Of a stretch of 64,000 nucleotides of DNA, positions 1 to 64,000 are shown in pieces (position 1 is the first letter of the stretch; each line of letters opens with the position of its first letter). Source of the stretch: Flagellimonas flava. Its GTDB lineage: Bacteria; Bacteroidota; Bacteroidia; Flavobacteriales; Flavobacteriaceae. The stretch spans positions 558,001 to 622,000 of the forward strand of contig NZ_FQWL01000001.1 of NCBI RefSeq assembly GCF_900129665.1, in the 5' to 3' direction. A model generated the notes under the pieces. It saw only the letters and a list, made by a program, of their open reading frames with translations, was not told the DNA's origin and did no database searches. The position numbers were made by a program, and so were the translations under genes.

Positions 1-602
1 ATTAACCTTCCGGGTTGAATGTCCTCATAAAAATAGGAAAAGGTGAGTTGTTGGTCTTGGAAAAACTCATCATCAATGACAAGAAAGTTGTTGAATCCAA
101 AGGAGAAAAGGTATCGATTTCTTTCTCCTGCTAAATCCGTAAACGTGATTTTCACTTCGGTTTCTTCCTCCTCATCGAACAAAAACCCATCTCCTTGTTC
201 CAAATTGTCTATTAACGGCGCACGCATCAGCCGTTCTGTGGCCCTATAAGTTTCGCCCTCATAACTGATTTCCAGTGTGTAATCCCTTCCAAACTGCAGA
301 TCCGGAAAACCAATGGTAAACATTCCAGGCTCACTTTCGGATAATATGTATGTATTTCCGCTGAATTCATCTACCAAGTGGACGGTAGCATTTTCAGCTG
401 GAGGTACATTTTCCTCAAAAAAGGGTGCTGTCAATGTCAATTTAACCTGACCTGCCGTTAGTATATCCCCGTTGTTATCGTTGTAACCAATTAGGGCATC
501 AATAACCAATCGAGTGTCTGAAGTAGGAAGATCCACGCTAATTACATCCTCACACGAGAGGCAGAGGAGCAAAAGAAAAGCTAGGCAAACGCTGTTTTTC
601 AA
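1..602 (-). CDS. DUF4249-type lipoprotein, partial (C-terminus off the left edge)
   Basis: Reading frame open on the minus strand from a TTG at 602 to the window edge, about 200 residues. It begins MKNSVCLAFLLLLCLSC, a signal peptide ending in a lipobox with Cys about residue 17, followed by EDVISVDLP and a beta-rich segment (ATVHLVDEFSGNTY, GRDYTLEISYEGETYRA) typical of the DUF4249 family, an exported Bacteroidota lipoprotein family usually found beside TonB-dependent receptors. No such receptor is visible here; the upstream neighbour is isocitrate dehydrogenase. There is no in-frame ATG near the signal peptide, so the start is a TTG at 602 or another TTG 21 bases upstream. Function unknown; family assignment is from the pattern only. 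Confidence 0.6.
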   Translation of the reverse strand, partial: MKNSVCLAFLLLLCLSCEDVISVDLPTSDTRLVIDALIGYNDNNGDILTAGQVKLTLTAPFFEENVPPAENATVHLVDEFSGNTYILSESEPGMFTIGFPDLQFGRDYTLEISYEGETYRATERLMRAPLIDNLEQGDGFLFDEEEETEVKITFTDLAGERNRYLFSFGFNNFLVIDDEFFQDQQLTFSYFYEDIQPGRL

Positions 603-691
603 ACCATAGCGAGTTAGGGACAAAAATCTAAAATAGACAATTATCCAAAAACATGGTATGGTTTAACAGTTTTTAAACCGGAAGCTGTAGA

Positions 692-2914
<2,223 letters not shown>

Positions 2915-2938
2915 CTAGGTGTTTTTATTTGAGCGGAG

Positions 2939-2971
2939 CAAATATACAATTTATGGCTGTTGCTATCCCAA
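2939..2971 (-). promoter_or_regulatory. Predicted icd promoter (Bacteroidota minus-33/minus-7)
   Basis: On the minus strand TATATTTG (2946-2939) fits the Bacteroidota minus-7 consensus TAnnTTTG exactly, with TTG at 2971-2969 as a possible minus-33 element and a 22-base spacer. Predicted start near 2935, giving a leader of about 20 bases before the icd ATG at 2914. It lies downstream of the terminator at 3003-3049, so icd is probably transcribed independently. Confidence 0.55.
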
Positions 2972-3002
2972 GCGATTCTGCTAAAAGTGTGATAATATAC
3001 GA

Positions 3003-3049
3003 TGGAAAAAACAAAAGCCATATCTATGTCGAAACATTGATATGGCTTT
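3003..3049 (-). terminator. Rho-independent terminator, minus strand, upstream of icd
   Basis: Perfect 11-bp stem AAAGCCATATC (3014-3024) / GATATGGCTTT (3039-3049) with a 14-base loop. On the minus strand the stem is followed by TTTGTTTTTT (3013-3004). No annotated minus-strand gene ends just before it: the nearest, rplS, stops at 3544 and has its own terminator. It therefore implies a transcript from 3050-3480, or an attenuator ahead of icd. Confidence 0.7.
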
Positions 3050-3480
3050 CTGAAAAGAGCTAAAAGATTTTATTCTGTGTTGCCACAGAATTGCAACCAT
3101 TGATTGCATCCGTTGCTCCTTTGACGTTTACTCAACACTATGCTTTTAATTATACAACTAAACAACATCTTGCAAAGCATCCTAATGGTTTCCTAAATTC
3201 TATCAAAACGAAAAATTGCTCTTCCGCCCGCACATAGAATTTATTATTTCTCTCTGGGTTCTGCCGAAACTTTCCCCGCTTCGAAATTCCTTTTGTGATT
3301 AGTAGTGTTACCAATTTAAAGGGAAACATCAGTATTTAAAGAACGTCAACTTTAAATCCGAAATTCGAAGTTGAATTGCTTCTCCTTCTTATTTCTTCGA
3401 CTAAATTAGGATAAACATCCAGATTTGCAAATTTTGTAAGCGATTAAAAATCAACATAATATGAACCATCGTTATTAACA
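3050..3480 (-). ncRNA. Candidate structured non-coding RNA (unassigned)
   Basis: This gap has no credible ORF. On the minus strand it contains a series of inverted repeats: CTTTAAAT/ATTTAAAG (3357-3334), an alternative TCAACTT/AAGTTGA pairing (3374-3346), a perfect 10-bp ATAGAATTTA/TAAATTCTAT pair (3234-3243 with 3194-3203), ATGCTTT/AAAGCAT (3180-3140), TGCAA/TTGCA (3108-3092), and a perfect 8-bp stem closed by a GCAA (GNRA) tetraloop (3091-3072), directly followed by the terminator at 3049-3003. I see no RNase P, tmRNA or SRP core motif. A weak promoter-like TTG with 16 bases to AAAATTTG lies near 3428-3455. Random AT-rich pairing is the main alternative. Confidence 0.35.
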
Positions 3481-3493
3481 ATTGTTCATAAAA

Positions 3494-3519
3494 AAAGCAC
3501 CCTTTTACAAGGATGCTTT
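3494..3519 (-). terminator. rplS terminator
   Basis: Hairpin AAAGCACCCTT (3494-3504) / AAGGATGCTTT (3509-3519) with a TTAC loop and one mismatch. The minus strand continues into a T run (complement of the A run 3489-3493), about 25 bases after the rplS stop. A T run also follows on the plus strand, so it could act in both directions. Confidence 0.75.
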
Positions 3520-3543
3520 ATTTTTTGCCAAAAGGAGGAGGGA

Positions 3544-3894
3544 TTATCCCCTAACTTCCTTAATTCGTGCTTTCTTACCGGTAAGTTCTCGGAAATAGAA
3601 AATTCTTGATCTACGTACCTTACCTTTTTTGTTCACCTCGACTCTTTGAAGTGCTGGCATATTGACTGGGAAAATTCTTTCCACTCCAACCGTTCCAGAC
3701 ATTTTCCTGATAGTAAAGGTTTCAGTAGCACCTGTTCCTCTTCGTTGGATTACTACACCTTTGAAGAACTGGGTACGCGTTTTTTCACCTTCCTTAATTT
3801 CATAATACACAGTGATGGTGTCACCGGCTGAAAATTTTGGAAATTCTTTTTTAGGAACAAATTCGTCTTCAACAAATTTTATTAAAGATTCCAT
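3544..3894 (-). CDS. rplS: 50S ribosomal protein L19
   Basis: 116 residues, the normal L19 length, with characteristic segments FSAGDTITVYYEIKEGEKTR, GVVIQRRGTGATETFTIRK and VGVERIFPVNMP. L19 sits at the interface of the large and small ribosomal subunits. It is the last gene of a trmD / small membrane protein / rplS group on the minus strand, an arrangement related to the widely conserved trmD-rplS pair, and is closed by a terminator. Confidence 0.97.
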   Translation of the reverse strand: MESLIKFVEDEFVPKKEFPKFSAGDTITVYYEIKEGEKTRTQFFKGVVIQRRGTGATETFTIRKMSGTVGVERIFPVNMPALQRVEVNKKGKVRRSRIFYFRELTGKKARIKEVRG

Positions 3895-4021
3895 GGTCTG
3901 TTTTTTTATGTTTTACAAAACCAACTTTCACGGATTTCGTCAGAGGTTGAATTTGCGATTGCAAAAGTAGTGCAATATTTAGAATTGACAAGGCATTTTT
4001 TGGTTTTTGAAGCTAGTAAGC

Positions 4022-4342
4022 TCAACCATTGCCCTTTTTGACAAAACTAATAGCATAGAACAATAACCCAATTCCAAATAAAATATAGGGGAGAGGCCCT
4101 AAAAGGGCAAAAATCTTGGTCCATGTCATTAAGGATTCCACGCCTCCATTGGCTGCCAATATGTTCCCTGAAAGATTTAGGACGGTAAAGACCAGACCCA
4201 AAACACTTCCAACAAGCATTAAAATGGTTGCTGTGTTTTTTCTTTTGCTCACCAAAATGATGCAAGCTATAATTACAGCGAGTTGACCCAGTGTCCCCAA
4301 AAGGGAACCAAGTGCAAAAATCAATGTCTGAGAATCGTCCAT
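4022..4342 (-). CDS. Small membrane protein between trmD and rplS
   Basis: 106 residues with no recognised family. Three hydrophobic segments at about residues 8-31, 37-60 and 76-101, separated by the basic patch SKRK and a short loop with NGG, and a basic C-terminus KKGNG. It starts 4 bases after the trmD stop, so it is almost certainly co-transcribed with trmD, and lies about 130 bases before rplS. The topology suggests an integral inner-membrane protein; no catalytic motif is visible. Confidence 0.75.
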   Translation of the reverse strand: MDDSQTLIFALGSLLGTLGQLAVIIACIILVSKRKNTATILMLVGSVLGLVFTVLNLSGNILAANGGVESLMTWTKIFALLGPLPYILFGIGLLFYAISFVKKGNG

Positions 4343-4346
4343 AATA

Positions 4347-5021
4347 TTATTCTAATAAATCAGGTCTTTTTTTTGCAGTTCGTTCCAAAGCCTGTTCTTC
4401 CCGCCATTTCTCAATTTTTGGAAAGTCTCCGCTCAGTAAAACATCTGGTACTTCCACTCCTTTATAATTGGAAGGCCTGGTATATACCGGAGGTGCCAGC
4501 AAATTATCTTGGAAGGTATCGGTAAGTGCAGAAGTTTCATCGTTCAACACTCCCGGCAATAGACGGATAACGGAGTCGCAAAGTACCGCGGCAGCCAGCT
4601 CGCCTCCTGAGAGCACATAATCCCCAATGGAGATTTCCCGGGTAACGAACATATCCCTTACCCTTTGGTCTACGCCTTTGTAATGTCCACAAAGAATTAT
4701 CAAGTTCTTTTTAAGTGAGACTTCGTTAGCAATGCCTTGGGTTAAAGTATTCCCATCTGGAGTCATGTATATGACTTCATCATAATCGCGTTCGGCCTTT
4801 AATTGGGTAATACATTTGTCTATGGGTTCCACCATGAGTACCATACCAGCTCCACCTCCAAATTGGTAATCGTCTACCTGTTTGTAGTTGCCGGTGGTAT
4901 ATTCCCTCAAGTTATGAAAATACACCTCTACAAGGCCTTTTTCCTTGGCTCTTTTAAGAATGGAAGCTTCAAAGGGGCTTTTTAAAAGTTCCGGCAGGAC
5001 CGTAATGATATCTATCCGCAT
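4347..5021 (-). CDS. trmD: tRNA (guanine-N1)-methyltransferase TrmD
   Basis: 224 residues. N-terminal [13 protein letters not shown], then the SPOUT knot segments [27 protein letters not shown] and [13 protein letters not shown], all hallmarks of TrmD, which methylates G37 of tRNA next to the anticodon using S-adenosylmethionine and prevents +1 frameshifting. The chain ends after the basic tail [12 protein letters not shown], as in other TrmD proteins. It is the first gene of the trmD / membrane protein / rplS group; a GNAT gene lies 33 bases upstream on the same strand. Confidence 0.97.
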
Positions 5022-5054
5022 AATTTCAAAACTGATTATAACGATACAATGGGA

Positions 5055-5495
5055 TTATTCTGAACTCTTCCAAAAATAATGCAAGTATTCTTGATCTCTT
5101 TTCCAACCCAATCGCTCATAAAGGCGTTGCGCGGGATTGTCCATGGCAGTTTCCAACGCCAGCCCCTTAAATTTCTGATTACCACAAAAATCTTGTGTGT
5201 GCTTCAAAAGGGCTTCTCCAATCCCCTTTCCCCGATGTTCTGGCACCACGAACAAATCATTCAGAATATAGAAGGCTTCCATGGAGACCGAGGAAAATGT
5301 GGTGTACAGTTGTGTGAACCCTACTGGTTGATCATTTTCAAAAAAAAGCAAAACAATGTTTTCCTGCTTGTCAAAGCGCTCTCTTAGAAACTCCTTAGCT
5401 GCATTCAAATCGGAATTTTGCCCATAAAAGACACGGTAAGCGTCAAACAGCGGAGCAATTAAATCCAAATCTTGCAGTGTGGCTTGTTTTATCAT
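5055..5495 (-). CDS. GNAT-family N-acetyltransferase
   Basis: 146 residues covering one GNAT fold. The acetyl-CoA binding motif A is LFVVPEHRGKGIGEALLKH (V-x-x-x-x-R-G-x-G-I/G), followed by NPAQRLYERLGWKRD, the usual C-terminal strand region. The substrate cannot be predicted. A hairpin terminator separates it from the gene upstream, and trmD follows 33 bases downstream. Confidence 0.88.
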   Translation of the reverse strand: MIKQATLQDLDLIAPLFDAYRVFYGQNSDLNAAKEFLRERFDKQENIVLLFFENDQPVGFTQLYTTFSSVSMEAFYILNDLFVVPEHRGKGIGEALLKHTQDFCGNQKFKGLALETAMDNPAQRLYERLGWKRDQEYLHYFWKSSE

Positions 5496-5508
5496 GAACG
5501 AAAACTAA

Positions 5509-5530
5509 AAGCTCCCTAATCAGGGAGCTT
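5509..5530 (-). terminator. Terminator after the coiled-coil membrane protein gene
   Basis: Perfect 9-bp stem AAGCTCCCT (5509-5517) / AGGGAGCTT (5522-5530) with a 4-base loop, beginning 3 bases past the stop at 5534. On the minus strand it is followed by TTAGTTTTCG. It lies 13 bases before the GNAT start at 5495, so the two genes probably have separate transcripts. Confidence 0.7.
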
Positions 5531-5533
5531 GCT

Positions 5534-6142
5534 TTATTTTTTATTCTTGTTTAATTCGTCTTGTAATTGTCGACTGATTTTTTGCTCGCGCTCCAGTGCC
5601 CTGCGGCGATGCTCCTCAAACTCCTTTTCAACATCGGCCAAGGCCGTTTTGGCCTGATTGGTCAACACGTTGCTATTTCTAAATTTATAAATGAACAGTA
5701 ATAGAAACAGCAGCAATCCCAATATAATGGACCACAAGATAAGCTTGTAGGTGCCTTTGCTCACCAACACCCCAAAAAAGGACATACTATCCTTTTCATT
5801 GGTAACTGTTTTAAGATTGTTCGTGGTTTCCTGTAATTTGGTGTTTAAACCTTCAATCTCGGCTTTGTTGCTGGTAATGGTTGCCGTTAAATCCTTTATG
5901 GATGAATTTGCGGTATTGATGGAATCAAAAACATTGCCCTTTATACGGTTTAAGTCCACCAGACGAATTACTTCGTAGCGAATACCGTTTGCTCTATAAT
6001 TTCCAGATTTTTTCTCCAATTGCTGAAACTGGCCCACCAAGGTTTGGTCAGACTCTGCTTGTGCATTGTCTTGGGCGTTTAGCGTAAATAATGGGGTCAA
6101 TACGATAAGAGTGATAAAAACTCGTATAATTTTCATGGTCAA
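5534..6142 (-). CDS. Periplasm-facing coiled-coil protein with one internal membrane anchor
   Basis: 202 residues, function not recognised. A cleavable signal peptide is likely (hydrophobic IIRVFITLIVLTPLFTLNAQ, with cleavage after NAQ). Residues about 30-130 are polar and helical with heptad-like spacing (IEGLNTKLQETTNNLKTVT), a single membrane span at about 134-152 (LILWSIILGLLLFLLLFIY) follows, then a highly charged cytoplasmic helix (ALADVEKEFEEHRRRALER). Similar proteins occur in other flavobacteria and, from memory, are sometimes mislabelled as tRNA methyltransferase; nothing in the sequence supports that. Single-gene unit with its own terminator. Confidence 0.75.
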   Translation of the reverse strand: MTMKIIRVFITLIVLTPLFTLNAQDNAQAESDQTLVGQFQQLEKKSGNYRANGIRYEVIRLVDLNRIKGNVFDSINTANSSIKDLTATITSNKAEIEGLNTKLQETTNNLKTVTNEKDSMSFFGVLVSKGTYKLILWSIILGLLLFLLLFIYKFRNSNVLTNQAKTALADVEKEFEEHRRRALEREQKISRQLQDELNKNKK

Positions 6143-6241
6143 TGTTCTTTAAATTTAGATTAAGGGTAAGGCGAAATTACACCAATAAACCAAAAATCAA
6201 AAGAAAATCCAGTCTGGCTGCCCTATTCGGCAAAGAAAAAA

Positions 6242-7690
6242 TTAATAATAGGTATATCTTCTTACTTTGGCGATGTATTTGGCCAATCGGATGACCTGAT
6301 GTGAATACCCATATTCATTGTCGTACCATATGTACAATACAACGCTTTTCCCATCGGCTGAAACCAAAGTAGCCTTGCTATCATATATTGAGGGGGCAGA
6401 AGCTCCAACAATATCAGATGAGACCAACTCATTGCTCAAAGAATATTTGATTTGCTCCACCAAATCGCCTTCCAAGGCATATTTCTTTAATATGGTATTT
6501 AGGCTTTCCTTGGTGGTCTTGTTTTTGACCTCTAGGTTGAGAATGGCCAAGGAACCATTCGGTACGGGAACACGAATGGCATTCGATGTCAACTTGCCCT
6601 TAAGTCCGGGCAAAGCTTTGGCAACGGCTGCTCCAGCACCTGTCTCGGTGATAACCATGTTTAGGGCAGCTGCTCGGCCTCTCCTATACTTCTTATGCAT
6701 ATTATCTACCAAATTCTGGTCATTGGTATAGGCGTGAATGGTTTCCAAATGCCCCTTTTTTATCCCAAGAGAATCTTCTACTACCTTTAATATCGGTGTA
6801 ATGGCATTCGTGGTGCAAGAAGCGGCGGAAAAAATCTTGGTCTTGTCCGGGTCAAATTCCGAATGGTTGACCCCGTGAACAATATTTGGAACCTCCTTTC
6901 CAGGAGCTGTTAGTAGAACACGACCGGCCCCTTTTGCCTCTAAATGTCTTGATAGTGCTTTTTTATCCCTAAAAGCACCGGTGTTGTCGATAATCAAGGC
7001 ATTAAAAATACCATATTTAGTATAGTCGATGGATTCAGGTTTGTCCGCACTTATGAACTTCACGGTTGTTCCGTTGACAATTAGCGCACCGTTTTCCGCA
7101 TCTACATCCACGGTGCCCATGAATTGGCCGTGAACAGAATCTGTTTTAAGGAGTGCAGCTCTTTTCTCCAAGATATCCCCATTGATTTCGCCACGCACCA
7201 CAACGGCCCGCAATCGTAGCTGACTGCCCCGACCAGTTTTGGCCACAAGCTCCCTGGCAACCAACCTTCCTATGCGACCAAAGCCATATAGCACCACATC
7301 CTTGGGTTTGATTTCTTTGGTGGACTGTGCATCTTTAAGTTTTTCAAGGACAAAGGCCTTTACGTTCAAATGGTTGTTATCATCGGAATGGTATTCATAA
7401 GTAAGTTTGCCAATATCCAATTTTGCAGGAGGTAGACTGATATCATTGATGGCACGAAGAATCTCAACAGAATCAAAAATAGATATCGGCTTTTGGACAA
7501 ATTCCCCAGCATATTCATGCAGGTTGATAATGTCACTCACATTTTTGTCTATGATTTGATTTTTGAAAAGTACCACTTCTATGGCCTTGTCGTACCACAG
7601 ATCGCTGATGATCTTAATGAATTCGGTCGTAGCCTTTCTTCTATCGGCTTGAAACGCAAGTTCTTTTTCGTAGGACTTAATGTCGCTCAT
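6242..7690 (-). CDS. gap: Glyceraldehyde-3-phosphate dehydrogenase, long form with N-terminal extension
   Basis: 482 residues, about 130 more than ordinary GAPDH. The NAD(P)-binding start GFGRIGR is at 136-142, preceded by a helical extension with no recognised motif; the catalytic Cys is C292 in SAASCTTN, and the usual C-terminal WYDNEYGYSHQ is present. The enzyme interconverts glyceraldehyde-3-phosphate and 1,3-bisphosphoglycerate. This extended form is common in Bacteroidota, often beside a second, short GAPDH. It has a minus-7 box upstream and is separated from htrA by a terminator. Confidence 0.93.
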   Translation of the reverse strand: MSDIKSYEKELAFQADRRKATTEFIKIISDLWYDKAIEVVLFKNQIIDKNVSDIINLHEYAGEFVQKPISIFDSVEILRAINDISLPPAKLDIGKLTYEYHSDDNNHLNVKAFVLEKLKDAQSTKEIKPKDVVLYGFGRIGRLVARELVAKTGRGSQLRLRAVVVRGEINGDILEKRAALLKTDSVHGQFMGTVDVDAENGALIVNGTTVKFISADKPESIDYTKYGIFNALIIDNTGAFRDKKALSRHLEAKGAGRVLLTAPGKEVPNIVHGVNHSEFDPDKTKIFSAASCTTNAITPILKVVEDSLGIKKGHLETIHAYTNDQNLVDNMHKKYRRGRAAALNMVITETGAGAAVAKALPGLKGKLTSNAIRVPVPNGSLAILNLEVKNKTTKESLNTILKKYALEGDLVEQIKYSLSNELVSSDIVGASAPSIYDSKATLVSADGKSVVLYIWYDNEYGYSHQVIRLAKYIAKVRRYTYY

Positions 7691-7723
7691 GTTAATGGAT
7701 TATGGTTGCTTTAAAATTTTTGG

Positions 7724-7731
7724 CAAAAGTA
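7724..7731 (-). promoter_or_regulatory. Predicted minus-7 box of the GAPDH gene
   Basis: TACTTTTG on the minus strand (7731-7724) matches TAnnTTTG, 33 bases before the ATG at 7690. No clear minus-33 TTG at the usual distance, so only the minus-7 element is supported. Confidence 0.4.
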
Positions 7732-7767
7732 GATATTTCAAACGTTTTCGTAAAAGAAATTCAGCAT

Positions 7768-7799
7768 AAAAAAAGCACCTCTATAAGGTGCCTTTTTTC
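7768..7799 (-). terminator. htrA terminator
   Basis: Stem GCACC (7775-7779) / GGTGC (7787-7791), extended by flanking A and T runs to the form AAAAGCACC...GGTGCCTTTT, located about 20 bases past the htrA stop. T runs lie on both strands, so it may block readthrough in both directions. Confidence 0.75.
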
Positions 7800-7818
7800 T
7801 TTTCTGTAGAGCTGTTTC

Positions 7819-9210
7819 TTATTGTAAGATCAAACGTTCTTTTTCACCGTTTTCGTTGATCATTGTAAAACTGGTTCGACCGTATCTTTTGATTTCGGAG
7901 AAATGCTGTCTTGCATCCTCTATATTATCGATTTCATTGTCGTCCACCTCCACTATGACCTTGTTTTTCAAGTCATATCTTCCGTAGCCTTCAGGGACAT
8001 CAATGATTTTCACTCCTTTTTTCACTCCAAATTTCTTTTTATCATCAGCAGATAGGTTTTTTACCATAAAACCCGTTGCTGGGAGAATGATGGTCTGCTG
8101 TTTTTTAAGGGTTACTTTCTTGGAGAGTCTTTTGCCATTTCGGTCTACGGTAACATCAACAACATCACCCGGGCGTTTTGATGAAAGGTATCCGGTCAGT
8201 TCGGAAAATTTGCTGACAACAATATTGTCCACTTGTTTGATGATATCTCCTTCTGCAAGACCTGCATCCTCAGCACCCGAATCTTCGGATACTTGGGAAA
8301 TGTAAACCCCTTCAATCTCATCCAACCCAAGTTCTAAAGCTTCTTTGGAGTTGACGTTTGCCGCAGAAATCCCGAGCAGCCCGCGCTGTACGTTTCCGAA
8401 TTCCATAATATCTTCCACAACCTTCTTTGCAATGTTGCTGGGAACCGCAAACGAATACCCTACATAAGATCCCGTTTGAGAGGTTATAGCTGTGTTGATC
8501 CCGATGAGGTCTCCATTAGTGTTTACCAATGCCCCACCACTGTTACCAGGATTCACCGCTGCATCAGTTTGGATAAAGGATTGGTTTCGCCCCAAAGACC
8601 TTGCCTTTGCACTAACAATTCCAGCGGTTACCGTAGAGGTTAGGCTAAACGGATTCCCAACGGCTAGTACCCACTCACCCACGCGGGAATTATCCGAATC
8701 GCCAAAGGCCAAATAGGGTAGCGGTTGATCCACATCTATTTTTAAAAGGGCAATATCCGATGAAGCATCGGCTCCAATGACCTTGGCCTCATAGGTTTTC
8801 TTATTGTTCAAGGTAACCTCAAGCTGATTGGCGTTGGCAATCACATGATTGTTCGTTACAATAAATCCATCAGGAGAAATGATCACACCGGAACCCGTCC
8901 CCACCTGTGGTGTTTGCTGACGTTCAAATCCATAGAAGAAATCCGCAAGACTGCTAGAACCCTTATTGGTGCTTAGATTTTTAACGTGCACCACCGCATT
9001 TACCGTTTTTTCGGCCGCAATGGTAAAATCAACTTCGTTGATTCCAGCTCCTTTTGCCGAAGTTGACAGTGTGCTGGTACTTAAGAATGGGGCCTGCTGC
9101 TCTGCAGTGACCACTTTATAGGTATTATCTTCAAAAAATAATTTGTATGCTCCCAAGGTAATAGCACCCGCAAATAGGGAAACAAGGAATAATCCGGCTA
9201 TTCTTTTCAT
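7819..9210 (-). CDS. htrA: HtrA/Do-family periplasmic serine protease with PDZ domains
   Basis: 463 residues. A signal anchor (IAGLFLVSLFAGAITLGAY) is followed by a trypsin-like domain with the catalytic triad H122 (TNNHVIA), D152 (SSDIALLK) and S224 (NPGNSGGALV). PDZ 1 spans about 275-365 (LLGISAANV ... AGLAEGDIIKQVDN), and a shorter second PDZ-like region covers about 375-460. Such proteases degrade or refold misfolded envelope proteins. It is a monocistronic unit ended by a hairpin, with dapF diverging 133 bases away. Confidence 0.95.
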   Translation of the reverse strand: MKRIAGLFLVSLFAGAITLGAYKLFFEDNTYKVVTAEQQAPFLSTSTLSTSAKGAGINEVDFTIAAEKTVNAVVHVKNLSTNKGSSSLADFFYGFERQQTPQVGTGSGVIISPDGFIVTNNHVIANANQLEVTLNNKKTYEAKVIGADASSDIALLKIDVDQPLPYLAFGDSDNSRVGEWVLAVGNPFSLTSTVTAGIVSAKARSLGRNQSFIQTDAAVNPGNSGGALVNTNGDLIGINTAITSQTGSYVGYSFAVPSNIAKKVVEDIMEFGNVQRGLLGISAANVNSKEALELGLDEIEGVYISQVSEDSGAEDAGLAEGDIIKQVDNIVVSKFSELTGYLSSKRPGDVVDVTVDRNGKRLSKKVTLKKQQTIILPATGFMVKNLSADDKKKFGVKKGVKIIDVPEGYGRYDLKNKVIVEVDDNEIDNIEDARQHFSEIKRYGRTSFTMINENGEKERLILQ

Positions 9211-9241
9211 AATTCAATAAAAAATTAACATTAAGCTTTAA

Positions 9242-9249
9242 CAAAATTA
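9242..9249 (-). promoter_or_regulatory. Predicted minus-7 box of htrA
   Basis: TAATTTTG on the minus strand (9249-9242) matches TAnnTTTG, giving a leader of about 28 bases to the ATG at 9210. No convincing minus-33 element. Confidence 0.4.
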
Positions 9250-9318
9250 AATGAATTCGGTACTGGCTTTGTCGGTTTAACTCGTTTTTAACTACAAAAA
9301 AATCCTTAAAGAATACCC

Positions 9319-9326
9319 TATCTTTG
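9319..9326 (+). promoter_or_regulatory. Predicted minus-7 box of the dapF operon
   Basis: TATCTTTG matches TAnnTTTG exactly and predicts a start near 9330, about 14 bases before the ATG at 9344. No TTG is seen at the minus-33 distance. Confidence 0.45.
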
Positions 9327-9343
9327 TTCTTTTGCAACGAACT

Positions 9344-10117
9344 ATGCGACTTCAGTTTTACAAATATCAGGGTACTGGAAATGACTTTGTGATGATTGAC
9401 AATCGCCAAGACATTTTCCCCAAAAGCGATACCAAATTGATAACCACACTTTGTGATCGAAGATTTGGTGTTGGAGCGGATGGGTTGATTTTGTTGGAAA
9501 ATGACAATATGTCGGATTTCAATATGGATTACTACAATTCAGATGCAAGTCAGAGCATGTGCGGAAATGGTGGAAGATGTGCGGTCGCATTTGCCAAGTT
9601 TTTGGGAATCATAGATTCTGAAACAACCTTTAGAGCCATTGATGGATTGCATAAGGCAAAAATTATAGACGATGTGGTGACGCTGCAAATGCATGATGTT
9701 TCCGAAGTAAGGGAAAAACCATCCTATAGTTTTTTGGATACGGGTTCTCCACACCATGTGCAGATGGTGGATAATTTGGAGAGGTTTGATGTGCTCAAAG
9801 AGGGCGCCAAGCTTCGCTATGGGCTTTATGGAAAAACAGGCAGCAATATCAATTTTGTAGAGCAGGTAGATAATAATTCATTTGGTGTTAGGACCTATGA
9901 ACGAGGTGTGGAAGGCGAAACCCTCTCCTGTGGCACGGGGGTGACCGCTGTTGCCATTGCCATGCACAAATTGGGCAAGACCGATTCCAGCGAGGTCCAC
10001 ATTAAATCCCCTGGTGGCAATCTGATAATAGGTTTTCAACAACAAAACGGGTCTTATACAGATGTAATGCTGACAGGTCCGGCTAAAATGGTGTTTACAG
10101 GAGAGGTGGAATGGTAA
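9344..10117 (+). CDS. dapF: Diaminopimelate epimerase
   Basis: 257 residues from the ATG at 9344; an in-frame TTG at 9332 would add only four residues and falls on the predicted transcription start. The opening YKYQGTGNDFVMIDN is typical of DapF. The two catalytic cysteines are C73 (SQSMCGNGGRC) and C196 (LSCGTGVTA). It converts LL- to meso-diaminopimelate, the precursor of lysine and of the peptidoglycan peptide. The stop overlaps the start of the next GNAT gene (10111), and mltG follows, so a precursor enzyme and a glycan-strand enzyme share a transcript. Confidence 0.96.
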   Translation: MRLQFYKYQGTGNDFVMIDNRQDIFPKSDTKLITTLCDRRFGVGADGLILLENDNMSDFNMDYYNSDASQSMCGNGGRCAVAFAKFLGIIDSETTFRAIDGLHKAKIIDDVVTLQMHDVSEVREKPSYSFLDTGSPHHVQMVDNLERFDVLKEGAKLRYGLYGKTGSNINFVEQVDNNSFGVRTYERGVEGETLSCGTGVTAVAIAMHKLGKTDSSEVHIKSPGGNLIIGFQQQNGSYTDVMLTGPAKMVFTGEVEW

Positions 10118-10644
10118 ATCTCAAGGGAAAACATATCTATTTGAGGGCCCTGGAACCAAAAGACCTGGATTTTCTGTATAAACTTGAGAATGATACTTCC
10201 ATATGGGAGATTAGTGGAACGCTGAAACCCTATTCAAAAAAGGTACTTCGTTGGTATCTTGAAAATGCTCATCGGGATATCTACGACGTGAAGCAACTTC
10301 GATTGTGCATCTGTACCCCAGAAGACAGCTGTGTTGGACTTATCGATTTGTTTGACTTCGACCCTAAGAACCAAAGAGCTGGAATGGGTCTGGTGATTTC
10401 GAATCCAGAAGACCGCAACAAAGGTTGGGGTGCCGAGGCCATAGAGCTACTTTGTGATTATGCCTTTAAGGTGCTGAACCTCCATCAACTTTATGCTAAT
10501 ATTTTAGAGGAAAATACGGCCAGTACCCATTTGTTCGAAAAACTTGGTTTTGTGAAAGTGGGTCTAAAAAAGGATTGGATAAGGTCCAGTTCTGGCTATA
10601 AAAACGAATTCCTGTTCCAAAAAATCAATTCACATGCATCTTAA
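10111..10644 (+). CDS. GNAT-family N-acetyltransferase, RimJ/RimL-like
   Basis: 177 residues. The opening LKGKHIYLRALEPKDLDFLY, the central GLIDLFDFDPKNQRAGMG and the acetyl-CoA loop NRNKGWGAEAIELLCDY-type segment (P-E-D-R-N-K-G-W-G) mark a RimJ/RimL-like acyltransferase, with ENTASTHLFEKLGFVKVG near the C-terminus. It overlaps dapF by 7 bases and mltG by 11 bases, so the three genes are translated from one message. Target (a protein N-terminus or a small molecule) unknown. Confidence 0.9.
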   Translation: MVNLKGKHIYLRALEPKDLDFLYKLENDTSIWEISGTLKPYSKKVLRWYLENAHRDIYDVKQLRLCICTPEDSCVGLIDLFDFDPKNQRAGMGLVISNPEDRNKGWGAEAIELLCDYAFKVLNLHQLYANILEENTASTHLFEKLGFVKVGLKKDWIRSSSGYKNEFLFQKINSHAS

Positions 10645-11677
10645 AAAAGTACTTTGGGCCACAGCTATTTTGGGTCTTTTGGTCTGCGGTTTTATAGCGT
10701 ATCAGATTTACAGCGCGATTTTTAGCCCAAACACCAGTTTTAACAATGAAGAGGCCTTTGTCTTTATTCCATCCGATGTTGGTTTTGATGAACTAAAAGA
10801 GCATTTGGAACCTCTTGTGGCCGATCTTTCCTCTTTCGAAGCCGTTGCGGAACGCAAAGGATACATTACAAATATTAAGGGAGGTAAATACAGTATCAAG
10901 AAAGGGATGAATAATAATGAGATAATCAATTCCCTTCGCAGTGGTAATATCCCGGTCAAAGTATCTTTTAATAATCAAGAATCGGTAGCAGCTTTGGCCG
11001 GAAGGATCTCAGAGCAAATTGAAGCTGACAGTATCTCCTTATTAAATGCATTTGACGACAAGACCTTTCTCTCTGATTCTGGCTTTGATTCGGATACCAA
11101 GCTAGGCATGTATTTGCCAAACACCTACGAGTTTTTTTGGAATACGGACGCAGAGGGTTTCAGAGATCGCATGCACAAGGAATATGAAAGGTTTTGGACC
11201 GCAGAGCGAAAGCAAAAGGCCAAACATCAAGGTTTAGACCCAAATCAGGTCATCTCATTGGCCGCGGTTGTTCAAAAGGAAACTGCCAAAACAGATGAGC
11301 GCCCTAGAGTGGCAGGCGTATACCTTAATAGAATTAAAAAGGGGATACTGTTACAGGCAGACCCAACAGTGATTTTTGCCATAAAAAAGGAGACAGGAAA
11401 TTACGATACCATTATAAAACGCGTACTTTACAGGGATTTGGAGATGGATTCGCCCTATAATACCTATAAGTACAGTGGCGTACCCCCCGGTCCTATAACC
11501 ATGCCCGATATTTCTTCCATTGAAGCGGTACTAAATCCCGAAAAACACGATTACCTGTTCTTTGTTGCTGATGTGTCCAACTTTGGATACCATAAATTCG
11601 CCGAAACTTTGGCGCAACACAACCGAAATAAGGTGCAATACATACGTTGGCTAAATGCCCAAAAAGTGCTCAGATAA
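10634..11677 (+). CDS. mltG: Endolytic transglycosylase MltG (YceG-like)
   Basis: 347 residues: an N-terminal membrane anchor at about 5-27, a LysM-like region, and the YceG catalytic domain with Glu at about 217 in SLAAVVQKETAKTDERP, followed by VAGVYLNRIKKGILLQADPT and YNTYKYSGVPPGPI. MltG cleaves nascent glycan strands at the inner membrane and is thought to end their elongation. It overlaps the GNAT gene upstream and completes the dapF-GNAT-mltG operon. Confidence 0.95.
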   Translation: MHLKKVLWATAILGLLVCGFIAYQIYSAIFSPNTSFNNEEAFVFIPSDVGFDELKEHLEPLVADLSSFEAVAERKGYITNIKGGKYSIKKGMNNNEIINSLRSGNIPVKVSFNNQESVAALAGRISEQIEADSISLLNAFDDKTFLSDSGFDSDTKLGMYLPNTYEFFWNTDAEGFRDRMHKEYERFWTAERKQKAKHQGLDPNQVISLAAVVQKETAKTDERPRVAGVYLNRIKKGILLQADPTVIFAIKKETGNYDTIIKRVLYRDLEMDSPYNTYKYSGVPPGPITMPDISSIEAVLNPEKHDYLFFVADVSNFGYHKFAETLAQHNRNKVQYIRWLNAQKVLR

Positions 11678-11773
11678 TACTGCTTACCGTTAATTTCCAG
11701 CGCTTTAACGTAATTTGGGCCTCATTTAGGAAAATCTTATGAGCTTTACCTCGGTTATCACAAAGTCTCCCCC

Positions 11774-11781
11774 TATATTTG
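11774..11781 (+). promoter_or_regulatory. Predicted minus-7 box of the lysozyme-like gene
   Basis: TATATTTG matches TAnnTTTG, with TTA at 11754-11756 as a weak minus-33 candidate. Predicted leader about 50 bases to the ATG at 11838. The 160-base gap after mltG otherwise holds only an imperfect AT-rich hairpin. Confidence 0.4.
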
Positions 11782-11837
11782 CCGGCCAAATTTAAATTCA
11801 TAGCTGTCGAGGCTTTGGAACCTTAAATATGTGAATT

Positions 11838-12482
11838 ATGAAAAGATGGATAGGTTTTTTACTGCATCTTGCCATGATTGTTATTTTAACGAGTTTTGTT
11901 TCGTATACCTCAGATAAGAAGGTGGACATCAAGATTCCGGATTCGTTAAAGGTAGAGAGCAGTTTGGAATTCGTTGTGCTCACAGAGTCAACGAAAATTC
12001 TTGAAAATGACATGGTATCCCCTCCTTTTTTGGGGAACGCTTATAATGGATTCAAAGAGGCTTTGGCCTTCAAGGAATCGCAAGGAAGATATAACGTGAT
12101 AAATACGTTGGGATATATGGGTAAATACCAATTTGGTACAAGTACCCTTAAGCTTATGGGAGTAAATAATACCAATACTTTCTTAAGTGACCCGGTGCTA
12201 CAAGAGAAGGTTTTTGAAACCAATGTGGCGCGCAATAAATGGATTTTACGTAGAGATATCAAACGTTTCAACGGGAAGCGGATAAGAGGTGTGGAGATCA
12301 CCGAATCGGGTATTGTTGCCGCTGCGCATTTGGCAGGAGCCGGAAACGTGAAAAAATATCTACGCTCCTATGGTAAAAACGATGTTGCTGATGCTTATGG
12401 AAGTAGTATATCCTATTACATGCGAAAGTTTGCAGGTTTTGATATTTCCGAAATTGAGCAAAAAAGAAATGCCAAAATATAG
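11838..12482 (+). CDS. Secreted lysozyme-like (transglycosylase-fold) protein
   Basis: 214 residues. An N-terminal signal or anchor (WIGFLLHLAMIVILTSFVSY) is followed by a domain resembling lytic transglycosylases: ALAFKESQGRYNVIN places a candidate catalytic Glu at residue 80, then LGYMGKYQFGTSTLKLMGV (the Y-Q-F-G motif) and GIVAAAHLAGAGNVKKYL. Probably acts on peptidoglycan in the periplasm, in keeping with the mltG operon just upstream. Homologues are often named LysM-type peptidoglycan-binding proteins, but no LysM repeat is visible here. Confidence 0.8.
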   Translation: MKRWIGFLLHLAMIVILTSFVSYTSDKKVDIKIPDSLKVESSLEFVVLTESTKILENDMVSPPFLGNAYNGFKEALAFKESQGRYNVINTLGYMGKYQFGTSTLKLMGVNNTNTFLSDPVLQEKVFETNVARNKWILRRDIKRFNGKRIRGVEITESGIVAAAHLAGAGNVKKYLRSYGKNDVADAYGSSISYYMRKFAGFDISEIEQKRNAKI

Positions 12483-12509
12483 TTGTTAAGTGTATAAGTA
12501 AGTGCCAAG

Positions 12510-12537
12510 GCCCAAGTTTTAGACTTGGGCTTTTTTT
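12510..12537 (+). terminator. Terminator between converging genes
   Basis: Perfect 8-bp stem GCCCAAGT (12510-12517) / ACTTGGGC (12523-12530), a 5-base loop, then seven T (12531-12537). The T run also forms the end of the converging methylase gene, whose stop lies at 12536-12538. Confidence 0.85.
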
Positions 12538-13264
12538 ATGCCTGGATAATGAATATTGCCGGACGCTTGTTCAAATCTAGTGCTATTTCTCCCCACTCGT
12601 GCACTATCTTAGTCTGTATGAATTCGGTGGGTAGGGTAATGTCAGCTGCAATGCACAAACGTGTACTTTTTTGAAGGGTACGTTTTAGCTCGGCCAGTAG
12701 CTTATCATTGCGGTACGGGGTTTCCATAAAAATTTGAGATTGCCCTTGTTCGCGCGATAGACGCTCTAAACGTTTTAGGGTGGACTTGCGTTCCGCCTTA
12801 TCAATTGGTAAATAGCCATTGAAGGCAAAATTTTGGCCATTCATGCCGCTGGACATCATCGCCATAAGAATGGATGAAGGACCCACTAAGGGAACCACTT
12901 GTATCCTCCGTTCGTGAGCAACTTTTACCACAGAGGCACCAGGGTCTGCAATTCCGGGGCACCCGGCTTCGGACAAAACCCCGATATTGTGTCCGCTAAG
13001 GCAAGGATCTAAATAGGAGGGAATTACAGTCGGGTCCGTGAACTTGTTCAAGGATTCTATGTGCAGTTCGGGCTGTGATTTGGTCGGGCTAATTTTTTTT
13101 ATGAAATGTCTAGCCGTCTTTTCGTTCTCAACCACGTAGTAGTCAATGTTCTCAATAGCACGCTTTATGGAAATGGGTAGAACCTCCAATGGAGCACTAT
13201 CGCCCAAGGTTGTTGGGATAAGATAAACTTTGCCCATTACAAGGCCAGGTTTGCTTTCTTCCAT
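12536..13264 (-). CDS. Tetrapyrrole methylase-family SAM-dependent methyltransferase, RsmI-like
   Basis: 242 residues of the class III (tetrapyrrole methylase fold) SAM methyltransferases: GKVYLIPTTLGD, then VLSEAGCPGIADPGA and VVPLVGPSSILMAMMSSG, as in RsmI, which 2'-O-methylates C1402 of 16S rRNA. The motif ETPYRNDKLL is also RsmI-like. It is shorter than RsmI at the C-terminus and the early strand departs from the usual LATPIGNL (here LIPTTLGD), so it may be a paralogue with another target. An in-frame ATG at 13237 is an alternative start. It follows the phosphatase gene by 4 bases. Confidence 0.85.
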   Translation of the reverse strand: MEESKPGLVMGKVYLIPTTLGDSAPLEVLPISIKRAIENIDYYVVENEKTARHFIKKISPTKSQPELHIESLNKFTDPTVIPSYLDPCLSGHNIGVLSEAGCPGIADPGASVVKVAHERRIQVVPLVGPSSILMAMMSSGMNGQNFAFNGYLPIDKAERKSTLKRLERLSREQGQSQIFMETPYRNDKLLAELKRTLQKSTRLCIAADITLPTEFIQTKIVHEWGEIALDLNKRPAIFIIQA

Positions 13265-13268
13265 GGAT

Positions 13269-13721
13269 TTAGTTCAGTTTTTTGGCAACGGCTTCACAAG
13301 CTTTGTCGAGCATTTCATAAACCCTTTCAAAACCTTCGGTACCGCCATAATAGGGATCGGGAACCTCATTGGTATCTAGATCCACTTCATCCAATAGCAA
13401 TTTTACTTTTTTTTCGTCATCTGTACTAGTAGCAAGACGCAAAATATTCCTAAAATTACTAGTATCCATCGCAAAGATGAGATCAAAATCCTTGAAATCG
13501 GACGTTGAGAATTGTCTGCTCCGTTGATGGCTGATGTTTATCCCATGTTTTTGGGCGACCAATATAGATCTCTTGTCAGGAGGATTGCCAATATGATAAC
13601 CAGCGGTGCCAGCAGAATCCACCAATATGGAAGTTTGATCAACTTTGGAACGCAAGATGCCTTCTGCCAAGGGTGACCTGCAAATATTCCCCAGGCAAAC
13701 CATCAACACCTTGGTCTTCAT
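13269..13721 (-). CDS. Low-molecular-weight protein tyrosine phosphatase
   Basis: 150 residues with the P-loop C9-LGNICR15-S (CX5R) at the N-terminus and the general-acid loop DPYYGGTEGF near residue 120, the standard LMW-PTP layout. It removes phosphate from protein tyrosine residues; in bacteria it often opposes capsule or exopolysaccharide kinases, but no such kinase is seen nearby. It lies 13 bases after dnaA and 4 bases before the RsmI-like gene, so the three are probably co-transcribed. Confidence 0.93.
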   Translation of the reverse strand: MKTKVLMVCLGNICRSPLAEGILRSKVDQTSILVDSAGTAGYHIGNPPDKRSILVAQKHGINISHQRSRQFSTSDFKDFDLIFAMDTSNFRNILRLATSTDDEKKVKLLLDEVDLDTNEVPDPYYGGTEGFERVYEMLDKACEAVAKKLN

Positions 13722-13734
13722 AAAATATTAAGGC

Positions 13735-15159
13735 TTAAGAGAATTTTTTGTTCAGGTCTTCAATATACTTTCTGAACTGTTTATCGGTTTCCGCCAAGTT
13801 GTCTACGGTCTTGCAGGCATGCAAAACGGTGGCGTGATCCCTTTTCCCGATTTGGGAACCAATACTGGCCAAGGAGGCCTTGGTAAATTTTTTGGCGAAG
13901 AACATGGCCAATTGCCTTGCTTGAACGATATGGCGCTTTCTGGTTTTGGACTGCAGGGTGGCAACATCCATCTCAAAGTAATCCGAGACCACTTTTTGAA
14001 TGTAGTCTATGGATACTTCACGTTTGGTATTCTTAACAAACTTTTCCACGACCTGTTGCGCCAATTCCAAGGTAACCTCCCGTTTGTTGAATGAGGACTG
14101 TGCTATCAGCGAAATAATGGCACCTTCAAGTTCCCGGATATTCGTCTTGATGTTCTTGGCTACGTGGTCTATGATGTCCTCCGGCATTTCCACCCCGTCC
14201 CGGTACAATTTGTTCTTTAATATAGATACCCGGGTTTCGTAATCCGGACTTTGAAGCTCGGCGGATAGACCCCATTTAAAACGTGATAACAACCGCTGTT
14301 CAATATCCTGCATGTCTACCGGTGCCTTGTCCGACGTGAGGATGACCTGCTTCCCATTTTGGTGCAGGTGATTGAAAATATGGAAGAATACGTCCTGGGT
14401 TCCAGATTTACCGGAAAGGAATTGTACATCATCGATAATGAGTACATCAATCAGTTGGTAAAAATGGATAAAATCGTTTCGGGTGTTTTTCTTTACGGAT
14501 TCTATATACTGCTGGGTGAATTTCTCTGCAGAAATGTAAAGTACTGTTTTTTCTGGGTACTTATCCTTGATTTCAACTCCTATGGCATGGGCCAAGTGGG
14601 TCTTTCCCAAACCAACGCCTCCAAAGACCAATAACGGGTTAAAGGACGTTCCTCCAGGTTTGTTCGCCACGGCCATTCCGGCAGACCTTGCCAAGCGATT
14701 CGAGTCTCCCTCCAAAAAATTATCAAAATTGTAGTTTGGATTTAATTGGGACTCAATCTTAATATTTCGGATACCCGGTATAACAAAAGGGTTCTTTAGC
14801 TCGGGACTTTTTGAAGTGATTGGGACATCCAATTCTTGTGGCCCAACAGCAGTTCTGTTAGCACTTGGAATTTGCTCTGTAAAAGGTTCTTTGTTTCCGT
14901 ACTTATTTTCCATCTTAATGATGTAAATAAGCTTGGCATTATTCCCCAATTCTTTGGTCAGGGCAACCTTTAGAAGCTTTACATAATGCTCCTCCAACCA
15001 TTCATAAAAAAACTTGCTGGGCACCTGAATGCTCAGGGCCTTATCGGTCAACTTAATGGGTTTGATGGGTTCAAACCATGTTTTGAATGCCTGCGGTTGG
15101 ATATTATCCTGGATAAAAGCCAAACAGTTGTTCCACACGGAATTTGCAGTAACACTCAT
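13735..15159 (-). CDS. dnaA: Chromosomal replication initiator DnaA
   Basis: 474 residues in the usual four-domain order: N-terminal interaction domain (1-80), a linker, the AAA+ domain with Walker A GGVGLGKT at 180-187 and Walker B DVLIIDD near 238-244, and the C-terminal DNA-binding domain with the signature KRDHATVLHACKTV. It unwinds the origin. In the 204 bases upstream (15160-15363) I see no TTATCCACA-type DnaA box and no dnaN beside it, so this need not be the replication origin. Confidence 0.97.
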   Translation of the reverse strand: MSVTANSVWNNCLAFIQDNIQPQAFKTWFEPIKPIKLTDKALSIQVPSKFFYEWLEEHYVKLLKVALTKELGNNAKLIYIIKMENKYGNKEPFTEQIPSANRTAVGPQELDVPITSKSPELKNPFVIPGIRNIKIESQLNPNYNFDNFLEGDSNRLARSAGMAVANKPGGTSFNPLLVFGGVGLGKTHLAHAIGVEIKDKYPEKTVLYISAEKFTQQYIESVKKNTRNDFIHFYQLIDVLIIDDVQFLSGKSGTQDVFFHIFNHLHQNGKQVILTSDKAPVDMQDIEQRLLSRFKWGLSAELQSPDYETRVSILKNKLYRDGVEMPEDIIDHVAKNIKTNIRELEGAIISLIAQSSFNKREVTLELAQQVVEKFVKNTKREVSIDYIQKVVSDYFEMDVATLQSKTRKRHIVQARQLAMFFAKKFTKASLASIGSQIGKRDHATVLHACKTVDNLAETDKQFRKYIEDLNKKFS

Positions 15160-15363
15160 AAAAGTTTTTCCTTAGTTTAATGGTTAGCTTTAAAGCTTTT
15201 AGATTAAAGCATCAAAAGGTTTTTGGATGCTCATTGGATGCGACAAATATGTGAACAAAACTTTGAAAAAAAAAATGATTTTGCCATTGAATAATTTGTT
15301 TTTTTTTCGCATGTTTCCCTAACGATAACCGAGCCTCTAAATATATAATTTTTCAGTTAAAAT

Positions 15364-15762
15364 ATGCGATTAAATTCATTTTCTTTTCGGGTTCGGTATG
15401 GTGAGACAGACCAGATGGGCGTGGTATACCATGGTAACTATGCGCAGTATTTGGAAATGGGCAGAATAGAGTGGTTGAGGGCTTTGGGCGTGTCTTATCG
15501 AAGCATGGAGGAAAATGGAATCATGCTACCTGTAATTTCCCTACAAATCGATTATAAAAAATCTGCCTTGTTCGATGACCTTCTCACGGTAGAGACCTCC
15601 ATCAAAAAGCAGCCCATGGTCCGAATAGAATTTGACTATAAAATCTACAATCAAAATCAAGAACTTATAGCCGAGGCAAAAACTGTGTTGGCATTTATGG
15701 ACAAAGTGAAAAACAAACCCACTCGATGTCCGGACTATATATTGGAGAAATTGGACTTTTAA
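15364..15762 (+). CDS. Acyl-CoA thioesterase, YbgC/4HBT hot-dog family
   Basis: 132 residues, one hot-dog domain. VRYGETDQMGVVYHGNYAQY contains the catalytic Asp and the H-G-N-Y motif of the YbgC/4-hydroxybenzoyl-CoA thioesterase family; RIEFDYKIYNQNQELIAEAKT is the central strand. It hydrolyses short or medium acyl-CoA thioesters; the substrate is unknown. Divergent from dnaA. Its stop overlaps the stop of the converging IMPACT-family gene by two bases. Confidence 0.93.
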   Translation: MRLNSFSFRVRYGETDQMGVVYHGNYAQYLEMGRIEWLRALGVSYRSMEENGIMLPVISLQIDYKKSALFDDLLTVETSIKKQPMVRIEFDYKIYNQNQELIAEAKTVLAFMDKVKNKPTRCPDYILEKLDF

Positions 15763-16373
15763 TCCAATCGCCTGACCTGTACGTCCACCATCTCGTTAAA
15801 AAACACAAAAGTATTGTCCGCCTCACTTTGCCTTACGGCAATGATCACGGAGCAATTTAATTCCAAATTTTGGGAAACCAGGGATAGGCCACGTTGCTTG
15901 ATACCTCGCATAACTTTGTCCATTTGAGGATAACCAAAATCCAACTGTAGCTTGGATTGAAGTACCTTCTCCACGATTTCGGAATGCTCCAAGGCCATTT
16001 GGGCCGCTGCCTTGTAGGCTTGGATCAATCCCCCCACACCTAGCTTGGTTCCACCGAAAAAACGCACTACGGCCACAAGGACATTGGTGACTCCAAAGGA
16101 TTGGATTTGACCATAGATAGGCATCCCTGCCGAGTTGTTGGGCTCCCCATCATCATTGGCGCGATAAATAGGACTGGTGACCCCAATTTGCCATGCATAG
16201 CAAACATGATTGGCAGTGTGGTATTGCTTCCGAAGTTTTTCCACCAATGACTTCACTTCTGCTTTGGAACTTATTGGAAAAGCATACCCATAAAACTTGC
16301 TTTTCCGATCTTTAAAAAGAACTTCCTCGGAAGGAGAGGCAATGGTCTTATAGGTATCCTTTCCTTCCATCAA
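15759..16373 (-). CDS. IMPACT/YigZ-family protein
   Basis: 204 residues. The YigZ/IMPACT signatures HTANHVCYAW, DDGEPNNSAGMPI and VVRFFGGTKLGVGGLIQAY are all present, with a C-terminal DUF1949-like region from about 135. The family occurs in all domains; bacterial members are uncharacterised or linked to ribosome or proline-peptidase regulation. It starts inside the end of the EamA transporter gene (ATGA overlap), so the minus-strand operon ribD-HAD-EamA-YigZ is read together. Confidence 0.93.
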   Translation of the reverse strand: MMEGKDTYKTIASPSEEVLFKDRKSKFYGYAFPISSKAEVKSLVEKLRKQYHTANHVCYAWQIGVTSPIYRANDDGEPNNSAGMPIYGQIQSFGVTNVLVAVVRFFGGTKLGVGGLIQAYKAAAQMALEHSEIVEKVLQSKLQLDFGYPQMDKVMRGIKQRGLSLVSQNLELNCSVIIAVRQSEADNTFVFFNEMVDVQVRRLD

Positions 16374-17233
16374 AACAAAGCGACCAAAATAATACTAAGC
16401 ACGGCCAAAGCTATGCCGCCCCAATTTTTGAGACTCAAGCGTTCCTTAAAAATCAAGATGCCCAAAAGAGTGCACAACATAACCACGGCCACATTGTTAA
16501 TGGTAAAAATAGCTGCGCTGCTAAGTCCTTCGTTTTGCAATGCTTTGATCAAAAAATAGATGGAAAAGTAATTGGGTACACCCAGCACAATCCCCGCCAA
16601 AACGTCTTTTATGTTCATTTTGAATCTTCCTTGAATGGACTTAAAGCCAATAAAAACAAAACCGGAAAGCGCTGCAAATACAAAGACCATGGCCGAGAAG
16701 ATGGCGACTTCCTCCTTCGCCAAATGACGCTCCTCAAAGTACTTCATGCTGGTGTCTATAATTCCCGAACCAATAAAAACGAGTATGGGCAGGAGCAGGG
16801 ACTTCTTGGAAATGGTCAAAGATTTCTCTTTGATGGAGGTAAAATAAACAGCTGCAAGTGCCAGTAAAATTCCTGTTATCTGTAATGCACTCAGTTTCTC
16901 TTGGTAAAGGATGACCCCGATCACTACAGGAATGACCAAAGACATTTTGGTGGCCACAGAAGCTACGGCCACCCCGGCAACTTGAGAAGCCTTGGCCATC
17001 AGATTAAAAATGAGGATAAAGAACACCCCCATGCCCATGGCCCCCAAGAACCATGAAGAACCGCTAAGTTGTGTAAAATTGACCTCACCTCCATAGAGTA
17101 AGATGCCGACCGTAAAGGCTACCACATAATTCACCACTATCGCATAAGGCGTCTGTACTTTATAAACATCAAAAAGTTTAAAAATGATAAAAATCAAAGT
17201 GGTGCAGAGAACGCTAAAGAGAAGGTGTAGCAT
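16370..17233 (-). CDS. EamA/DMT-family transporter
   Basis: 287 residues with about ten hydrophobic segments in two five-helix halves (EamA repeats; for instance LGAMGMGVFFILIFNLMAKA and the second-half FTINNVAVVMLCTLLGIL). The drug/metabolite transporter superfamily exports or imports small metabolites; the substrate is not predictable. Its ATG directly follows the stop of the HAD gene, and it overlaps the YigZ gene by 4 bases. Confidence 0.9.
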   Translation of the reverse strand: MLHLLFSVLCTTLIFIIFKLFDVYKVQTPYAIVVNYVVAFTVGILLYGGEVNFTQLSGSSWFLGAMGMGVFFILIFNLMAKASQVAGVAVASVATKMSLVIPVVIGVILYQEKLSALQITGILLALAAVYFTSIKEKSLTISKKSLLLPILVFIGSGIIDTSMKYFEERHLAKEEVAIFSAMVFVFAALSGFVFIGFKSIQGRFKMNIKDVLAGIVLGVPNYFSIYFLIKALQNEGLSSAAIFTINNVAVVMLCTLLGILIFKERLSLKNWGGIALAVLSIILVALF

Positions 17234-17836
17234 TTACAGAAACGTTTTAAGTTGCGTAATGTCTTCCTTTCCTACCTGCAAGGTCCATACTTTGATTCCC
17301 AATTCAGCGGCACTGTCCGTATTTTCCTTGGTGTCGTCCACAAAAAGGGTTTCTTCCGCAACTAGGCTGTTTTGCTGTAGTACATAATCGAAAATCTCGG
17401 TATCCGGTTTGCGCATCCCCATTTCATAGGAAAGATAAAACACTTCAAAGGAGTTTTTAAAGCGACCGAACTTCTCATTCCCCATCCGTTCTTTTACAAA
17501 CTCAATATGAATATCGTTCGTATTACTTAATAGGAACAATCTGTGGGTTCTTTCTTTTGCCAAGGTTTCTATAAAGTCCAATCTTCTGTCTGGAAAGTCC
17601 TTAAGGATGGCATTCCATGCTTCAACCAATTGTCGTTCGTTAGCTTTGGGAAAATGATGCCCTACTTCGGTTAGAAAGCTGGGAGAGCTGATCAATCCCT
17701 TTTCGTAATTCTTAAAGAGAGTGTCCAGCTCGGGAGTTAGGCCTTGAAAACCAAATTGGGCCATGGTAATTGGGGTGGCGGTTTTGTCCAAGTCGATGAA
17801 AATATCGCCAAAATCCAAAATAATGTTTTTAATCAT
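17234..17836 (-). CDS. HAD-superfamily hydrolase, subfamily IA
   Basis: 200 residues. Motif I is IILDFGD with the nucleophile D8 (the usual DxDGT is here D-F-G-D), motif II is LFLLSNTND, motif III lies near MRKPDTEIF and motif IV is LFVDDTKENTDSA, with a helical cap between about 20 and 80. Likely a small-molecule phosphatase. It overlaps ribD by 8 bases, which fits a role in removing the phosphate from the riboflavin intermediate made after RibD, but that role is inferred from context only. Confidence 0.88.
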   Translation of the reverse strand: MIKNIILDFGDIFIDLDKTATPITMAQFGFQGLTPELDTLFKNYEKGLISSPSFLTEVGHHFPKANERQLVEAWNAILKDFPDRRLDFIETLAKERTHRLFLLSNTNDIHIEFVKERMGNEKFGRFKNSFEVFYLSYEMGMRKPDTEIFDYVLQQNSLVAEETLFVDDTKENTDSAAELGIKVWTLQVGKEDITQLKTFL

Positions 17837-18881
17837 TGTAGTAAAGGGATAAAGTGTCAGCTAGAATAGATTCAGTTTTTGTGGGAGATTCAGAGATTTC
17901 TGGTGCCAAAATACCATCCCCAAAAATGATAGTACCTTTGAAAACCCTCGCTTCATCCCAAAGGTTTTCATAGATAAAGGTTTGTAGTGTTTGTGCACCG
18001 CCTTCAATAATAACACTGGTAATCTGATGTCGGTAAAGTACGGCGCTAATCTGAGCGGCGAGGGGTTGCCCGAAATCTATAATTTCATATGCAATGCCAT
18101 CCCTGTATTTTTTTGTTTCAGCAACAGCCGTTAGCACAATGGTCTGCTCGTCACCATCCAGAACATGAAACTCCTGGGGAGTTTTTAAATCCCGGTCCAA
18201 AACGACCCGGACGGGACTTTTTCCCTCCCAGTTCCTTACGGTCAGTTTGGGGTTGTCGTCCATAACGGTTTGGGTTCCTACCAAGATACCCTGTTCCTCC
18301 GACCGCCATTTGTGAACTAACTGTTTGGAATAGCCATTGGTAATCCAAAAAGGTTGCGGATTTCCCTTTCTTTTTTCAATTGTTGGGGCTATAAATCCAT
18401 CTTGGGTCTCGGCCCATTTGAGAATTATGTATGGTCTTTTTTGTTCTTGGTAGGTTAAAAAACGTTTATGGTGATCACGGCATTCCTTATCCAGTATGCC
18501 AACGGTGACTTCACAACCGGCATCCTTTAACTTTTGAATGCCATTTCCTGCTACTTTATCATGGGGGTCTTGGAGCCCGATAAAGATTTTAGGGATTCCC
18601 GAAGCAATAATAAGATCACTACATGGGGGTGTCTTTCCAAAATGGGAGCAAGGCTCCAGGGTAACATATAAACTGGATTTTTTGAGTAGCTGTTCGTCCT
18701 TAACAGAACGGATGGCATTGACCTCGGCGTGGGGTCCGCCGTAAGGACTTGTGAAACCTTCCCCAATGATCCTGTCTCCGCATACAACAACACATCCAAC
18801 CATGGGATTTGGTGTGGCGGACCCAAGGCCTTTTTTGCCCAATTCGATACACCGCCTCATGTATTTTTCGTGTATATTCAC
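17829..18881 (-). CDS. ribD: Bifunctional riboflavin biosynthesis deaminase/reductase RibD
   Basis: 350 residues. The N-terminal deaminase domain has zinc ligands H51 (GGPHAEVNA, with catalytic E53), C78 (TLEPCSHFG) and C87 (TPPC); the C-terminal reductase domain starts near 150 (RPYIILKWAETQDGF) and includes VIIEGGAQTLQ. It performs the second and third steps from GTP to riboflavin. The start is a GTG at 18881 that keeps the usual HEKYM opening; an ATG at 18860 is the alternative. A minus-7 box ends 5 bases before the GTG. Confidence 0.95.
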   Translation of the reverse strand: MNIHEKYMRRCIELGKKGLGSATPNPMVGCVVVCGDRIIGEGFTSPYGGPHAEVNAIRSVKDEQLLKKSSLYVTLEPCSHFGKTPPCSDLIIASGIPKIFIGLQDPHDKVAGNGIQKLKDAGCEVTVGILDKECRDHHKRFLTYQEQKRPYIILKWAETQDGFIAPTIEKRKGNPQPFWITNGYSKQLVHKWRSEEQGILVGTQTVMDDNPKLTVRNWEGKSPVRVVLDRDLKTPQEFHVLDGDEQTIVLTAVAETKKYRDGIAYEIIDFGQPLAAQISAVLYRHQITSVIIEGGAQTLQTFIYENLWDEARVFKGTIIFGDGILAPEISESPTKTESILADTLSLYYND

Positions 18882-18885
18882 CGGA

Positions 18886-18893
18886 CAAAAATA
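18886..18893 (-). promoter_or_regulatory. Predicted ribD minus-7 box abutting the start
   Basis: TATTTTTG on the minus strand (18893-18886) matches TAnnTTTG. It predicts transcription starting at about 18882, directly at the GTG start of ribD, that is, a leaderless message, unless translation begins at the ATG at 18860. Confidence 0.35.
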
Positions 18894-18911
18894 GAATAAT
18901 AAAATGCAAAA

Positions 18912-19397
18912 ATGGGTGAAGTCATTATTAGGGAAATAACACCCAATGACAATGTGGAAGTTGCACGGGTGGTTCGTAAGGTTTTGCTTGAAATGGGGGT
19001 TCCCAAAGAGCGGTCGGCCTATGCCGATGCATCGTTAAACGATATGTATACCGCCTACGATGTTCCCAGAGCGGAATATTTTGTGGCGGAAAAGGAGGGT
19101 GAGATTTTAGGATGCGCCGGAATTGCCCAGCTCGAGAATTACGAAGGCAATGTTTGTGAGCTTCAAAAGATGTATGTACTGCCCAAGGCTAGGGGCTTGG
19201 GACTTGGAACCAAACTCATTTCCACCTGTTTGGCGAAAGCCAAAGTGTTTGGGTTTGACCAATGTTATTTGGAGACCATGCCTTATATGGAGGCAGCGCA
19301 AAAACTGTACAATAAAAACGGGTTCGAGTATTTGGAAGAGCCGATGGGAGATACAGGTCATTATGCTTGCCCCGTTTGGATGATCAAAAAATTGTAG
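18912..19397 (+). CDS. GNAT-family N-acetyltransferase
   Basis: 161 residues with a single GNAT domain: MYVLPKARGLGLGTKLISTC is motif A, followed by ECYLE-type strand (here QCYLETMPYMEAAQKLY) and NKNGFEYL. It diverges from ribD across 30 bases and is the first gene of a plus-strand run through prmC to 24558; the GTG of prmC begins 2 bases after its stop. Substrate unknown. Confidence 0.9.
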   Translation: MGEVIIREITPNDNVEVARVVRKVLLEMGVPKERSAYADASLNDMYTAYDVPRAEYFVAEKEGEILGCAGIAQLENYEGNVCELQKMYVLPKARGLGLGTKLISTCLAKAKVFGFDQCYLETMPYMEAAQKLYNKNGFEYLEEPMGDTGHYACPVWMIKKL

Positions 19398-19398
19398 G

Positions 19399-20268
19399 GT
19401 GCTACTGCAGGAAATTAAAGATATCTACGGTGATGAATTGGGTCCAATATTTCCCAAAGAGGAAGTGGACAGCTTTTTCTATTTGGCCATTGAACATTAT
19501 CTGGACCTACCGCGATTCGTTTTGACCCTTCAGCCCAATCTAAACGTAACCAAAGAAGAAGAACAGCCCCTTTTTGAAACCTTGGCACAGCTGAAAAAAG
19601 AAAAACCCATTCAATATATTTTGGGCGAAGCCCATTTTATGGATCTGATCTTGAAAGTGGATGAACGAGTGCTAATACCCCGTCCTGAAACAGAGGAGTT
19701 AGTGGAATGGTTATTATCCGATTATCAGGTTGAGCGAAACCAAGACCTAAGAATTTTGGACATCGGCACAGGAAGTGGTTGCATCGCTATTGCCATCGCC
19801 AAAAACCTGCCAAATGCCGAGGTCTATGCTCTGGATATTTCAGAAAAGGCTTTGGAGCTCGCTACGGAAAATGCGGCATACAATGAGGTCTCAGTGACCT
19901 TTATTGAGCGGGACATTTTGGAGGTTTCGCCAGACTCCGAACTAGAACCTAAACTTGAGTTTGATATCATCGTCTCTAACCCGCCCTATGTGAGGGAATT
20001 GGAAAAAGAGCAGATCAAGAACAATATAAAAAAACACGAACCCGGATTGGCCCTGTATGTGCCAGACACCGACGCGCTGTTGTTTTACCGGGCCATAACA
20101 CGGTTTGCGGAAAAATACTTAAACAAAAATGGGAAATTGTATTTGGAAATCAATCAATATCTGGGAGAGGAGACCCGGTCACTTTTAGAAGCGCATAATT
20201 TTTTGGAAATTGAATTGCGAAAAGATATGTTTGGAAATGACCGAATGTTAAAAGGCCAACGCAACTAA
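19399..20268 (+). CDS. prmC: Peptide chain release factor N5-glutamine methyltransferase PrmC
   Basis: 289 residues: an N-terminal helical domain (1-90) and a Rossmann methyltransferase domain with ILDIGTGSGCIAIAIA as motif I and the catalytic/substrate motif NPPY in IIVSNPPYVRELEK. PrmC methylates the Gln of the GGQ motif of release factors RF1 and RF2, which is needed for efficient termination. Start codon is GTG at 19399. One base separates its stop from the LOG gene. Confidence 0.96.
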   Translation: MLLQEIKDIYGDELGPIFPKEEVDSFFYLAIEHYLDLPRFVLTLQPNLNVTKEEEQPLFETLAQLKKEKPIQYILGEAHFMDLILKVDERVLIPRPETEELVEWLLSDYQVERNQDLRILDIGTGSGCIAIAIAKNLPNAEVYALDISEKALELATENAAYNEVSVTFIERDILEVSPDSELEPKLEFDIIVSNPPYVRELEKEQIKNNIKKHEPGLALYVPDTDALLFYRAITRFAEKYLNKNGKLYLEINQYLGEETRSLLEAHNFLEIELRKDMFGNDRMLKGQRN

Positions 20269-20269
20269 T

Positions 20270-23444
<3,175 letters not shown>

Positions 23445-23481
23445 GTTTCCAAAATGTGGGTTTTTTCCTTAATTTAACCCT

Positions 23482-23865
23482 GTGGAACGCACCTACGAAA
23501 TCGTAACTGGGATAATGGCAGCTTTTGCCATCCTCTATGTTTTGCTTGAGGTTTTTTTAAACCTTAATGATATTGAAGAGGACACTTCCAATATCATCTT
23601 GTTGCAGGCTTCTCAAAAACGACTCTATTTTATTCCATTTGCATTGGGGGCCATTTTGGGTCATTTGTTCTTGGGAACCACCAACACGGATTTTCAACTA
23701 TCGGATTCCATATACCCTGTGATTATTCTATTTGGTTTTGCCACACTGTCCATTGCTCTTACCTATTTTTTAAACTTCAAAAAACCAATTTGGTTTCTAA
23801 GTCTCTTACTTGTTTTGGGATTGGCCTACGGCCATCTCTTTTGGTCCATGAACTTTCCGCCATGA
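23482..23865 (+). CDS. Small four-helix membrane protein
   Basis: 127 residues with a GTG start at 23482. Four hydrophobic segments at about 7-27, 50-67, 76-98 and 103-122. No family recognised. It overlaps the next gene by 4 bases (ATGA), and both encode small inner-membrane proteins of similar size, so they may form a pair. Confidence 0.75.
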   Translation: MERTYEIVTGIMAAFAILYVLLEVFLNLNDIEEDTSNIILLQASQKRLYFIPFALGAILGHLFLGTTNTDFQLSDSIYPVIILFGFATLSIALTYFLNFKKPIWFLSLLLVLGLAYGHLFWSMNFPP

Positions 23866-24272
23866 AAACATTTATAAAACAACATACCAAGGCCATTAAG
23901 GTCATAAAAATTATTGTGGCCAGCTTGCTGGGCATCATGGTTATCATTGACATTGTTTTGGTGCGATTGGAAGACCGGGGATTTCCAACCTTCAGTGAGG
24001 TTATCAAGGCCAACCGTACTTCTTTGATTTGGCTGAATTTTTTATTGGGGGGCTTGGTGGCCAAGGTGTTCTACAACCGAAAAGTGGAAACCAAACGGCG
24101 CGAGATCTCTGGATTTTTCACCTTTTTGGCCATGCTGGTATTGCTTTTTGCCTTTGGGCAATTGTTTACCATAGAAATCGATACACCCTACCATTTGTTG
24201 ATTATGGTTTGCGGGGGTATCTTGGCCCATAGGGCATGGCCACAATATATTCATCATGGGGATACCCAATAA
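23862..24272 (+). CDS. Small membrane protein, second of a pair
   Basis: 136 residues from the ATG at 23862 (MKTFIKQHTKAIKV), chosen because it overlaps the upstream stop as ATGA; the longer frame from 23790 runs through the previous gene. Four hydrophobic segments at about 13-33, 51-67, 82-102 and 108-122, a basic N-terminus, and a His-rich C-terminus (HHGDTQ). Family not recognised. Confidence 0.75.
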   Translation: MKTFIKQHTKAIKVIKIIVASLLGIMVIIDIVLVRLEDRGFPTFSEVIKANRTSLIWLNFLLGGLVAKVFYNRKVETKRREISGFFTFLAMLVLLFAFGQLFTIEIDTPYHLLIMVCGGILAHRAWPQYIHHGDTQ

Positions 24273-24558
24273 TTATGCACAGTTCAAGGAAACTTTAATG
24301 CATTCCAACCCACCGGAAAACTGGAGTGAGGCGTTAAGGGCACTTTGGTATGCTGCCAAGGACAATTGGAATGCCTCGCACAACATTGCACAAGACCTAC
24401 ATACCCGAATGGGCAGTTGGATTCACGCTTACCTACACAGACAAGAAGGGGACGACTGGAATGCGGGCTATTGGTACAGGCAAGCGGGTGAACCTTTTCC
24501 TAACAAAAGTTTAGAAGATGAACTACAGCATCTTATCGAAGTCGTTTTGAAATCTTAA
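24256..24558 (+). CDS. Small conserved cytosolic protein, function unknown
   Basis: 100 residues (86 if started at the ATG at 24298). Contains the well-spaced motif ALWYAAKDNWNASHNIAQ, then GSWIHAYLHRQEGDDWNAGYWYRQAG; I recall this W/H-rich pattern from short uncharacterised proteins across many bacteria, but know no function. It has no signal or membrane segment. It overlaps the preceding membrane protein by 17 bases and ends the plus-strand run. Confidence 0.75.
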   Translation: MGIPNNYAQFKETLMHSNPPENWSEALRALWYAAKDNWNASHNIAQDLHTRMGSWIHAYLHRQEGDDWNAGYWYRQAGEPFPNKSLEDELQHLIEVVLKS

Positions 24559-24574
24559 ACCAACACGGCTTGGA

Positions 24575-26119
24575 TCAATCCCGTAAATGAAGCTCACCAT
24601 TGTCATCAATTTGGTACTCGTAGTAGAACCATTTTTTCTTGTCCGAGGCCTCTTCAAATTTAAAAGCTGTGATCAAACGTTCACCATCCGTTTTTAGGTA
24701 GACCGCCCCGTAAACGTCCACATTGGTACGTCCTAAATGGGCAATTTTGTCCTTGATCTCGTCAACAAAATCATCCGAAGGTTCTTCTGCTTCGGCCAGG
24801 GTATCAATATCTTTCTTGAGCGCGTCCACTTTTTTTTGGTCTTCGAACTCACGCGTGGATCGCTGCAGTTCTGTGGAAAGGATCACAGGCGACTCCCCGC
24901 GGCCAAATCGGCCCAAGCGACCTAAGAGATCAGGCCTGGGATGCACATGGCCTTCTTGGTCTCCGGAGGAAATCACAAAACAGGCGGGGTTGACCACCTG
25001 CATGAATTCGTCGGTCACTTTTTCTGAACCGTGGTGGCACACCTTCATGATTTCTGCTTTGAACCAATTAGCTGCCTCATTAAGCATTAGCTGGTAGTTG
25101 TCATTGCTTTTGGCAGGGAATTTATCCAGTCCCGCATAATGCCTCAACAGGTATTTTTCGGCAGGAATATTGAGGTCTCCCCCAAAAAGCACCTTGTATT
25201 TACCAAAGTGCAGCCTCAGGATAATGGAATGCCCGTTTTTGGTCTTCCCGTAATTACTGCTGATCCTGCGAAGTCTGGGCTTGTCATTGGCATCGTACTC
25301 CATAATGGGTCCCAATACCTCAATGCTGTATTTCCGTTGGCTGGAAGGTTGGAATCCCGGCATATAGGCCCTTCCGTCCTTGTGTACACTTTGATTGGGG
25401 TCCGTGGAGAGCATTTTAAAATTTTGAATCTTGGGGTTGTTCAACGCGTTGAACATGACGGGAGGAAACTCTTTTCTTCCAAAATTGCTGTTGTCGCTAA
25501 AGTGTTGTTCAATCACCGTTTTGTCCAAGGCCAGGTTCTCCATATAAAACACCCCATTGTCTTCAACAACACCGCCCACCTTGTCAAAAGTCCCGCTTAC
25601 AGGACGCTCCACAAGGCCATTTTGATAGAGGTTCTTAAAACCGATATCATGATCGGCAAAAATTTCCTCAAAGCCCCGATAATGGTCTGAGTCTGGGTGG
25701 GTGATGATGGCAGCTTCAAAATCAAAACCTCGGTAGGCTTTAAACCGTCCGTTTAAGAATCGAGCCATATTGTTCCCCTCACCGGCATCAATGACCATGA
25801 TTTTTTCTTTGGCGCCGTCTTCTGGAGTGATCAGCACAGCTCCATCGCCCTGACCAACATCTAAAAAAATGATTTCCAAGGGACGTTTGTCCGAGGTCAA
25901 TTCAGTTTTGATATAATAGATTTCCCTTTTGGTCTTGGGCGCCCAGATAATGGCGGTCCAGCCAGGCCCAATTTGACTGAAATCGTGGTTCTCGTCCACT
26001 TTAAGCCAGTCTCCCCAGAGCACTTGTTTGGCTTTTTTGAATTCTTGATTGTCGGTATCAAAAGTGAAAAGGTACACCGCGTCGCCATCTGGCGGCAGGG
26101 CTACATATTTATGGGCCAT
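24575..26119 (-). CDS. Stand-alone ComEC-like metallo-beta-lactamase-fold protein
   Basis: 514 residues, soluble: no signal or membrane segments. After an N-terminal domain of about 80 residues it enters a ComEC/Rec2-type MBL domain: IIFLDVGQGDGAVL (about 83-96), the metal motif THPDSDH at 140-146, VLFGGDL and KVCHHGSEKV. From about 410 a charged helical region (KKDIDTLAEAEEPSDDF) leads to a C-terminal domain. In ComEC the MBL part is a nuclease domain of the DNA uptake channel; here the channel is absent, so a free phosphodiesterase or nuclease is likely. Monocistronic, converging with the 100-residue gene. Confidence 0.8.
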   Translation of the reverse strand: MAHKYVALPPDGDAVYLFTFDTDNQEFKKAKQVLWGDWLKVDENHDFSQIGPGWTAIIWAPKTKREIYYIKTELTSDKRPLEIIFLDVGQGDGAVLITPEDGAKEKIMVIDAGEGNNMARFLNGRFKAYRGFDFEAAIITHPDSDHYRGFEEIFADHDIGFKNLYQNGLVERPVSGTFDKVGGVVEDNGVFYMENLALDKTVIEQHFSDNSNFGRKEFPPVMFNALNNPKIQNFKMLSTDPNQSVHKDGRAYMPGFQPSSQRKYSIEVLGPIMEYDANDKPRLRRISSNYGKTKNGHSIILRLHFGKYKVLFGGDLNIPAEKYLLRHYAGLDKFPAKSNDNYQLMLNEAANWFKAEIMKVCHHGSEKVTDEFMQVVNPACFVISSGDQEGHVHPRPDLLGRLGRFGRGESPVILSTELQRSTREFEDQKKVDALKKDIDTLAEAEEPSDDFVDEIKDKIAHLGRTNVDVYGAVYLKTDGERLITAFKFEEASDKKKWFYYEYQIDDNGELHLRD

Positions 26120-26189
26120 GGGATTTGTTTTAAAAAATCAACGTGTTGCTGGGGGAAGGCCACTACAATATAAGTAAATTCTGACTAAA

Positions 26190-26330
26190 AAATATATCCC
26201 AGGCTTCACCAAGTTGAAATCCTTCCCTTCTCAAGAAGGGAGTTGATGCATTTCCCTCTAGAGAGGGGTTAGGGGTTTGTCGTTCTCGATGCTTCCCGAA
26301 TTTCATTCGGGACACTCGAGCTGATAAAAA
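26190..26330. repeat. Cluster of small palindromes (REP-like intergenic repeat)
   Basis: Three consecutive hairpins lie between the MBL and 5'-nucleotidase genes: TCCCTTCT/AGAAGGGA (26224-26241), CCCTCT/AGAGGG (26254-26267) followed by GGTTAGGGGTTTG, and TCCCGAA/TTCGGGA (26294-26312) nested in CTCGA/TCGAG (26286-26319). The arrangement, especially the GGTTAGGGG and CTCGATGC...CACTCGAG parts, resembles short repeats scattered through flavobacterial intergenic regions. It might also act as a bidirectional transcription stop. Confidence 0.55.
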
Positions 26331-26338
26331 AACTAATA

Positions 26339-27250
26339 TTATACCGAAATGCTCACCCCATTACCAGAGGCATTTTTGTCACTATCAAAATAGAAATCAA
26401 TACGGCCCAGATTTAGGCCAAAAGCACCGACTTGGTTTACCAAGACCGAGTTGCCATTAAGGTTGGTGTGTACATCCGGTCTGTCCAAAAAGGTGTGCGT
26501 GTGGCCGCCAATAACAAGGTTGGTATGGTAGGTGCGTTGTGCCAATTGGGTGTCGGAAGGTCGCTGGGTATCTTCATAATCGTACCCTAAATGGGAAAGA
26601 CAAACAATGAGATCGCATTGTTCCTCTTCCTTGAGCCTTCGTTCTTGATCTAATGCAATTTCATAAGGGTTATGGTATACGGTTTCCTTATACAATCGCT
26701 TGGTGACCAATCCGTCCAGCGCTATTCCGAGGCCATAGACCCCAATTTTTATACCATCCAGAACATAGGTTTTATAGGGCTTTACAAAACCGTCCAAAAC
26801 CGTGTTGGAGAAATCGTAATTGGCGGAGAGCAAATCAAAGGTACCGTTGGGAACTTGTGCCAGGAGCCCATCCACACCATTGTCAAAATCGTGGTTGCCA
26901 ATGGTGGCAGCATCGTAATTGAGCTTACTCATCAGTTTAAACTCCAACTCGCCTCCATAAAAATTAAAATAGGGCGTGCCCTGAAAAATATCACCAGCGT
27001 CAAAGAGCAGGGTATTGGTGTTTTCATTTCGGATTTGATCTACTAGCGCGGCCCTCCGTGCCACACCGCCCAAATTGGCATATAAAGAATGTGTGCTTGG
27101 GAAGGGATCAATATGACTATGGACATCATTGGTGTGCAAAATGGTAATATGCTTTCTTCCCAAAGCGGAACAGGACCCCATTCCCAATCCGCCAAGACCC
27201 ACTAGGGTAGAGGCTGCCGCAGTCTGCTGTAAAAACCTTCTTCGTTGCAT
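26339..27250 (-). CDS. 5'-nucleotidase-type metallophosphatase domain protein (Tat-exported)
   Basis: 303 residues. A twin-arginine signal (QRRRFLQQTAAAS) ends in a lipobox-like GMGSC. The metallophosphatase motifs are ILHTNDVHSH, FDAGDIFQG, TIGNHDFDNG and VIGGHTHTF, matching the N-terminal catalytic domain of UshA-type 5'-nucleotidases. The C-terminal substrate-binding domain is missing here but is encoded by the gene directly upstream, with no bases between them. Likely releases phosphate from extracellular nucleotides. Confidence 0.9.
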   Translation of the reverse strand: MQRRRFLQQTAAASTLVGLGGLGMGSCSALGRKHITILHTNDVHSHIDPFPSTHSLYANLGGVARRAALVDQIRNENTNTLLFDAGDIFQGTPYFNFYGGELEFKLMSKLNYDAATIGNHDFDNGVDGLLAQVPNGTFDLLSANYDFSNTVLDGFVKPYKTYVLDGIKIGVYGLGIALDGLVTKRLYKETVYHNPYEIALDQERRLKEEEQCDLIVCLSHLGYDYEDTQRPSDTQLAQRTYHTNLVIGGHTHTFLDRPDVHTNLNGNSVLVNQVGAFGLNLGRIDFYFDSDKNASGNGVSISV

Positions 27251-28018
27251 TTAGTTCAATTGTATAAATCGATTATCCACCTTGGCTTCCAAAGTGTCCA
27301 CTTTCTTAAAATAGTCTATAATGGCATTCCTCACCAAATAACCGGTATCATGAACGGAAACCATCTTGTCAAAAAAGCCTATGCTGGGTCCACCTTGAAT
27401 CAGATAATCTGATGTGGCCACATAATAATTTCGGTTTTCGTCAAAAGGACTACCGTTAATATTGACGGACAGCAGATCACCATGTTTGTCCAATACAATC
27501 TGCATCCCCGCTATTGGGTGTACACGGGAGGCGTTCACCAAAAAACTTATCAGTTTTCGCATGGCCATACCATCCAGTTCTACCACACTAATGTAATTTT
27601 CAAAGGGCATTACCTCAAAACCGTTTCGAGCGGAAACATTTCCGGCTGAAATAATAGATCGGATTCCCCCACGATTGAGAACTACAAAGTCCATATCCAT
27701 TCCCGTCTGTTTTTTGAACAAGGGTCGGGTTTCTTCCAGAATAATATCCGCCATTAGGTTGCCCATGGAGGTATTGCGTTTCCCATCGTCCAATAACAAG
27801 TCCTTTGGAGCATAGGCCAAGGAGCTGTCCAATACCTCATTAATCCTATTTTTAAAAGGGGCAACAAAAGCTGAAATGGAATCAACAGGGGTTAAGGTTG
27901 AATCTATGGAAATCTGATTCGCACCAATTTCAGAAAGTTCTGAGCTACCTTGCCTACAGGAGCATATCGCACAAAAAGTTAAAAATATAACAATTTGTTT
28001 AATTTTTAAATTACTCAC
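27251..28018 (-). CDS. 5'-nucleotidase C-terminal-domain lipoprotein
   Basis: 255 residues. Lipoprotein signal with Cys at 21 (TFCAICSC), then the substrate-binding domain of 5'-nucleotidases: GNLMADIILEETRP, DFVVLNRGGIRSIISAGNV, VMPFENYISVVELDG and YYVATSDYLIQGG. Alone it has no catalytic metals. It is first in a two-gene unit with the metallophosphatase gene, the reverse of the domain order in the one-chain enzyme. The two probably assemble in the periplasm. Confidence 0.88.
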   Translation of the reverse strand: MSNLKIKQIVIFLTFCAICSCRQGSSELSEIGANQISIDSTLTPVDSISAFVAPFKNRINEVLDSSLAYAPKDLLLDDGKRNTSMGNLMADIILEETRPLFKKQTGMDMDFVVLNRGGIRSIISAGNVSARNGFEVMPFENYISVVELDGMAMRKLISFLVNASRVHPIAGMQIVLDKHGDLLSVNINGSPFDENRNYYVATSDYLIQGGPSIGFFDKMVSVHDTGYLVRNAIIDYFKKVDTLEAKVDNRFIQLN

Positions 28019-28023
28019 CTATG

Positions 28024-28062
28024 TATCTTTGTTTAGGAGTCTGGGTATAATATATACCTTTG
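28024..28062 (+). promoter_or_regulatory. Predicted promoter(s) of DUF6913-dapA
   Basis: Two exact TAnnTTTG boxes: TATCTTTG (28024-28031) and TACCTTTG (28055-28062). The TTTG of the first, 23 bases upstream of the second, could also serve as its minus-33 element. The second predicts transcription from about 28066. Confidence 0.45.
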
Positions 28063-28079
28063 TAAAAATGCATAAAATT

Positions 28080-28613
28080 ATGTTTTTGAAAGGACTCCAG
28101 GATAAATTTAAAGTTAAATCGGGTCTTAAGTTTTTGCAAGAGGAAATGCAAAAGCCCGCCGAAACGGTCCAACGGGAAAAAGGAATTACCAGTATTGGCT
28201 GTATTGTAGATGCGGATAATTTCAAGAATCCAGAGGTGTTTTACGAGTTGATCGATGATTTTTCATTACGTCCCAATGCCATAAAAATTATTGGCTACAA
28301 AAGGGAGTATGATAAAAACTCACCCTACGCCATTCAGATTTTCTCGGATAAGGACTTGGGCTGGAAAGGGGAGATTGAAAATGGATACGTACTGGAGTTT
28401 TTGGGCCGGGAATATGACATGTTGATCAATTATTACCAAGAGGACAATTTGATGATGAAATTGCTTTCGGTAAAAAGTTCGGCCCGACTTAAGGTCGGTT
28501 TCCCCCCCTTAGATCCTAAGATCAATGATTTAATCTTAAATACGTCCCTAGCAGATTTTAAACTGTTTAAAAGCGAATTGAAAAAGTATTTAAAGGTTTT
28601 AAACGAATTGTGA
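28080..28613 (+). CDS. DUF6913-family protein
   Basis: 177 residues from the ATG at 28080; the ATG at 28068 is 6 bases past the minus-7 box, and the frame extends back to 28029. Soluble, starting [19 protein letters not shown], with [20 protein letters not shown] and the motif [19 protein letters not shown] recognise it as the DUF6913 family found beside dapA in Flavobacteriia; function unknown. Its stop overlaps the dapA start (TGATG). Confidence 0.8.
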
Positions 28614-29503
28614 TGGAACAATTGATGGGTACGGGAGTTGCATTGGTAACTCCGTTTAAGGAAGATTTTTCAGTGGATACCGCTGGATTGGAACGTGTGG
28701 TGGAGCACTGCATCCAAGGAGGTATCGACTATTTGGTGGCTTTGGGCACCACGGCAGAATCCGCAACACTTTCCAAATCTGAGAAACAATTGGTGGTGGA
28801 CGTCATTGTGCGCACCAACGCTGGCCGGTTACCCCTGGTTTTAGGAGTGGGAGGGAACAATACCGCGGCTGTTATTGAAGAACTCCAAACCTTGGACCTA
28901 TCTGAATTTGTAGCCATTCTTTCGGTTTCTCCATATTACAATAGACCCACTCAGGAAGGTATCTATCAACACTTCAAAGCTCTTGGGAAAGCGTCACCGC
29001 TTCCGATAATCCTATACAACGTCCCTGCCCGGACGGGAAGCAATATGCTTCCTGAGACCACGGTACGTTTGGCACACGATGTTCCTAAAATAATCGCTAT
29101 TAAGGAAGCCTGTGGGGATATGGTACAGATTGATAAAATCATCAAGGAAAAGCCATCAGATTTTTTGGTGATTTCCGGGGAGGATTTTACTGCTCTGCCA
29201 ACGGTTTTGGCGGGTGGTGCAGGCGTCATTTCGGTTTTGGGGCAAGGATTGCCAAATGCTTTTTCCAATATGATTCGGTTGGGCTCTGCAGGTAATGCGG
29301 ATGCTGCTTATGAACTGCATCATGCCATGTCACCTGCCATACAACTCATTTTTGAAGAAGGAAATCCTGCGGGAATCAAAAGTGTGTTTGAATCACTGGG
29401 GCTTTGTTCCGCTGTGGTCAGATTGCCCTTGGTTGAGGCTTCGCTGGGGCTGAAAAACCGAATTTCCAATTTTTTGAAATCGTTTGAAAAGGTCCACGCC
29501 TAG
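28613..29503 (+). CDS. dapA: 4-hydroxy-tetrahydrodipicolinate synthase
   Basis: 296 residues from the ATG at 28613 (a GTG three bases earlier is in frame). The Schiff-base lysine is K164 in [10 protein letters not shown], the catalytic Tyr is Y135 in LYNVPARTG, and GTTAES is the substrate loop. It condenses pyruvate with aspartate semialdehyde, the first step specific to lysine and diaminopimelate. With dapF at 9.3 kb, two of the pathway genes lie in this window. Coupled to the DUF6913 gene by a one-base overlap. Confidence 0.96.
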
Positions 29504-29536
29504 CCAACGTTAAATCTTAGCCAAAACCTTGGCAAA

Positions 29537-29550
29537 AGGGCCGGCGCCCT
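29537..29550 (+). terminator. Possible dapA terminator
   Basis: GC-rich hairpin AGGGC (29537-29541) / GCCCT (29546-29550) with a CGGC loop, 34 bases past the dapA stop. The following GTTACTTTT is only weakly T-rich. Confidence 0.35.
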
Positions 29551-29598
29551 GTTACTTTTGGGAGTGGATTTTCATTTTTTAAATCCGTTGATTATCAC

Positions 29599-29606
29599 TA
29601 ATTTTG
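29599..29606 (+). promoter_or_regulatory. Predicted minus-7 box of the bamD operon
   Basis: TAATTTTG matches TAnnTTTG and ends 4 bases before the first ATG of bamD (29611), predicting either a leaderless message or use of the second ATG at 29623. Confidence 0.4.
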
Positions 29607-29610
29607 CAAA

Positions 29611-30438
29611 ATGTTTTTGAAAATGAGGTCGATTCTTCCGCTATTCGTTGTCCTAGTTTTAGTAGCATCCTGCAGTGAGTACCAAAAAGTACTTAAAAAT
29701 GAGGATGTTAAAGCCAAGTACGATATGGCCCAAAAGTTCTATGACGAAGGGGATTATAAACGTGCAAAGCGCTTGTTCGAGCAAATTGCCCCAAAATATG
29801 TGGGTCGTCCCCAAGGAGAGCGGGTTATGTTCTTTTTCGCCGATTCCTACTTCAAAACCAAGGATTACTACCTATCTGGATATCAATTTGAACGATTTAT
29901 AAAATCCTATCCACGTAGCGATAAGATTCAAGAAGCTTCCTTTTTGGGCGCAAAGAGCTATTACGAGCTTTCACCTTCATACTCATTGGACCAAACGGAT
30001 ACGAATAAGGCACTGGCCAAATTACAGACCTTTATCAATACCTATCCCGAGTCCGAGTTTTTTGAGGAGGCCAACGCCATGGCAAAGGAGCTAACTTCGA
30101 AAAAAGAAAAGAAACAAATAGAGATTGCGAAACAATTCAATAAGTTGGGAAAATTCAATTACCCAATTTTGGTATCAGCCCTTACGGCGCTTGATAATTT
30201 TGTTTCGGATAACCCTGGTTCCATTTATAGGGAAGAAGCTTTGTACTATCGTATTGAAGCGGCCACTAGTTTGGCCTTGAACAGTACGGAGAATAGAAAG
30301 AAAGAAAGGTTGGAGGACGCTATGGCGTCGTATAACAACCTTTTGCGTTATTTCCCCGATTCTCAATTCAAAAAGAAAGCGGACGACTTGTCCGAGAAAA
30401 TACAAAAAGAGCTGGCAGCCTATTCCACCAGCAAATAA
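29611..30438 (+). CDS. bamD: Outer membrane assembly lipoprotein BamD
   Basis: 275 residues. Signal peptide with lipobox VLVASC (Cys about 21), then tetratricopeptide-like repeats: AQKFYDEGDYKRAKRLFEQI, YLSGYQFERFIKSYPRSDKI and the late MASYNNLLRYFPDSQFKK. BamD scaffolds the BamA complex that inserts beta-barrels in the outer membrane, here also needed for type IX secretion barrels. Alternative start at 29623. It opens the bamD-rpoZ-coaBC-porD-recN run. Confidence 0.94.
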   Translation: MFLKMRSILPLFVVLVLVASCSEYQKVLKNEDVKAKYDMAQKFYDEGDYKRAKRLFEQIAPKYVGRPQGERVMFFFADSYFKTKDYYLSGYQFERFIKSYPRSDKIQEASFLGAKSYYELSPSYSLDQTDTNKALAKLQTFINTYPESEFFEEANAMAKELTSKKEKKQIEIAKQFNKLGKFNYPILVSALTALDNFVSDNPGSIYREEALYYRIEAATSLALNSTENRKKERLEDAMASYNNLLRYFPDSQFKKKADDLSEKIQKELAAYSTSK

Positions 30439-30457
30439 TAGTCTAAACAATCAGCAA

Positions 30458-30787
30458 ATGCAAGATTTGAAAAACACCAAGGCCCCTGTTTCCACTGTTA
30501 CCCATAACAGGAATGAGTTTGATGTTAAAACGGACAACATCTACGAGGCCATTTCCATAGCATCCAAACGTGCTATCCAAATCAACTCCGAAATCAAAAA
30601 GGAATTGTTGGAGAAATTGGAAGAATTTGCCACATACAGCGATAGCTTGGAAGAGGTATTCGAAAACAAGGAGCAGATTGAAGTGTCCAAGTTTTATGAA
30701 AAGCTTCCTAAGCCACATGCTTTGGCGGTAATGGAGTGGTTAGAAGATAAAATCTACTACAGAAACACAGAGAAAGACGCCGAATAG
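30458..30787 (+). CDS. rpoZ: DNA-directed RNA polymerase omega subunit, Bacteroidota form
   Basis: 109 residues with NIYEAISIASKRAIQINSEI, corresponding to the omega core helix, and the long C-terminal tail KFYEKLPKPHALAVMEWLEDK seen in Bacteroidota. Omega stabilises the beta-prime subunit. The position between bamD (19 bases upstream) and coaBC (stop adjacent to the next ATG) is the usual one in this phylum; rpoZ-coaBC linkage is widespread in bacteria. Confidence 0.93.
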   Translation: MQDLKNTKAPVSTVTHNRNEFDVKTDNIYEAISIASKRAIQINSEIKKELLEKLEEFATYSDSLEEVFENKEQIEVSKFYEKLPKPHALAVMEWLEDKIYYRNTEKDAE

Positions 30788-31993
30788 ATGCTGGGCGGTA
30801 AGAAAATCCTTTTGGGCATTACCGGGGGAATTGCCGCTTACAAGACCACATTTTTGGTTCGGCTATTGATAAAAGCTGGTGCTGAGGTCAAAGTTGTAAT
30901 GACCCAAAGTGCCAGCTCTTTTGTTTCCCCACTTACGCTTTCCACCCTTTCCAAAAATCCGGTTTTGATGGATTTTATTGATGAAACGGATGGAAGTATC
31001 TCATGGAACAACCATGTGGAACTTGGTTTGTGGGCAGATTATATGGTTATTGCCCCGGCAACAGCCAATACACTTTCCAAAATGGCCCATGGTACCTGTG
31101 ACAATCTTTTGTTGGCTACCTACCTATCAGCCAAATGTCCAGTCTATTTTGCGCCTGCCATGGATTTGGATATGTACAAACATCCTTCCACTTTGGAGTC
31201 CCTTGAAAAATTACAGTCCTTTGGCAATGTTATGATTCCCGCGGAATCTGGAGAGCTTGCAAGCGGTCTCCATGGCGAGGGACGCATGGCAGAGCCGGAA
31301 AATATCTTGGATTTTATAACAAGCAATCTGTCCAAGGAGTTACCGTTAAATGGGAAAAAAGTCCTAATTACCGCCGGCCCAACACATGAGGCCATTGATC
31401 CCGTACGATTTCTTGGAAATCGTTCGTCGGGCACCATGGGTTTTGAGCTAGCAAAAAAGGCGGCAGACTTGGGAGCAAATGTGATATTGGTTTCCGGACC
31501 CACCAGTTTGGATATTTCGCACGGTTCCGTCCAATTGGTCCGAATTACTTCCGCCCAAGAAATGTACGACGTCTGTCAGGAGCACTACCCGGACACCGAT
31601 GTAGCCATATTGGCGGCAGCGGTAGCAGATTATCGACCCAAGCACGTGGCGAAGGAAAAAATAAAAAAGAAGGAAGGTGATCTTCAAATTGAGTTGGAGC
31701 GAAACCCGGATATCCTGTATTCCTTGGGCAAGGAAAAAAAGAACCAATTTCTGGTAGGCTTTGCCTTGGAGACCGAAAACGAGCTTGAAAATGCCAAGGG
31801 TAAGCTACAGCGCAAGAACTTGGATGCCATTGTGCTGAACTCCTTGAAGGATGAAGGAGCGGGTTTTGGGGGAAACACCAACAAAATCACCTTTATTGAT
31901 AAGAATTCGGGTATAAAAACGTTTGCATTGAAGACAAAGGCCGAAGTAGCTTCGGATATTTGGGAAGAAATTACCTCTAGGATTCATGCGTAA
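30788..31993 (+). CDS. coaBC: Bifunctional phosphopantothenoylcysteine decarboxylase / phosphopantothenate-cysteine ligase
   Basis: 401 residues in two domains. The flavoprotein decarboxylase half (CoaC, about 1-180) has GITGGIAAYKT, a conserved NHVELGLWADYMVIAPATANT and PAMDLDMY; the ligase half (CoaB) has ITAGPTHEAIDPVRFLGNRSSG and ILAAAVADYRP. Together they turn phosphopantothenate into phosphopantetheine for coenzyme A; coaE, the last step, is at 37.5 kb. The ATG directly follows the rpoZ stop, and the end overlaps porD. Confidence 0.96.
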   Translation: MLGGKKILLGITGGIAAYKTTFLVRLLIKAGAEVKVVMTQSASSFVSPLTLSTLSKNPVLMDFIDETDGSISWNNHVELGLWADYMVIAPATANTLSKMAHGTCDNLLLATYLSAKCPVYFAPAMDLDMYKHPSTLESLEKLQSFGNVMIPAESGELASGLHGEGRMAEPENILDFITSNLSKELPLNGKKVLITAGPTHEAIDPVRFLGNRSSGTMGFELAKKAADLGANVILVSGPTSLDISHGSVQLVRITSAQEMYDVCQEHYPDTDVAILAAAVADYRPKHVAKEKIKKKEGDLQIELERNPDILYSLGKEKKNQFLVGFALETENELENAKGKLQRKNLDAIVLNSLKDEGAGFGGNTNKITFIDKNSGIKTFALKTKAEVASDIWEEITSRIHA

Positions 31994-32876
31994 CATTTTA
32001 ATCTTAGCTTTTCTATTTTTAACTGCGCAATTTTCGCTTGCTCAGGAACTCAACTGTACCGTAACCGTCAACTCGGATCAGGTTGGCCAGACCAATCAGC
32101 AGATTTTTAGGACTTTGGAACGTTCACTTAATGATTTTGTGAACAAAAGCAAATGGACCAACCGGGTGTATCGGGAAAACGAAAGGGTCAATGCAAGAAT
32201 GTTTATCACCGTTACCCAATACGAATCGGATCGGTTTGAGGCCAACATTCAAATACAGTCATCGCGCCCTGTTTTCAATACGTCTTATGAAAGTCCCATC
32301 TTCAATTATAAGGATGACGCATTTAATTTCCTATATCAGGAATTTCAACCCTTGGTGTATAACGAAAATGTTTTTGATTCCAACCTAGTGGGTGTTATCT
32401 CGTATTATGTGTATGTGATTTTGGGCTTGGATGCGGATACCTTTTCCCTGGAAGGAGGGGATGAAATGTTCCGCAAGGCACAAAATATTGTGACCCAGGC
32501 ACAGGGCTCCAGCTTTTCTGGGTGGAACCAAGAGACAGGTCAACGTACGCGTTTTGAACTGGTGGACAATCTTCTAAGCAACTCGTTCCGTGAATACAGG
32601 ATTGCCATGTACAACTACCATAGAAAAGGATTGGATATTTTGGGTGATAATAACAGTACCGGTAAGCAAGTGATTTCAGGTAGCATGCGACTGTTCGAGA
32701 CCTTGATCAAGCGTCGCCCGAATGCCTTCCTTATCCAAACCTTCTTTGATGCCAAGTCCGAAGAAATCCAGAATATTTTTTCAGATGGCCCCAAGGTGGA
32801 CATTGTGAAGTTGAAGGAAACCCTCAATCGGGTGGCACCTTTTTACTCCGCTACCTGGAACGAAATAAATTACTAG
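31986..32876 (+). CDS. porD: Type IX secretion PorD (DUF4835) protein
   Basis: 296 residues. Signal peptide ILAFLFLTAQFSLAQ with cleavage after LAQ, then ELNCTVTVNSDQ, the typical opening of DUF4835/PorD. Other conserved parts: YESPIFNYKDDAFNF, VGVISYYVYVILGLDADTFS and ETLNRVAPFYSATWNEIN. PorD is a periplasmic component required for type IX secretion in Porphyromonas; its exact role is unclear. Overlaps coaBC by 8 bases and precedes recN, the order usual in this phylum. Confidence 0.9.
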   Translation: MRNILILAFLFLTAQFSLAQELNCTVTVNSDQVGQTNQQIFRTLERSLNDFVNKSKWTNRVYRENERVNARMFITVTQYESDRFEANIQIQSSRPVFNTSYESPIFNYKDDAFNFLYQEFQPLVYNENVFDSNLVGVISYYVYVILGLDADTFSLEGGDEMFRKAQNIVTQAQGSSFSGWNQETGQRTRFELVDNLLSNSFREYRIAMYNYHRKGLDILGDNNSTGKQVISGSMRLFETLIKRRPNAFLIQTFFDAKSEEIQNIFSDGPKVDIVKLKETLNRVAPFYSATWNEINY

Positions 32877-32922
32877 CCCATTTCTTCAAAGAGCTATATC
32901 TTTACGGAGAAAATCTTCCAAA

Positions 32923-34575
32923 TTGTTAACAAATCTTTCCATTCAGAACTACGCACTGATAGATGATGTGAACGTTCCGTTTGCAGACGGTTTTACCACG
33001 ATTACGGGTGAGACCGGAGCTGGAAAATCCATTCTTTTAGGTGGGTTATCCTTGGTGCTTGGCAACCGTGCGGATTTGAACGCTTTAAGGGATAAGGAAC
33101 GCAAATGTATCATTGAAGCGGAGTTCGATATTTCGAAATACAATCTTGGCGCTTTTTTTTCGGAAAACGATTTGGATTACGAAGATCAAACCATTCTAAG
33201 GCGCGAAATTCTTCCCAGCAATAAATCGAGAGCTTTTGTAAACGATTCTCCCGTAACGCTGGATATTTTAAAAATCCTTGGGGAAAGATTGGTAGATGTC
33301 CATTCCCAACATCAAACCCTACGTCTTACAGAAAATGATTTTCAGCTTAAGGTTGTGGATGCACTTGCTGGAAACCACGAAAGCCTTAAAATATTCCAAA
33401 AACATTTGAGCGAATACCGTAAGGTGTCGTCTGAACTTGAGGATTTAAGAAATTTTGAAACCAATGCCTCAAAAGAGCATGATTACAACAGTTTTTTACT
33501 GAAAGAATTACAGACAGCTTCATTAAAGGATGGGATGCAAGAGGAATTGGAAGCTGAGTTTGAGCAGCTGAACAATGTGGAGCAGATTATGGAGCAGTTG
33601 TCCTTTGGGCATCAACTGCTTAATGATGAGCAACTGGGCATTTTGGCAAAGCTGTCCGATTTGAAACGCGCTTTCCAACAACTATCAGATTTTGGACCGT
33701 CCTACGCCAGTCTAAATGAACGTGTCCAATCGATATTTATAGAAACCGACGATATTGGTTCAGAACTAATGAGTTTAAAGGATGGGGTAGAGGCAGACCC
33801 TTCCCGCCTTGAGACCGTTAATTCCCAATTGCAGCAGTTGCATGATCTTCAAAAAAAACATCAAGCAGGTTCGGTGGCGGAACTTTTGGAAATCATGAAT
33901 GATTTAGCCCAAAAGGTGGATGCAGTTGAAAACATGGATGCCAAGCTAAAAGAAAAAGAGGAAGAGCTCCATCATATCCAAGAGAAAACCGAGGCTTCTG
34001 CCTCCAAAATTAGGAAGGCCAGAAATTCTGTAATTCCAAAATTAAAGCGTTTACTGCAGGAAAACTTACTTACTTTGGGAATGCCATCGGCTACTTTTAA
34101 GATTGAAGTAAATCCATCTAACTCGTTTAAAATGAGCGGAAAAGACGATTTAACCTTCTTGTTTTCGGCCAACAAGGGTATGGACTATGGCCCTCTGAAA
34201 AAAGTAGCTTCAGGCGGCGAACTCTCAAGAATTATGTTGATCATCAAGTCGGTTCTGGCCAATTACGAACAACTTCCAACCATGATGTTCGATGAAATCG
34301 ATACCGGAGTTTCAGGGGATATTTCCAACCGAATGGGTGAAATCATGCAGCAAATGAGTCAGACGATGCAGGTATTTTCCATTACACATTTACCACAGGT
34401 GGCTTCCAAGGGGCAACAGCAGTTTAAGGTATTCAAAGAAGAAAAAGGTGGACGGACCCATACTCAAATGAAGAAATTGAATCTGGATGAACGGGTAAAT
34501 GAACTAGCGGAAATGCTTGGTGGAAAGGCATTGTCGGAGTCTGCATTGGCACACGCAAAGCAGTTGTTGCAATAA
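32923..34575 (+). CDS. recN: DNA repair ATPase RecN
   Basis: 550 residues. Walker A TGETGAGKSILLGG near 29-42, a long central coiled coil (about 150-370) and the C-terminal ATPase half with VASGGELSRIMLIIKS (signature motif) and MMFDEIDTGVSGD (Walker B). RecN is an SMC-like protein for double-strand break repair. The start is a TTG at 32923, giving MLTNLSIQNYALID, the normal RecN N-terminus; no ATG lies nearby. It is the last gene of the bamD run. Confidence 0.95.
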   Translation: MLTNLSIQNYALIDDVNVPFADGFTTITGETGAGKSILLGGLSLVLGNRADLNALRDKERKCIIEAEFDISKYNLGAFFSENDLDYEDQTILRREILPSNKSRAFVNDSPVTLDILKILGERLVDVHSQHQTLRLTENDFQLKVVDALAGNHESLKIFQKHLSEYRKVSSELEDLRNFETNASKEHDYNSFLLKELQTASLKDGMQEELEAEFEQLNNVEQIMEQLSFGHQLLNDEQLGILAKLSDLKRAFQQLSDFGPSYASLNERVQSIFIETDDIGSELMSLKDGVEADPSRLETVNSQLQQLHDLQKKHQAGSVAELLEIMNDLAQKVDAVENMDAKLKEKEEELHHIQEKTEASASKIRKARNSVIPKLKRLLQENLLTLGMPSATFKIEVNPSNSFKMSGKDDLTFLFSANKGMDYGPLKKVASGGELSRIMLIIKSVLANYEQLPTMMFDEIDTGVSGDISNRMGEIMQQMSQTMQVFSITHLPQVASKGQQQFKVFKEEKGGRTHTQMKKLNLDERVNELAEMLGGKALSESALAHAKQLLQ

Positions 34576-34633
34576 GCTCTTGCCTTTGTATTTTACTTGG
34601 TTCGAACACCAACCAAAAATCAATTAGAATAAA

Positions 34634-34641
34634 TATCTTTG
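34634..34641 (+). promoter_or_regulatory. Predicted minus-7 box of fabI
   Basis: TATCTTTG matches TAnnTTTG, with about 24 bases of leader to the ATG at 34669. No clear minus-33 TTG. Confidence 0.5.
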
Positions 34642-34668
34642 CGGCAAAACCAACAATAGATAAGTAAT

Positions 34669-35481
34669 ATGGCGTACAATCTTTTAAAAGGTAAAAGGGG
34701 AATCATTTTTGGGGCGTTGGATGAGCATTCCATTGCTTGGAAAACTGCGGAGCGCGTTCATGAAGAGGGCGGCACCTTTGTGTTGACCAATGCTCCTATC
34801 GCAATGCGAATGGGACAAATTAAGGAACTGGCCGCAAAAACCAATTCGGAAATTATTCCTGCAGATGCCACCAATGAGGAGGATTTGCAAAATTTGGTGA
34901 CCCAAGCCATGGAGATTTTGGGAGGAAAACTTGACTTTGTACTTCATTCCATAGGAATGTCTGTCAATGTTCGAAAAGGTCGTGCCTACACCGATGAGAA
35001 ATATGATTTCACTGCCAAAGGTTGGGATGTTTCGGCACTTTCGTTCCACAAGGTGATGCAGACCCTATTTAAAGCGGATGCTATGAACGAATGGGGAAGC
35101 ATTGTGGCCTTGACCTATATGGCAGCGCAGAGGACCTTTCCCGATTACAACGATATGGCGGACAATAAGGCCTATTTGGAGTCCGTAGCGAGAAGTTTCG
35201 GGTACTTCTTTGGTAAGGAGAAAAAGGTACGTGTAAACACCATTTCGCAATCACCTACACCCACCACGGCGGGACAAGGGGTCAAAGGTTTCGACGGATT
35301 TATCAGCTATGCTGAGAAGATGTCTCCATTGGGCAACGCATCTGCCGCGGACTGTGCTGATTATACCGTCAGTCTATTCTCCGACCTCACCAAGAAGGTT
35401 ACCATGCAGAATTTGTTCCACGATGGTGGATTCTCAAATACGGGCGTTAGCCAGGAGGTAATTGATGAATTTACTGAATAA
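34669..35481 (+). CDS. fabI: Enoyl-ACP reductase (NADH) FabI
   Basis: 270 residues of the short-chain dehydrogenase fold. N-terminal GIIFGALDEHSIAWKTAE is the FabI-type cofactor motif; the catalytic pair is Y160 and K167 (Tyr-X6-Lys) in FPDYNDMADNKAYLES, followed by VNTISQSPTPTTAG. It reduces enoyl-ACP in the last step of each fatty-acid elongation cycle. Transcribed alone from its own promoter and closed by a terminator. Confidence 0.96.
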   Translation: MAYNLLKGKRGIIFGALDEHSIAWKTAERVHEEGGTFVLTNAPIAMRMGQIKELAAKTNSEIIPADATNEEDLQNLVTQAMEILGGKLDFVLHSIGMSVNVRKGRAYTDEKYDFTAKGWDVSALSFHKVMQTLFKADAMNEWGSIVALTYMAAQRTFPDYNDMADNKAYLESVARSFGYFFGKEKKVRVNTISQSPTPTTAGQGVKGFDGFISYAEKMSPLGNASAADCADYTVSLFSDLTKKVTMQNLFHDGGFSNTGVSQEVIDEFTE

Positions 35482-35499
35482 CATAATAACTCAATCGCA

Positions 35500-35526
35500 A
35501 AAGCCACCTATTTTGGGTGGTTTTTG
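35500..35526 (+). terminator. fabI terminator
   Basis: Stem CCACC (35504-35508) / GGTGG (35516-35520), extended by AA/TT pairs, followed by TTTTTG. It ends 10 bases before the ATG of the glycosyltransferase, so that gene must be transcribed by readthrough or from a promoter within fabI. Confidence 0.75.
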
Positions 35527-35535
35527 TGTTTCTAT

Positions 35536-36543
35536 ATGGATGTAAATCTTTCCATAATCGTGCCGGTCTATAACCGACCAGATGAAATCAAGGAACTTTT
35601 GGAAAGCTTGACCAAACAAGATTTTAAAAGTGACTATGAAGTGGTTGTTGTGGAGGATGGTTCAACCTTGAGTGCGCAAGAGGAAGTTGATGCGTTTCAT
35701 GGTGAATTGAACATTTCCTATTATTTCAAACTAAATTCAGGTCCGGGAGATTCCAGGAACTTTGGTATGAAAAAGGCAAGGGGCAACTATTACATCATCT
35801 TGGACTCGGATTGTATATTACCGCCGCAATACTTGTCTGAAGTGCAAAAGGAATTAAATCGGGAATTTGTGCACTGCTTTGGTGGTCCTGATGCCGCAGA
35901 CCAATCATTTACGACTGCACAAAAGGCCATTAACTATGTGATGACCTCTTTTTTTACCACAGGAGGTATCCGAGGAGGCAAGACTGCAGTGGGAAGGTTT
36001 CAGCCCCGGAGTTTCAATATGGGGATTTCAAAGGAGGCTTTTGAACAAGTTGGCGGATTTGGACGTATTCATCCCGGAGAAGACCCTGACCTAACTTTTC
36101 GAATCTGGAAAGGAGGCTTTGCTTCCAGACTATTTCCAAAAGCGTACGTATACCATAAACGCAGAATAGATTGGAACAAGTTTTACATCCAAGTAAACAA
36201 ATTTGGAATGGTCCGACCAATCCTGAACAAGTGGCACCCTGGGACTGCTAAGCTGACCTATTGGTTTCCAACTATTTTCATGGCGGGACTTCTTGTTTCT
36301 GTTTTTTTGATGGCTCTCGGATATTTTATACCAATAACACTGTATGGCGTTTATTTTTTAGTGTTGTTTGCGGATGGCTTTCTTAAGAACAGGAGTCTGG
36401 TGGTGGCATTTTTGGGCATTTTCGCTTCCTTGATACAGTTCACAGGTTACGGAATAGGTTTTCTTAGGTCTACAATCTTACTTAACTTTAGTAGCAGGGA
36501 ACCAGAGGTATTGTTTCCCAAACTGTTCTTTAAAAAACAATAG
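35536..36543 (+). CDS. Family 2 glycosyltransferase with C-terminal membrane region
   Basis: 335 residues from the ATG at 35536; an in-frame TTG at 35524 lies within the terminator. GT-A domain: LSIIVPVYNRPDEIKELL, the DxD-like motif ILDSDC, and GGFGRIHPGEDPDLTFRIW as the acceptor/catalytic region. Two or three hydrophobic segments after about 235 (TIFMAGLLVSVFLMALGYF and beyond) anchor it to the inner membrane. Donor and acceptor are unknown. Followed after 3 bases by the YbbR gene. Confidence 0.92.
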   Translation: MDVNLSIIVPVYNRPDEIKELLESLTKQDFKSDYEVVVVEDGSTLSAQEEVDAFHGELNISYYFKLNSGPGDSRNFGMKKARGNYYIILDSDCILPPQYLSEVQKELNREFVHCFGGPDAADQSFTTAQKAINYVMTSFFTTGGIRGGKTAVGRFQPRSFNMGISKEAFEQVGGFGRIHPGEDPDLTFRIWKGGFASRLFPKAYVYHKRRIDWNKFYIQVNKFGMVRPILNKWHPGTAKLTYWFPTIFMAGLLVSVFLMALGYFIPITLYGVYFLVLFADGFLKNRSLVVAFLGIFASLIQFTGYGIGFLRSTILLNFSSREPEVLFPKLFFKKQ

Positions 36544-36546
36544 CAG

Positions 36547-37503
36547 GTGTTGAAAAAAGTATTGCTCGGGCTTAACAAGAGAAAAGCGAAGGTGTTTTTG
36601 CTTTTCTTGGTGAGCTCTTTTCTCGCTTGGTTTTTGAGCAATCTGTCGGAGTCCTACGAGTCCAGAGCCAATTTCATCCTTAACTACAGGAATTTACCGG
36701 ATACGCTATTGCTTAGTAATGATGCGGTTACCAATCTGGAGGCAAAGCTAAAAACCAGTGGATTCCAGTTTTTGTATTATAACTTCAACAGTAAGCGGGT
36801 AAATATCGATTTGTCTCAGGTAGAAAAAAGGAACGGGACTTTTGTTTTATCCGAAGCGGCTTTGAAAAAACAACTGGAGGCGCAGCTTTCCCAAAACATT
36901 TCCCTTTTGGATTTGGACAGGAAACTACTGGTGGTTGACCTATATCAGGTTACTTCAAAAGAGGTGCCAGTAAAGGCGGAACTTGATATCACATTTGAAC
37001 AAAACTATATTCTAGATGGGGGAGCGGTACTCAATCCTTCCACAGTTTTGGTGAAGGGCCCAAAAGAGGAAATCGATACACTTCACCAGATACTAACGAC
37101 CCGAATTGAACTGGCCAATGTGTCCACGGATTTCTCACAGGAAGTATTGTTGGTCTTCCCCAAGGGATTGGTAAATAGTATTTTCTCCACGAACCGGGTG
37201 GAGGTTTCAGGAAAGGTGGTGAAATTCTCCGAACGTATCTTTGAAGTGCCAATAAAAGTCATTAATTCCCCGGAAGGATTTCAAGTAAAGACCTTTCCCA
37301 ACGAAATATCTGTGCTCTGCAAGGCCACCATTGATCGACTTAAGAATATTGTACAAGATGATTTTGAAGTTGTGGTGGATTACAAACAGGTAGGTAACTC
37401 TAATGGGAATGTGCTATTTGCAGAGCTTGCGCAAGGTCCGGAGAATATCTATGACCTAAGACTATTGGACAACAAGGTTAATTTTGTATTGGAACAGGAA
37501 TGA
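36547..37503 (+). CDS. YbbR-like domain protein
   Basis: 318 residues with a GTG start at 36547 (or TTG at 36550). One N-terminal membrane segment (VFLLFLVSSFLAWFLSNL) followed by extracytoplasmic beta-rich repeats of the YbbR/CdaR type, e.g. VPVKAELDITFEQNYIL and STVLVKGPKEEID. In Firmicutes YbbR (CdaR) regulates the c-di-AMP cyclase CdaA; here the adjacent gene is coaE and no cyclase is seen in the window, so the role is unknown. Overlaps coaE by 4 bases. Confidence 0.82.
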   Translation: MLKKVLLGLNKRKAKVFLLFLVSSFLAWFLSNLSESYESRANFILNYRNLPDTLLLSNDAVTNLEAKLKTSGFQFLYYNFNSKRVNIDLSQVEKRNGTFVLSEAALKKQLEAQLSQNISLLDLDRKLLVVDLYQVTSKEVPVKAELDITFEQNYILDGGAVLNPSTVLVKGPKEEIDTLHQILTTRIELANVSTDFSQEVLLVFPKGLVNSIFSTNRVEVSGKVVKFSERIFEVPIKVINSPEGFQVKTFPNEISVLCKATIDRLKNIVQDDFEVVVDYKQVGNSNGNVLFAELAQGPENIYDLRLLDNKVNFVLEQE

Positions 37504-38087
37504 AGGTTGTCGGTCTAACGGGAGGTATAGGTAGTGGTAAAAGTACAGTGGCCCAAATGTTTCGGGATTTGGGTGTGCCCGTATACGATTCAGATTTAGA
37601 GGCCAAGCAATTGATGGTCTCATCCCAACGACTAAAATCGGACATCATAGAGCTTCTTGGAACCAACGCCTATGTTGAAGGAGAGTTAAATCGGTCTTAT
37701 ATAGCAACGAAAGTTTTTACGAACATAGATTTGTTGCAGCAGTTGAACGGACTGGTACATCCAGCAGTTAAATCCCATTTTAAGGACTGGACATTGGCCC
37801 AAAAAAGTCCTTACATTATTCAAGAGACAGCACTGATCTATGAAAATGAATCGCAGGACCAGTATGATAAGGTCATTGTAGTGACGGCGCCAAAAGATAT
37901 TAGGTTAAAGCGGGTCATGGACCGGGATGGCTCCAATGAAAAGGAAGTCTTAGATCGAATGCGGAACCAAATGGATGAAGAAAGGAAGGTGGAATTGGCC
38001 GATTTCATCATTTTAAATTTGGATTTGGGAAGCACAAGAAAGCAAGTTGCCGAACTTCACGAATTACTGGCACTCCAAACGGATTAG
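37500..38087 (+). CDS. coaE: Dephospho-CoA kinase
   Basis: 195 residues: P-loop GLTGGIGSGKSTVAQMF at the N-terminus, the substrate segment GVPVYDSDLEAK, and the lid motif VMDRDGSNEKEVLDRM. It phosphorylates dephospho-CoA, the final step of coenzyme A synthesis; coaBC for the earlier steps is 6 kb upstream. ATG overlaps the YbbR stop. After its stop there are 77 bases before the histidine kinase. Confidence 0.95.
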   Translation: MKVVGLTGGIGSGKSTVAQMFRDLGVPVYDSDLEAKQLMVSSQRLKSDIIELLGTNAYVEGELNRSYIATKVFTNIDLLQQLNGLVHPAVKSHFKDWTLAQKSPYIIQETALIYENESQDQYDKVIVVTAPKDIRLKRVMDRDGSNEKEVLDRMRNQMDEERKVELADFIILNLDLGSTRKQVAELHELLALQTD

Positions 38088-38096
38088 GCCCAAATT

Positions 38097-38150
38097 TTAA
38101 CATTTTTGTTAAGGTTAGGTTAAACGATAAAAGGCCTAAATGTTAAATTT
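38097..38150 (+). promoter_or_regulatory. Repeated TGTTAA-type motifs upstream of the histidine kinase
   Basis: An inverted repeat TTAACA/TGTTAA (38097-38112) is followed by further GTTA-like copies, including GGTTAGGTTAAA (38114-38123) and a second TGTTAA (38141-38146), ending 15 bases before the kinase ATG. Spaced GTTA-like direct repeats are the usual target type of OmpR-class regulators, so autoregulation by the downstream response regulator is possible. Not proven. Confidence 0.3.
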
Positions 38151-38164
38151 TTAATTTTACCCCA

Positions 38165-39748
38165 ATGAACAAGAAGCTATTCGTTCTTCTCGTCATTCTT
38201 ATGAGTTTGTCCCTGTTGGGGATAATCTTCGTTCAAGTTTATTGGATAAGAACATCGATAGACGATAAAGAGGAGCAATTTTCAAGGACGGTCACGGACA
38301 TTTTGGACAAGGTGGCCAGCAGGGTGGAGAAAAGGGAAATGAAAGATTACTCAGATCGTTTGGCTTCACTAGTGGATAGCATTGGACAACCTAAAACCAC
38401 GCAGTTCAGAAATTTTTTATTTGTTGATAGAGATCTTAATTCGGATGAAATACTGTTCTATTCACACGGTATTCTGGAAGAGGACTACAATATAACATCA
38501 ACGTTCTTTGATAATTTAAACGGAGAAGACGATACCACTACGTTTAAAAATTTCACAAGCAAGCGCACCAAGGCCGTATTCAAGGAAGAATACGGACTGG
38601 ATGGGAAAAGTTATAGCCTAACACCCATTCAACGTGCAGAGAAGATTGGAGGCCTTTCAAGTATTGATAAGGCAGCTTGGGAAGACGTGTTTATGGAATA
38701 TGCCAAAAGTAGGCCTATTCATAAAAGAGTATCCAAAAAGGAATTGGAATTATTGTTGAGCCAGGAATTGGGCAATAGGAATATTGACATTGATTATGAG
38801 TACGGACTTTACAGCGATGGATATCCTACAAAAGTGCGCTCTAAAAAATTCAAGTTTTCCGAGTCCAAAATGTACAAGGCACCAATTTTTGAGGACGGGG
38901 AAGGAAATTCCAGCTTTTCATTGCTTTTGACCTTTCCATCCATGAACAAGTTCCTTTTTCAGTCCATCATGGGAATGGCGCTGTTGTCTTTGATTTTCAC
39001 CTTGGTCATTATGATTGCCTATTCCAGTGCAATCTATCAATTGATAAAACAAAAACAGATATCCGAAATCAAATCGGATTTTATCAATAATATGACACAC
39101 GAGTTCAAGACGCCCATCGCCACCATCAATTTAGCAGTGGAAGCGATACGAAATCCGAAGTCTATAGAGGACAAGGATAAGGTACTTCGATACTTGGGCA
39201 TGATTAAGGACGAGAACAAGCGGATGCATGCGCAGGTGGAGAACGTTCTTCGAATCTCTAAACTAGAGAAAAACCAGTTGGATATCCGAAAAGATCGTGC
39301 GGATGTTCATGAAATCATTGAGGATGCGGTTACTCATATTGAACTGATCGTGTCAGATAGAGGAGGATATGTAAACACGCATTTGGATGCGGAACGGTCT
39401 GAGATTCTGGCCAATGATACCCATTTTACAAATGTTATCGTAAACATTTTGGATAATGCGGTAAAATATTCACCAGAATCCCCCAAAATTGATGTTTATA
39501 CAGAACTGGTTAAGAACAACATCATTATAAAAATAAAAGATCAGGGTGCTGGAATGAGCAAGGTGGTCTTAAAAAAGGTTTTTGAAAAATTTTACCGGGA
39601 ACATACCGGAGATATACACAATGTGAAAGGCCATGGACTAGGATTGGCCTACGTAAAACGAATAATTGAAGATCATCAGGGAGAGGTTTATGCGGAAAGT
39701 GAAAAAGGAAAAGGAAGTACTTTCTTTATAAAACTACCTTTAATTTAG
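38165..39748 (+). CDS. Two-component sensor histidine kinase
   Basis: 527 residues. Membrane segments at about 5-27 and 266-290 enclose a periplasmic sensor domain of about 235 residues. The phosphoacceptor is H312 in NNMTHEFKTPIATINLA; the ATPase domain has NILDNAVKYSPESPK (N box), IKIKDQGAGMS (G1) and HGLGLAYVKRI (G2). Layout and pairing resemble the RprX kinase of Bacteroides, by recall. The partner regulator begins 6 bases after its stop. Signal unknown. Confidence 0.93.
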   Translation: MNKKLFVLLVILMSLSLLGIIFVQVYWIRTSIDDKEEQFSRTVTDILDKVASRVEKREMKDYSDRLASLVDSIGQPKTTQFRNFLFVDRDLNSDEILFYSHGILEEDYNITSTFFDNLNGEDDTTTFKNFTSKRTKAVFKEEYGLDGKSYSLTPIQRAEKIGGLSSIDKAAWEDVFMEYAKSRPIHKRVSKKELELLLSQELGNRNIDIDYEYGLYSDGYPTKVRSKKFKFSESKMYKAPIFEDGEGNSSFSLLLTFPSMNKFLFQSIMGMALLSLIFTLVIMIAYSSAIYQLIKQKQISEIKSDFINNMTHEFKTPIATINLAVEAIRNPKSIEDKDKVLRYLGMIKDENKRMHAQVENVLRISKLEKNQLDIRKDRADVHEIIEDAVTHIELIVSDRGGYVNTHLDAERSEILANDTHFTNVIVNILDNAVKYSPESPKIDVYTELVKNNIIIKIKDQGAGMSKVVLKKVFEKFYREHTGDIHNVKGHGLGLAYVKRIIEDHQGEVYAESEKGKGSTFFIKLPLI

Positions 39749-39754
39749 AAAACT

Positions 39755-40468
39755 ATGGAGACAGAGAAAAAGAAAATACTTTTGGTAGAGGACGACCCCA
39801 ATTTTGGGATTGTGCTCAAGGATTACTTGTCCATGAACGACTTTGATGTGGTCTTGGCCAAGAATGGAATGGAGGGCTTTGAAAAGTTCAAAAAAGATAA
39901 TTATGACGTATGTATTTTGGATGTTATGATGCCCTATAAGGATGGATTCACCCTTGCTCGCGAAATTCGTGAGAAGAATGAGAACGTCCCCATTATTTTC
40001 CTTACCGCCAAAACTATGAAGGAGGATGTTTTAAAAGGATATAAAGCGGGAGCTGATGATTATTTGAACAAACCTTTCGATTCTGAGGTGCTGTTGATGA
40101 AGCTTAAGGCTATTTTGCAGCGCAAAGCTTCAAGTACCTTGGCAGATAGTAAACAATTTGAATTTCAAATTGGAAACTTTCATCTGAACTCCAAACTCAG
40201 GTTTTTAACCTATATGGAGGAAGAACCCATTAAGTTGTCTCCTAAGGAAAACGAATTGCTACGTTTGTTGGCCCTGCATGAAAACGACCTAATGCCCAGA
40301 GAATTGGCTTTGACCAAGATTTGGAGGGATGATAACTACTTCACGTCAAGAAGTATGGACGTTTATATCGCCAAACTTAGGAAGTACCTTAAACGAGATG
40401 ATGTAGTGGAGATACTCAACATTCACGGCGAAGGATTTAGATTGGTGGTAAAGGCTGAAAATCAGTAA
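39755..40468 (+). CDS. OmpR-family response regulator
   Basis: 237 residues: receiver domain with acidic E12-D13-D14 and phosphoacceptor D56 in CILDVMMPYKDGF, the conserved Lys in GADDYLNKPF near 108, then an OmpR-type winged helix (LSPKENELLRLLALHEND, TSRSMDVYIAKLRKYL). Partner of the kinase just upstream, possibly RprY-like. A bidirectional terminator follows. Confidence 0.95.
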   Translation: METEKKKILLVEDDPNFGIVLKDYLSMNDFDVVLAKNGMEGFEKFKKDNYDVCILDVMMPYKDGFTLAREIREKNENVPIIFLTAKTMKEDVLKGYKAGADDYLNKPFDSEVLLMKLKAILQRKASSTLADSKQFEFQIGNFHLNSKLRFLTYMEEEPIKLSPKENELLRLLALHENDLMPRELALTKIWRDDNYFTSRSMDVYIAKLRKYLKRDDVVEILNIHGEGFRLVVKAENQ

Positions 40469-40490
40469 AAAGAAACCGATATAAAATTGA

Positions 40491-40517
40491 AAAACCACCT
40501 GAGAGGGTGGTTTTTTT
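40491..40517. terminator. Bidirectional terminator between the response regulator and gntK
   Basis: Stem AAAACCACC (40491-40499) / GGTGGTTTT (40506-40514) with a 6-base loop, then further T to 40517. The A run on the left gives the matching T run on the minus strand, so it can end both converging transcripts. Confidence 0.85.
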
Positions 40518-40519
40518 GT

Positions 40520-41014
40520 TTAGCCCAATTGCCGCAACACTGAGCTGACAATTTCTTCCGGTGTTAGCTCAATCGAAACGATTATGGCATCTTTAGGAGG
40601 CTCCAAAGTGTCAAATTGGGATTGAAGTAATGCAGCGGTCATAAAATGCCCCTTTCTAGCTTTCAATCTTGAGGTGATTAAATCAAATGAACCGTCTAGG
40701 TGTACAAATTGAAGTGTAGTGCCCATTTGCTTACTTAGGAGGTCCCGATAACTTTCTTTTAATGCGGAACAAGCTATAATGGCCCCGGTGGATTTATGCT
40801 CTAATGCTAACTGATTTAATCGCTCCAACCAGCCTTTCCTGTCCTCATCGTTCAGCGGGTTACCCGCACTCATTTTTTGTACATTTTCTTCAGGATGATA
40901 GTCATCCCCATCAAAAAAAGGAAAATCTAGGCGTTCGGATAACTTTGTGCCAATGGTGGATTTTCCCGTGCCTGAAACCCCCATGATTATGAGCACCGTA
41001 GGTTGTTTATTCAT
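40520..41014 (-). CDS. gntK: Gluconokinase
   Basis: 164 residues: P-loop MGVSGTGKSTIGTKL, the signature FFDGDDYHPEENVQKMSAGNPL-type region (D-G-D-D-Y-H-P) and IIACSALKESYRD. It phosphorylates gluconate to 6-phosphogluconate. The GntP permease of this window is 14 kb away on a different unit, so the two need not be linked. It overlaps miaA by 8 bases at the end of the minus-strand run. Confidence 0.93.
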   Translation of the reverse strand: MNKQPTVLIIMGVSGTGKSTIGTKLSERLDFPFFDGDDYHPEENVQKMSAGNPLNDEDRKGWLERLNQLALEHKSTGAIIACSALKESYRDLLSKQMGTTLQFVHLDGSFDLITSRLKARKGHFMTAALLQSQFDTLEPPKDAIIVSIELTPEEIVSSVLRQLG

Positions 41015-41927
41015 GGTTTGATACTAATTTTTGATTGATCCTGTCCATGACACTGTTGGATTCTATGTCAGAATCAACCCAAATAATCTCTTCATTTTTT
41101 CTTAACCAAGTGAGCTGTCTTTTGGCAAACCTACGTGTATTCTTTTTAATTTCGGAAATCGCAAAGTCCAGCGTAAAATCCCCATCAAAATAGGAAAACA
41201 GCTCTTTGTAACCAACAGTTTGTAGCGCATTAAGGTTTCGGAAAGGATATAACTTTTTGGCCTCATCTAATAATCCTGATTCCATCATAAGGTCCACTCG
41301 TTGATTGATTCGGTCATAAATGATTTCCCTGTCCGCCTGAATACCGATGTATAGAGACTTGAACTTCTTTTTTTTCTTTTTCTGATTAAGGAAAGAAGAA
41401 TAGGGCCACCCGGAGGCGTGATAAATCTCTAAAGCCCGTATAAGCCGATGTGGATTATGGACATCCACCATTTCATGGTATTTAGGGTCAACTTTGTATA
41501 GCTCTTTTTGTAGACTCTCCAACCCTTTTTCAGATAACTTTTTATTCAGTAATTCCCTTATTTTTGGGTCGACCTCGGGAAATTCATCCAATCCATGGAT
41601 TATGGCATCTACATAAAGACCGCTACCCCCAACCATGATTACTTGGTCATAATTTTTGAAGAGTTCTTGAAGCTTCTTATCTGCATCACGCTCAAAATCA
41701 CCCACTGAATAGGCATCCTGAATACTTTTATGTTGGATAAAGTGATGTGGGACTGTTTGCAACTCTTCAGCTGAGGGAACAGCGGTTCCAATTTCCATTT
41801 CTTTAAAAAATTGGCGTGAATCCGCTGAAATGATTTCGGTTCCCAACTGCTTTGCAATGGTAATTGCCAATTCGGTCTTTCCAATGGCTGTTGGCCCTAC
41901 AACCGCGATTACCGTCTTTGGTTTCAT
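41007..41927 (-). CDS. miaA: tRNA dimethylallyltransferase MiaA
   Basis: 306 residues: P-loop VVGPTAIGKTELAI, the D-S-R-Q motif ISADSRQFFKEMEIGTA, and HHFIQHKSIQDAYSVGDFE, with the tRNA-binding region NPHRLIRALEIYHASG and KNTRRFAKRQLTWLRK. It adds a dimethylallyl group to N6 of A37 in tRNAs that read codons starting with U. Overlaps the K+ channel gene by 4 bases and gntK by 8. Confidence 0.96.
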   Translation of the reverse strand: MKPKTVIAVVGPTAIGKTELAITIAKQLGTEIISADSRQFFKEMEIGTAVPSAEELQTVPHHFIQHKSIQDAYSVGDFERDADKKLQELFKNYDQVIMVGGSGLYVDAIIHGLDEFPEVDPKIRELLNKKLSEKGLESLQKELYKVDPKYHEMVDVHNPHRLIRALEIYHASGWPYSSFLNQKKKKKKFKSLYIGIQADREIIYDRINQRVDLMMESGLLDEAKKLYPFRNLNALQTVGYKELFSYFDGDFTLDFAISEIKKNTRRFAKRQLTWLRKNEEIIWVDSDIESNSVMDRINQKLVSNHE

Positions 41928-42763
41928 AGCAGTTCCCCGCAGTTATAGCAATTCTTGGCATCGTCCCTATGCCCTTCACTACCACAACTTGGACAGGCTT
42001 GGGTATTCATGTGCACAATGCTATTCCCTTTCAGACCTTTTTTATGTCTTGAGAATTCAACGGTTACAATCCCAGTGGGGACCGCAATTATTCCGTAACC
42101 TAGAATCATGATAACGGTGGCAAGAAACTGACCCAGATTGGTCTGGGGTGCAATATCCCCATAACCAACGGTGGTCAGTGTGACGATGGTCCAGTAGATA
42201 CTTCTTGGAATACTGGTAAAACCGGCCTCATCGCTTTCAATGAGGTACATTATGGTCCCCATAATCACAGAAAGAATGAGCACAACATAAATGAATACTG
42301 CAATTTTAGCCCTACTGGCCTTTAAGGCAGCTTTAAGCTGTGAGGCTTCGCCCATAAACTTTACCAACTTTAGAATTCTAAAAATTCGGAGAAGACGAAA
42401 AGCCCTTACAGCCAGCAATACTTGAGAGCCCGCCAAGAGATAAGAAAGGTAAAGTGGTATGGTGGAAACAAAATCGATGATGCCATAAAAGCTGAAAACA
42501 TACTTCCAAGGCTTCCGAATACTAATGAGCCGAGCAATATATTCCAGTGTAAAAAAGATGGTTATGACCCATTCCAAGGTCAACAGGATTGTGTGGTAAT
42601 GTTGGTCAACTTCTTTGACGCTTTCCAACATCACGAGAACCACACTGAGCACTATTAAGATGACTAGAACAATGTCAAAAAGCTTTCCAAGCGGGGTATC
42701 CGCCTCATAGATGATCTCGTGCAGGGCATTTTTCCAACCGGAATGTACTTTCTGTGCTTTCAA
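41924..42763 (-). CDS. Voltage-gated-type potassium channel with C-terminal zinc ribbon
   Basis: 279 residues, six membrane segments plus a pore loop. S4 carries positive charges at every third position (R120, R123, R126, R129, K132, K135); the selectivity filter is TVGYGD at 198-203. After S6 a short linker leads to a zinc-ribbon-like tail with C257-PS-C260 and C272-YN-C275. Probably a tetrameric K+ channel in the inner membrane. The zinc ribbon is unusual as a channel tail. Overlaps the exonuclease gene (ATGA) and miaA by 4 bases each. Confidence 0.92.
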   Translation of the reverse strand: MKAQKVHSGWKNALHEIIYEADTPLGKLFDIVLVILIVLSVVLVMLESVKEVDQHYHTILLTLEWVITIFFTLEYIARLISIRKPWKYVFSFYGIIDFVSTIPLYLSYLLAGSQVLLAVRAFRLLRIFRILKLVKFMGEASQLKAALKASRAKIAVFIYVVLILSVIMGTIMYLIESDEAGFTSIPRSIYWTIVTLTTVGYGDIAPQTNLGQFLATVIMILGYGIIAVPTGIVTVEFSRHKKGLKGNSIVHMNTQACPSCGSEGHRDDAKNCYNCGELL

Positions 42764-44118
42764 GAAGTGGTTGTTAACTCCAGAACCTTGAGATTGTTGT
42801 TTTTTCTCAAGAACGATTCCACAATAAATGTAGTATTCTCGTCGCTGTTCATTGGGGTTATAATCGATTCTAATATATGAATATTATTTATTTGATGGTT
42901 GAGTTCCACATACCCAAACCCTTGAAGCCCCCCATTTTTAACGAGGACAAAACTACGTTCTCCAATTTCGCGACCCTTGTCGACCAGCACTACAGTTTTA
43001 CCGGAAATGCTATACTTTTCCAAAGCGGTAGTTACTTTGGTGTTGTATACGTCTACGTCATCAATGTCTGTAAAATCGGCACTGCCATTTTGTACATGGT
43101 GCGTTGCTGAGTCCAGACCCAAGGCAGATGGGGCCAGCTCAAATTCTTCACTTATCCTGCCCAAAAAACTTTGAGCGGAAGGAACCCCATTGAACGCAAT
43201 GTGCTGTTCTTTTTGGTACTTGTGCTTTGTAATTTCAATGGTGATGTGAGCTGTTCCGTTTTTATGAAAATTGACAACGTGGGAAAAAAGCTTGTTTTTT
43301 GCAATATGGTTGTGTCTAGGCCTGTTCTTTTTAAGTTCTTGATACTCCTTTAAGATGGCCACCAATTCGCTTCCAGTTCGGTCAAAAGAAACCTTTTTGG
43401 TCTCCTTTTGAAGCTTACGGGCCAACTGCCCCACGTTTGTAAAATGTTGATTGACTCTTTTTTTTGCATTTTTGGTTTTTCCCAAAAAGATGATTTCCCC
43501 ATCTTTATCGTGCATGTAATAGACGCCGGTTTCCGATGGGAGTCCGGAAACAATATCTAGTTGGGTAGGGGAGAGCTCCCCTTGCGATTCTTCTCGAATT
43601 ACCTCTGTGACTATGGTTTTTCCCGAATCCTTGTCCAGCAACATTTTAAAAAGCTTCAGGGTGGCAATGGCATCTCCATTGGCCCTATGTCGGTCGCTCA
43701 TGGGAATGCCCAAGGATCGGACCAATTTTCCCAAGCTGTGTGATTCGGCATCTGGGAGTAATTTTTTTGATAGGTCTACGGTACAAAGTGTCTTACGCTG
43801 AAAATCATATCCCAATCTTCTGAATTCTGTCCGGAGTATCCTGTAGTCGAACTGGGCGTTATGTGCCACGATTACGGCACCTTCAGTGATTTCTACGATA
43901 CGTTTTGCGACTTCGTGGAATTTTGGCGCTGAGCGTAACATTTTGGCATTGATACCGGTAAGTTTGGTCACGAAGGGCTGAATCTCGCGTTCCGGATTCA
44001 CTAGGCTCATGAACTTGTCCACAACCTGATGTCCATCAAAACGGTGGATGGCAATTTCCATAATGCCTTCCTCATTGTATTTGCCTCCTGTGCTTTCAAT
44101 GTCTAGAATGGCGTACAT
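42760..44118 (-). CDS. DEDDh exonuclease fused to a GIY-YIG nuclease domain
   Basis: 452 residues. The N-terminal DnaQ-like 3'-5' exonuclease has D6/E8 (ILDIESTGG), D91 (AHNAQFDYRIL), H144 and D149 (HRANGDAIATL). From about 190 a UvrC/Cho-like GIY-YIG domain begins (GVYYMHDKDGEIIFLG, then KTKNAKKRVNQHF), followed by about 220 residues with no clear motif. Such fusions are known and may act in excision repair or structure processing. Neither nuclease has been tested here. Sits between the YggS and K+ channel genes. Confidence 0.88.
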   Translation of the reverse strand: MYAILDIESTGGKYNEEGIMEIAIHRFDGHQVVDKFMSLVNPEREIQPFVTKLTGINAKMLRSAPKFHEVAKRIVEITEGAVIVAHNAQFDYRILRTEFRRLGYDFQRKTLCTVDLSKKLLPDAESHSLGKLVRSLGIPMSDRHRANGDAIATLKLFKMLLDKDSGKTIVTEVIREESQGELSPTQLDIVSGLPSETGVYYMHDKDGEIIFLGKTKNAKKRVNQHFTNVGQLARKLQKETKKVSFDRTGSELVAILKEYQELKKNRPRHNHIAKNKLFSHVVNFHKNGTAHITIEITKHKYQKEQHIAFNGVPSAQSFLGRISEEFELAPSALGLDSATHHVQNGSADFTDIDDVDVYNTKVTTALEKYSISGKTVVLVDKGREIGERSFVLVKNGGLQGFGYVELNHQINNIHILESIITPMNSDENTTFIVESFLRKNNNLKVLELTTTS

Positions 44119-44136
44119 GAATCGCTGGAAAAAGAA

Positions 44137-44796
44137 TTAATGATAGTTACGTGCTCCAAAGATACTACTTCCTATGCGCACCATTGTGCTGCCTTCCTCT
44201 ATGGCAATGGTATAATCCCCGCTCATTCCCATAGAAAGTTCACTGATTTTGGGCAATTTTAGTTGTACTTGGTCAAATACATTTTTGAGGTGGGCGAACT
44301 CCTTTCTCACTTGTTCTGCATCTTCCGTAAAGGTGGCCATGCCCATGAGGCCCACAACTTCAACATGCCTTAATTCTTGGAAAGCCTCTGAATCCAAAAT
44401 TTCAGCAAGTTCCTTTTCATCAAGTCCAAATTTTGTGCTTTCCTCGGCAATATGCATCTGGAGCAGACATCGTATGGTCCTATTATGTTTTTTGGCCTGT
44501 TTGTTTATTTCAGTTAACAACCGGAAGCTGTCCACGCCATGCACCAGTGAAACGAACTCAGCCATATACTTCACCTTGTTACGTTGCACATGTCCAATCA
44601 TATGCCACTCAATATCTTTAGGTAAAACCTCCCATTTATGGGTCATTTCTTGGATTTTGTTCTCTCCAAAGATGCGCTGCCCGGCTTCATAGGCTTCCAA
44701 AACCGTTTCAATAGGTTTTGTTTTGGAAACGGCAACCAAGGTAACTTCTTCGGGAATTCCGCCCTTTATTTTTTTGAGATTTTCTGAAATCGACAT
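44137..44796 (-). CDS. YggS/PLPBP-family pyridoxal phosphate homeostasis protein
   Basis: 219 residues from the ATG at 44796 (MSISENLKKIKGG, the usual family start); an in-frame ATG at 44811 adds five residues and overlaps the previous gene. The PLP lysine lies in VTLVAVSKTKPIE, and IFGENKIQEM, EWHMIGHVQRNKVKYM and LSMGMSGDY-type C-terminal motifs are present. The family binds PLP without known catalysis and balances vitamin B6 and amino acid pools. Confidence 0.93.
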   Translation of the reverse strand: MSISENLKKIKGGIPEEVTLVAVSKTKPIETVLEAYEAGQRIFGENKIQEMTHKWEVLPKDIEWHMIGHVQRNKVKYMAEFVSLVHGVDSFRLLTEINKQAKKHNRTIRCLLQMHIAEESTKFGLDEKELAEILDSEAFQELRHVEVVGLMGMATFTEDAEQVRKEFAHLKNVFDQVQLKLPKISELSMGMSGDYTIAIEEGSTMVRIGSSIFGARNYH

Positions 44797-44800
44797 CGTG

Positions 44801-46036
44801 CTAAAATTCATAAATGGTCAACCCGCTTCGTAACTTGGGTTCAATATAGGTGCTTTTTGGGGGCATTACCAAACCGGCATCAGCAATGGCCTTTATTTCC
44901 GTAATGGTAATGGGGACCAAGCTGAAGCCCACTGCGAACTCGCCCTTGTCAATGCTCTCCTTCATGCGAATTAGGTTATGTTTCCCAAAACCATAAGAAA
45001 TACGCTTATCATTCCTAAGGTCATGTATTCCCAAAATGGGTTCTAAAATGGTTTGGTACAGAATGTGCGTGTCCAATTCGCTCAAGGCATCCGTAAATTG
45101 GTAAACGGTTTTTCGCAGGTAGAGCGAATAGAACTCACCATCCAGATACATACTAAAATGGTGTTTTTGTGTTGGCTTGTATAGCCCCTCTTCTTTTTTT
45201 TCTATTCTGAAAAACTCATCGAGCTGAATCAAAAATTCATTCTTACTGAATCCATTGAGATCCTTTACCATTCGGTTGAACTCGTAAATTTTTATTTCTG
45301 ATTCGGGTATGAGGTAGGCCATAAAAAAATTATAGGCTTCCTCTCCGGTATGTTTGGGATTTAAAGATTTTTTTTTGTTCGCAAGCAGATTGGAGGAAGC
45401 ACTTCTGTGATGTCCATCCGCAATATAAAGTGCCTCTTTGGTCATAAAGATGGTTTGCAACTCTTTTACAACTGCTGGACCCTCAATTTTCCAAAGTTTG
45501 TGCCCCACTTTGTCGGTAGTGGTGAAATGATACTCGGGATCGCGATTCATTTCCCGTTCCAAAATTGAACTTACGGAGGGATCATCCTCATAGGTCATCA
45601 GCACAGGTTCGGCGTTAAACCCCACCGTATCAAGATAATTGGCGAAAAGTTGTTCCCGCCTTTGGATGGTGTCCTCATGTTTTTTGATAATATCCTCTTG
45701 ATAATCCTGAACACTGCATGCGCAAAAAAAACCACGGGTCTTAAAACTTCCTTTTCCAATTTGATAAAGATAGAAGCAAGGTTTTCCGTCTTTTTGAAAA
45801 ATATTGTCCTCCAAAAACTCGAGATAGCGATTGTGCACCAGCTTAAACCGTTCTTTTCCCGAGATATTTTTTTCAAACTTGAATCCCGGGTTGATGATGT
45901 GCAAAAAGGAAAAAGGGTTGTATCTCAAAACCGATTTCAACTCATCCTTTGTGTATTCCTCATAAGAACGTGAAGCTACAAAGGATGCTTTGTCACTAGC
46001 TGGTCTAATTGCCTTGAAAGGTTGGATTTGTGCCAT
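44801..46036 (-). CDS. DUF1015-family protein
   Basis: 411 residues, cytosolic. Opens with QIQPFKAIRPASDKASFVAS and includes YLYQIGKG, the H-H-R-S motif in LYIADGHHRSASSNLLANKK and YGFGKHNLIRMKES, all typical of DUF1015. Function unknown; members often lie beside serine-pathway genes such as serA/serC, but here the neighbours are YggS and a 3-hydroxyacyl-CoA dehydrogenase. Gap of 3 bases to the upstream gene. Confidence 0.9.
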   Translation of the reverse strand: MAQIQPFKAIRPASDKASFVASRSYEEYTKDELKSVLRYNPFSFLHIINPGFKFEKNISGKERFKLVHNRYLEFLEDNIFQKDGKPCFYLYQIGKGSFKTRGFFCACSVQDYQEDIIKKHEDTIQRREQLFANYLDTVGFNAEPVLMTYEDDPSVSSILEREMNRDPEYHFTTTDKVGHKLWKIEGPAVVKELQTIFMTKEALYIADGHHRSASSNLLANKKKSLNPKHTGEEAYNFFMAYLIPESEIKIYEFNRMVKDLNGFSKNEFLIQLDEFFRIEKKEEGLYKPTQKHHFSMYLDGEFYSLYLRKTVYQFTDALSELDTHILYQTILEPILGIHDLRNDKRISYGFGKHNLIRMKESIDKGEFAVGFSLVPITITEIKAIADAGLVMPPKSTYIEPKLRSGLTIYEF

Positions 46037-46039
46037 TCG

Positions 46040-46927
46040 CTATTGGAATTGGGACGACACTTTATCGGCTTTTCTGGACTCCGAATAATCGTAAAACCCT
46101 TCACCTGACTTTATCCCAAGCTTACCTGCCATTACCATATTTACCAAAAGGGGGCAGGGTGCGTATTTAGGATTTTTAAAACCGTTGTACATTACATTCA
46201 AAATGGATAGGCATACATCCAGTCCAATAAAATCAGCAAGTTGAAGCGGGCCCATGGGGTGCGCCATCCCGAGCTTCATTACCGTATCTATCTCTTGAAC
46301 TCCAGCTACACCATTGTACAAGGTCTCAATAGCTTCGTTGATCATAGGCATTAGAATCCTATTGGCTACAAAACCCGGGTAGTCATTTACCTCGGTCGGC
46401 GTTTTTCCCAATTGCTTGGAAAGCTCCATGATGGTTTGCGTAACCTCATCAGAAGTACTGTACCCCCGTATAATCTCCACCAACCTCATAATTGGAACCG
46501 GATTCATAAAATGCATTCCGATTACTTTTTCTGGTCGGTTTGTGACCGCTGCGATTTGCGTAATGGATATGGAAGAGGTGTTTGTGGCCAAAATAGTCTC
46601 ATCGTCACATACTTCATCCAGCTTTTTAAAAATCCCCAATTTGATATCGAGATTCTCAGTGGCCGCTTCCACCACAAGACCTGTATTCGCCACTCCTTTA
46701 ACTAAATCGGTAAACCCGGTAATGTTTCCCAGTGTGTTTTGCTTGTCCTGCTCAGCAATGATTTCCTTGGCAATCATTCTATCCAGATTCTTGCCAATTG
46801 TGGCGATTCCTTTGTCCAAGGAAGCTGGTGCGATGTCTATAAGGTTTACCTTGAATCCTTTTTGGGCAAAGACATGGGCAATTCCGTTGCCCATGGTACC
46901 CGCTCCTATAACTGCAATGGTATTCAT
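46040..46927 (-). CDS. 3-hydroxyacyl-CoA (3-hydroxybutyryl-CoA) dehydrogenase
   Basis: 295 residues, the length of single-function 3-hydroxybutyryl-CoA dehydrogenases. N-terminal NAD motif IAVIGAGTMGNGIAHVFA, catalytic His-Glu region VIGMHFMNPVPIMRLVEIIRG, the N in ATNTSSISITQIA, and the C-terminal dimerisation domain starting at DYPGFVANRILMPM. It oxidises (S)-3-hydroxyacyl-CoA. Part of the minus-strand run; 55 bases separate it from the oxidoreductase upstream. Confidence 0.93.
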   Translation of the reverse strand: MNTIAVIGAGTMGNGIAHVFAQKGFKVNLIDIAPASLDKGIATIGKNLDRMIAKEIIAEQDKQNTLGNITGFTDLVKGVANTGLVVEAATENLDIKLGIFKKLDEVCDDETILATNTSSISITQIAAVTNRPEKVIGMHFMNPVPIMRLVEIIRGYSTSDEVTQTIMELSKQLGKTPTEVNDYPGFVANRILMPMINEAIETLYNGVAGVQEIDTVMKLGMAHPMGPLQLADFIGLDVCLSILNVMYNGFKNPKYAPCPLLVNMVMAGKLGIKSGEGFYDYSESRKADKVSSQFQ

Positions 46928-46982
46928 TTAATATTGAAAGTTTATCGATACCGCTTTGTTGAAATGGCGATAATCGGATAGT

Positions 46983-47942
46983 TTAAAACGATGCTATAAT
47001 TTGAAGGGCGACCCTAAGTGCTTTGGTACCCTGCTCCAAAGTAACCACAGGCTCCGTGTTGTTGTTGATGGCCTCGGCAAACGTCTCAAGTTCATCCAAA
47101 ATGGCATTGTTGGCATGGACATCCGGATTTTCAAAATAAATCCGCTTTTTCTCCCCTTCGGCATTTTGTAAGATCATATCAAAATCTCCAGGTTTTTCTG
47201 GAGCGTCCTGCATTTTTACCACCTCTACCTTTTTTTCCAGGAAATCTACGGAGATGTACGCATCCCTTTGGAAAAATCTAGATTTCCTCATGTTCTTGAG
47301 GGAAATTCTACTTGAGGTCAAATTGGCGACACAACCATTTTCAAACTCGATTCTTGCGTTGGCGATATCTGGTGACTGGCTGATTACAGAAACCCCACTT
47401 GCATTGATTTGCTTCACATCGGAATCCACGACGCTCAAAATTGCATCGATATCGTGAATCATCAAATCCAAAACTACGGGAACATCTGTGCCCCTTGGAT
47501 TGAATTCAGCCAACCGGTGGGTCTCAATGAACATGGGGGTGTCTATCTTATCTTTTACGGAAAGGAATGCCGGATTGAATCGCTCGACATGCCCAACCTG
47601 ACCTTTCACCCCCTGATCTGCTACTAACCGTAGTAAATCTTCCGCCTCGGCTAAGGTATTGGTAATGGGCTTTTCAATAAAAATGTGCTTTCCTTTTTTA
47701 ACGGCCTTTTTGGCGCAATCAAAATGGGAAAGAGTAGGGGTTACAATGTCCACCACGTCAACGGCATCTATTAGGGCGTTGATGTTTTCAAAGTAGGTAT
47801 ATCCAAATTCATCGGACACTTTTTTGGCATTGATCTCATCTGGATCATAGAATCCAACAAGTTCATAGTAGTTCGATTCGTTTAAGAGCCTTAGGTGAAT
47901 TTTACCTAAATGTCCTGCACCCAGGACACCAACTTTTAGCAT
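46983..47942 (-). CDS. Gfo/Idh/MocA-family oxidoreductase
   Basis: 319 residues: Rossmann start VGVLGAGHLGKIHLRLL, the family motif GKHIFIEKPITNT with the catalytic EKP, and the H-D-I-D motif in DLMIHDIDAILSVV. Members reduce or oxidise sugars or related compounds with NAD(P); substrate unknown. Diverges from pcm across 77 bases; first gene of the run down to gntK. Confidence 0.92.
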   Translation of the reverse strand: MLKVGVLGAGHLGKIHLRLLNESNYYELVGFYDPDEINAKKVSDEFGYTYFENINALIDAVDVVDIVTPTLSHFDCAKKAVKKGKHIFIEKPITNTLAEAEDLLRLVADQGVKGQVGHVERFNPAFLSVKDKIDTPMFIETHRLAEFNPRGTDVPVVLDLMIHDIDAILSVVDSDVKQINASGVSVISQSPDIANARIEFENGCVANLTSSRISLKNMRKSRFFQRDAYISVDFLEKKVEVVKMQDAPEKPGDFDMILQNAEGEKKRIYFENPDVHANNAILDELETFAEAINNNTEPVVTLEQGTKALRVALQIIASF

Positions 47943-47956
47943 ACCTCTGTTTTTGT

Positions 47957-47964
47957 CAAAAATA
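47957..47964 (-). promoter_or_regulatory. Predicted minus-7 box of the Gfo/Idh/MocA gene
   Basis: TATTTTTG on the minus strand (47964-47957) matches TAnnTTTG, 14 bases before the ATG at 47942. No clear minus-33 element. Confidence 0.35.
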
Positions 47965-48019
47965 AGGATATCGAATCAGTCTTCCATAAAAATAAGAGGC
48001 AACCACCTATAATTTTCGC

Positions 48020-48697
48020 ATGGAACTTTTTAAATTCGTGTACCAGACCAAAAGAATGAAAGATACGCTAAAACATAAGGGTATGCGGAACCAACTTGCC
48101 CAAATATTGGAGGGCAAGGGAATTAGTGATACCAAGGTTTTGGAAGCCATAAAGACTATACCAAGACATCTGTTCTTGGACAGTGGTTTTGAGGATCATG
48201 CTTATCAGGACAAAGCATTCCCCATAGGTGCTGAACAGACCATATCCCAACCTTATACAGTTGCTTTCCAAACAGAGCTGCTCCAAATAAAACCCAATGA
48301 TTCTATCTTGGAGATTGGAACCGGAAGCGGATACCAGACAGCTGTTTTACTGCATTTGCGGGCCAAAGTGTATACCATAGAACGCCAGCAAGAACTCTTT
48401 AAGAAAACCCAATTGTTTTTTCGAAAAATGCACTACAGACCAAAAAAGGTGATTTTCGGAGATGGTTATAAAGGACTCCCTGAGGAAGCTCCTTTTGACG
48501 GTATCATCGTCACGGCAGGTGCACCTATGGTACCAAAAGCACTATTGTCCCAATTGAAAGTAGGCGGTAGGCTTGTAATTCCTGTCGGCACTGAGGAGCA
48601 AACGATGACCCTTTTTACCAGAAAATCGGAAAAAGAATTTGAGAAACAGGAATTGGGAGCTTTCCGTTTTGTTCCCTTGTTGGAGAACAAGAACTAG
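48020..48697 (+). CDS. pcm: Protein-L-isoaspartate O-methyltransferase
   Basis: 225 residues, or 213 from the ATG at 48056 (MKDTLKHKGMRNQLAQ), the more usual start for the family. Motif I is ILEIGTGSGYQTAVLLHL, with DKAFPIGAEQTISQPYTVA before it and IIVTAGAPMVPKALL after. It methylates isoaspartyl residues to start protein repair. A near-consensus minus-7 box (TAATTTTC, 48010-48017) ends just before the first ATG. Converges with smpB, whose stop is 4 bases away. Confidence 0.94.
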   Translation: MELFKFVYQTKRMKDTLKHKGMRNQLAQILEGKGISDTKVLEAIKTIPRHLFLDSGFEDHAYQDKAFPIGAEQTISQPYTVAFQTELLQIKPNDSILEIGTGSGYQTAVLLHLRAKVYTIERQQELFKKTQLFFRKMHYRPKKVIFGDGYKGLPEEAPFDGIIVTAGAPMVPKALLSQLKVGGRLVIPVGTEEQTMTLFTRKSEKEFEKQELGAFRFVPLLENKN

Positions 48698-48701
48698 TCA
48701 A

Positions 48702-49163
48702 TTATTGGTTGAAGTCTTTTTTTATTCGGGATAGGTTGCGCTTATTGTCACGATCCTTAATGGTCTCCCGCTTATCATATAGTTTTTTACCCTTGGCCAA
48801 TCCAATGTTTACTTTGGCAAGTCCTCTTTCATTAATAAAAAGGTTTAGAGGGATAATGGTAAGCCCACTGGTGGTAACTTCTTTACGCAGTTTTTTAAGT
48901 TCGCGTTTGTTCAAGAGCAATTTCCGCTCCGCCTTTGGTTTATGGTTATAGTATCCACCATGACTATATTCATCAACTTGCATATTGATGACAAAAAGTT
49001 CTCCGCGCTCATTGAACTCGCAAAAACTTTGGGAAATAGAGGCCTTGCCCAAACGTATGGACTTGATTTCGGTTCCACCGAGCACGATTCCGGCCATATA
49101 GGTGTCCAGAATCTCATAATCAAAGCGGGCTCTCTTGTTTTTTATGTTGATGTTTTTCTGCAT
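48702..49163 (-). CDS. smpB: SsrA-binding protein SmpB
   Basis: 153 residues from the ATG at 49163 ([18 protein letters not shown]); an ATG three codons earlier is in frame. Typical segments: [42 protein letters not shown] and the basic tail [14 protein letters not shown]. SmpB delivers tmRNA to stalled ribosomes. The tmRNA gene is not in this window. Confidence 0.96.
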
Positions 49164-49244
49164 TGACCACAAAAATAGAAACTCTTTCCAAGGAAAGTTG
49201 TAATGTTACCATGGATTTTACGATTACCTATAAAACCTAAACCC

Positions 49245-49982
49245 ATGCCAAGAATCATTTTTGCCCTGTGTTTGTTTGCCGTTCTGTCCTGTAAGAATAC
49301 CACCAAACCCGAGATTTCGGCCCAAGATATTGTAGACAAATCCATAGAAGTCAGTGGTGGACAGTTGCACAAAGACCATGATTCCTCTTTTTTATTTCGA
49401 AATAGGAAATATATCGCCACCCGTGAAAATGGCAAGAAAGTGCTAAAACGAATCACCTATTTGGATTCTGTAGTAATTACCGATGTTAGAGCCCATGATG
49501 GTTTAGCTCGCTATATCAATGACAGCTTGGTTTCTTTGTCCGACTCCTTGGCAAACCGATATGCCAACGCTGTAAATTCCGTGCACTATTTTGCAAGGTT
49601 GCCCTTTGGCCTAAATGATAAAGCGGTGAATAAGACGTATCTGGGTGAAGAAATAATCAAAGGGGAAAACTACTACAAAATTAAGGTCACCTTTGATCAA
49701 CAAGGCGGCGGAGATGATTTTGATGACACCTATGTGTACTGGTTCCATGCAATCACCTTTAAACCTGACTACCTGGCATACGACTTTCATGTGAATGGTG
49801 GAGGGCAGCGCTTTAGGGTAGCGTACAATGAGCGCTATATTGATGGAATAAGGTTCGTGGATTACGAAAATTACAAATCCAAGGACAAAGAGACGGATAT
49901 TCTTTCCATCGGGACGCTATATGAGCAAGGTGGGTTGGAATTATTGTCCAAAATTGAACTTTCGGAAATTACAGTGGAATAA
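49245..49982 (+). CDS. DUF6503-type lipoprotein
   Basis: 245 residues from the ATG at 49245 (MPRIIFALCLFAVLSC), chosen because it gives a clean lipoprotein signal with Cys 16; the frame extends back to 49203. The mature protein has ISAQDIVDKSIEVSGG, then a beta-rich body with YYKIKVTFDQQGGGDDFDD and YVYWFHAITFKPDYLAYDFH. It fits the DUF6503 family of exported Bacteroidota proteins. Function unknown. Its stop abuts the stop of the converging phosphatase. Confidence 0.82.
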   Translation: MPRIIFALCLFAVLSCKNTTKPEISAQDIVDKSIEVSGGQLHKDHDSSFLFRNRKYIATRENGKKVLKRITYLDSVVITDVRAHDGLARYINDSLVSLSDSLANRYANAVNSVHYFARLPFGLNDKAVNKTYLGEEIIKGENYYKIKVTFDQQGGGDDFDDTYVYWFHAITFKPDYLAYDFHVNGGGQRFRVAYNERYIDGIRFVDYENYKSKDKETDILSIGTLYEQGGLELLSKIELSEITVE

Positions 49983-50516
49983 CTAATCCATCCGTAATCG
50001 GAAATCAGTGGCCTCACCGTCTATGACCCTAACAATGAAAAGGCTACCGTTGTCATGATCATCCATGGAATCATATTTTTGGTTGTTCAGCATTTTGTTT
50101 ACAAAATCTGGTGTAGTGTTGCTATGGCCTACGACCAAAACGTTGAGTCCTTCATTTTCGGCTTTAAAAGCTTCAATGTCCATGGACGAAGGATCGTAGT
50201 ATTTGACATCGATATTTTTTTTGACAGAAGTTGGTGCGGCTGTCATAGATGTTCGCTCGTAATTGGTCGAATAAATCACATCAAGAGGTATGGCATCAAA
50301 CACTTCAGCCCATTTTATGGCCCGGTTTAACCCATCTTGATTGAGTTCGGGATCCAGATTTTCTTGGTCTGTCCTATCCTTTTCCGCATGTCGTATAAAA
50401 TAGAAAGTGGAAATCACAGGATCTTCTGTAATTTCCATATCTTTATTGGAGTCGTTACAGCTTATACCTGTTAGTGCAAAGAATGTAAAGGCAATCAAAA
50501 ATTTTGTTGTTCGCAT
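49983..50516 (-). CDS. Histidine-phosphatase-family lipoprotein
   Basis: 177 residues. Lipoprotein signal with Cys 20 (FFALTGISC). Phosphatase motif FYFIRHAEKDRTD with the catalytic His in R-H, and the second His in VLVVGHSNTTPDFV. Related to SixA/phosphoglycerate-mutase-like phosphatases, here exported. Substrate unknown. Confidence 0.9.
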   Translation of the reverse strand: MRTTKFLIAFTFFALTGISCNDSNKDMEITEDPVISTFYFIRHAEKDRTDQENLDPELNQDGLNRAIKWAEVFDAIPLDVIYSTNYERTSMTAAPTSVKKNIDVKYYDPSSMDIEAFKAENEGLNVLVVGHSNTTPDFVNKMLNNQKYDSMDDHDNGSLFIVRVIDGEATDFRLRMD

Positions 50517-50588
50517 AACTACTGGTCTAAATCCCCTGAATTTTCCGTAGGTTCATTTAAATGTAACGTTTAAATTTCATTTTATCGT

Positions 50589-52169
50589 ATGCTGAGGCAT
50601 TTCAGTTGGTATTCTCTAGTATTAATGGTGTGTACGGTTACCGCACAGGAAACCGTGCTTCCTACCGATTTTAGGCAACACAACCTTACCCAATTCAATG
50701 CAAGTTTATTGAATCCGGCCTTTGGTTTGGATTGGAACAAGCCTAGTTCGGTCTCGATTTGGTCTCGATGGCAATGGCAGACCCTGGATGGGGACCCTAC
50801 CACTATTTTTGCAAATTACACGCAACAAATCAACACGAATTCAGCCGCTGGAGTAGGCTTTTTGCAACACAATACCGGAACATATCTGAATACCGGTTTA
50901 AACCTTAACTATGTTCATGGATTGGAACTGGATGGAAATATTCGACTTCTTTTTGGATTGAATGTGTTTGGGTTTAGGGAAGAACTGGCTGACGATCGAT
51001 TTACCCCAGATCCGGATATCGACTTACCAGAATTGGAAAATACCGATGATTTTATTCTGATGTTCTCTCCAGGTCTCCAACTTCAAATAGATAAATTTGG
51101 ATTGGGACTGGCAGTGGAAAATGCCGTCGACGTCAATTTTTCAGATAGTGGTCGTGGCAGGGGAGATGGAGGCACAGTGGTATTTGGGACCTTGAGTTAT
51201 GATTTTCCGGTGATGTTATTTGGCGGTACCGATGATAATTTTGTTCGGCCAATTCTCTATGTGAAGTCAATTCCTGACGGGGACACTCAATTTGGTTTAA
51301 ATAGTTTGTTTTCCACTTCGTGGTTTTGGGTCCAAGCTGGTTATAATAATTTTTATGGAGCTTCTGGAGGACTTGGTATTACTTTGGCCAGACATTTTTC
51401 TGTTGGTGGTTTGATGGAATTCGGGGGGGATGAGATGCTGTCCGATGACAATTCTACCTTGGAGCTGGTGGTTTCTTATCATTGGGGGGCTTCGGATGCA
51501 CGTAAAAAAGTGGTTGATTTTGATGTGGAAAAAGATGATGCTTTGGCCCGTGCCCGAATGCAAGCTGAAGCAGAAAAACTCCGAAAAGAAGAACAGGCCA
51601 AACGAGAAGCCGAGCTATTGGAAAATGAACGAATAAAGTTAGAGGCTGACCGATTAGAGGAGGAGAGCAGATTGCGGGAAGCTGAGGCGGTGGCCCTCGC
51701 TCAACAGCAAAAAAAGGATTCTTTGGAAGCTGCAAATGCTATAGCGGAGGCTCGAAGGTTGGCTGAACATCAACAGAAAAAAGATTCCTTGGACTCTGCG
51801 AATGCCTTTGCTGAGGCACAAAGGAGAGCGGAACAACAACGCTTGGACAGTATTGCTAAAGTGCAGGCGCAAAAGGTGGAAGTAAGGCCCAATGAAAAGT
51901 ATGAAGAGGTTAAAAGCGCTGGCGGCCTTGAGCCCGGATTCTACCTCATTGCCAACGTATTTGGAACCAAGAAGTACTACGAGAACTTTATGGCGCAACT
52001 ACAGAAGAGAGGTCTGCAGCCAAAATCCTTCTACCGAGAGGTGAACAAATACAGGTATGTTTATCTAAATAGATATGATACCATGGATGAGGCCAGAAAA
52101 GCCCGGGATTCCAAGTTCTTCGGCCGTTACACAGATAAAACCTGGATTTTCAGGGTAAGGGGTAATTGA
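50589..52169 (+). CDS. PorP/SprF-family protein with coiled-coil and SPOR-like tail
   Basis: 526 residues, longer than the usual roughly 300. Signal peptide SLVLMVCTVTAQ, then a PorP/SprF-type outer-membrane beta-barrel (FNASLLNPAFG, then repeated amphipathic strands, about 20-305). Residues about 318-430 are a charged coiled coil with at least two near-identical 22-23-residue repeats (QQKKDSLEAANAIAEARR, QQKKDSLDSANAFAEAQR). The last 85 residues (PGFYLIANVFGTKKYYENF, KYRYVYLNRYDTMDEARKA) resemble a SPOR-type fold. PorP/SprF proteins work with type IX substrates; the tail suggests peptidoglycan contact. Confidence 0.85.
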   Translation: MLRHFSWYSLVLMVCTVTAQETVLPTDFRQHNLTQFNASLLNPAFGLDWNKPSSVSIWSRWQWQTLDGDPTTIFANYTQQINTNSAAGVGFLQHNTGTYLNTGLNLNYVHGLELDGNIRLLFGLNVFGFREELADDRFTPDPDIDLPELENTDDFILMFSPGLQLQIDKFGLGLAVENAVDVNFSDSGRGRGDGGTVVFGTLSYDFPVMLFGGTDDNFVRPILYVKSIPDGDTQFGLNSLFSTSWFWVQAGYNNFYGASGGLGITLARHFSVGGLMEFGGDEMLSDDNSTLELVVSYHWGASDARKKVVDFDVEKDDALARARMQAEAEKLRKEEQAKREAELLENERIKLEADRLEEESRLREAEAVALAQQQKKDSLEAANAIAEARRLAEHQQKKDSLDSANAFAEAQRRAEQQRLDSIAKVQAQKVEVRPNEKYEEVKSAGGLEPGFYLIANVFGTKKYYENFMAQLQKRGLQPKSFYREVNKYRYVYLNRYDTMDEARKARDSKFFGRYTDKTWIFRVRGN

Positions 52170-52182
52170 CGAAGAGCTACTG

Positions 52183-52779
52183 TTAATTTTTGATTTCTTG
52201 TTGTATCAAATGCTCCAGATAGGCAATGGTATTGACCAGATACTTCCGATCTCTTGTCATAGTGGACATTGCAACTGCACCTTGTAACATGGTATATAGC
52301 TGTTTTGCAAATTGTCCCGGTGGAACAGGCAAGTGAATCTCCCCTTGTTTTGCACCGTCCTCCAAAACCAAGGCAATTTTACCTTCAATTTCTTTGATGG
52401 TCTCTTTCACGGCAGCGGCCAAAAGGTGGTTATTATTTTGTGCATCAACGCCAACATTGAGAATGGGACAGCCTCCAAAAGGCAGCGTGAAAACATCATA
52501 TTGTCTATAAAAACGCAAAAGTGAAAACAGTTTGTCCATGGCCTTACCTTCCGAGTTTAATTTCTCATCCAAGGTTTCAAGAAGATGGTTGCGATTGTAT
52601 TCAAATGCAGAAAGTGCCAGCGCCTCTTTGTTCTCAAAATTTCCGTAAATCGCTCCTTTGGTCAGACCAGTAGCTTCGGTCAAATCACTCATACTGGTCC
52701 CTACATAGCCAAATTTATTGAATATGGGCGCAACAGTCTCAATAATATACGCGGTGGTCCGCTCGGCTTTGGTCGACAT
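52183..52779 (-). CDS. TetR/AcrR-family transcriptional regulator
   Basis: 198 residues: N-terminal helix-turn-helix (about 8-55; YVGTSMSDLTEATGLTKGAIYGNFENKEAL) and a helical ligand-binding domain. Similar to regulators that repress transport or lipid genes; ligand unknown. It lies 75 bases after the dipeptidase start-to-stop direction (the dipeptidase gene is upstream on the same strand), so it could be a separate unit. Converges with the PorP/SprF gene. Confidence 0.92.
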   Translation of the reverse strand: MSTKAERTTAYIIETVAPIFNKFGYVGTSMSDLTEATGLTKGAIYGNFENKEALALSAFEYNRNHLLETLDEKLNSEGKAMDKLFSLLRFYRQYDVFTLPFGGCPILNVGVDAQNNNHLLAAAVKETIKEIEGKIALVLEDGAKQGEIHLPVPPGQFAKQLYTMLQGAVAMSTMTRDRKYLVNTIAYLEHLIQQEIKN

Positions 52780-52853
52780 TCTGGGTTTGGGTTGGTTTTA
52801 GCTAATATATAAAAATATACTGCTGGGTATCAATTTGCCCTTTAGTTTTAACA

Positions 52854-53918
52854 TCAGGCCCATGTCTTTTTCAAGAAACGAATGAAGTTGGAATGCAAGA
52901 TGTTGTTAATGGCTTCCTTTTGATATCCTCTTTTTGCAAGCAACTGGGGGACCTTTTGTAAGTCAGCTATCGTATCCAAATCCATTGGACTTTGTTCCGT
53001 TCCAAAGGCACCATCCAAGTCTGTACCTATGCCCACATGATTTGCGTTTCCTGCAAGCTGGCAAATATGGTCGATATGGTCGACCATTTTATCAAGGGTC
53101 ACTCCCAAACCAACTGGTGTGGACTGACCCCGCACCCAATTGGGAACCATCATCCATGTGTCCAAAGGCATGCCAATCACAGCTTCCCTGTCTATTAGCT
53201 CCTTCAATTGATCATCTGAGAACTGTCTGTTATGGTCTACCAAAGCCCTACAGTTGCTATGACTGGCCCAAATGGGCCCATTGTAATGCTTCATGGCCTC
53301 CCAAAAGCTTTCCTCGCAAAGATGGGTTGCATCCAATATGATGTTCAAATCCTCTATTTTCTTTAGAAGTTCACGGCCCTTTGTTCCCAATCCACCAATG
53401 GAATCCGTACCATATGCGTAAACCCCGGGACCATAGTGTGCAGGTCCAATGGCCCTAAGGCCTGAGGCGTGTGCCATTTCAAGATACTCCAAATCCACTA
53501 TAGAATCTGCTCCTTCCAAGCTAAGGATATAGCCGATGGGTTTTTTAGGTTCGTCCTTTTGCCAGAGTTCCAGATGGGAATTAAGCACCTCTAGGTTCCC
53601 AATTTGAACCATTTCGCCTACCTTTTCCATAGCTTGATACCAAGCCAACTGGCCTTGGGTCTGTGCCCAGGCTTGTTCTTGGGAATTCCATCCAGGCAAG
53701 GGATTATCTGGAGCAACATAACGAGCAATTTGGGTAGCAACACAAAGACCAATGTTTCCTTTGCGCATGGCATTAAGGGAAACGGTGTTGTTTCCTCGGT
53801 CTGGTTTATCCGACATACCTTCTTCCGATTTTCGGATATCTTCGACCGAAAGTCTAAGGTCACGATTCCATTCCATGGCGTTCATGGCCAAGTCCAAATG
53901 GGCATCAAAAATGAACAT
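52854..53918 (-). CDS. Membrane-dipeptidase-type (peptidase M19) enzyme
   Basis: 354 residues, amidohydrolase-like barrel. Metal motifs: H7-L-D9 in FDAHLDLAM, Glu in LSLEGADSI, His in LDATHLCEES and the His in WASHSNCRAL, with VGIGTDLDGAFG late. M19 enzymes cleave dipeptides, some with D-residues. No signal peptide is visible, so it is cytosolic. Preceded by RidA (38 bases) and GntP genes, suggesting one catabolic unit. Confidence 0.92.
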   Translation of the reverse strand: MFIFDAHLDLAMNAMEWNRDLRLSVEDIRKSEEGMSDKPDRGNNTVSLNAMRKGNIGLCVATQIARYVAPDNPLPGWNSQEQAWAQTQGQLAWYQAMEKVGEMVQIGNLEVLNSHLELWQKDEPKKPIGYILSLEGADSIVDLEYLEMAHASGLRAIGPAHYGPGVYAYGTDSIGGLGTKGRELLKKIEDLNIILDATHLCEESFWEAMKHYNGPIWASHSNCRALVDHNRQFSDDQLKELIDREAVIGMPLDTWMMVPNWVRGQSTPVGLGVTLDKMVDHIDHICQLAGNANHVGIGTDLDGAFGTEQSPMDLDTIADLQKVPQLLAKRGYQKEAINNILHSNFIRFLKKTWA

Positions 53919-53956
53919 CTTTGGCTGCTTTTAAATTGAGTTAGAAGATTATTGGC

Positions 53957-54424
53957 TTACTCGCGCAATTGAAACATGGCTTCAATTTCAACTGCGGTGT
54001 TTTCTGGAAGGGTCATTCCTACTGCACTTCGCACTCCTATCCCATGTTCTCGACCAAAGATTTCCGCCATTAATTCGCTGAATCCATTGATCACATAGGG
54101 ATGTTTCACAAAATCAGGGGTGCAATTTACCATACCCAATACTTTCACCACACGTTTTACGCGGTCTAAACTTCCAAAATGAGTCGTTATTGTGGATAAC
54201 ATGGTGAGAGCCACCTGTCTGGCTGCCAGTTTGGCCTGATCCTCATCCATATCCTCGCCGACTCTTCCCAGGATATAGGTACCGTCATCTTGCATTGGGC
54301 CCTGCCCGGAAACATATAAAAACGAGTCAACTACCAAAATAGGTCTATAAACTCCTGCCGGAGGAGGAGCTGGAGGGAGAACGAGTCCCATTTCCTTTAC
54401 TTTTTCAGAGGGTGATTTGTCCAT
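53957..54424 (-). CDS. RidA-family (YjgF/YER057c/UK114) protein
   Basis: 155 residues, about 25 more than E. coli RidA because of an N-terminal extension (DKSPSEKVKEMGLVLPPAP). The key Arg-containing motif GVRSAVGMTLPENTAVEIEAMF is intact, including the Arg and the two Glu of the active site, so it may hydrolyse reactive enamines and imines. Lies 10 bases after GntP and before the M19 peptidase, which fits removal of an imine made during amino acid breakdown. Confidence 0.92.
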   Translation of the reverse strand: MDKSPSEKVKEMGLVLPPAPPPAGVYRPILVVDSFLYVSGQGPMQDDGTYILGRVGEDMDEDQAKLAARQVALTMLSTITTHFGSLDRVKRVVKVLGMVNCTPDFVKHPYVINGFSELMAEIFGREHGIGVRSAVGMTLPENTAVEIEAMFQLRE

Positions 54425-54434
54425 ATTTTTTTGA

Positions 54435-55748
54435 TTAAATTACCTGATTCAATACTAAAACCCCTAATAGTCCCATTATACCCACCAAGGTTTCCATGAC
54501 GGTCCAAGTGGATAAGGTCTCTTTCACTGAAAGGTTAAAATACTCTTTAAACATCCAAAAACCGGTGTCGTTTACATGCGATAGCATAAGGCTTCCAGAT
54601 CCAATGGCTAGCACCATAAGTTCGGTACTTACATTTGCGCTGGCGGCCAAGGGCAATACTATTCCCGCAGCAGTTAAACCTGCAACGGTTGCAGACCCAA
54701 CACTTACCCTAATTGCAGTGGCAATTAACCAGGCAAGAACAAGTGGGGAAATTGCAGAGCCTTCCAAACTGGACGCGATGTAATCACTCACTTTACTATC
54801 GATCAATACCTCTTTTAGCGCTCCCGCACCCGCAATAATCAACAAAATCATGGTGATGCTGGTAACAGAAGTGGATATGGATTGCATAACTGTTTTCATG
54901 TCTTTTCCACGAGCTATACCCAGAGTATAGATAGCGACCAAAACTGAAATTAACAGTGCAATCACAGGATTTCCAAGGAAAACCAAAATATTTTTCAAGA
55001 GTCCATCTTGCAGCCATTGTTCCGCGCCAATTGCAATTCCAATTAGAATAATAGGTAAAAGGGCACTTAAAATACTCGTGGCTGTTGAGGGAAGTTGTTC
55101 TTCGGGAATTAAAACAGGATTGTAAAACTCTTTCAAAGGTTTGGCCTCTACTTTCTTGATGGTTCTTGCGAACAAGGGACCTGCAACGAGGATAGCGGGG
55201 ATGGCAATGATGATTCCATACACCAAGGTCTTACCAATATCGGCATTAAACATGGCTGCTATCGCCGTTGGGGCGGGATGGGGTGGGAGGTAACCATGGG
55301 TAACCGAAAGGGAAGTCAGCATGGGTAAGCCTACATAAAGTAGCGGAAGACGAGTGGACATTGCGATGGTAAACACCAATGGGATGAGAATTACAAAGCC
55401 AACCGAATAAAACATTGGAATTCCAACAATAAAACCCGTTAGTACCATCGCCCATTGAACGTTTTTTACGCCAAAGGCATCCACCAACTTAGTGGTAATT
55501 CTTTGCGCCGCTCCACTGTCCGCTACCAGTTTTCCCAGCATGGCGCCCAGACCAAGAATCAAGACCAGAAACCCGAGCGTATTCCCAATTCCCCGTTGAA
55601 TTGATTTCACCAGTCCTTCAAGTTCCATTCCCTGTGCAATACCCACAAAAAGGCACACAATGATGAAAGCCAAAAAGGCATTTAACTTTACTCTGGCAAT
55701 TAAAATAAAAAGCAGTAGGATCCCAATTAGGGCAATAATTATTGGCAT
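54435..55748 (-). CDS. GntP-family permease
   Basis: 437 residues with about 12 to 14 membrane segments. Family motifs include LVLILGLGAMLGKLVADSG, GIPMFYSVGFVILIPLVF, GYLPPHPAPTAIA and GSLMLSHVNDTGFWMFKEYF. GntP transporters carry gluconate or other hydroxy acids, and some D-serine. Given RidA and a dipeptidase downstream, an amino acid-like substrate is more likely than gluconate; this is inference. Confidence 0.92.
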   Translation of the reverse strand: MPIIIALIGILLLFILIARVKLNAFLAFIIVCLFVGIAQGMELEGLVKSIQRGIGNTLGFLVLILGLGAMLGKLVADSGAAQRITTKLVDAFGVKNVQWAMVLTGFIVGIPMFYSVGFVILIPLVFTIAMSTRLPLLYVGLPMLTSLSVTHGYLPPHPAPTAIAAMFNADIGKTLVYGIIIAIPAILVAGPLFARTIKKVEAKPLKEFYNPVLIPEEQLPSTATSILSALLPIILIGIAIGAEQWLQDGLLKNILVFLGNPVIALLISVLVAIYTLGIARGKDMKTVMQSISTSVTSITMILLIIAGAGALKEVLIDSKVSDYIASSLEGSAISPLVLAWLIATAIRVSVGSATVAGLTAAGIVLPLAASANVSTELMVLAIGSGSLMLSHVNDTGFWMFKEYFNLSVKETLSTWTVMETLVGIMGLLGVLVLNQVI

Positions 55749-55842
55749 GGTTGGATGTATGTAAAACCCCTAAAATAAAGAATTGCTTTGAAACAAAGCA
55801 CAACAGTTTTCCTCTATGTTGTTAGGATTAGTTTTAACCCAA

Positions 55843-55880
55843 CAAAAAAGCCCCTTCCCAAAATAGGAAAGAGGCCTTAT
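55843..55880 (-). terminator. clpB terminator
   Basis: Imperfect hairpin GCCCCTTCC (55850-55858) / GGAAAGAGGC (55866-55875), with an A run before it (55844-55849) that becomes a T run on the minus strand. It starts about 23 bases past the clpB stop. Confidence 0.65.
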
Positions 55881-55897
55881 TGGAATTTATAATGCGA

Positions 55898-58498
55898 TTA
55901 ACCTACCAATTCGCTTTGGTTTCTAAAAACCAATTGATCGTCAAAAGAGTCCAGAAGAATTATACTATCCGCTTTTATTTTTCCGGCCAATAGTTCTTTA
56001 GACAAATTATTCAGCACCTCCTTTTGGATCAATCGCTTTACAGGCCTCGCCCCAAATTGAGGGTCGTAGCCTTTTTCGGCCAAATAGCTTATGGCTTCCT
56101 CAGTGGCATCCATGGTGATATGTTGCTTGGATACCATTTTCTTCAATTGTTCCAATTGGAGTCGTACGATCTCTTTGATATTGGCTTTGTCCAAAGGGGT
56201 GAACATAATGATATCATCGATTCGGTTCAAGAACTCAGGGCGAATGGTCTTTCTTAAAAGTCCCATTACCTCAACACGGGCTGCATTTGCAGCGCTTTCT
56301 ACATCCACGGCACCATCAAATTTCTCTTGAATAATCTGACTGCCCATATTGCTGGTCATAATGATAATGGAGTTCTTAAAATCTGCAACGCGACCTTTGT
56401 TATCTGTAAGCCTTCCTTCATCCAACACCTGTAAAAGAATGTTGAAAGTATCGGGATGGGCTTTTTCGATTTCATCTAGAAGTACCACGGAATAGGGTTT
56501 TCTTCTGACAGCTTCCGTCAATTGTCCTCCTTCATCGTAACCAACGTATCCGGGAGGTGCGCCAACCAAACGGCTAACCGAGTGACGTTCTTGGTACTCG
56601 CTCATATCAATCCTTGTAATGGCATTTTCATCATCAAAGAGGTAGGCCGCTAAAGTTTTGGCCAACTCCGTTTTTCCTACCCCGGTATTCCCTAGGAATA
56701 GAAAAGAGCCAATAGGTTTTTTAGCATCTTGAAGTCCTGCTCTACTCCTTCGAATTGCATCCGAGACGGCAATGATGGCCTCATCCTGCCCAACGACTCT
56801 TTTGTGTAGGACATCTTCCAGTTGCAGTAGTTTTTCGCGCTCACTTTGCATCATTTTGGTCACGGGAATACCTGTCCATTTGGCAACCACTTCGGCGATA
56901 TCCTCATTGGTCACTTCTTCTTTGATTAAAGTTCCGGCAGTCTGTTGGGCCGCCAATTCATCTTGGAGTTTTTCCAAGGTTTCCTGGGACTCCTTTATTT
57001 TACCATAACGTAATTCGGCAACTTTACCGTAGTCCCCGTTCCGTTCGGCACGTTCGGCCTCTAGTTTGTAATTCTCAATATCCTGTTTGGTCTTTTGGAT
57101 TTGATCCACAACCGATTTTTCGCTTTCCCATTGGGCAAAAATCTGATTGCGTTCTTCCTTTAGATTGGCCAGTTCTAAGTTCAATGTCTGTAGTTTGGCT
57201 TTATCATCCTCGCGTTTTATGGCCTCAATCTCAATCTCCAATTGCATTATTTTTCGGTCCAAGACGTCCAACTCTTCCGGTTTGGAGTTAATTTCCATTC
57301 GAAGTTTGGAAGCTGCTTCATCCATTAGATCTATGGCCTTGTCAGGCAAAAACCTATTGGTTATGTAGCGCTGCGAAAGTTCCACGGCGGCAATCACGGC
57401 CTCATCCTTGACTCGTACCTTATGATGGGCCTCATACTTTTCCTTGATACCACGGAGGATGGAAATGGCGCTTTCAGTATCAGGTTCATCAATTATCACT
57501 TTTTGGAAACGGCGTTCCAAGGCCTTGTCCTTTTCAAAATATTTTTGATATTCATCTAGGGTAGTAGCGCCTATTGCCCGCAATTCCCCTCTAGCCAAAG
57601 CAGGTTTTAAGATGTTGGCGGCATCCATAGCTCCTTGTCCGCCACCGGCTCCAACAAGGGTATGAATCTCGTCTATAAATAGCACTATGTCACCATCAGA
57701 AGAGGTTACTTCTTTAATTACAGCTTTAAGTCGCTCTTCGAACTCTCCCTTGAATTTGGCGCCAGCGATCAATGCTCCCATATCCAGGGAATAAATGGTC
57801 TTGTCTTTTAGATTTTCCGGGATATCACCCTGTACGATTCTATGTGCCAGACCCTCCGCTATAGCTGTTTTACCCACACCAGGTTCCCCAACGAGCATAG
57901 GGTTGTTTTTGGTTCTTCGGGATAAGATTTGCAATACCCTTCGTATTTCCTCGTCCCTGCCGATTACGGGATCTAGTTTGCCGTTGTCTGCAAGCTGGTT
58001 GAGGTTTTTGGCGTATTTATCCAGCGAATTGTAGGTGTCCTCGGCGCTTTGAGAAGTGACCTTTCCACCTTTTCGAAGTTCTTGAATGGCAGCATTAAGG
58101 TCTTTTTCGTTGACTCCCTGATCCTTCAGAATTTGGGCTATTTTGCTTTTAGATTTGAAGATTGCCATCAAAAGATGTTCAATGGATACAAACTCATCTC
58201 CCTGCTTTTTGGCAATACTGCTCGCCTCATTAAGCGATTTTCCTGCTTCACGAGATAGCACAATATCACCTCCAGATACTTTGGAGAAGCTTTCCAGTTC
58301 CTTTCCCAAGATTTGGTTAACGAAGCTGGTGTTGACATTCAACTTCTTTAAGATGAAGGGCAGCACGTTTTCGTCCACTTCGGCAATCGCTTTGAAAAGG
58401 TGTTCGTTTTCTATTTGTTGATGCCCTAGTTCTTGTGCGAGCTGTTGCGCCTGCTGTAAGGCTTCCTGTGATTTTATAGTAAAGTTGTTAAAATTCAT
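55898..58498 (-). CDS. clpB: ATP-dependent chaperone ClpB
   Basis: 866 residues, full length. N-terminal double-repeat domain (1-145), AAA domain 1 with Walker A GEPGVGKT at 204-211, the middle coiled coil (about 400-525), and AAA domain 2 with [13 protein letters not shown] near 605 and [20 protein letters not shown]. ClpB pulls protein aggregates apart with DnaK. It diverges from ytxJ across 145 bases holding two operator-like repeats, so it is likely stress-regulated. Confidence 0.97.
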
Positions 58499-58527
58499 TT
58501 TTCATTGTTTTTACCATGAATGGTCAA

Positions 58528-58594
58528 CAACCTTACCATTCGCCAAGTACCGACAAAATGTCGCTAAAACCCTGAAAACAAAGGACATTTCGTC
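58528..58594. promoter_or_regulatory. Paired inverted repeats (candidate stress operator) between clpB and ytxJ
   Basis: Perfect 11-bp palindrome GACAAAATGTC (58552-58562, extending to CGACAAAATGTCG at 58551-58563) and a second copy GACATTTCGTC (58584-58594) matching the complement of the first except one base. Their centres are 32 bp apart, about three helical turns. On the minus strand TAAGGTTG (58535-58528), one base off the minus-7 consensus, and TTTG in the palindrome (58557-58554) with 18 bases between could form the clpB promoter, so a regulator at the palindrome would cover minus-33. Confidence 0.45.
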
Positions 58595-58631
58595 ATAATG
58601 TAAGTTTTTTAGCCCAGCTCGACATATCTAT

Positions 58632-58639
58632 TAAATTTG
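58632..58639 (+). promoter_or_regulatory. Predicted minus-7 box of ytxJ abutting the start
   Basis: TAAATTTG matches TAnnTTTG and ends 4 bases before the ATG at 58644. No later in-frame ATG gives a plausible protein, so if this box is used the message is leaderless or nearly so. Confidence 0.4.
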
Positions 58640-58643
58640 CATT

Positions 58644-59033
58644 ATGGGATTGTTTGGAAAGGTATTTGGAAATTCGTCCGAAGATAAAAAAGAAGAAACA
58701 AGGGTGCCTTGGGTACCTTTGGAGTCGGTTGATCAATTGAGTGTGATTAAGGAAACTTCCCATACCCGCACACAACTTATATTTAAGCATTCAACAACTT
58801 GTGGGATAAGTAGAATGGTACTGAATATGTTCACTAGTGCTTATAACTTGGGCGATGACAAGGACATTTACTTTTTGGACCTTCATGCCTATAGGGCGGT
58901 ATCCAACGCGGTGGAATCCGAGTTTGGGGTACGCCATCAGTCCCCTCAGTTGCTCATTGTTAAAAATGGAGAAGTCACTTTCCATACCTCCCACGGGGCA
59001 ATTGCAGATGCGGATTTGCTCAGCCACGTCTAA
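58644..59033 (+). CDS. ytxJ: Bacillithiol-system redox-active protein YtxJ
   Basis: 129 residues, thioredoxin-like fold. WVPLESVDQLSVIKETS and the active-site region FKHSTTCGISRMVLNMF, with a single Cys, match the YtxJ family linked to bacillithiol redox control, also called general stress protein in Bacillus. The C-terminal GVRHQSPQLLIVKNGEVTFHTSHGAI is conserved. It is divergent from clpB and probably shares its stress control. Ends at a bidirectional terminator. Confidence 0.88.
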   Translation: MGLFGKVFGNSSEDKKEETRVPWVPLESVDQLSVIKETSHTRTQLIFKHSTTCGISRMVLNMFTSAYNLGDDKDIYFLDLHAYRAVSNAVESEFGVRHQSPQLLIVKNGEVTFHTSHGAIADADLLSHV

Positions 59034-59056
59034 AAATAGCAATCAAGATATAGACC

Positions 59057-59095
59057 AAAAAAAACGGCAGGAAAACTTCCTGCCGCTCTTAATTT
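59057..59095. terminator. Bidirectional terminator between ytxJ and the lipoprotein gene
   Basis: Perfect 9-bp stem CGGCAGGAA (59065-59073) / TTCCTGCCG (59077-59085) with a 3-base loop; an eight-A run precedes it (T run on the minus strand) and CTCTTAATTT follows. It lies between the converging stops at 59033 and 59113. Confidence 0.85.
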
Positions 59096-59112
59096 AAATT
59101 GTCTGCAATTAT

Positions 59113-60318
59113 CTAGTCATTAAACTGATTTTGTGCAACAAACTGGTTTTGTGTCATGATGGCCTTCAATCTGGCCTTTAGATCCTCCCCTGCATCATAT
59201 ACCATTTGTTCATTACTAGGGAAAGGAACCGCCCTGGCATCTAGGAAGGGAATCAAATCCGAACCCAATGCTCTTTTGTCCCCTCTATAATTGGCGTAAA
59301 TATGCTCAAAAACAAACTCACTGGATAAGGGATAGGAGTTGATTTCCTGACCGTTGGAAAGGTCTACCATGCTCACTTTAGCTCCAATCTGGGCACTTTT
59401 AAATTGTGTGAACTGATAGAAATTGCATCTAACGGTTTTCAATCGGTCCACTTTGATTCTATTGCCCAGGCTATCTTTTACGGCATTACCATTGTCATCC
59501 AACAAGTATTCGAAACCATCTTTTACTTGCTTTTCCTTTATGATTTGTTTTTCGTTCACCTGCTCTGGAGAGATATTTATTTCTCTAAAGTTTAGGTTCA
59601 AAGCATAATCATACGTGACATTTTCCAAGGGATTTGTATGGAACTCCGTCCAGAAACTGTTGATTCCAAACGCATTGAAATCCAATAATTCAGTTTCCAA
59701 TCTTTCAGGAATAACCTGTTGGGTCTGATTTTCGATCTCAACCCTTACATATTCCAGTCCTTTGGTATAGGCCTCATCCATTTTGGAAATGGTCTCCTTA
59801 TAACCCGGGTTGATATCCTGCAAATATTTTAAATCGCTGTAGGCTGCCCTAAAATCCATCTTCTCCCTTGCTCTGGCCAACATACCATTCGCATTGTTGT
59901 ACAAATACTCGGATAGGTCGTTCTTGGTGGCCAGGATCGCGGCATCGTAATTGGCAAAACTGAATCTGGCATCCCTACCTTCTTCATAAATAGGAAGAGG
60001 TAATAGAGGTCTAATTCGCTGTTGAATTTGCTTTAGTTGTACAAACTTGTTGTAAATGGATTCCAGGTTTGCAGGATTTCCATCCTGTTGCAAAAAGGCG
60101 ATTTGCTCTTCTTCCCGTTGTGCGTGCTTGGCGTAGGCGTCCTCCAAAAGCACTACATAGGCCTGGTGTCCCTTTCTAGTCTTGTTTTCCGCTAGATTTT
60201 TTATGGCCTTGTTCATGGCAGAAACATAGTTCCCACTGTTCAGGGCCTCCTGTGTTTTTTTAACACCACCGCATGCGGCTAGCAGTAATAATGTACCAAA
60301 GAGTAGTATTTTTTTCAT
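59113..60318 (-). CDS. Lipoprotein of unknown function with helical repeat region
   Basis: 401 residues. Lipoprotein signal with Cys 16 (LFGTLLLLAAC), then an alpha-helical, TPR-like region (about 20-200; ALNSGNYVSAMNKAIKNLAE, AREKMDFRAAYSDLKYL) and a beta-rich C-terminal half (YDYALNLNFREINISPEQ, KVSMVDLSNGQEINSYPLS). No family name recognised. Faces the periplasm, possibly attached to the outer membrane. Transcribed alone; its start is separated from glyA by 249 bases in which I see no clear signals. Confidence 0.8.
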   Translation of the reverse strand: MKKILLFGTLLLLAACGGVKKTQEALNSGNYVSAMNKAIKNLAENKTRKGHQAYVVLLEDAYAKHAQREEEQIAFLQQDGNPANLESIYNKFVQLKQIQQRIRPLLPLPIYEEGRDARFSFANYDAAILATKNDLSEYLYNNANGMLARAREKMDFRAAYSDLKYLQDINPGYKETISKMDEAYTKGLEYVRVEIENQTQQVIPERLETELLDFNAFGINSFWTEFHTNPLENVTYDYALNLNFREINISPEQVNEKQIIKEKQVKDGFEYLLDDNGNAVKDSLGNRIKVDRLKTVRCNFYQFTQFKSAQIGAKVSMVDLSNGQEINSYPLSSEFVFEHIYANYRGDKRALGSDLIPFLDARAVPFPSNEQMVYDAGEDLKARLKAIMTQNQFVAQNQFND

Positions 60319-60567
60319 GGCTTTTTGATTTTCTGGTTATCAAGGGGTTTTCAACTGCCGTGCCAAAAACCTCCTTTTATGTAACGAAAAAGGTCAAACA
60401 GTAGTATAATATCGATGAAATACATAAAAAAGGCAGATTTCTCAGTTGCTTTTAAGGTGGTTTCGAGTTGTTAATTGTTGTTTGATAAAATTGAATTTTA
60501 CCACAATTTTTTTCAATTCAGTTAGCTTTTCTATTTGTAATTTTAGCACTTCTTAATTCAAAGGCAA

Positions 60568-61842
60568 ATGCAAAGAGACCATCAGATTTTTGAACTCATA
60601 GAGAGCGAAAGGGAAAGACAAATAGAAGGTGTGGAGCTTATCGCTTCCGAAAATTTTGTAAGTCCGCAGGTCATGGAGGCCGCAGGCTCTGTCCTTACCA
60701 ATAAATATGCTGAGGGATATCCCGGCAAGCGCTACTATGGCGGCTGTGAAGTGGTTGATGAAGTGGAACAATTGGCCATTGACCGGGCCAAGGAACTTTT
60801 TGGTGCGGCATATGCCAACGTGCAGCCCCACTCGGGGTCACAGGCCAATGCCTCGGTCTACCATGCATGTCTTAAGCCGGGCGATACCATCCTTGGTTTT
60901 GATTTGGCCCACGGGGGACACTTGACCCACGGTTCGCCGGTCAACTTTTCTGGGAAGCTGTATCGTCCAGTATTTTATGGAGTGGATGAGGAGACAGGAA
61001 CCTTGAATTACGATAAAATCCAAGAGATTGCGGATAGGGAAAAACCTAAAATGATCATTGCGGGCGCTTCTGCCTATTCCAGGGATATGGACTTTGAACG
61101 CTTTAGGGAGATAGCTGATAGTGTAAATGCCATTTTGTTGGCCGATATCTCTCACCCGGCGGGTTTAATCGCCAAAGGCATTATGAACGACCCCATTCCG
61201 CATTGTCATATTGTTACCACCACCACCCATAAGACTTTGAGAGGTCCAAGGGGAGGGTTGATCTTAATGGGGGAGAACTTTGAAAACCCATTTGGTATCC
61301 GATTGAAAAACGGAAACCTTCGTAAAATGTCAGGTCTTTTGGATTTGGCTGTTTTTCCAGGCAACCAAGGAGGTCCTTTGGAGCACATCATAGCAGCTAA
61401 AGCGGTGGCTTTTGGTGAGGCCTTAACGGATGACTTCTTACACTATATGCTTCAGGTGAAAAAGAATGCCGATGCCATGGCCAAGGCTTTTGTGGGCAGG
61501 GATTACAAGGTTATCTCCGGGGGAACCGACAACCACATGATGCTGATAGACCTCAGAAACAAGAACATTACGGGCAAGGATGCTGAAAAGGCGCTGGAAT
61601 TGGCTGCCATTACTGCCAATAAGAACATGGTGCCGTTTGATGACCAATCCCCGTTCATTACTTCAGGTGTGCGTTTTGGGACACCGGCCATCACCACTCG
61701 TGGACTCAAGGAAGCAGATATGGAAACCATTGTTGGCTTTATTGACGAAGTACTTGCAGATGCCACCAACGAAACCAAAATTGCCGGAATAAAACAAAAG
61801 GTCAACGACCTAATGCGGTCAAGACCTTTGTTCAATGCCTAA
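60568..61842 (+). CDS. glyA: Serine hydroxymethyltransferase
   Basis: 424 residues, full length: [35 protein letters not shown], the PLP lysine K222 in [14 protein letters not shown] and [13 protein letters not shown]. It interconverts serine and glycine with tetrahydrofolate, supplying one-carbon units. Single-gene unit; diverges from the lipoprotein gene. Confidence 0.97.
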
Positions 61843-61856
61843 AATGGCGAGGTGTT

Positions 61857-61873
61857 CTTAGGTTAAGCCTAAG
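61857..61873. terminator. Hairpin between glyA and the orphan gene
   Basis: Perfect 6-bp stem CTTAGG (61857-61862) / CCTAAG (61868-61873) with a 5-base loop, 14 bases past the glyA stop and before the converging stop at 61889. No T run follows, so termination is uncertain. Confidence 0.35.
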
Positions 61874-61888
61874 GGATAATTAAGTTGT

Positions 61889-62545
61889 TCAATCCAGCAA
61901 GAAAAAATCTTCCTTGCGCATTTCTTTGGTGTCCAAACTGTATACCATTACATCGTGTTGTGGGTCATCCTCAAAGTAGAGGCCCCAGTGCTCAAAATAG
62001 CTGTGTTGGCCATTTTCTAAATCCAGTCCCTTTGTAGTGCTATCCTCAAATACGGGGACAAAGATTTCATAAGGCATGGCGGTAAGTCCCTTGGTAAAGT
62101 ACACAAAGTGCTCGCTCACCTTGTTCACAATGGCACCCAATTGTTCTGGCACGCTGTAATCCTTAATCCGTGTAATGATTAGGGAGGTGTCCTTAAAATG
62201 AAGCGACAGCTCGGCAATGTCAATCGTTTCATTATTGTTGGCGCTAAGTTTCCCAAAGGCATTGTCAAAGGAACCTGTGGTTCCTTGTTCTTTTTCCTGA
62301 CAGGCAAAACCTCCCCAGTTTCCACTGTTGAAATGGTGCAAGCTTTCGGTAAGCCCGAAGTTGCAGTAAATGTCCAATACTAAATCTGTTCTTTCTTTTT
62401 CTGTATGGTATCTACAGGTAACGGAAACCTCTGCAAAGAAATCCTTTTCAAGTTGTTTTATAAACTTATGAAGTCCATCAGCAGTAACAAACGTCTGTAT
62501 ACCATCTAGGGGGAAATTTGTGTTGGTTCTTTTTTGGTATGGCAT
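61889..62545 (-). CDS. Orphan cytosolic protein, function unknown
   Basis: 218 residues, no signal or membrane segment, no recognised motif. Contains IKQLEKDFFAEVSVTCRYHTEKERTD-like mixed charged stretches and a cluster of aromatic residues near the C-terminus (YFEHWGLYFEDDP). Base composition and codon use look like the neighbours. It converges with glyA and is not tightly linked to any gene; the 178 bases before the response regulator stop hold only weak hairpins. Confidence 0.75.
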   Translation of the reverse strand: MPYQKRTNTNFPLDGIQTFVTADGLHKFIKQLEKDFFAEVSVTCRYHTEKERTDLVLDIYCNFGLTESLHHFNSGNWGGFACQEKEQGTTGSFDNAFGKLSANNNETIDIAELSLHFKDTSLIITRIKDYSVPEQLGAIVNKVSEHFVYFTKGLTAMPYEIFVPVFEDSTTKGLDLENGQHSYFEHWGLYFEDDPQHDVMVYSLDTKEMRKEDFFLLD

Positions 62546-62723
62546 AATCCTTTTCTTTCATAGTTGTTCCCTATCAAAGTTAAAACGAATCTTTTTCCCG
62601 AGATTGGAGGAAATCCTTAAAAATTCTGGGGGTTTTCTCCCATTTTGCCCTTTTTTTAGGGGTTTTTGGAGAAAAGCTAAAGTTGGGCCTGCCTAAAGCC
62701 CATTGGAATGCAAGAACAAAAGG

Positions 62724-63419
62724 TTATATAAATCCGCGATTTTTGGCTGCCAAAATCAAAGCGAGGTCATTCTCGTTTTCGGTGCCAAAAAGCGACTTCA
62801 TATGTCGTTTTCTGTTTTCGATGGAGGAGGGGGAAAGACGAATGTGCTTTTCCAAATCTTTGTTCTTGGTACCTATGGAAAGATGGTATAAAATCTTTTT
62901 ATCCTTTTCATCCAAGTTGATGTTATTGGTCATTTTCTTTCTGATGGCGGACAGAGCCTTGGATGAATAATAAGGTGGGTTAAGGACCACGGTCTTCACA
63001 GCTTCTTCCAAGGTTTTGGGGTCAATATCGGTCTTGATCAGGTACCCATCTGGGTCAACGGACTGCAAAATGCTGTTGATGCGGTAATTGTCGCTAAAGG
63101 AGGACATAAAGATAATCTTGGTCTCGGGTACTAACTTACGTGCAAGAATCCCAAGGTCTTCACCAGTTTCGGGCTGTTGCTCATTGGGCGGAAAAAGTTG
63201 CACGTCCAAAAACAGAATATCATATTTAAAAGAGTCTACGGATTCCCTGATCATGCGTTCGCCTAACTCAAAGGTATTGGCGGTATCCACAATAATGCTA
63301 TATCCGTCAAACACAACACGCTCTAGGATAAACTTGTACCCCAGCATGGTCATTTCATGGTCGTCAATGGCCAATATCCTCAATGTCTTCATATCCCGTT
63401 TTTCTTTAAGTTCAAACAT
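62724..63419 (-). CDS. NarL/LuxR-family response regulator
   Basis: 231 residues, or 222 from the ATG at 63392 (MKTLRILAIDDHEM). Receiver with acidic D19-D20 and phosphoacceptor D72 in YDILFLDVQLFPPNE, then a LuxR-type helix-turn-helix (about 170-225; LSIGTKNKDLEKHIRLSPSS, with SIENRKRHM as the recognition helix). The first ATG overlaps the kinase gene by 8 bases. Partner of the kinase upstream. Confidence 0.92.
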   Translation of the reverse strand: MFELKEKRDMKTLRILAIDDHEMTMLGYKFILERVVFDGYSIIVDTANTFELGERMIRESVDSFKYDILFLDVQLFPPNEQQPETGEDLGILARKLVPETKIIFMSSFSDNYRINSILQSVDPDGYLIKTDIDPKTLEEAVKTVVLNPPYYSSKALSAIRKKMTNNINLDEKDKKILYHLSIGTKNKDLEKHIRLSPSSIENRKRHMKSLFGTENENDLALILAAKNRGFI

Positions 63420-64000
63420 TTACCATTACTTTACGTTCCGGAGCCTCCTTTGGATCCTGCCGAACAATATATTTTGGTTCAAGGGTCACCGTAAGGGTTG
63501 TGCCCTTGCCCTTTGCGCTATCAATATGGAGCGTACCGCCCATTTTTTGTACCCGGGAGAGCAGGTTCCTGAACCCAATTCCCTTTTTTCCCTTATTGCT
63601 GTCGAAACCTACGCCATTGTCAGAAATGGTGAGCTGCAGCATTTCTTCCCGTAGCATAAATTTCACCTCGGCCGATTCGGCCTCGGCATGCTTTACGCAG
63701 TTTTTAAGCGATTCCTGAACGATCCTGTAGGCATTGATCTTGATATCCCCCTCTAGGTCGTCCCAATCCACAGTTTCGTCGTAGGTTAAGGAACATTTCA
63801 TCCCGGAAGATTCGCTTATGGTATGTATCAGGTCTTCGAGGGATACAATAAAGTTATAAAATTTTTGGTAGGATGCATCGCTCAATTCATGCGAAATACC
63901 TCGAATATCTTCCTCCACCTCGCGTAACTTTTCAATAAGTCCGGCCCGTTGCTCCACGGCATCCTCGTCCGCTTTGTCGTTTAGACCGCTGAGAAAGAGT
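63412..64000 (-). CDS. Two-component sensor histidine kinase, HisKA_3/NarX-like, partial
   Basis: At least 195 residues; the reading frame runs off the right edge without a start, so the sensor part is missing. Present are the phosphoacceptor His in DIRGISHELSD, the HATPase N box IVQESLKNCVKHAEA, the G box LTISDNGVGFDSNKGKKGIGF and GKGTTLTVTL. The IS-H-E-L motif and N box are typical of NarX/LuxR-partner kinases, matching the downstream regulator. Confidence 0.92.
   Translation of the reverse strand, partial: LFLSGLNDKADEDAVEQRAGLIEKLREVEEDIRGISHELSDASYQKFYNFIVSLEDLIHTISESSGMKCSLTYDETVDWDDLEGDIKINAYRIVQESLKNCVKHAEAESAEVKFMLREEMLQLTISDNGVGFDSNKGKKGIGFRNLLSRVQKMGGTLHIDSAKGKGTTLTVTLEPKYIVRQDPKEAPERKVMVNV

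Follow-up and report, generated by a model that had tools for sequence, protein, structure and literature searches.

Bacteria possess a number of large, widely conserved and elaborately folded free-standing RNAs whose function is little known, among them raiA/ModT, OLE, GOLLD and ROOL. In flavobacteria, 6S-Flavo (Rfam RF01685) is, like the RNA described here, a free-standing RNA gene, but it comprises 108 positions and is located elsewhere in this genome (C12:179729-179838). The L19-Flavobacteria ribosomal leader (RF03130) is likewise a flavobacterial structured RNA of the rplS locus; it differs in being a 29-nt cis-element before rplS (3949-3922 on the minus strand of the window, the whole 64,000-nt stretch of DNA analysed, whose numbering is used throughout), ~525 nt upstream of the RNA, and has no match in the gap between rplS and icd. 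At 3922-3949 (minus strand) its model scores 40 bits (cut-off 31.5), which makes it the sole Rfam match at gathering score within the window, and the leader was also detected in 18 of 20 scanned loci of the family. Rfp18 of Flavobacterium psychrophilum, as described in passages of PMC9723704, resembles our RNA in being a conserved flavobacterial sRNA with a strong fold; it is widely conserved in the genus Flavobacterium, and the passages of the main text make no mention of rplS, the comparison being one of descriptions alone. Nothing on an rplS-icd RNA was found in the titles, abstracts and passages of PMC9723704 that made up a partial coverage of the literature.

The initial annotation had pointed to an unassigned structured RNA at 3003-3480. 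No Rfam family was found at these positions. None of the 4227 models of Rfam 15 reached its gathering score between rplS and icd, either in the window or in the 20 of 28 family loci scanned, and a relaxed search of 2900-3560 returned sub-gathering matches only, the best of them at the rplS terminator. The 6S models RF00013 and RF01685 gave no match in the region at E-values up to 5, and RF00013 was absent genome-wide. We consider it likely that the minus strand at 3396-3005 is a free-standing non-coding RNA gene of ~390 nt, whose product would contain a loop pseudoknot and act in trans, and whose expression would be controlled through a palindrome. Comparison of the loci establishes, at the level of sequence, that the position, length and structure of the RNA are conserved, that it has its own promoter-like and terminator elements, that none of its reading frames is conserved, and that a palindrome is conserved together with it.

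Locus layout and distribution

On the minus strand rplS (3894-3544) comes first, then the rplS terminator (3519-3494), ~570 nt of further sequence and finally icd (2914-692); Pfam assigns the two products to ribosomal protein L19 and monomeric isocitrate dehydrogenase, respectively. A terminator belonging to rplS and a promoter belonging to icd had both been claimed before, and both assignments hold: the hairpin at 3519-3494 scores terminator-like in a terminator scan, as does the one at 3091-3072, and a promoter box of icd, TATATTTG, is located at 2946-2939, downstream of the terminator of the RNA. The strict pattern TGTAT[AC]TT[TC]GC finds the box before icd in 22 of 27 family loci and in 39 of the 58 loci from the genus; other loci display a CGTATATTTGC variant. 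Two further elements were observed in passing, the Flavo-1 RNA (RF01705), which immediately precedes rplS in two other genomes (L076:2118-2184 and L085:2147-2283, both on the minus strand), and a 9-bp terminator-like hairpin at 5509-5530 of the window, with T-rich tails on both strands and apparently bidirectional.

A DNA search of 99 genomes, 39 of them from other families, returned matches in 59, which correspond to 58 of 60 genomes of the genus, counting the own one, and a short chance match in G071 that sits within a 366-aa frame. No match was obtained in the same-genus genomes G014 (75% complete) and G041 (95% complete). In all 58 same-genus loci the stretch lies between rplS and icd. Full-length identity to the window is ~65-90% in 57 of them, and the segment equivalent to 3400-3004 measures 381-399 nt in 57 and 317 nt in the remaining one (L058), whose middle is deleted; the best conserved parts are the block upstream of the promoter and the 3' end. 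The own genome holds a single match, which speaks against a decayed repeat. Extra short matches in G053, G044 and G047 were considered as paralogues and rejected, being located inside long open frames, presumably integrase-type genes, and not representing copies.

Beyond the genus, BLAST at E 0.01 matched 183 of 299 family genomes and 151 of 236 genera, with places checked for part of the matches, and 39% of the family genomes gave no match. Among the 28 family loci fetched, rplS is present in 24, icd in 27, both in 23 and at least one of them in all. The terminator pattern GCCATRTC-N6-28-GATATGGCTTTT occurs in 210 of 397 family genomes and 137 of 237 genera, again with places checked in part, and its reversed control produced no match among the matches listed; 47% of the family genomes, including the listed genomes of genus g152, lack the exact terminator. 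The exact core pattern is found in 24 of 27 family loci and 47 of 58 genus loci, and true loci are thus partly missed. In a class-wide sample the pattern matched 7 of 395 genomes, namely 6 of the 14 family members and 1 of the 381 non-members. By these searches the RNA is nearly restricted to Flavobacteriaceae.

A stricter terminator pattern detected at least 119 stretches in named genomes, 80 of which are listed. Among these 80 matches listed, rplS lies 431-728 nt upstream in 65, icd lies downstream within 1326 nt in 68 (range 94-1326 nt), and at least one of the two is found in 76; the four loci with neither neighbour (L174, L185, L207 and L230) were left out of the scoring of the H0 core and the palindrome described below. 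The named holders among the matches listed include Flagellimonas, Maribacter, Zobellia, Cellulophaga and Tenacibaculum, and further Algibacter, Gelidibacter, Psychroserpens and Kordia. Also among the matches listed, and with flanks that extend over 1300 and 1900 nt or more, four loci have rplS and no icd (L191, L204, L209, L214) and six have icd and no rplS (L171, L201, L224, L227, L232, L239). In G223, rplS ends at 12406, the 3' domain of the RNA occupies 12929-13063, and icd starts at 18508, 5.4 kb downstream. The genus, family and named sets overlap, the named loci sharing species with the genus set, and are therefore not independent.

A covariance model, R1, was built on the 3' domain (3050-3128). 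Its matches in G624 and G628 (outside the family), in G476 and G521 (genus g152) and a second one in G301 are taken as chance because they are without rplS, icd and the core motif; the tally of 20/296 includes the four genomes G624, G628, G476 and G521. A weak R1 match at 35419-35532 on the plus strand of the window (21.6 bits, E 0.024) is probably also due to chance.

Transcription signals, fold and a probable pseudoknot

Alignment of the genus and family loci reveals a putative promoter on the minus strand at 3431-3401, made up of a -33 TTTG (3431-3428), a 19-nt spacer and a -7 element (3408-3401) that reads TAATTTAG here and TANNTTTG in the consensus. By its sequence, TTTG-N19-TAATTTAG is of the flavobacterial -33/-7 promoter type, to which we presume the TTTG part to belong. 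Passages of PMC9723704 give TAnnTTTG as the sigma-A element of flavobacteria. A loose version of the promoter pattern, scored without a background control, is present in 54 of the 55 loci of the genus, in 26 of the 27 of the family and, among the matches listed, in 63 of 71 named loci. A second upstream block, TGTTGATTTTTAATC (3456-3442), consists of highly conserved genus columns and is seen in the family loci shown. From these elements we infer that transcription would start near 3396 and end near 3005.

The terminator (3049-3005), formed by AAAGCCAUAUC and GAUAUGGCUUU followed by a U-run, had been placed at 3003-3049 by the initial annotation, and is paired in 93.9% of cells among 57 same-genus sequences. 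The letters of its stem are little changed across genera. Eight of 14 pairs are invariant in the 57 sequences of the genus alignment (A1), and 9 of 11 in the 29 sequences of a cross-genus alignment of the 3' domain (A2), a count biased upwards because A2 omits three loci in which letters of this stem have changed (L066, L081, L092); pairing is kept at least in L066 and L092 despite the altered letters. The near-invariance of this stem makes it the oddest part of the RNA, as a different G+C-rich stem would also bring about termination, and some partner probably recognises its letters. The locus thus carries conserved promoter and terminator elements of its own at the sequence level, as befits an independent RNA gene.

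The initial annotation had also described the stretch as free of open reading frames, which is right in substance. Within 3400-3004 there are four complete frames of 20 codons or more, two in sense (36 and 59 aa) and two in antisense orientation (48 and 28 aa), and the four are open, in this order, in only 2, 1, 17 and 15 of 56 relatives, a pattern that offers no sign of a small-protein mRNA among these frames.

The minus strand at 3480-3004 (477 nt) folds better than its shuffled versions (z -5.1, with 0 of 100 as good), and 3400-3050, which excludes the terminator, does so with z -3.8. RNAalifold was applied to A1, which comprises 57 of the 58 genus loci (the 317-nt L058 was left out), and gave 77 consensus pairs with 96.6% of cells paired and double-sided changes at 40 pairs (209 cells). 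In shuffled A1 alignments, a control that ignores relatedness, 20.3 pairs and 57.4 cells showed such changes and none of 500 reached the observed values. When the partners were slid by 1-3 columns, a control that keeps relatedness and favours the structure, which was derived from the same alignment, pairing fell from 96.6% to 40-52%. A single genus supplies most of the support for the 77 pairs, and the middle of the RNA aligns poorly between genera. A2, with a structure written by hand from the sequences, contains 29 of 41 prepared sequences (17 from the genus and 12 from other genera), a further seven without a start having been excluded; it displays double changes at 17 of 30 pairs of the 3' domain, matched by 0 of 500 shuffles, and only 37-52% pairing when slid. 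In other genera a second subtype, marked by UGUUUCAUUGAAAUAG, keeps the promoter, the terminator and mostly hairpin H0. Eight loci of this subtype (L071, L072, L076, L079, L082, L085, L088, L093) were excluded from A2 because their 3' domain differs. Conservation and covariation among relatives thus lend good support to the earlier proposal of an unassigned structured RNA with its own terminator.

The individual elements of the fold are presented from 5' to 3' on the minus strand. The 5' hairpin P0 (3395-3360) forms in all seven sequences folded, own included, with visible changes on both arms; it is outside the RNAalifold consensus and its pairs do not enter the 77-pair count. Hairpin H0 is followed by hairpin P2 (3322-3289), CCUUU..AUUGGUA-ACAC-UACURAU..AAAAGG, which is paired in 99-100% of cells, has a nearly invariant ACAC loop and varies hardly at all in sequence within the genus. 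Hairpin P4 (3243-3194) consists of two 10-bp helices with compensatory changes at 15 of 20 pairs and 97-98% of cells paired, and hairpin P5 (3176-3131) of an outer CUUUGC and an inner UUUAGUU helix with such changes at 6 of 12 pairs. The 3' domain (3128-3050) includes a closing helix, the GCAAUCAAUGGUUGC hairpin and a GNRA-capped hairpin (3091-3072), and displays the cross-genus covariation of A2. The inverted repeats listed by the initial annotation were recovered by a repeat search (3014-3029/3034-3049, 3194-3203/3234-3243 and 3072-3079/3084-3091). Among the 57 same-genus sequences, its perfect 10-bp pair at 3194-3203/3234-3243 is paired in 97.7% of cells and its tetraloop stem at 3072-3091 in 93.6%, the loop being GCAA in 38, GAAA in five and other in 14.

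H0 (3356-3335) pairs UUUAAAG with CUUUAAA around an 8-nt loop, UUGACGUU; 98.2% of its cells are paired within the genus and all pairs are intact in 51 of 57 sequences, so that the hairpin previously reported at ~3334-3357 is confirmed. It lies outside the RNAalifold nesting and is conserved nonetheless. Its core, ACGUUCUUUA, is kept in many family loci and was found in 155 of 177 loci. In the 78 of 125 distinct sequences that are best fitted by an 8-nt loop, the seven pairs hold in 70-78, a generous figure because the core was chosen for the best stem. Across genera the pair types change on both sides, with A-U, U-A, G-C, C-G and G-U exchanges.

The H0 loop (3349-3342) also represents the 5' strand of helix P1, whose 3' strand is AACGUCAA (3128-3121). 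In type I loci this partner precedes the terminator at a near-constant position, a result to be read as generous because the best partner site was picked. Both strands are paired in 98.7% of cells. Compensatory changes are few and affect 2 of 7 pairs in three sequences, from C-G to U-A in L057 and from G-C to A-U in L024 and L026. The H0 loop probably forms a long-range pseudoknot through P1. Pairing of the 8-nt loop with AACGUYRA ~215 nt downstream would close a ring of hairpins P2-P5, after which the 3' domain and then the terminator hairpin would follow. The initial annotation had set the H0 hairpin against a mutually exclusive one. The rival (3373-3368/3352-3347) has 62.6% of its cells paired and is complete in only 4 of the 57 sequences, and as judged from this alignment the alternative hairpins are not a conserved switch.

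The upstream palindrome and DnaA

A 20-bp palindrome, TTATGAACA-AT-TGTTAATAA (3491-3472, minus strand), consists of two head-to-head DnaA-box-like 9-mers and is conserved with the RNA. With up to four mismatches to TTATNAACAATTGTTAATAA, it is found in all 55 genus loci scored (of 58), in 26 of 27 family loci (of 28) and, among the matches listed, in 65 of 71 named loci (of 76). Background sites number 0, 1 and 11 in 99,603, 62,248 and 492,361 positions (12 in ~654,000 in total), the background being the same loci, mostly coding and unmatched in composition. The pattern TTATN[AC]ACA is rare, with five occurrences in the 64-kb window, two of them at the palindrome. The 17-mer GAACAATTGTTAATAAC is matched exactly once in the own genome, at the palindrome itself, and twice more with 1-2 mismatches; because the reversed control also has two, these near matches are at chance number.

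The near match with two mismatches is located between accA and dnaB, as identified by Pfam (G000:C7, ~89470; centre of L127 / L128). Two DnaA-box-like 9-mers 20 bp apart keep their place in this intergenic region in 8 of 11 loci from five genera, and the pattern finds one box only in the other three (L131, L135, L137). The boxes upstream of dnaB interchange between TGTTGATAAC, TGTTAATAAC, TGTTTATAAC, TGTTCATAAC and TGTGGATAAC, the last of which we take to be the E. coli DnaA box. On the basis of these boxes dnaB, which encodes the replicative helicase, may be under DnaA control. In the window, Pfam places dnaA itself at 13735-15159 (minus strand), ~11 kb from the RNA. The block from dnaA to rplS-RNA-icd is kept in G005 and G299, whose contigs start at dnaA and have the upstream block of the RNA at 11.4 kb.

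The conserved palindrome suggests control by DnaA or by a dimeric regulator, and judged from the sequences the odds between DnaA and another dimeric regulator are about even. Synthesis of the RNA would be set by the palindrome binder, most plausibly DnaA, because like boxes occur at conserved positions upstream of dnaB; the near match plays no part in this preference. A wider proposal is that a DnaA-controlled, pseudoknotted, family-wide trans RNA of ~390-530 nt would report the state of DnaA or of replication to the ribosome or RNA polymerase through the GCCAUAUC terminator hairpin, which we hold to be unlikely. We know of no replication initiator linked to a large structured RNA in any bacterium. 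The upstream box pair allows DnaA control of an RNA gene to be asked cheaply in this phylum.

Alternative readings and known RNAs

The initial annotation had offered two uses for the RNA, a trans-acting sRNA and an attenuation leader of icd. In the latter, a cis-acting element would respond to a signal by forming the terminator (3049-3014) or not, and it is consistent with a terminator standing in front of icd, with icd following within 1326 nt in 68 of the 80 matches listed, and with an alternative hairpin that is present in the own sequence. Several observations tell against it: a promoter box of icd follows the terminator, the distance to icd varies and in some genomes icd is not adjacent to the RNA (G223 and the four rplS-only loci above), and the alternative hairpin is unconserved. 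No conserved anti-terminator was found. A leader is for these reasons highly improbable, and of the two uses the first fits, in the form of an independent RNA gene with its own conserved signals. The position of rplS 431-728 nt upstream in 65 of the 80 matches listed could instead reflect a 3'UTR-type RNA processed out of the rplS transcript; this is very unlikely in view of the terminator of rplS, the promoter-like elements of the RNA, and the six listed named loci in which the RNA precedes icd with no rplS within the flank. A trans-acting RNA might, by contrast with both, work by base pairing, with UUCUUUA, ACAC and the terminator arm GCCAUAUC as segments that would pair with mRNAs, the last being complementary to ..AUAUGGC.. 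around start codons. These segments are conserved in sequence beyond the needs of pairing, and Rfp18 of F. psychrophilum illustrates, in passages of PMC9723704, that flavobacterial sRNAs act on mRNAs; the RNA is, on the other hand, longer than the independent transcripts reported there (median 176 bp), and we regard base pairing as possible but doubtful.

An element acting as DNA, such as a replication origin, was considered on account of dnaA 11 kb away, the DnaA-box-like 9-mers in the conserved block, and genomes that start at dnaA (L100, L101). It was rejected as an origin at the RNA locus on the GC skew of the complete same-genus genome G005, which becomes positive near 1.4 Mb and negative again at ~2.7-3.5 Mb, the element being at 0.011 Mb; this skew is coarse (sampled in the first 20 kb and in 20 further stretches of that size), and the 0.1 Mb stretch is slightly positive. 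Compensatory changes of the RNA type also argue against a DNA element, and its probability is remote. In the same genome (L100, L105-L124) the skew switch near 1.4 Mb is far from dnaA at 0.1 kb, and the dnaB/accA site, at 2.455 Mb, was rejected as an origin as well, not being at the skew switch. Chance pairing in an AT-rich stretch, the main caution of the initial annotation, or a decayed repeat, finds some footing in the composition of the region. The compensatory changes make it very unlikely; with the shuffle and slide controls of A1 and A2 and the single match in the own genome all against it, we consider its probability negligible. We therefore return to the free-standing gene as the preferred reading, in which the RNA would act in trans as a stable, protein- or ribosome-bound molecule rather than as a leader.

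The annotation of the rplS-icd gap would be corrected accordingly, from a leader to a gene. More than half of the genera sampled from a major marine family would possess a large RNA gene that is widely conserved and belongs to no catalogued family, and such conservation is expected of an RNA with a basic role. In length the RNA is similar to tmRNA (RF00023) and RNase P RNA (RF00010), both of which contain pseudoknots; these are located at C6:50705 and C10:98842, respectively, and neither matched at the rplS-icd gap. With raiA/ModT, OLE, GOLLD and ROOL, whose Rfam models have no match at the gap, it shares its conservation, its fold and its free-standing nature. The RNA is a new class within a known general kind, the large structured bacterial non-coding RNAs, and not a new category.
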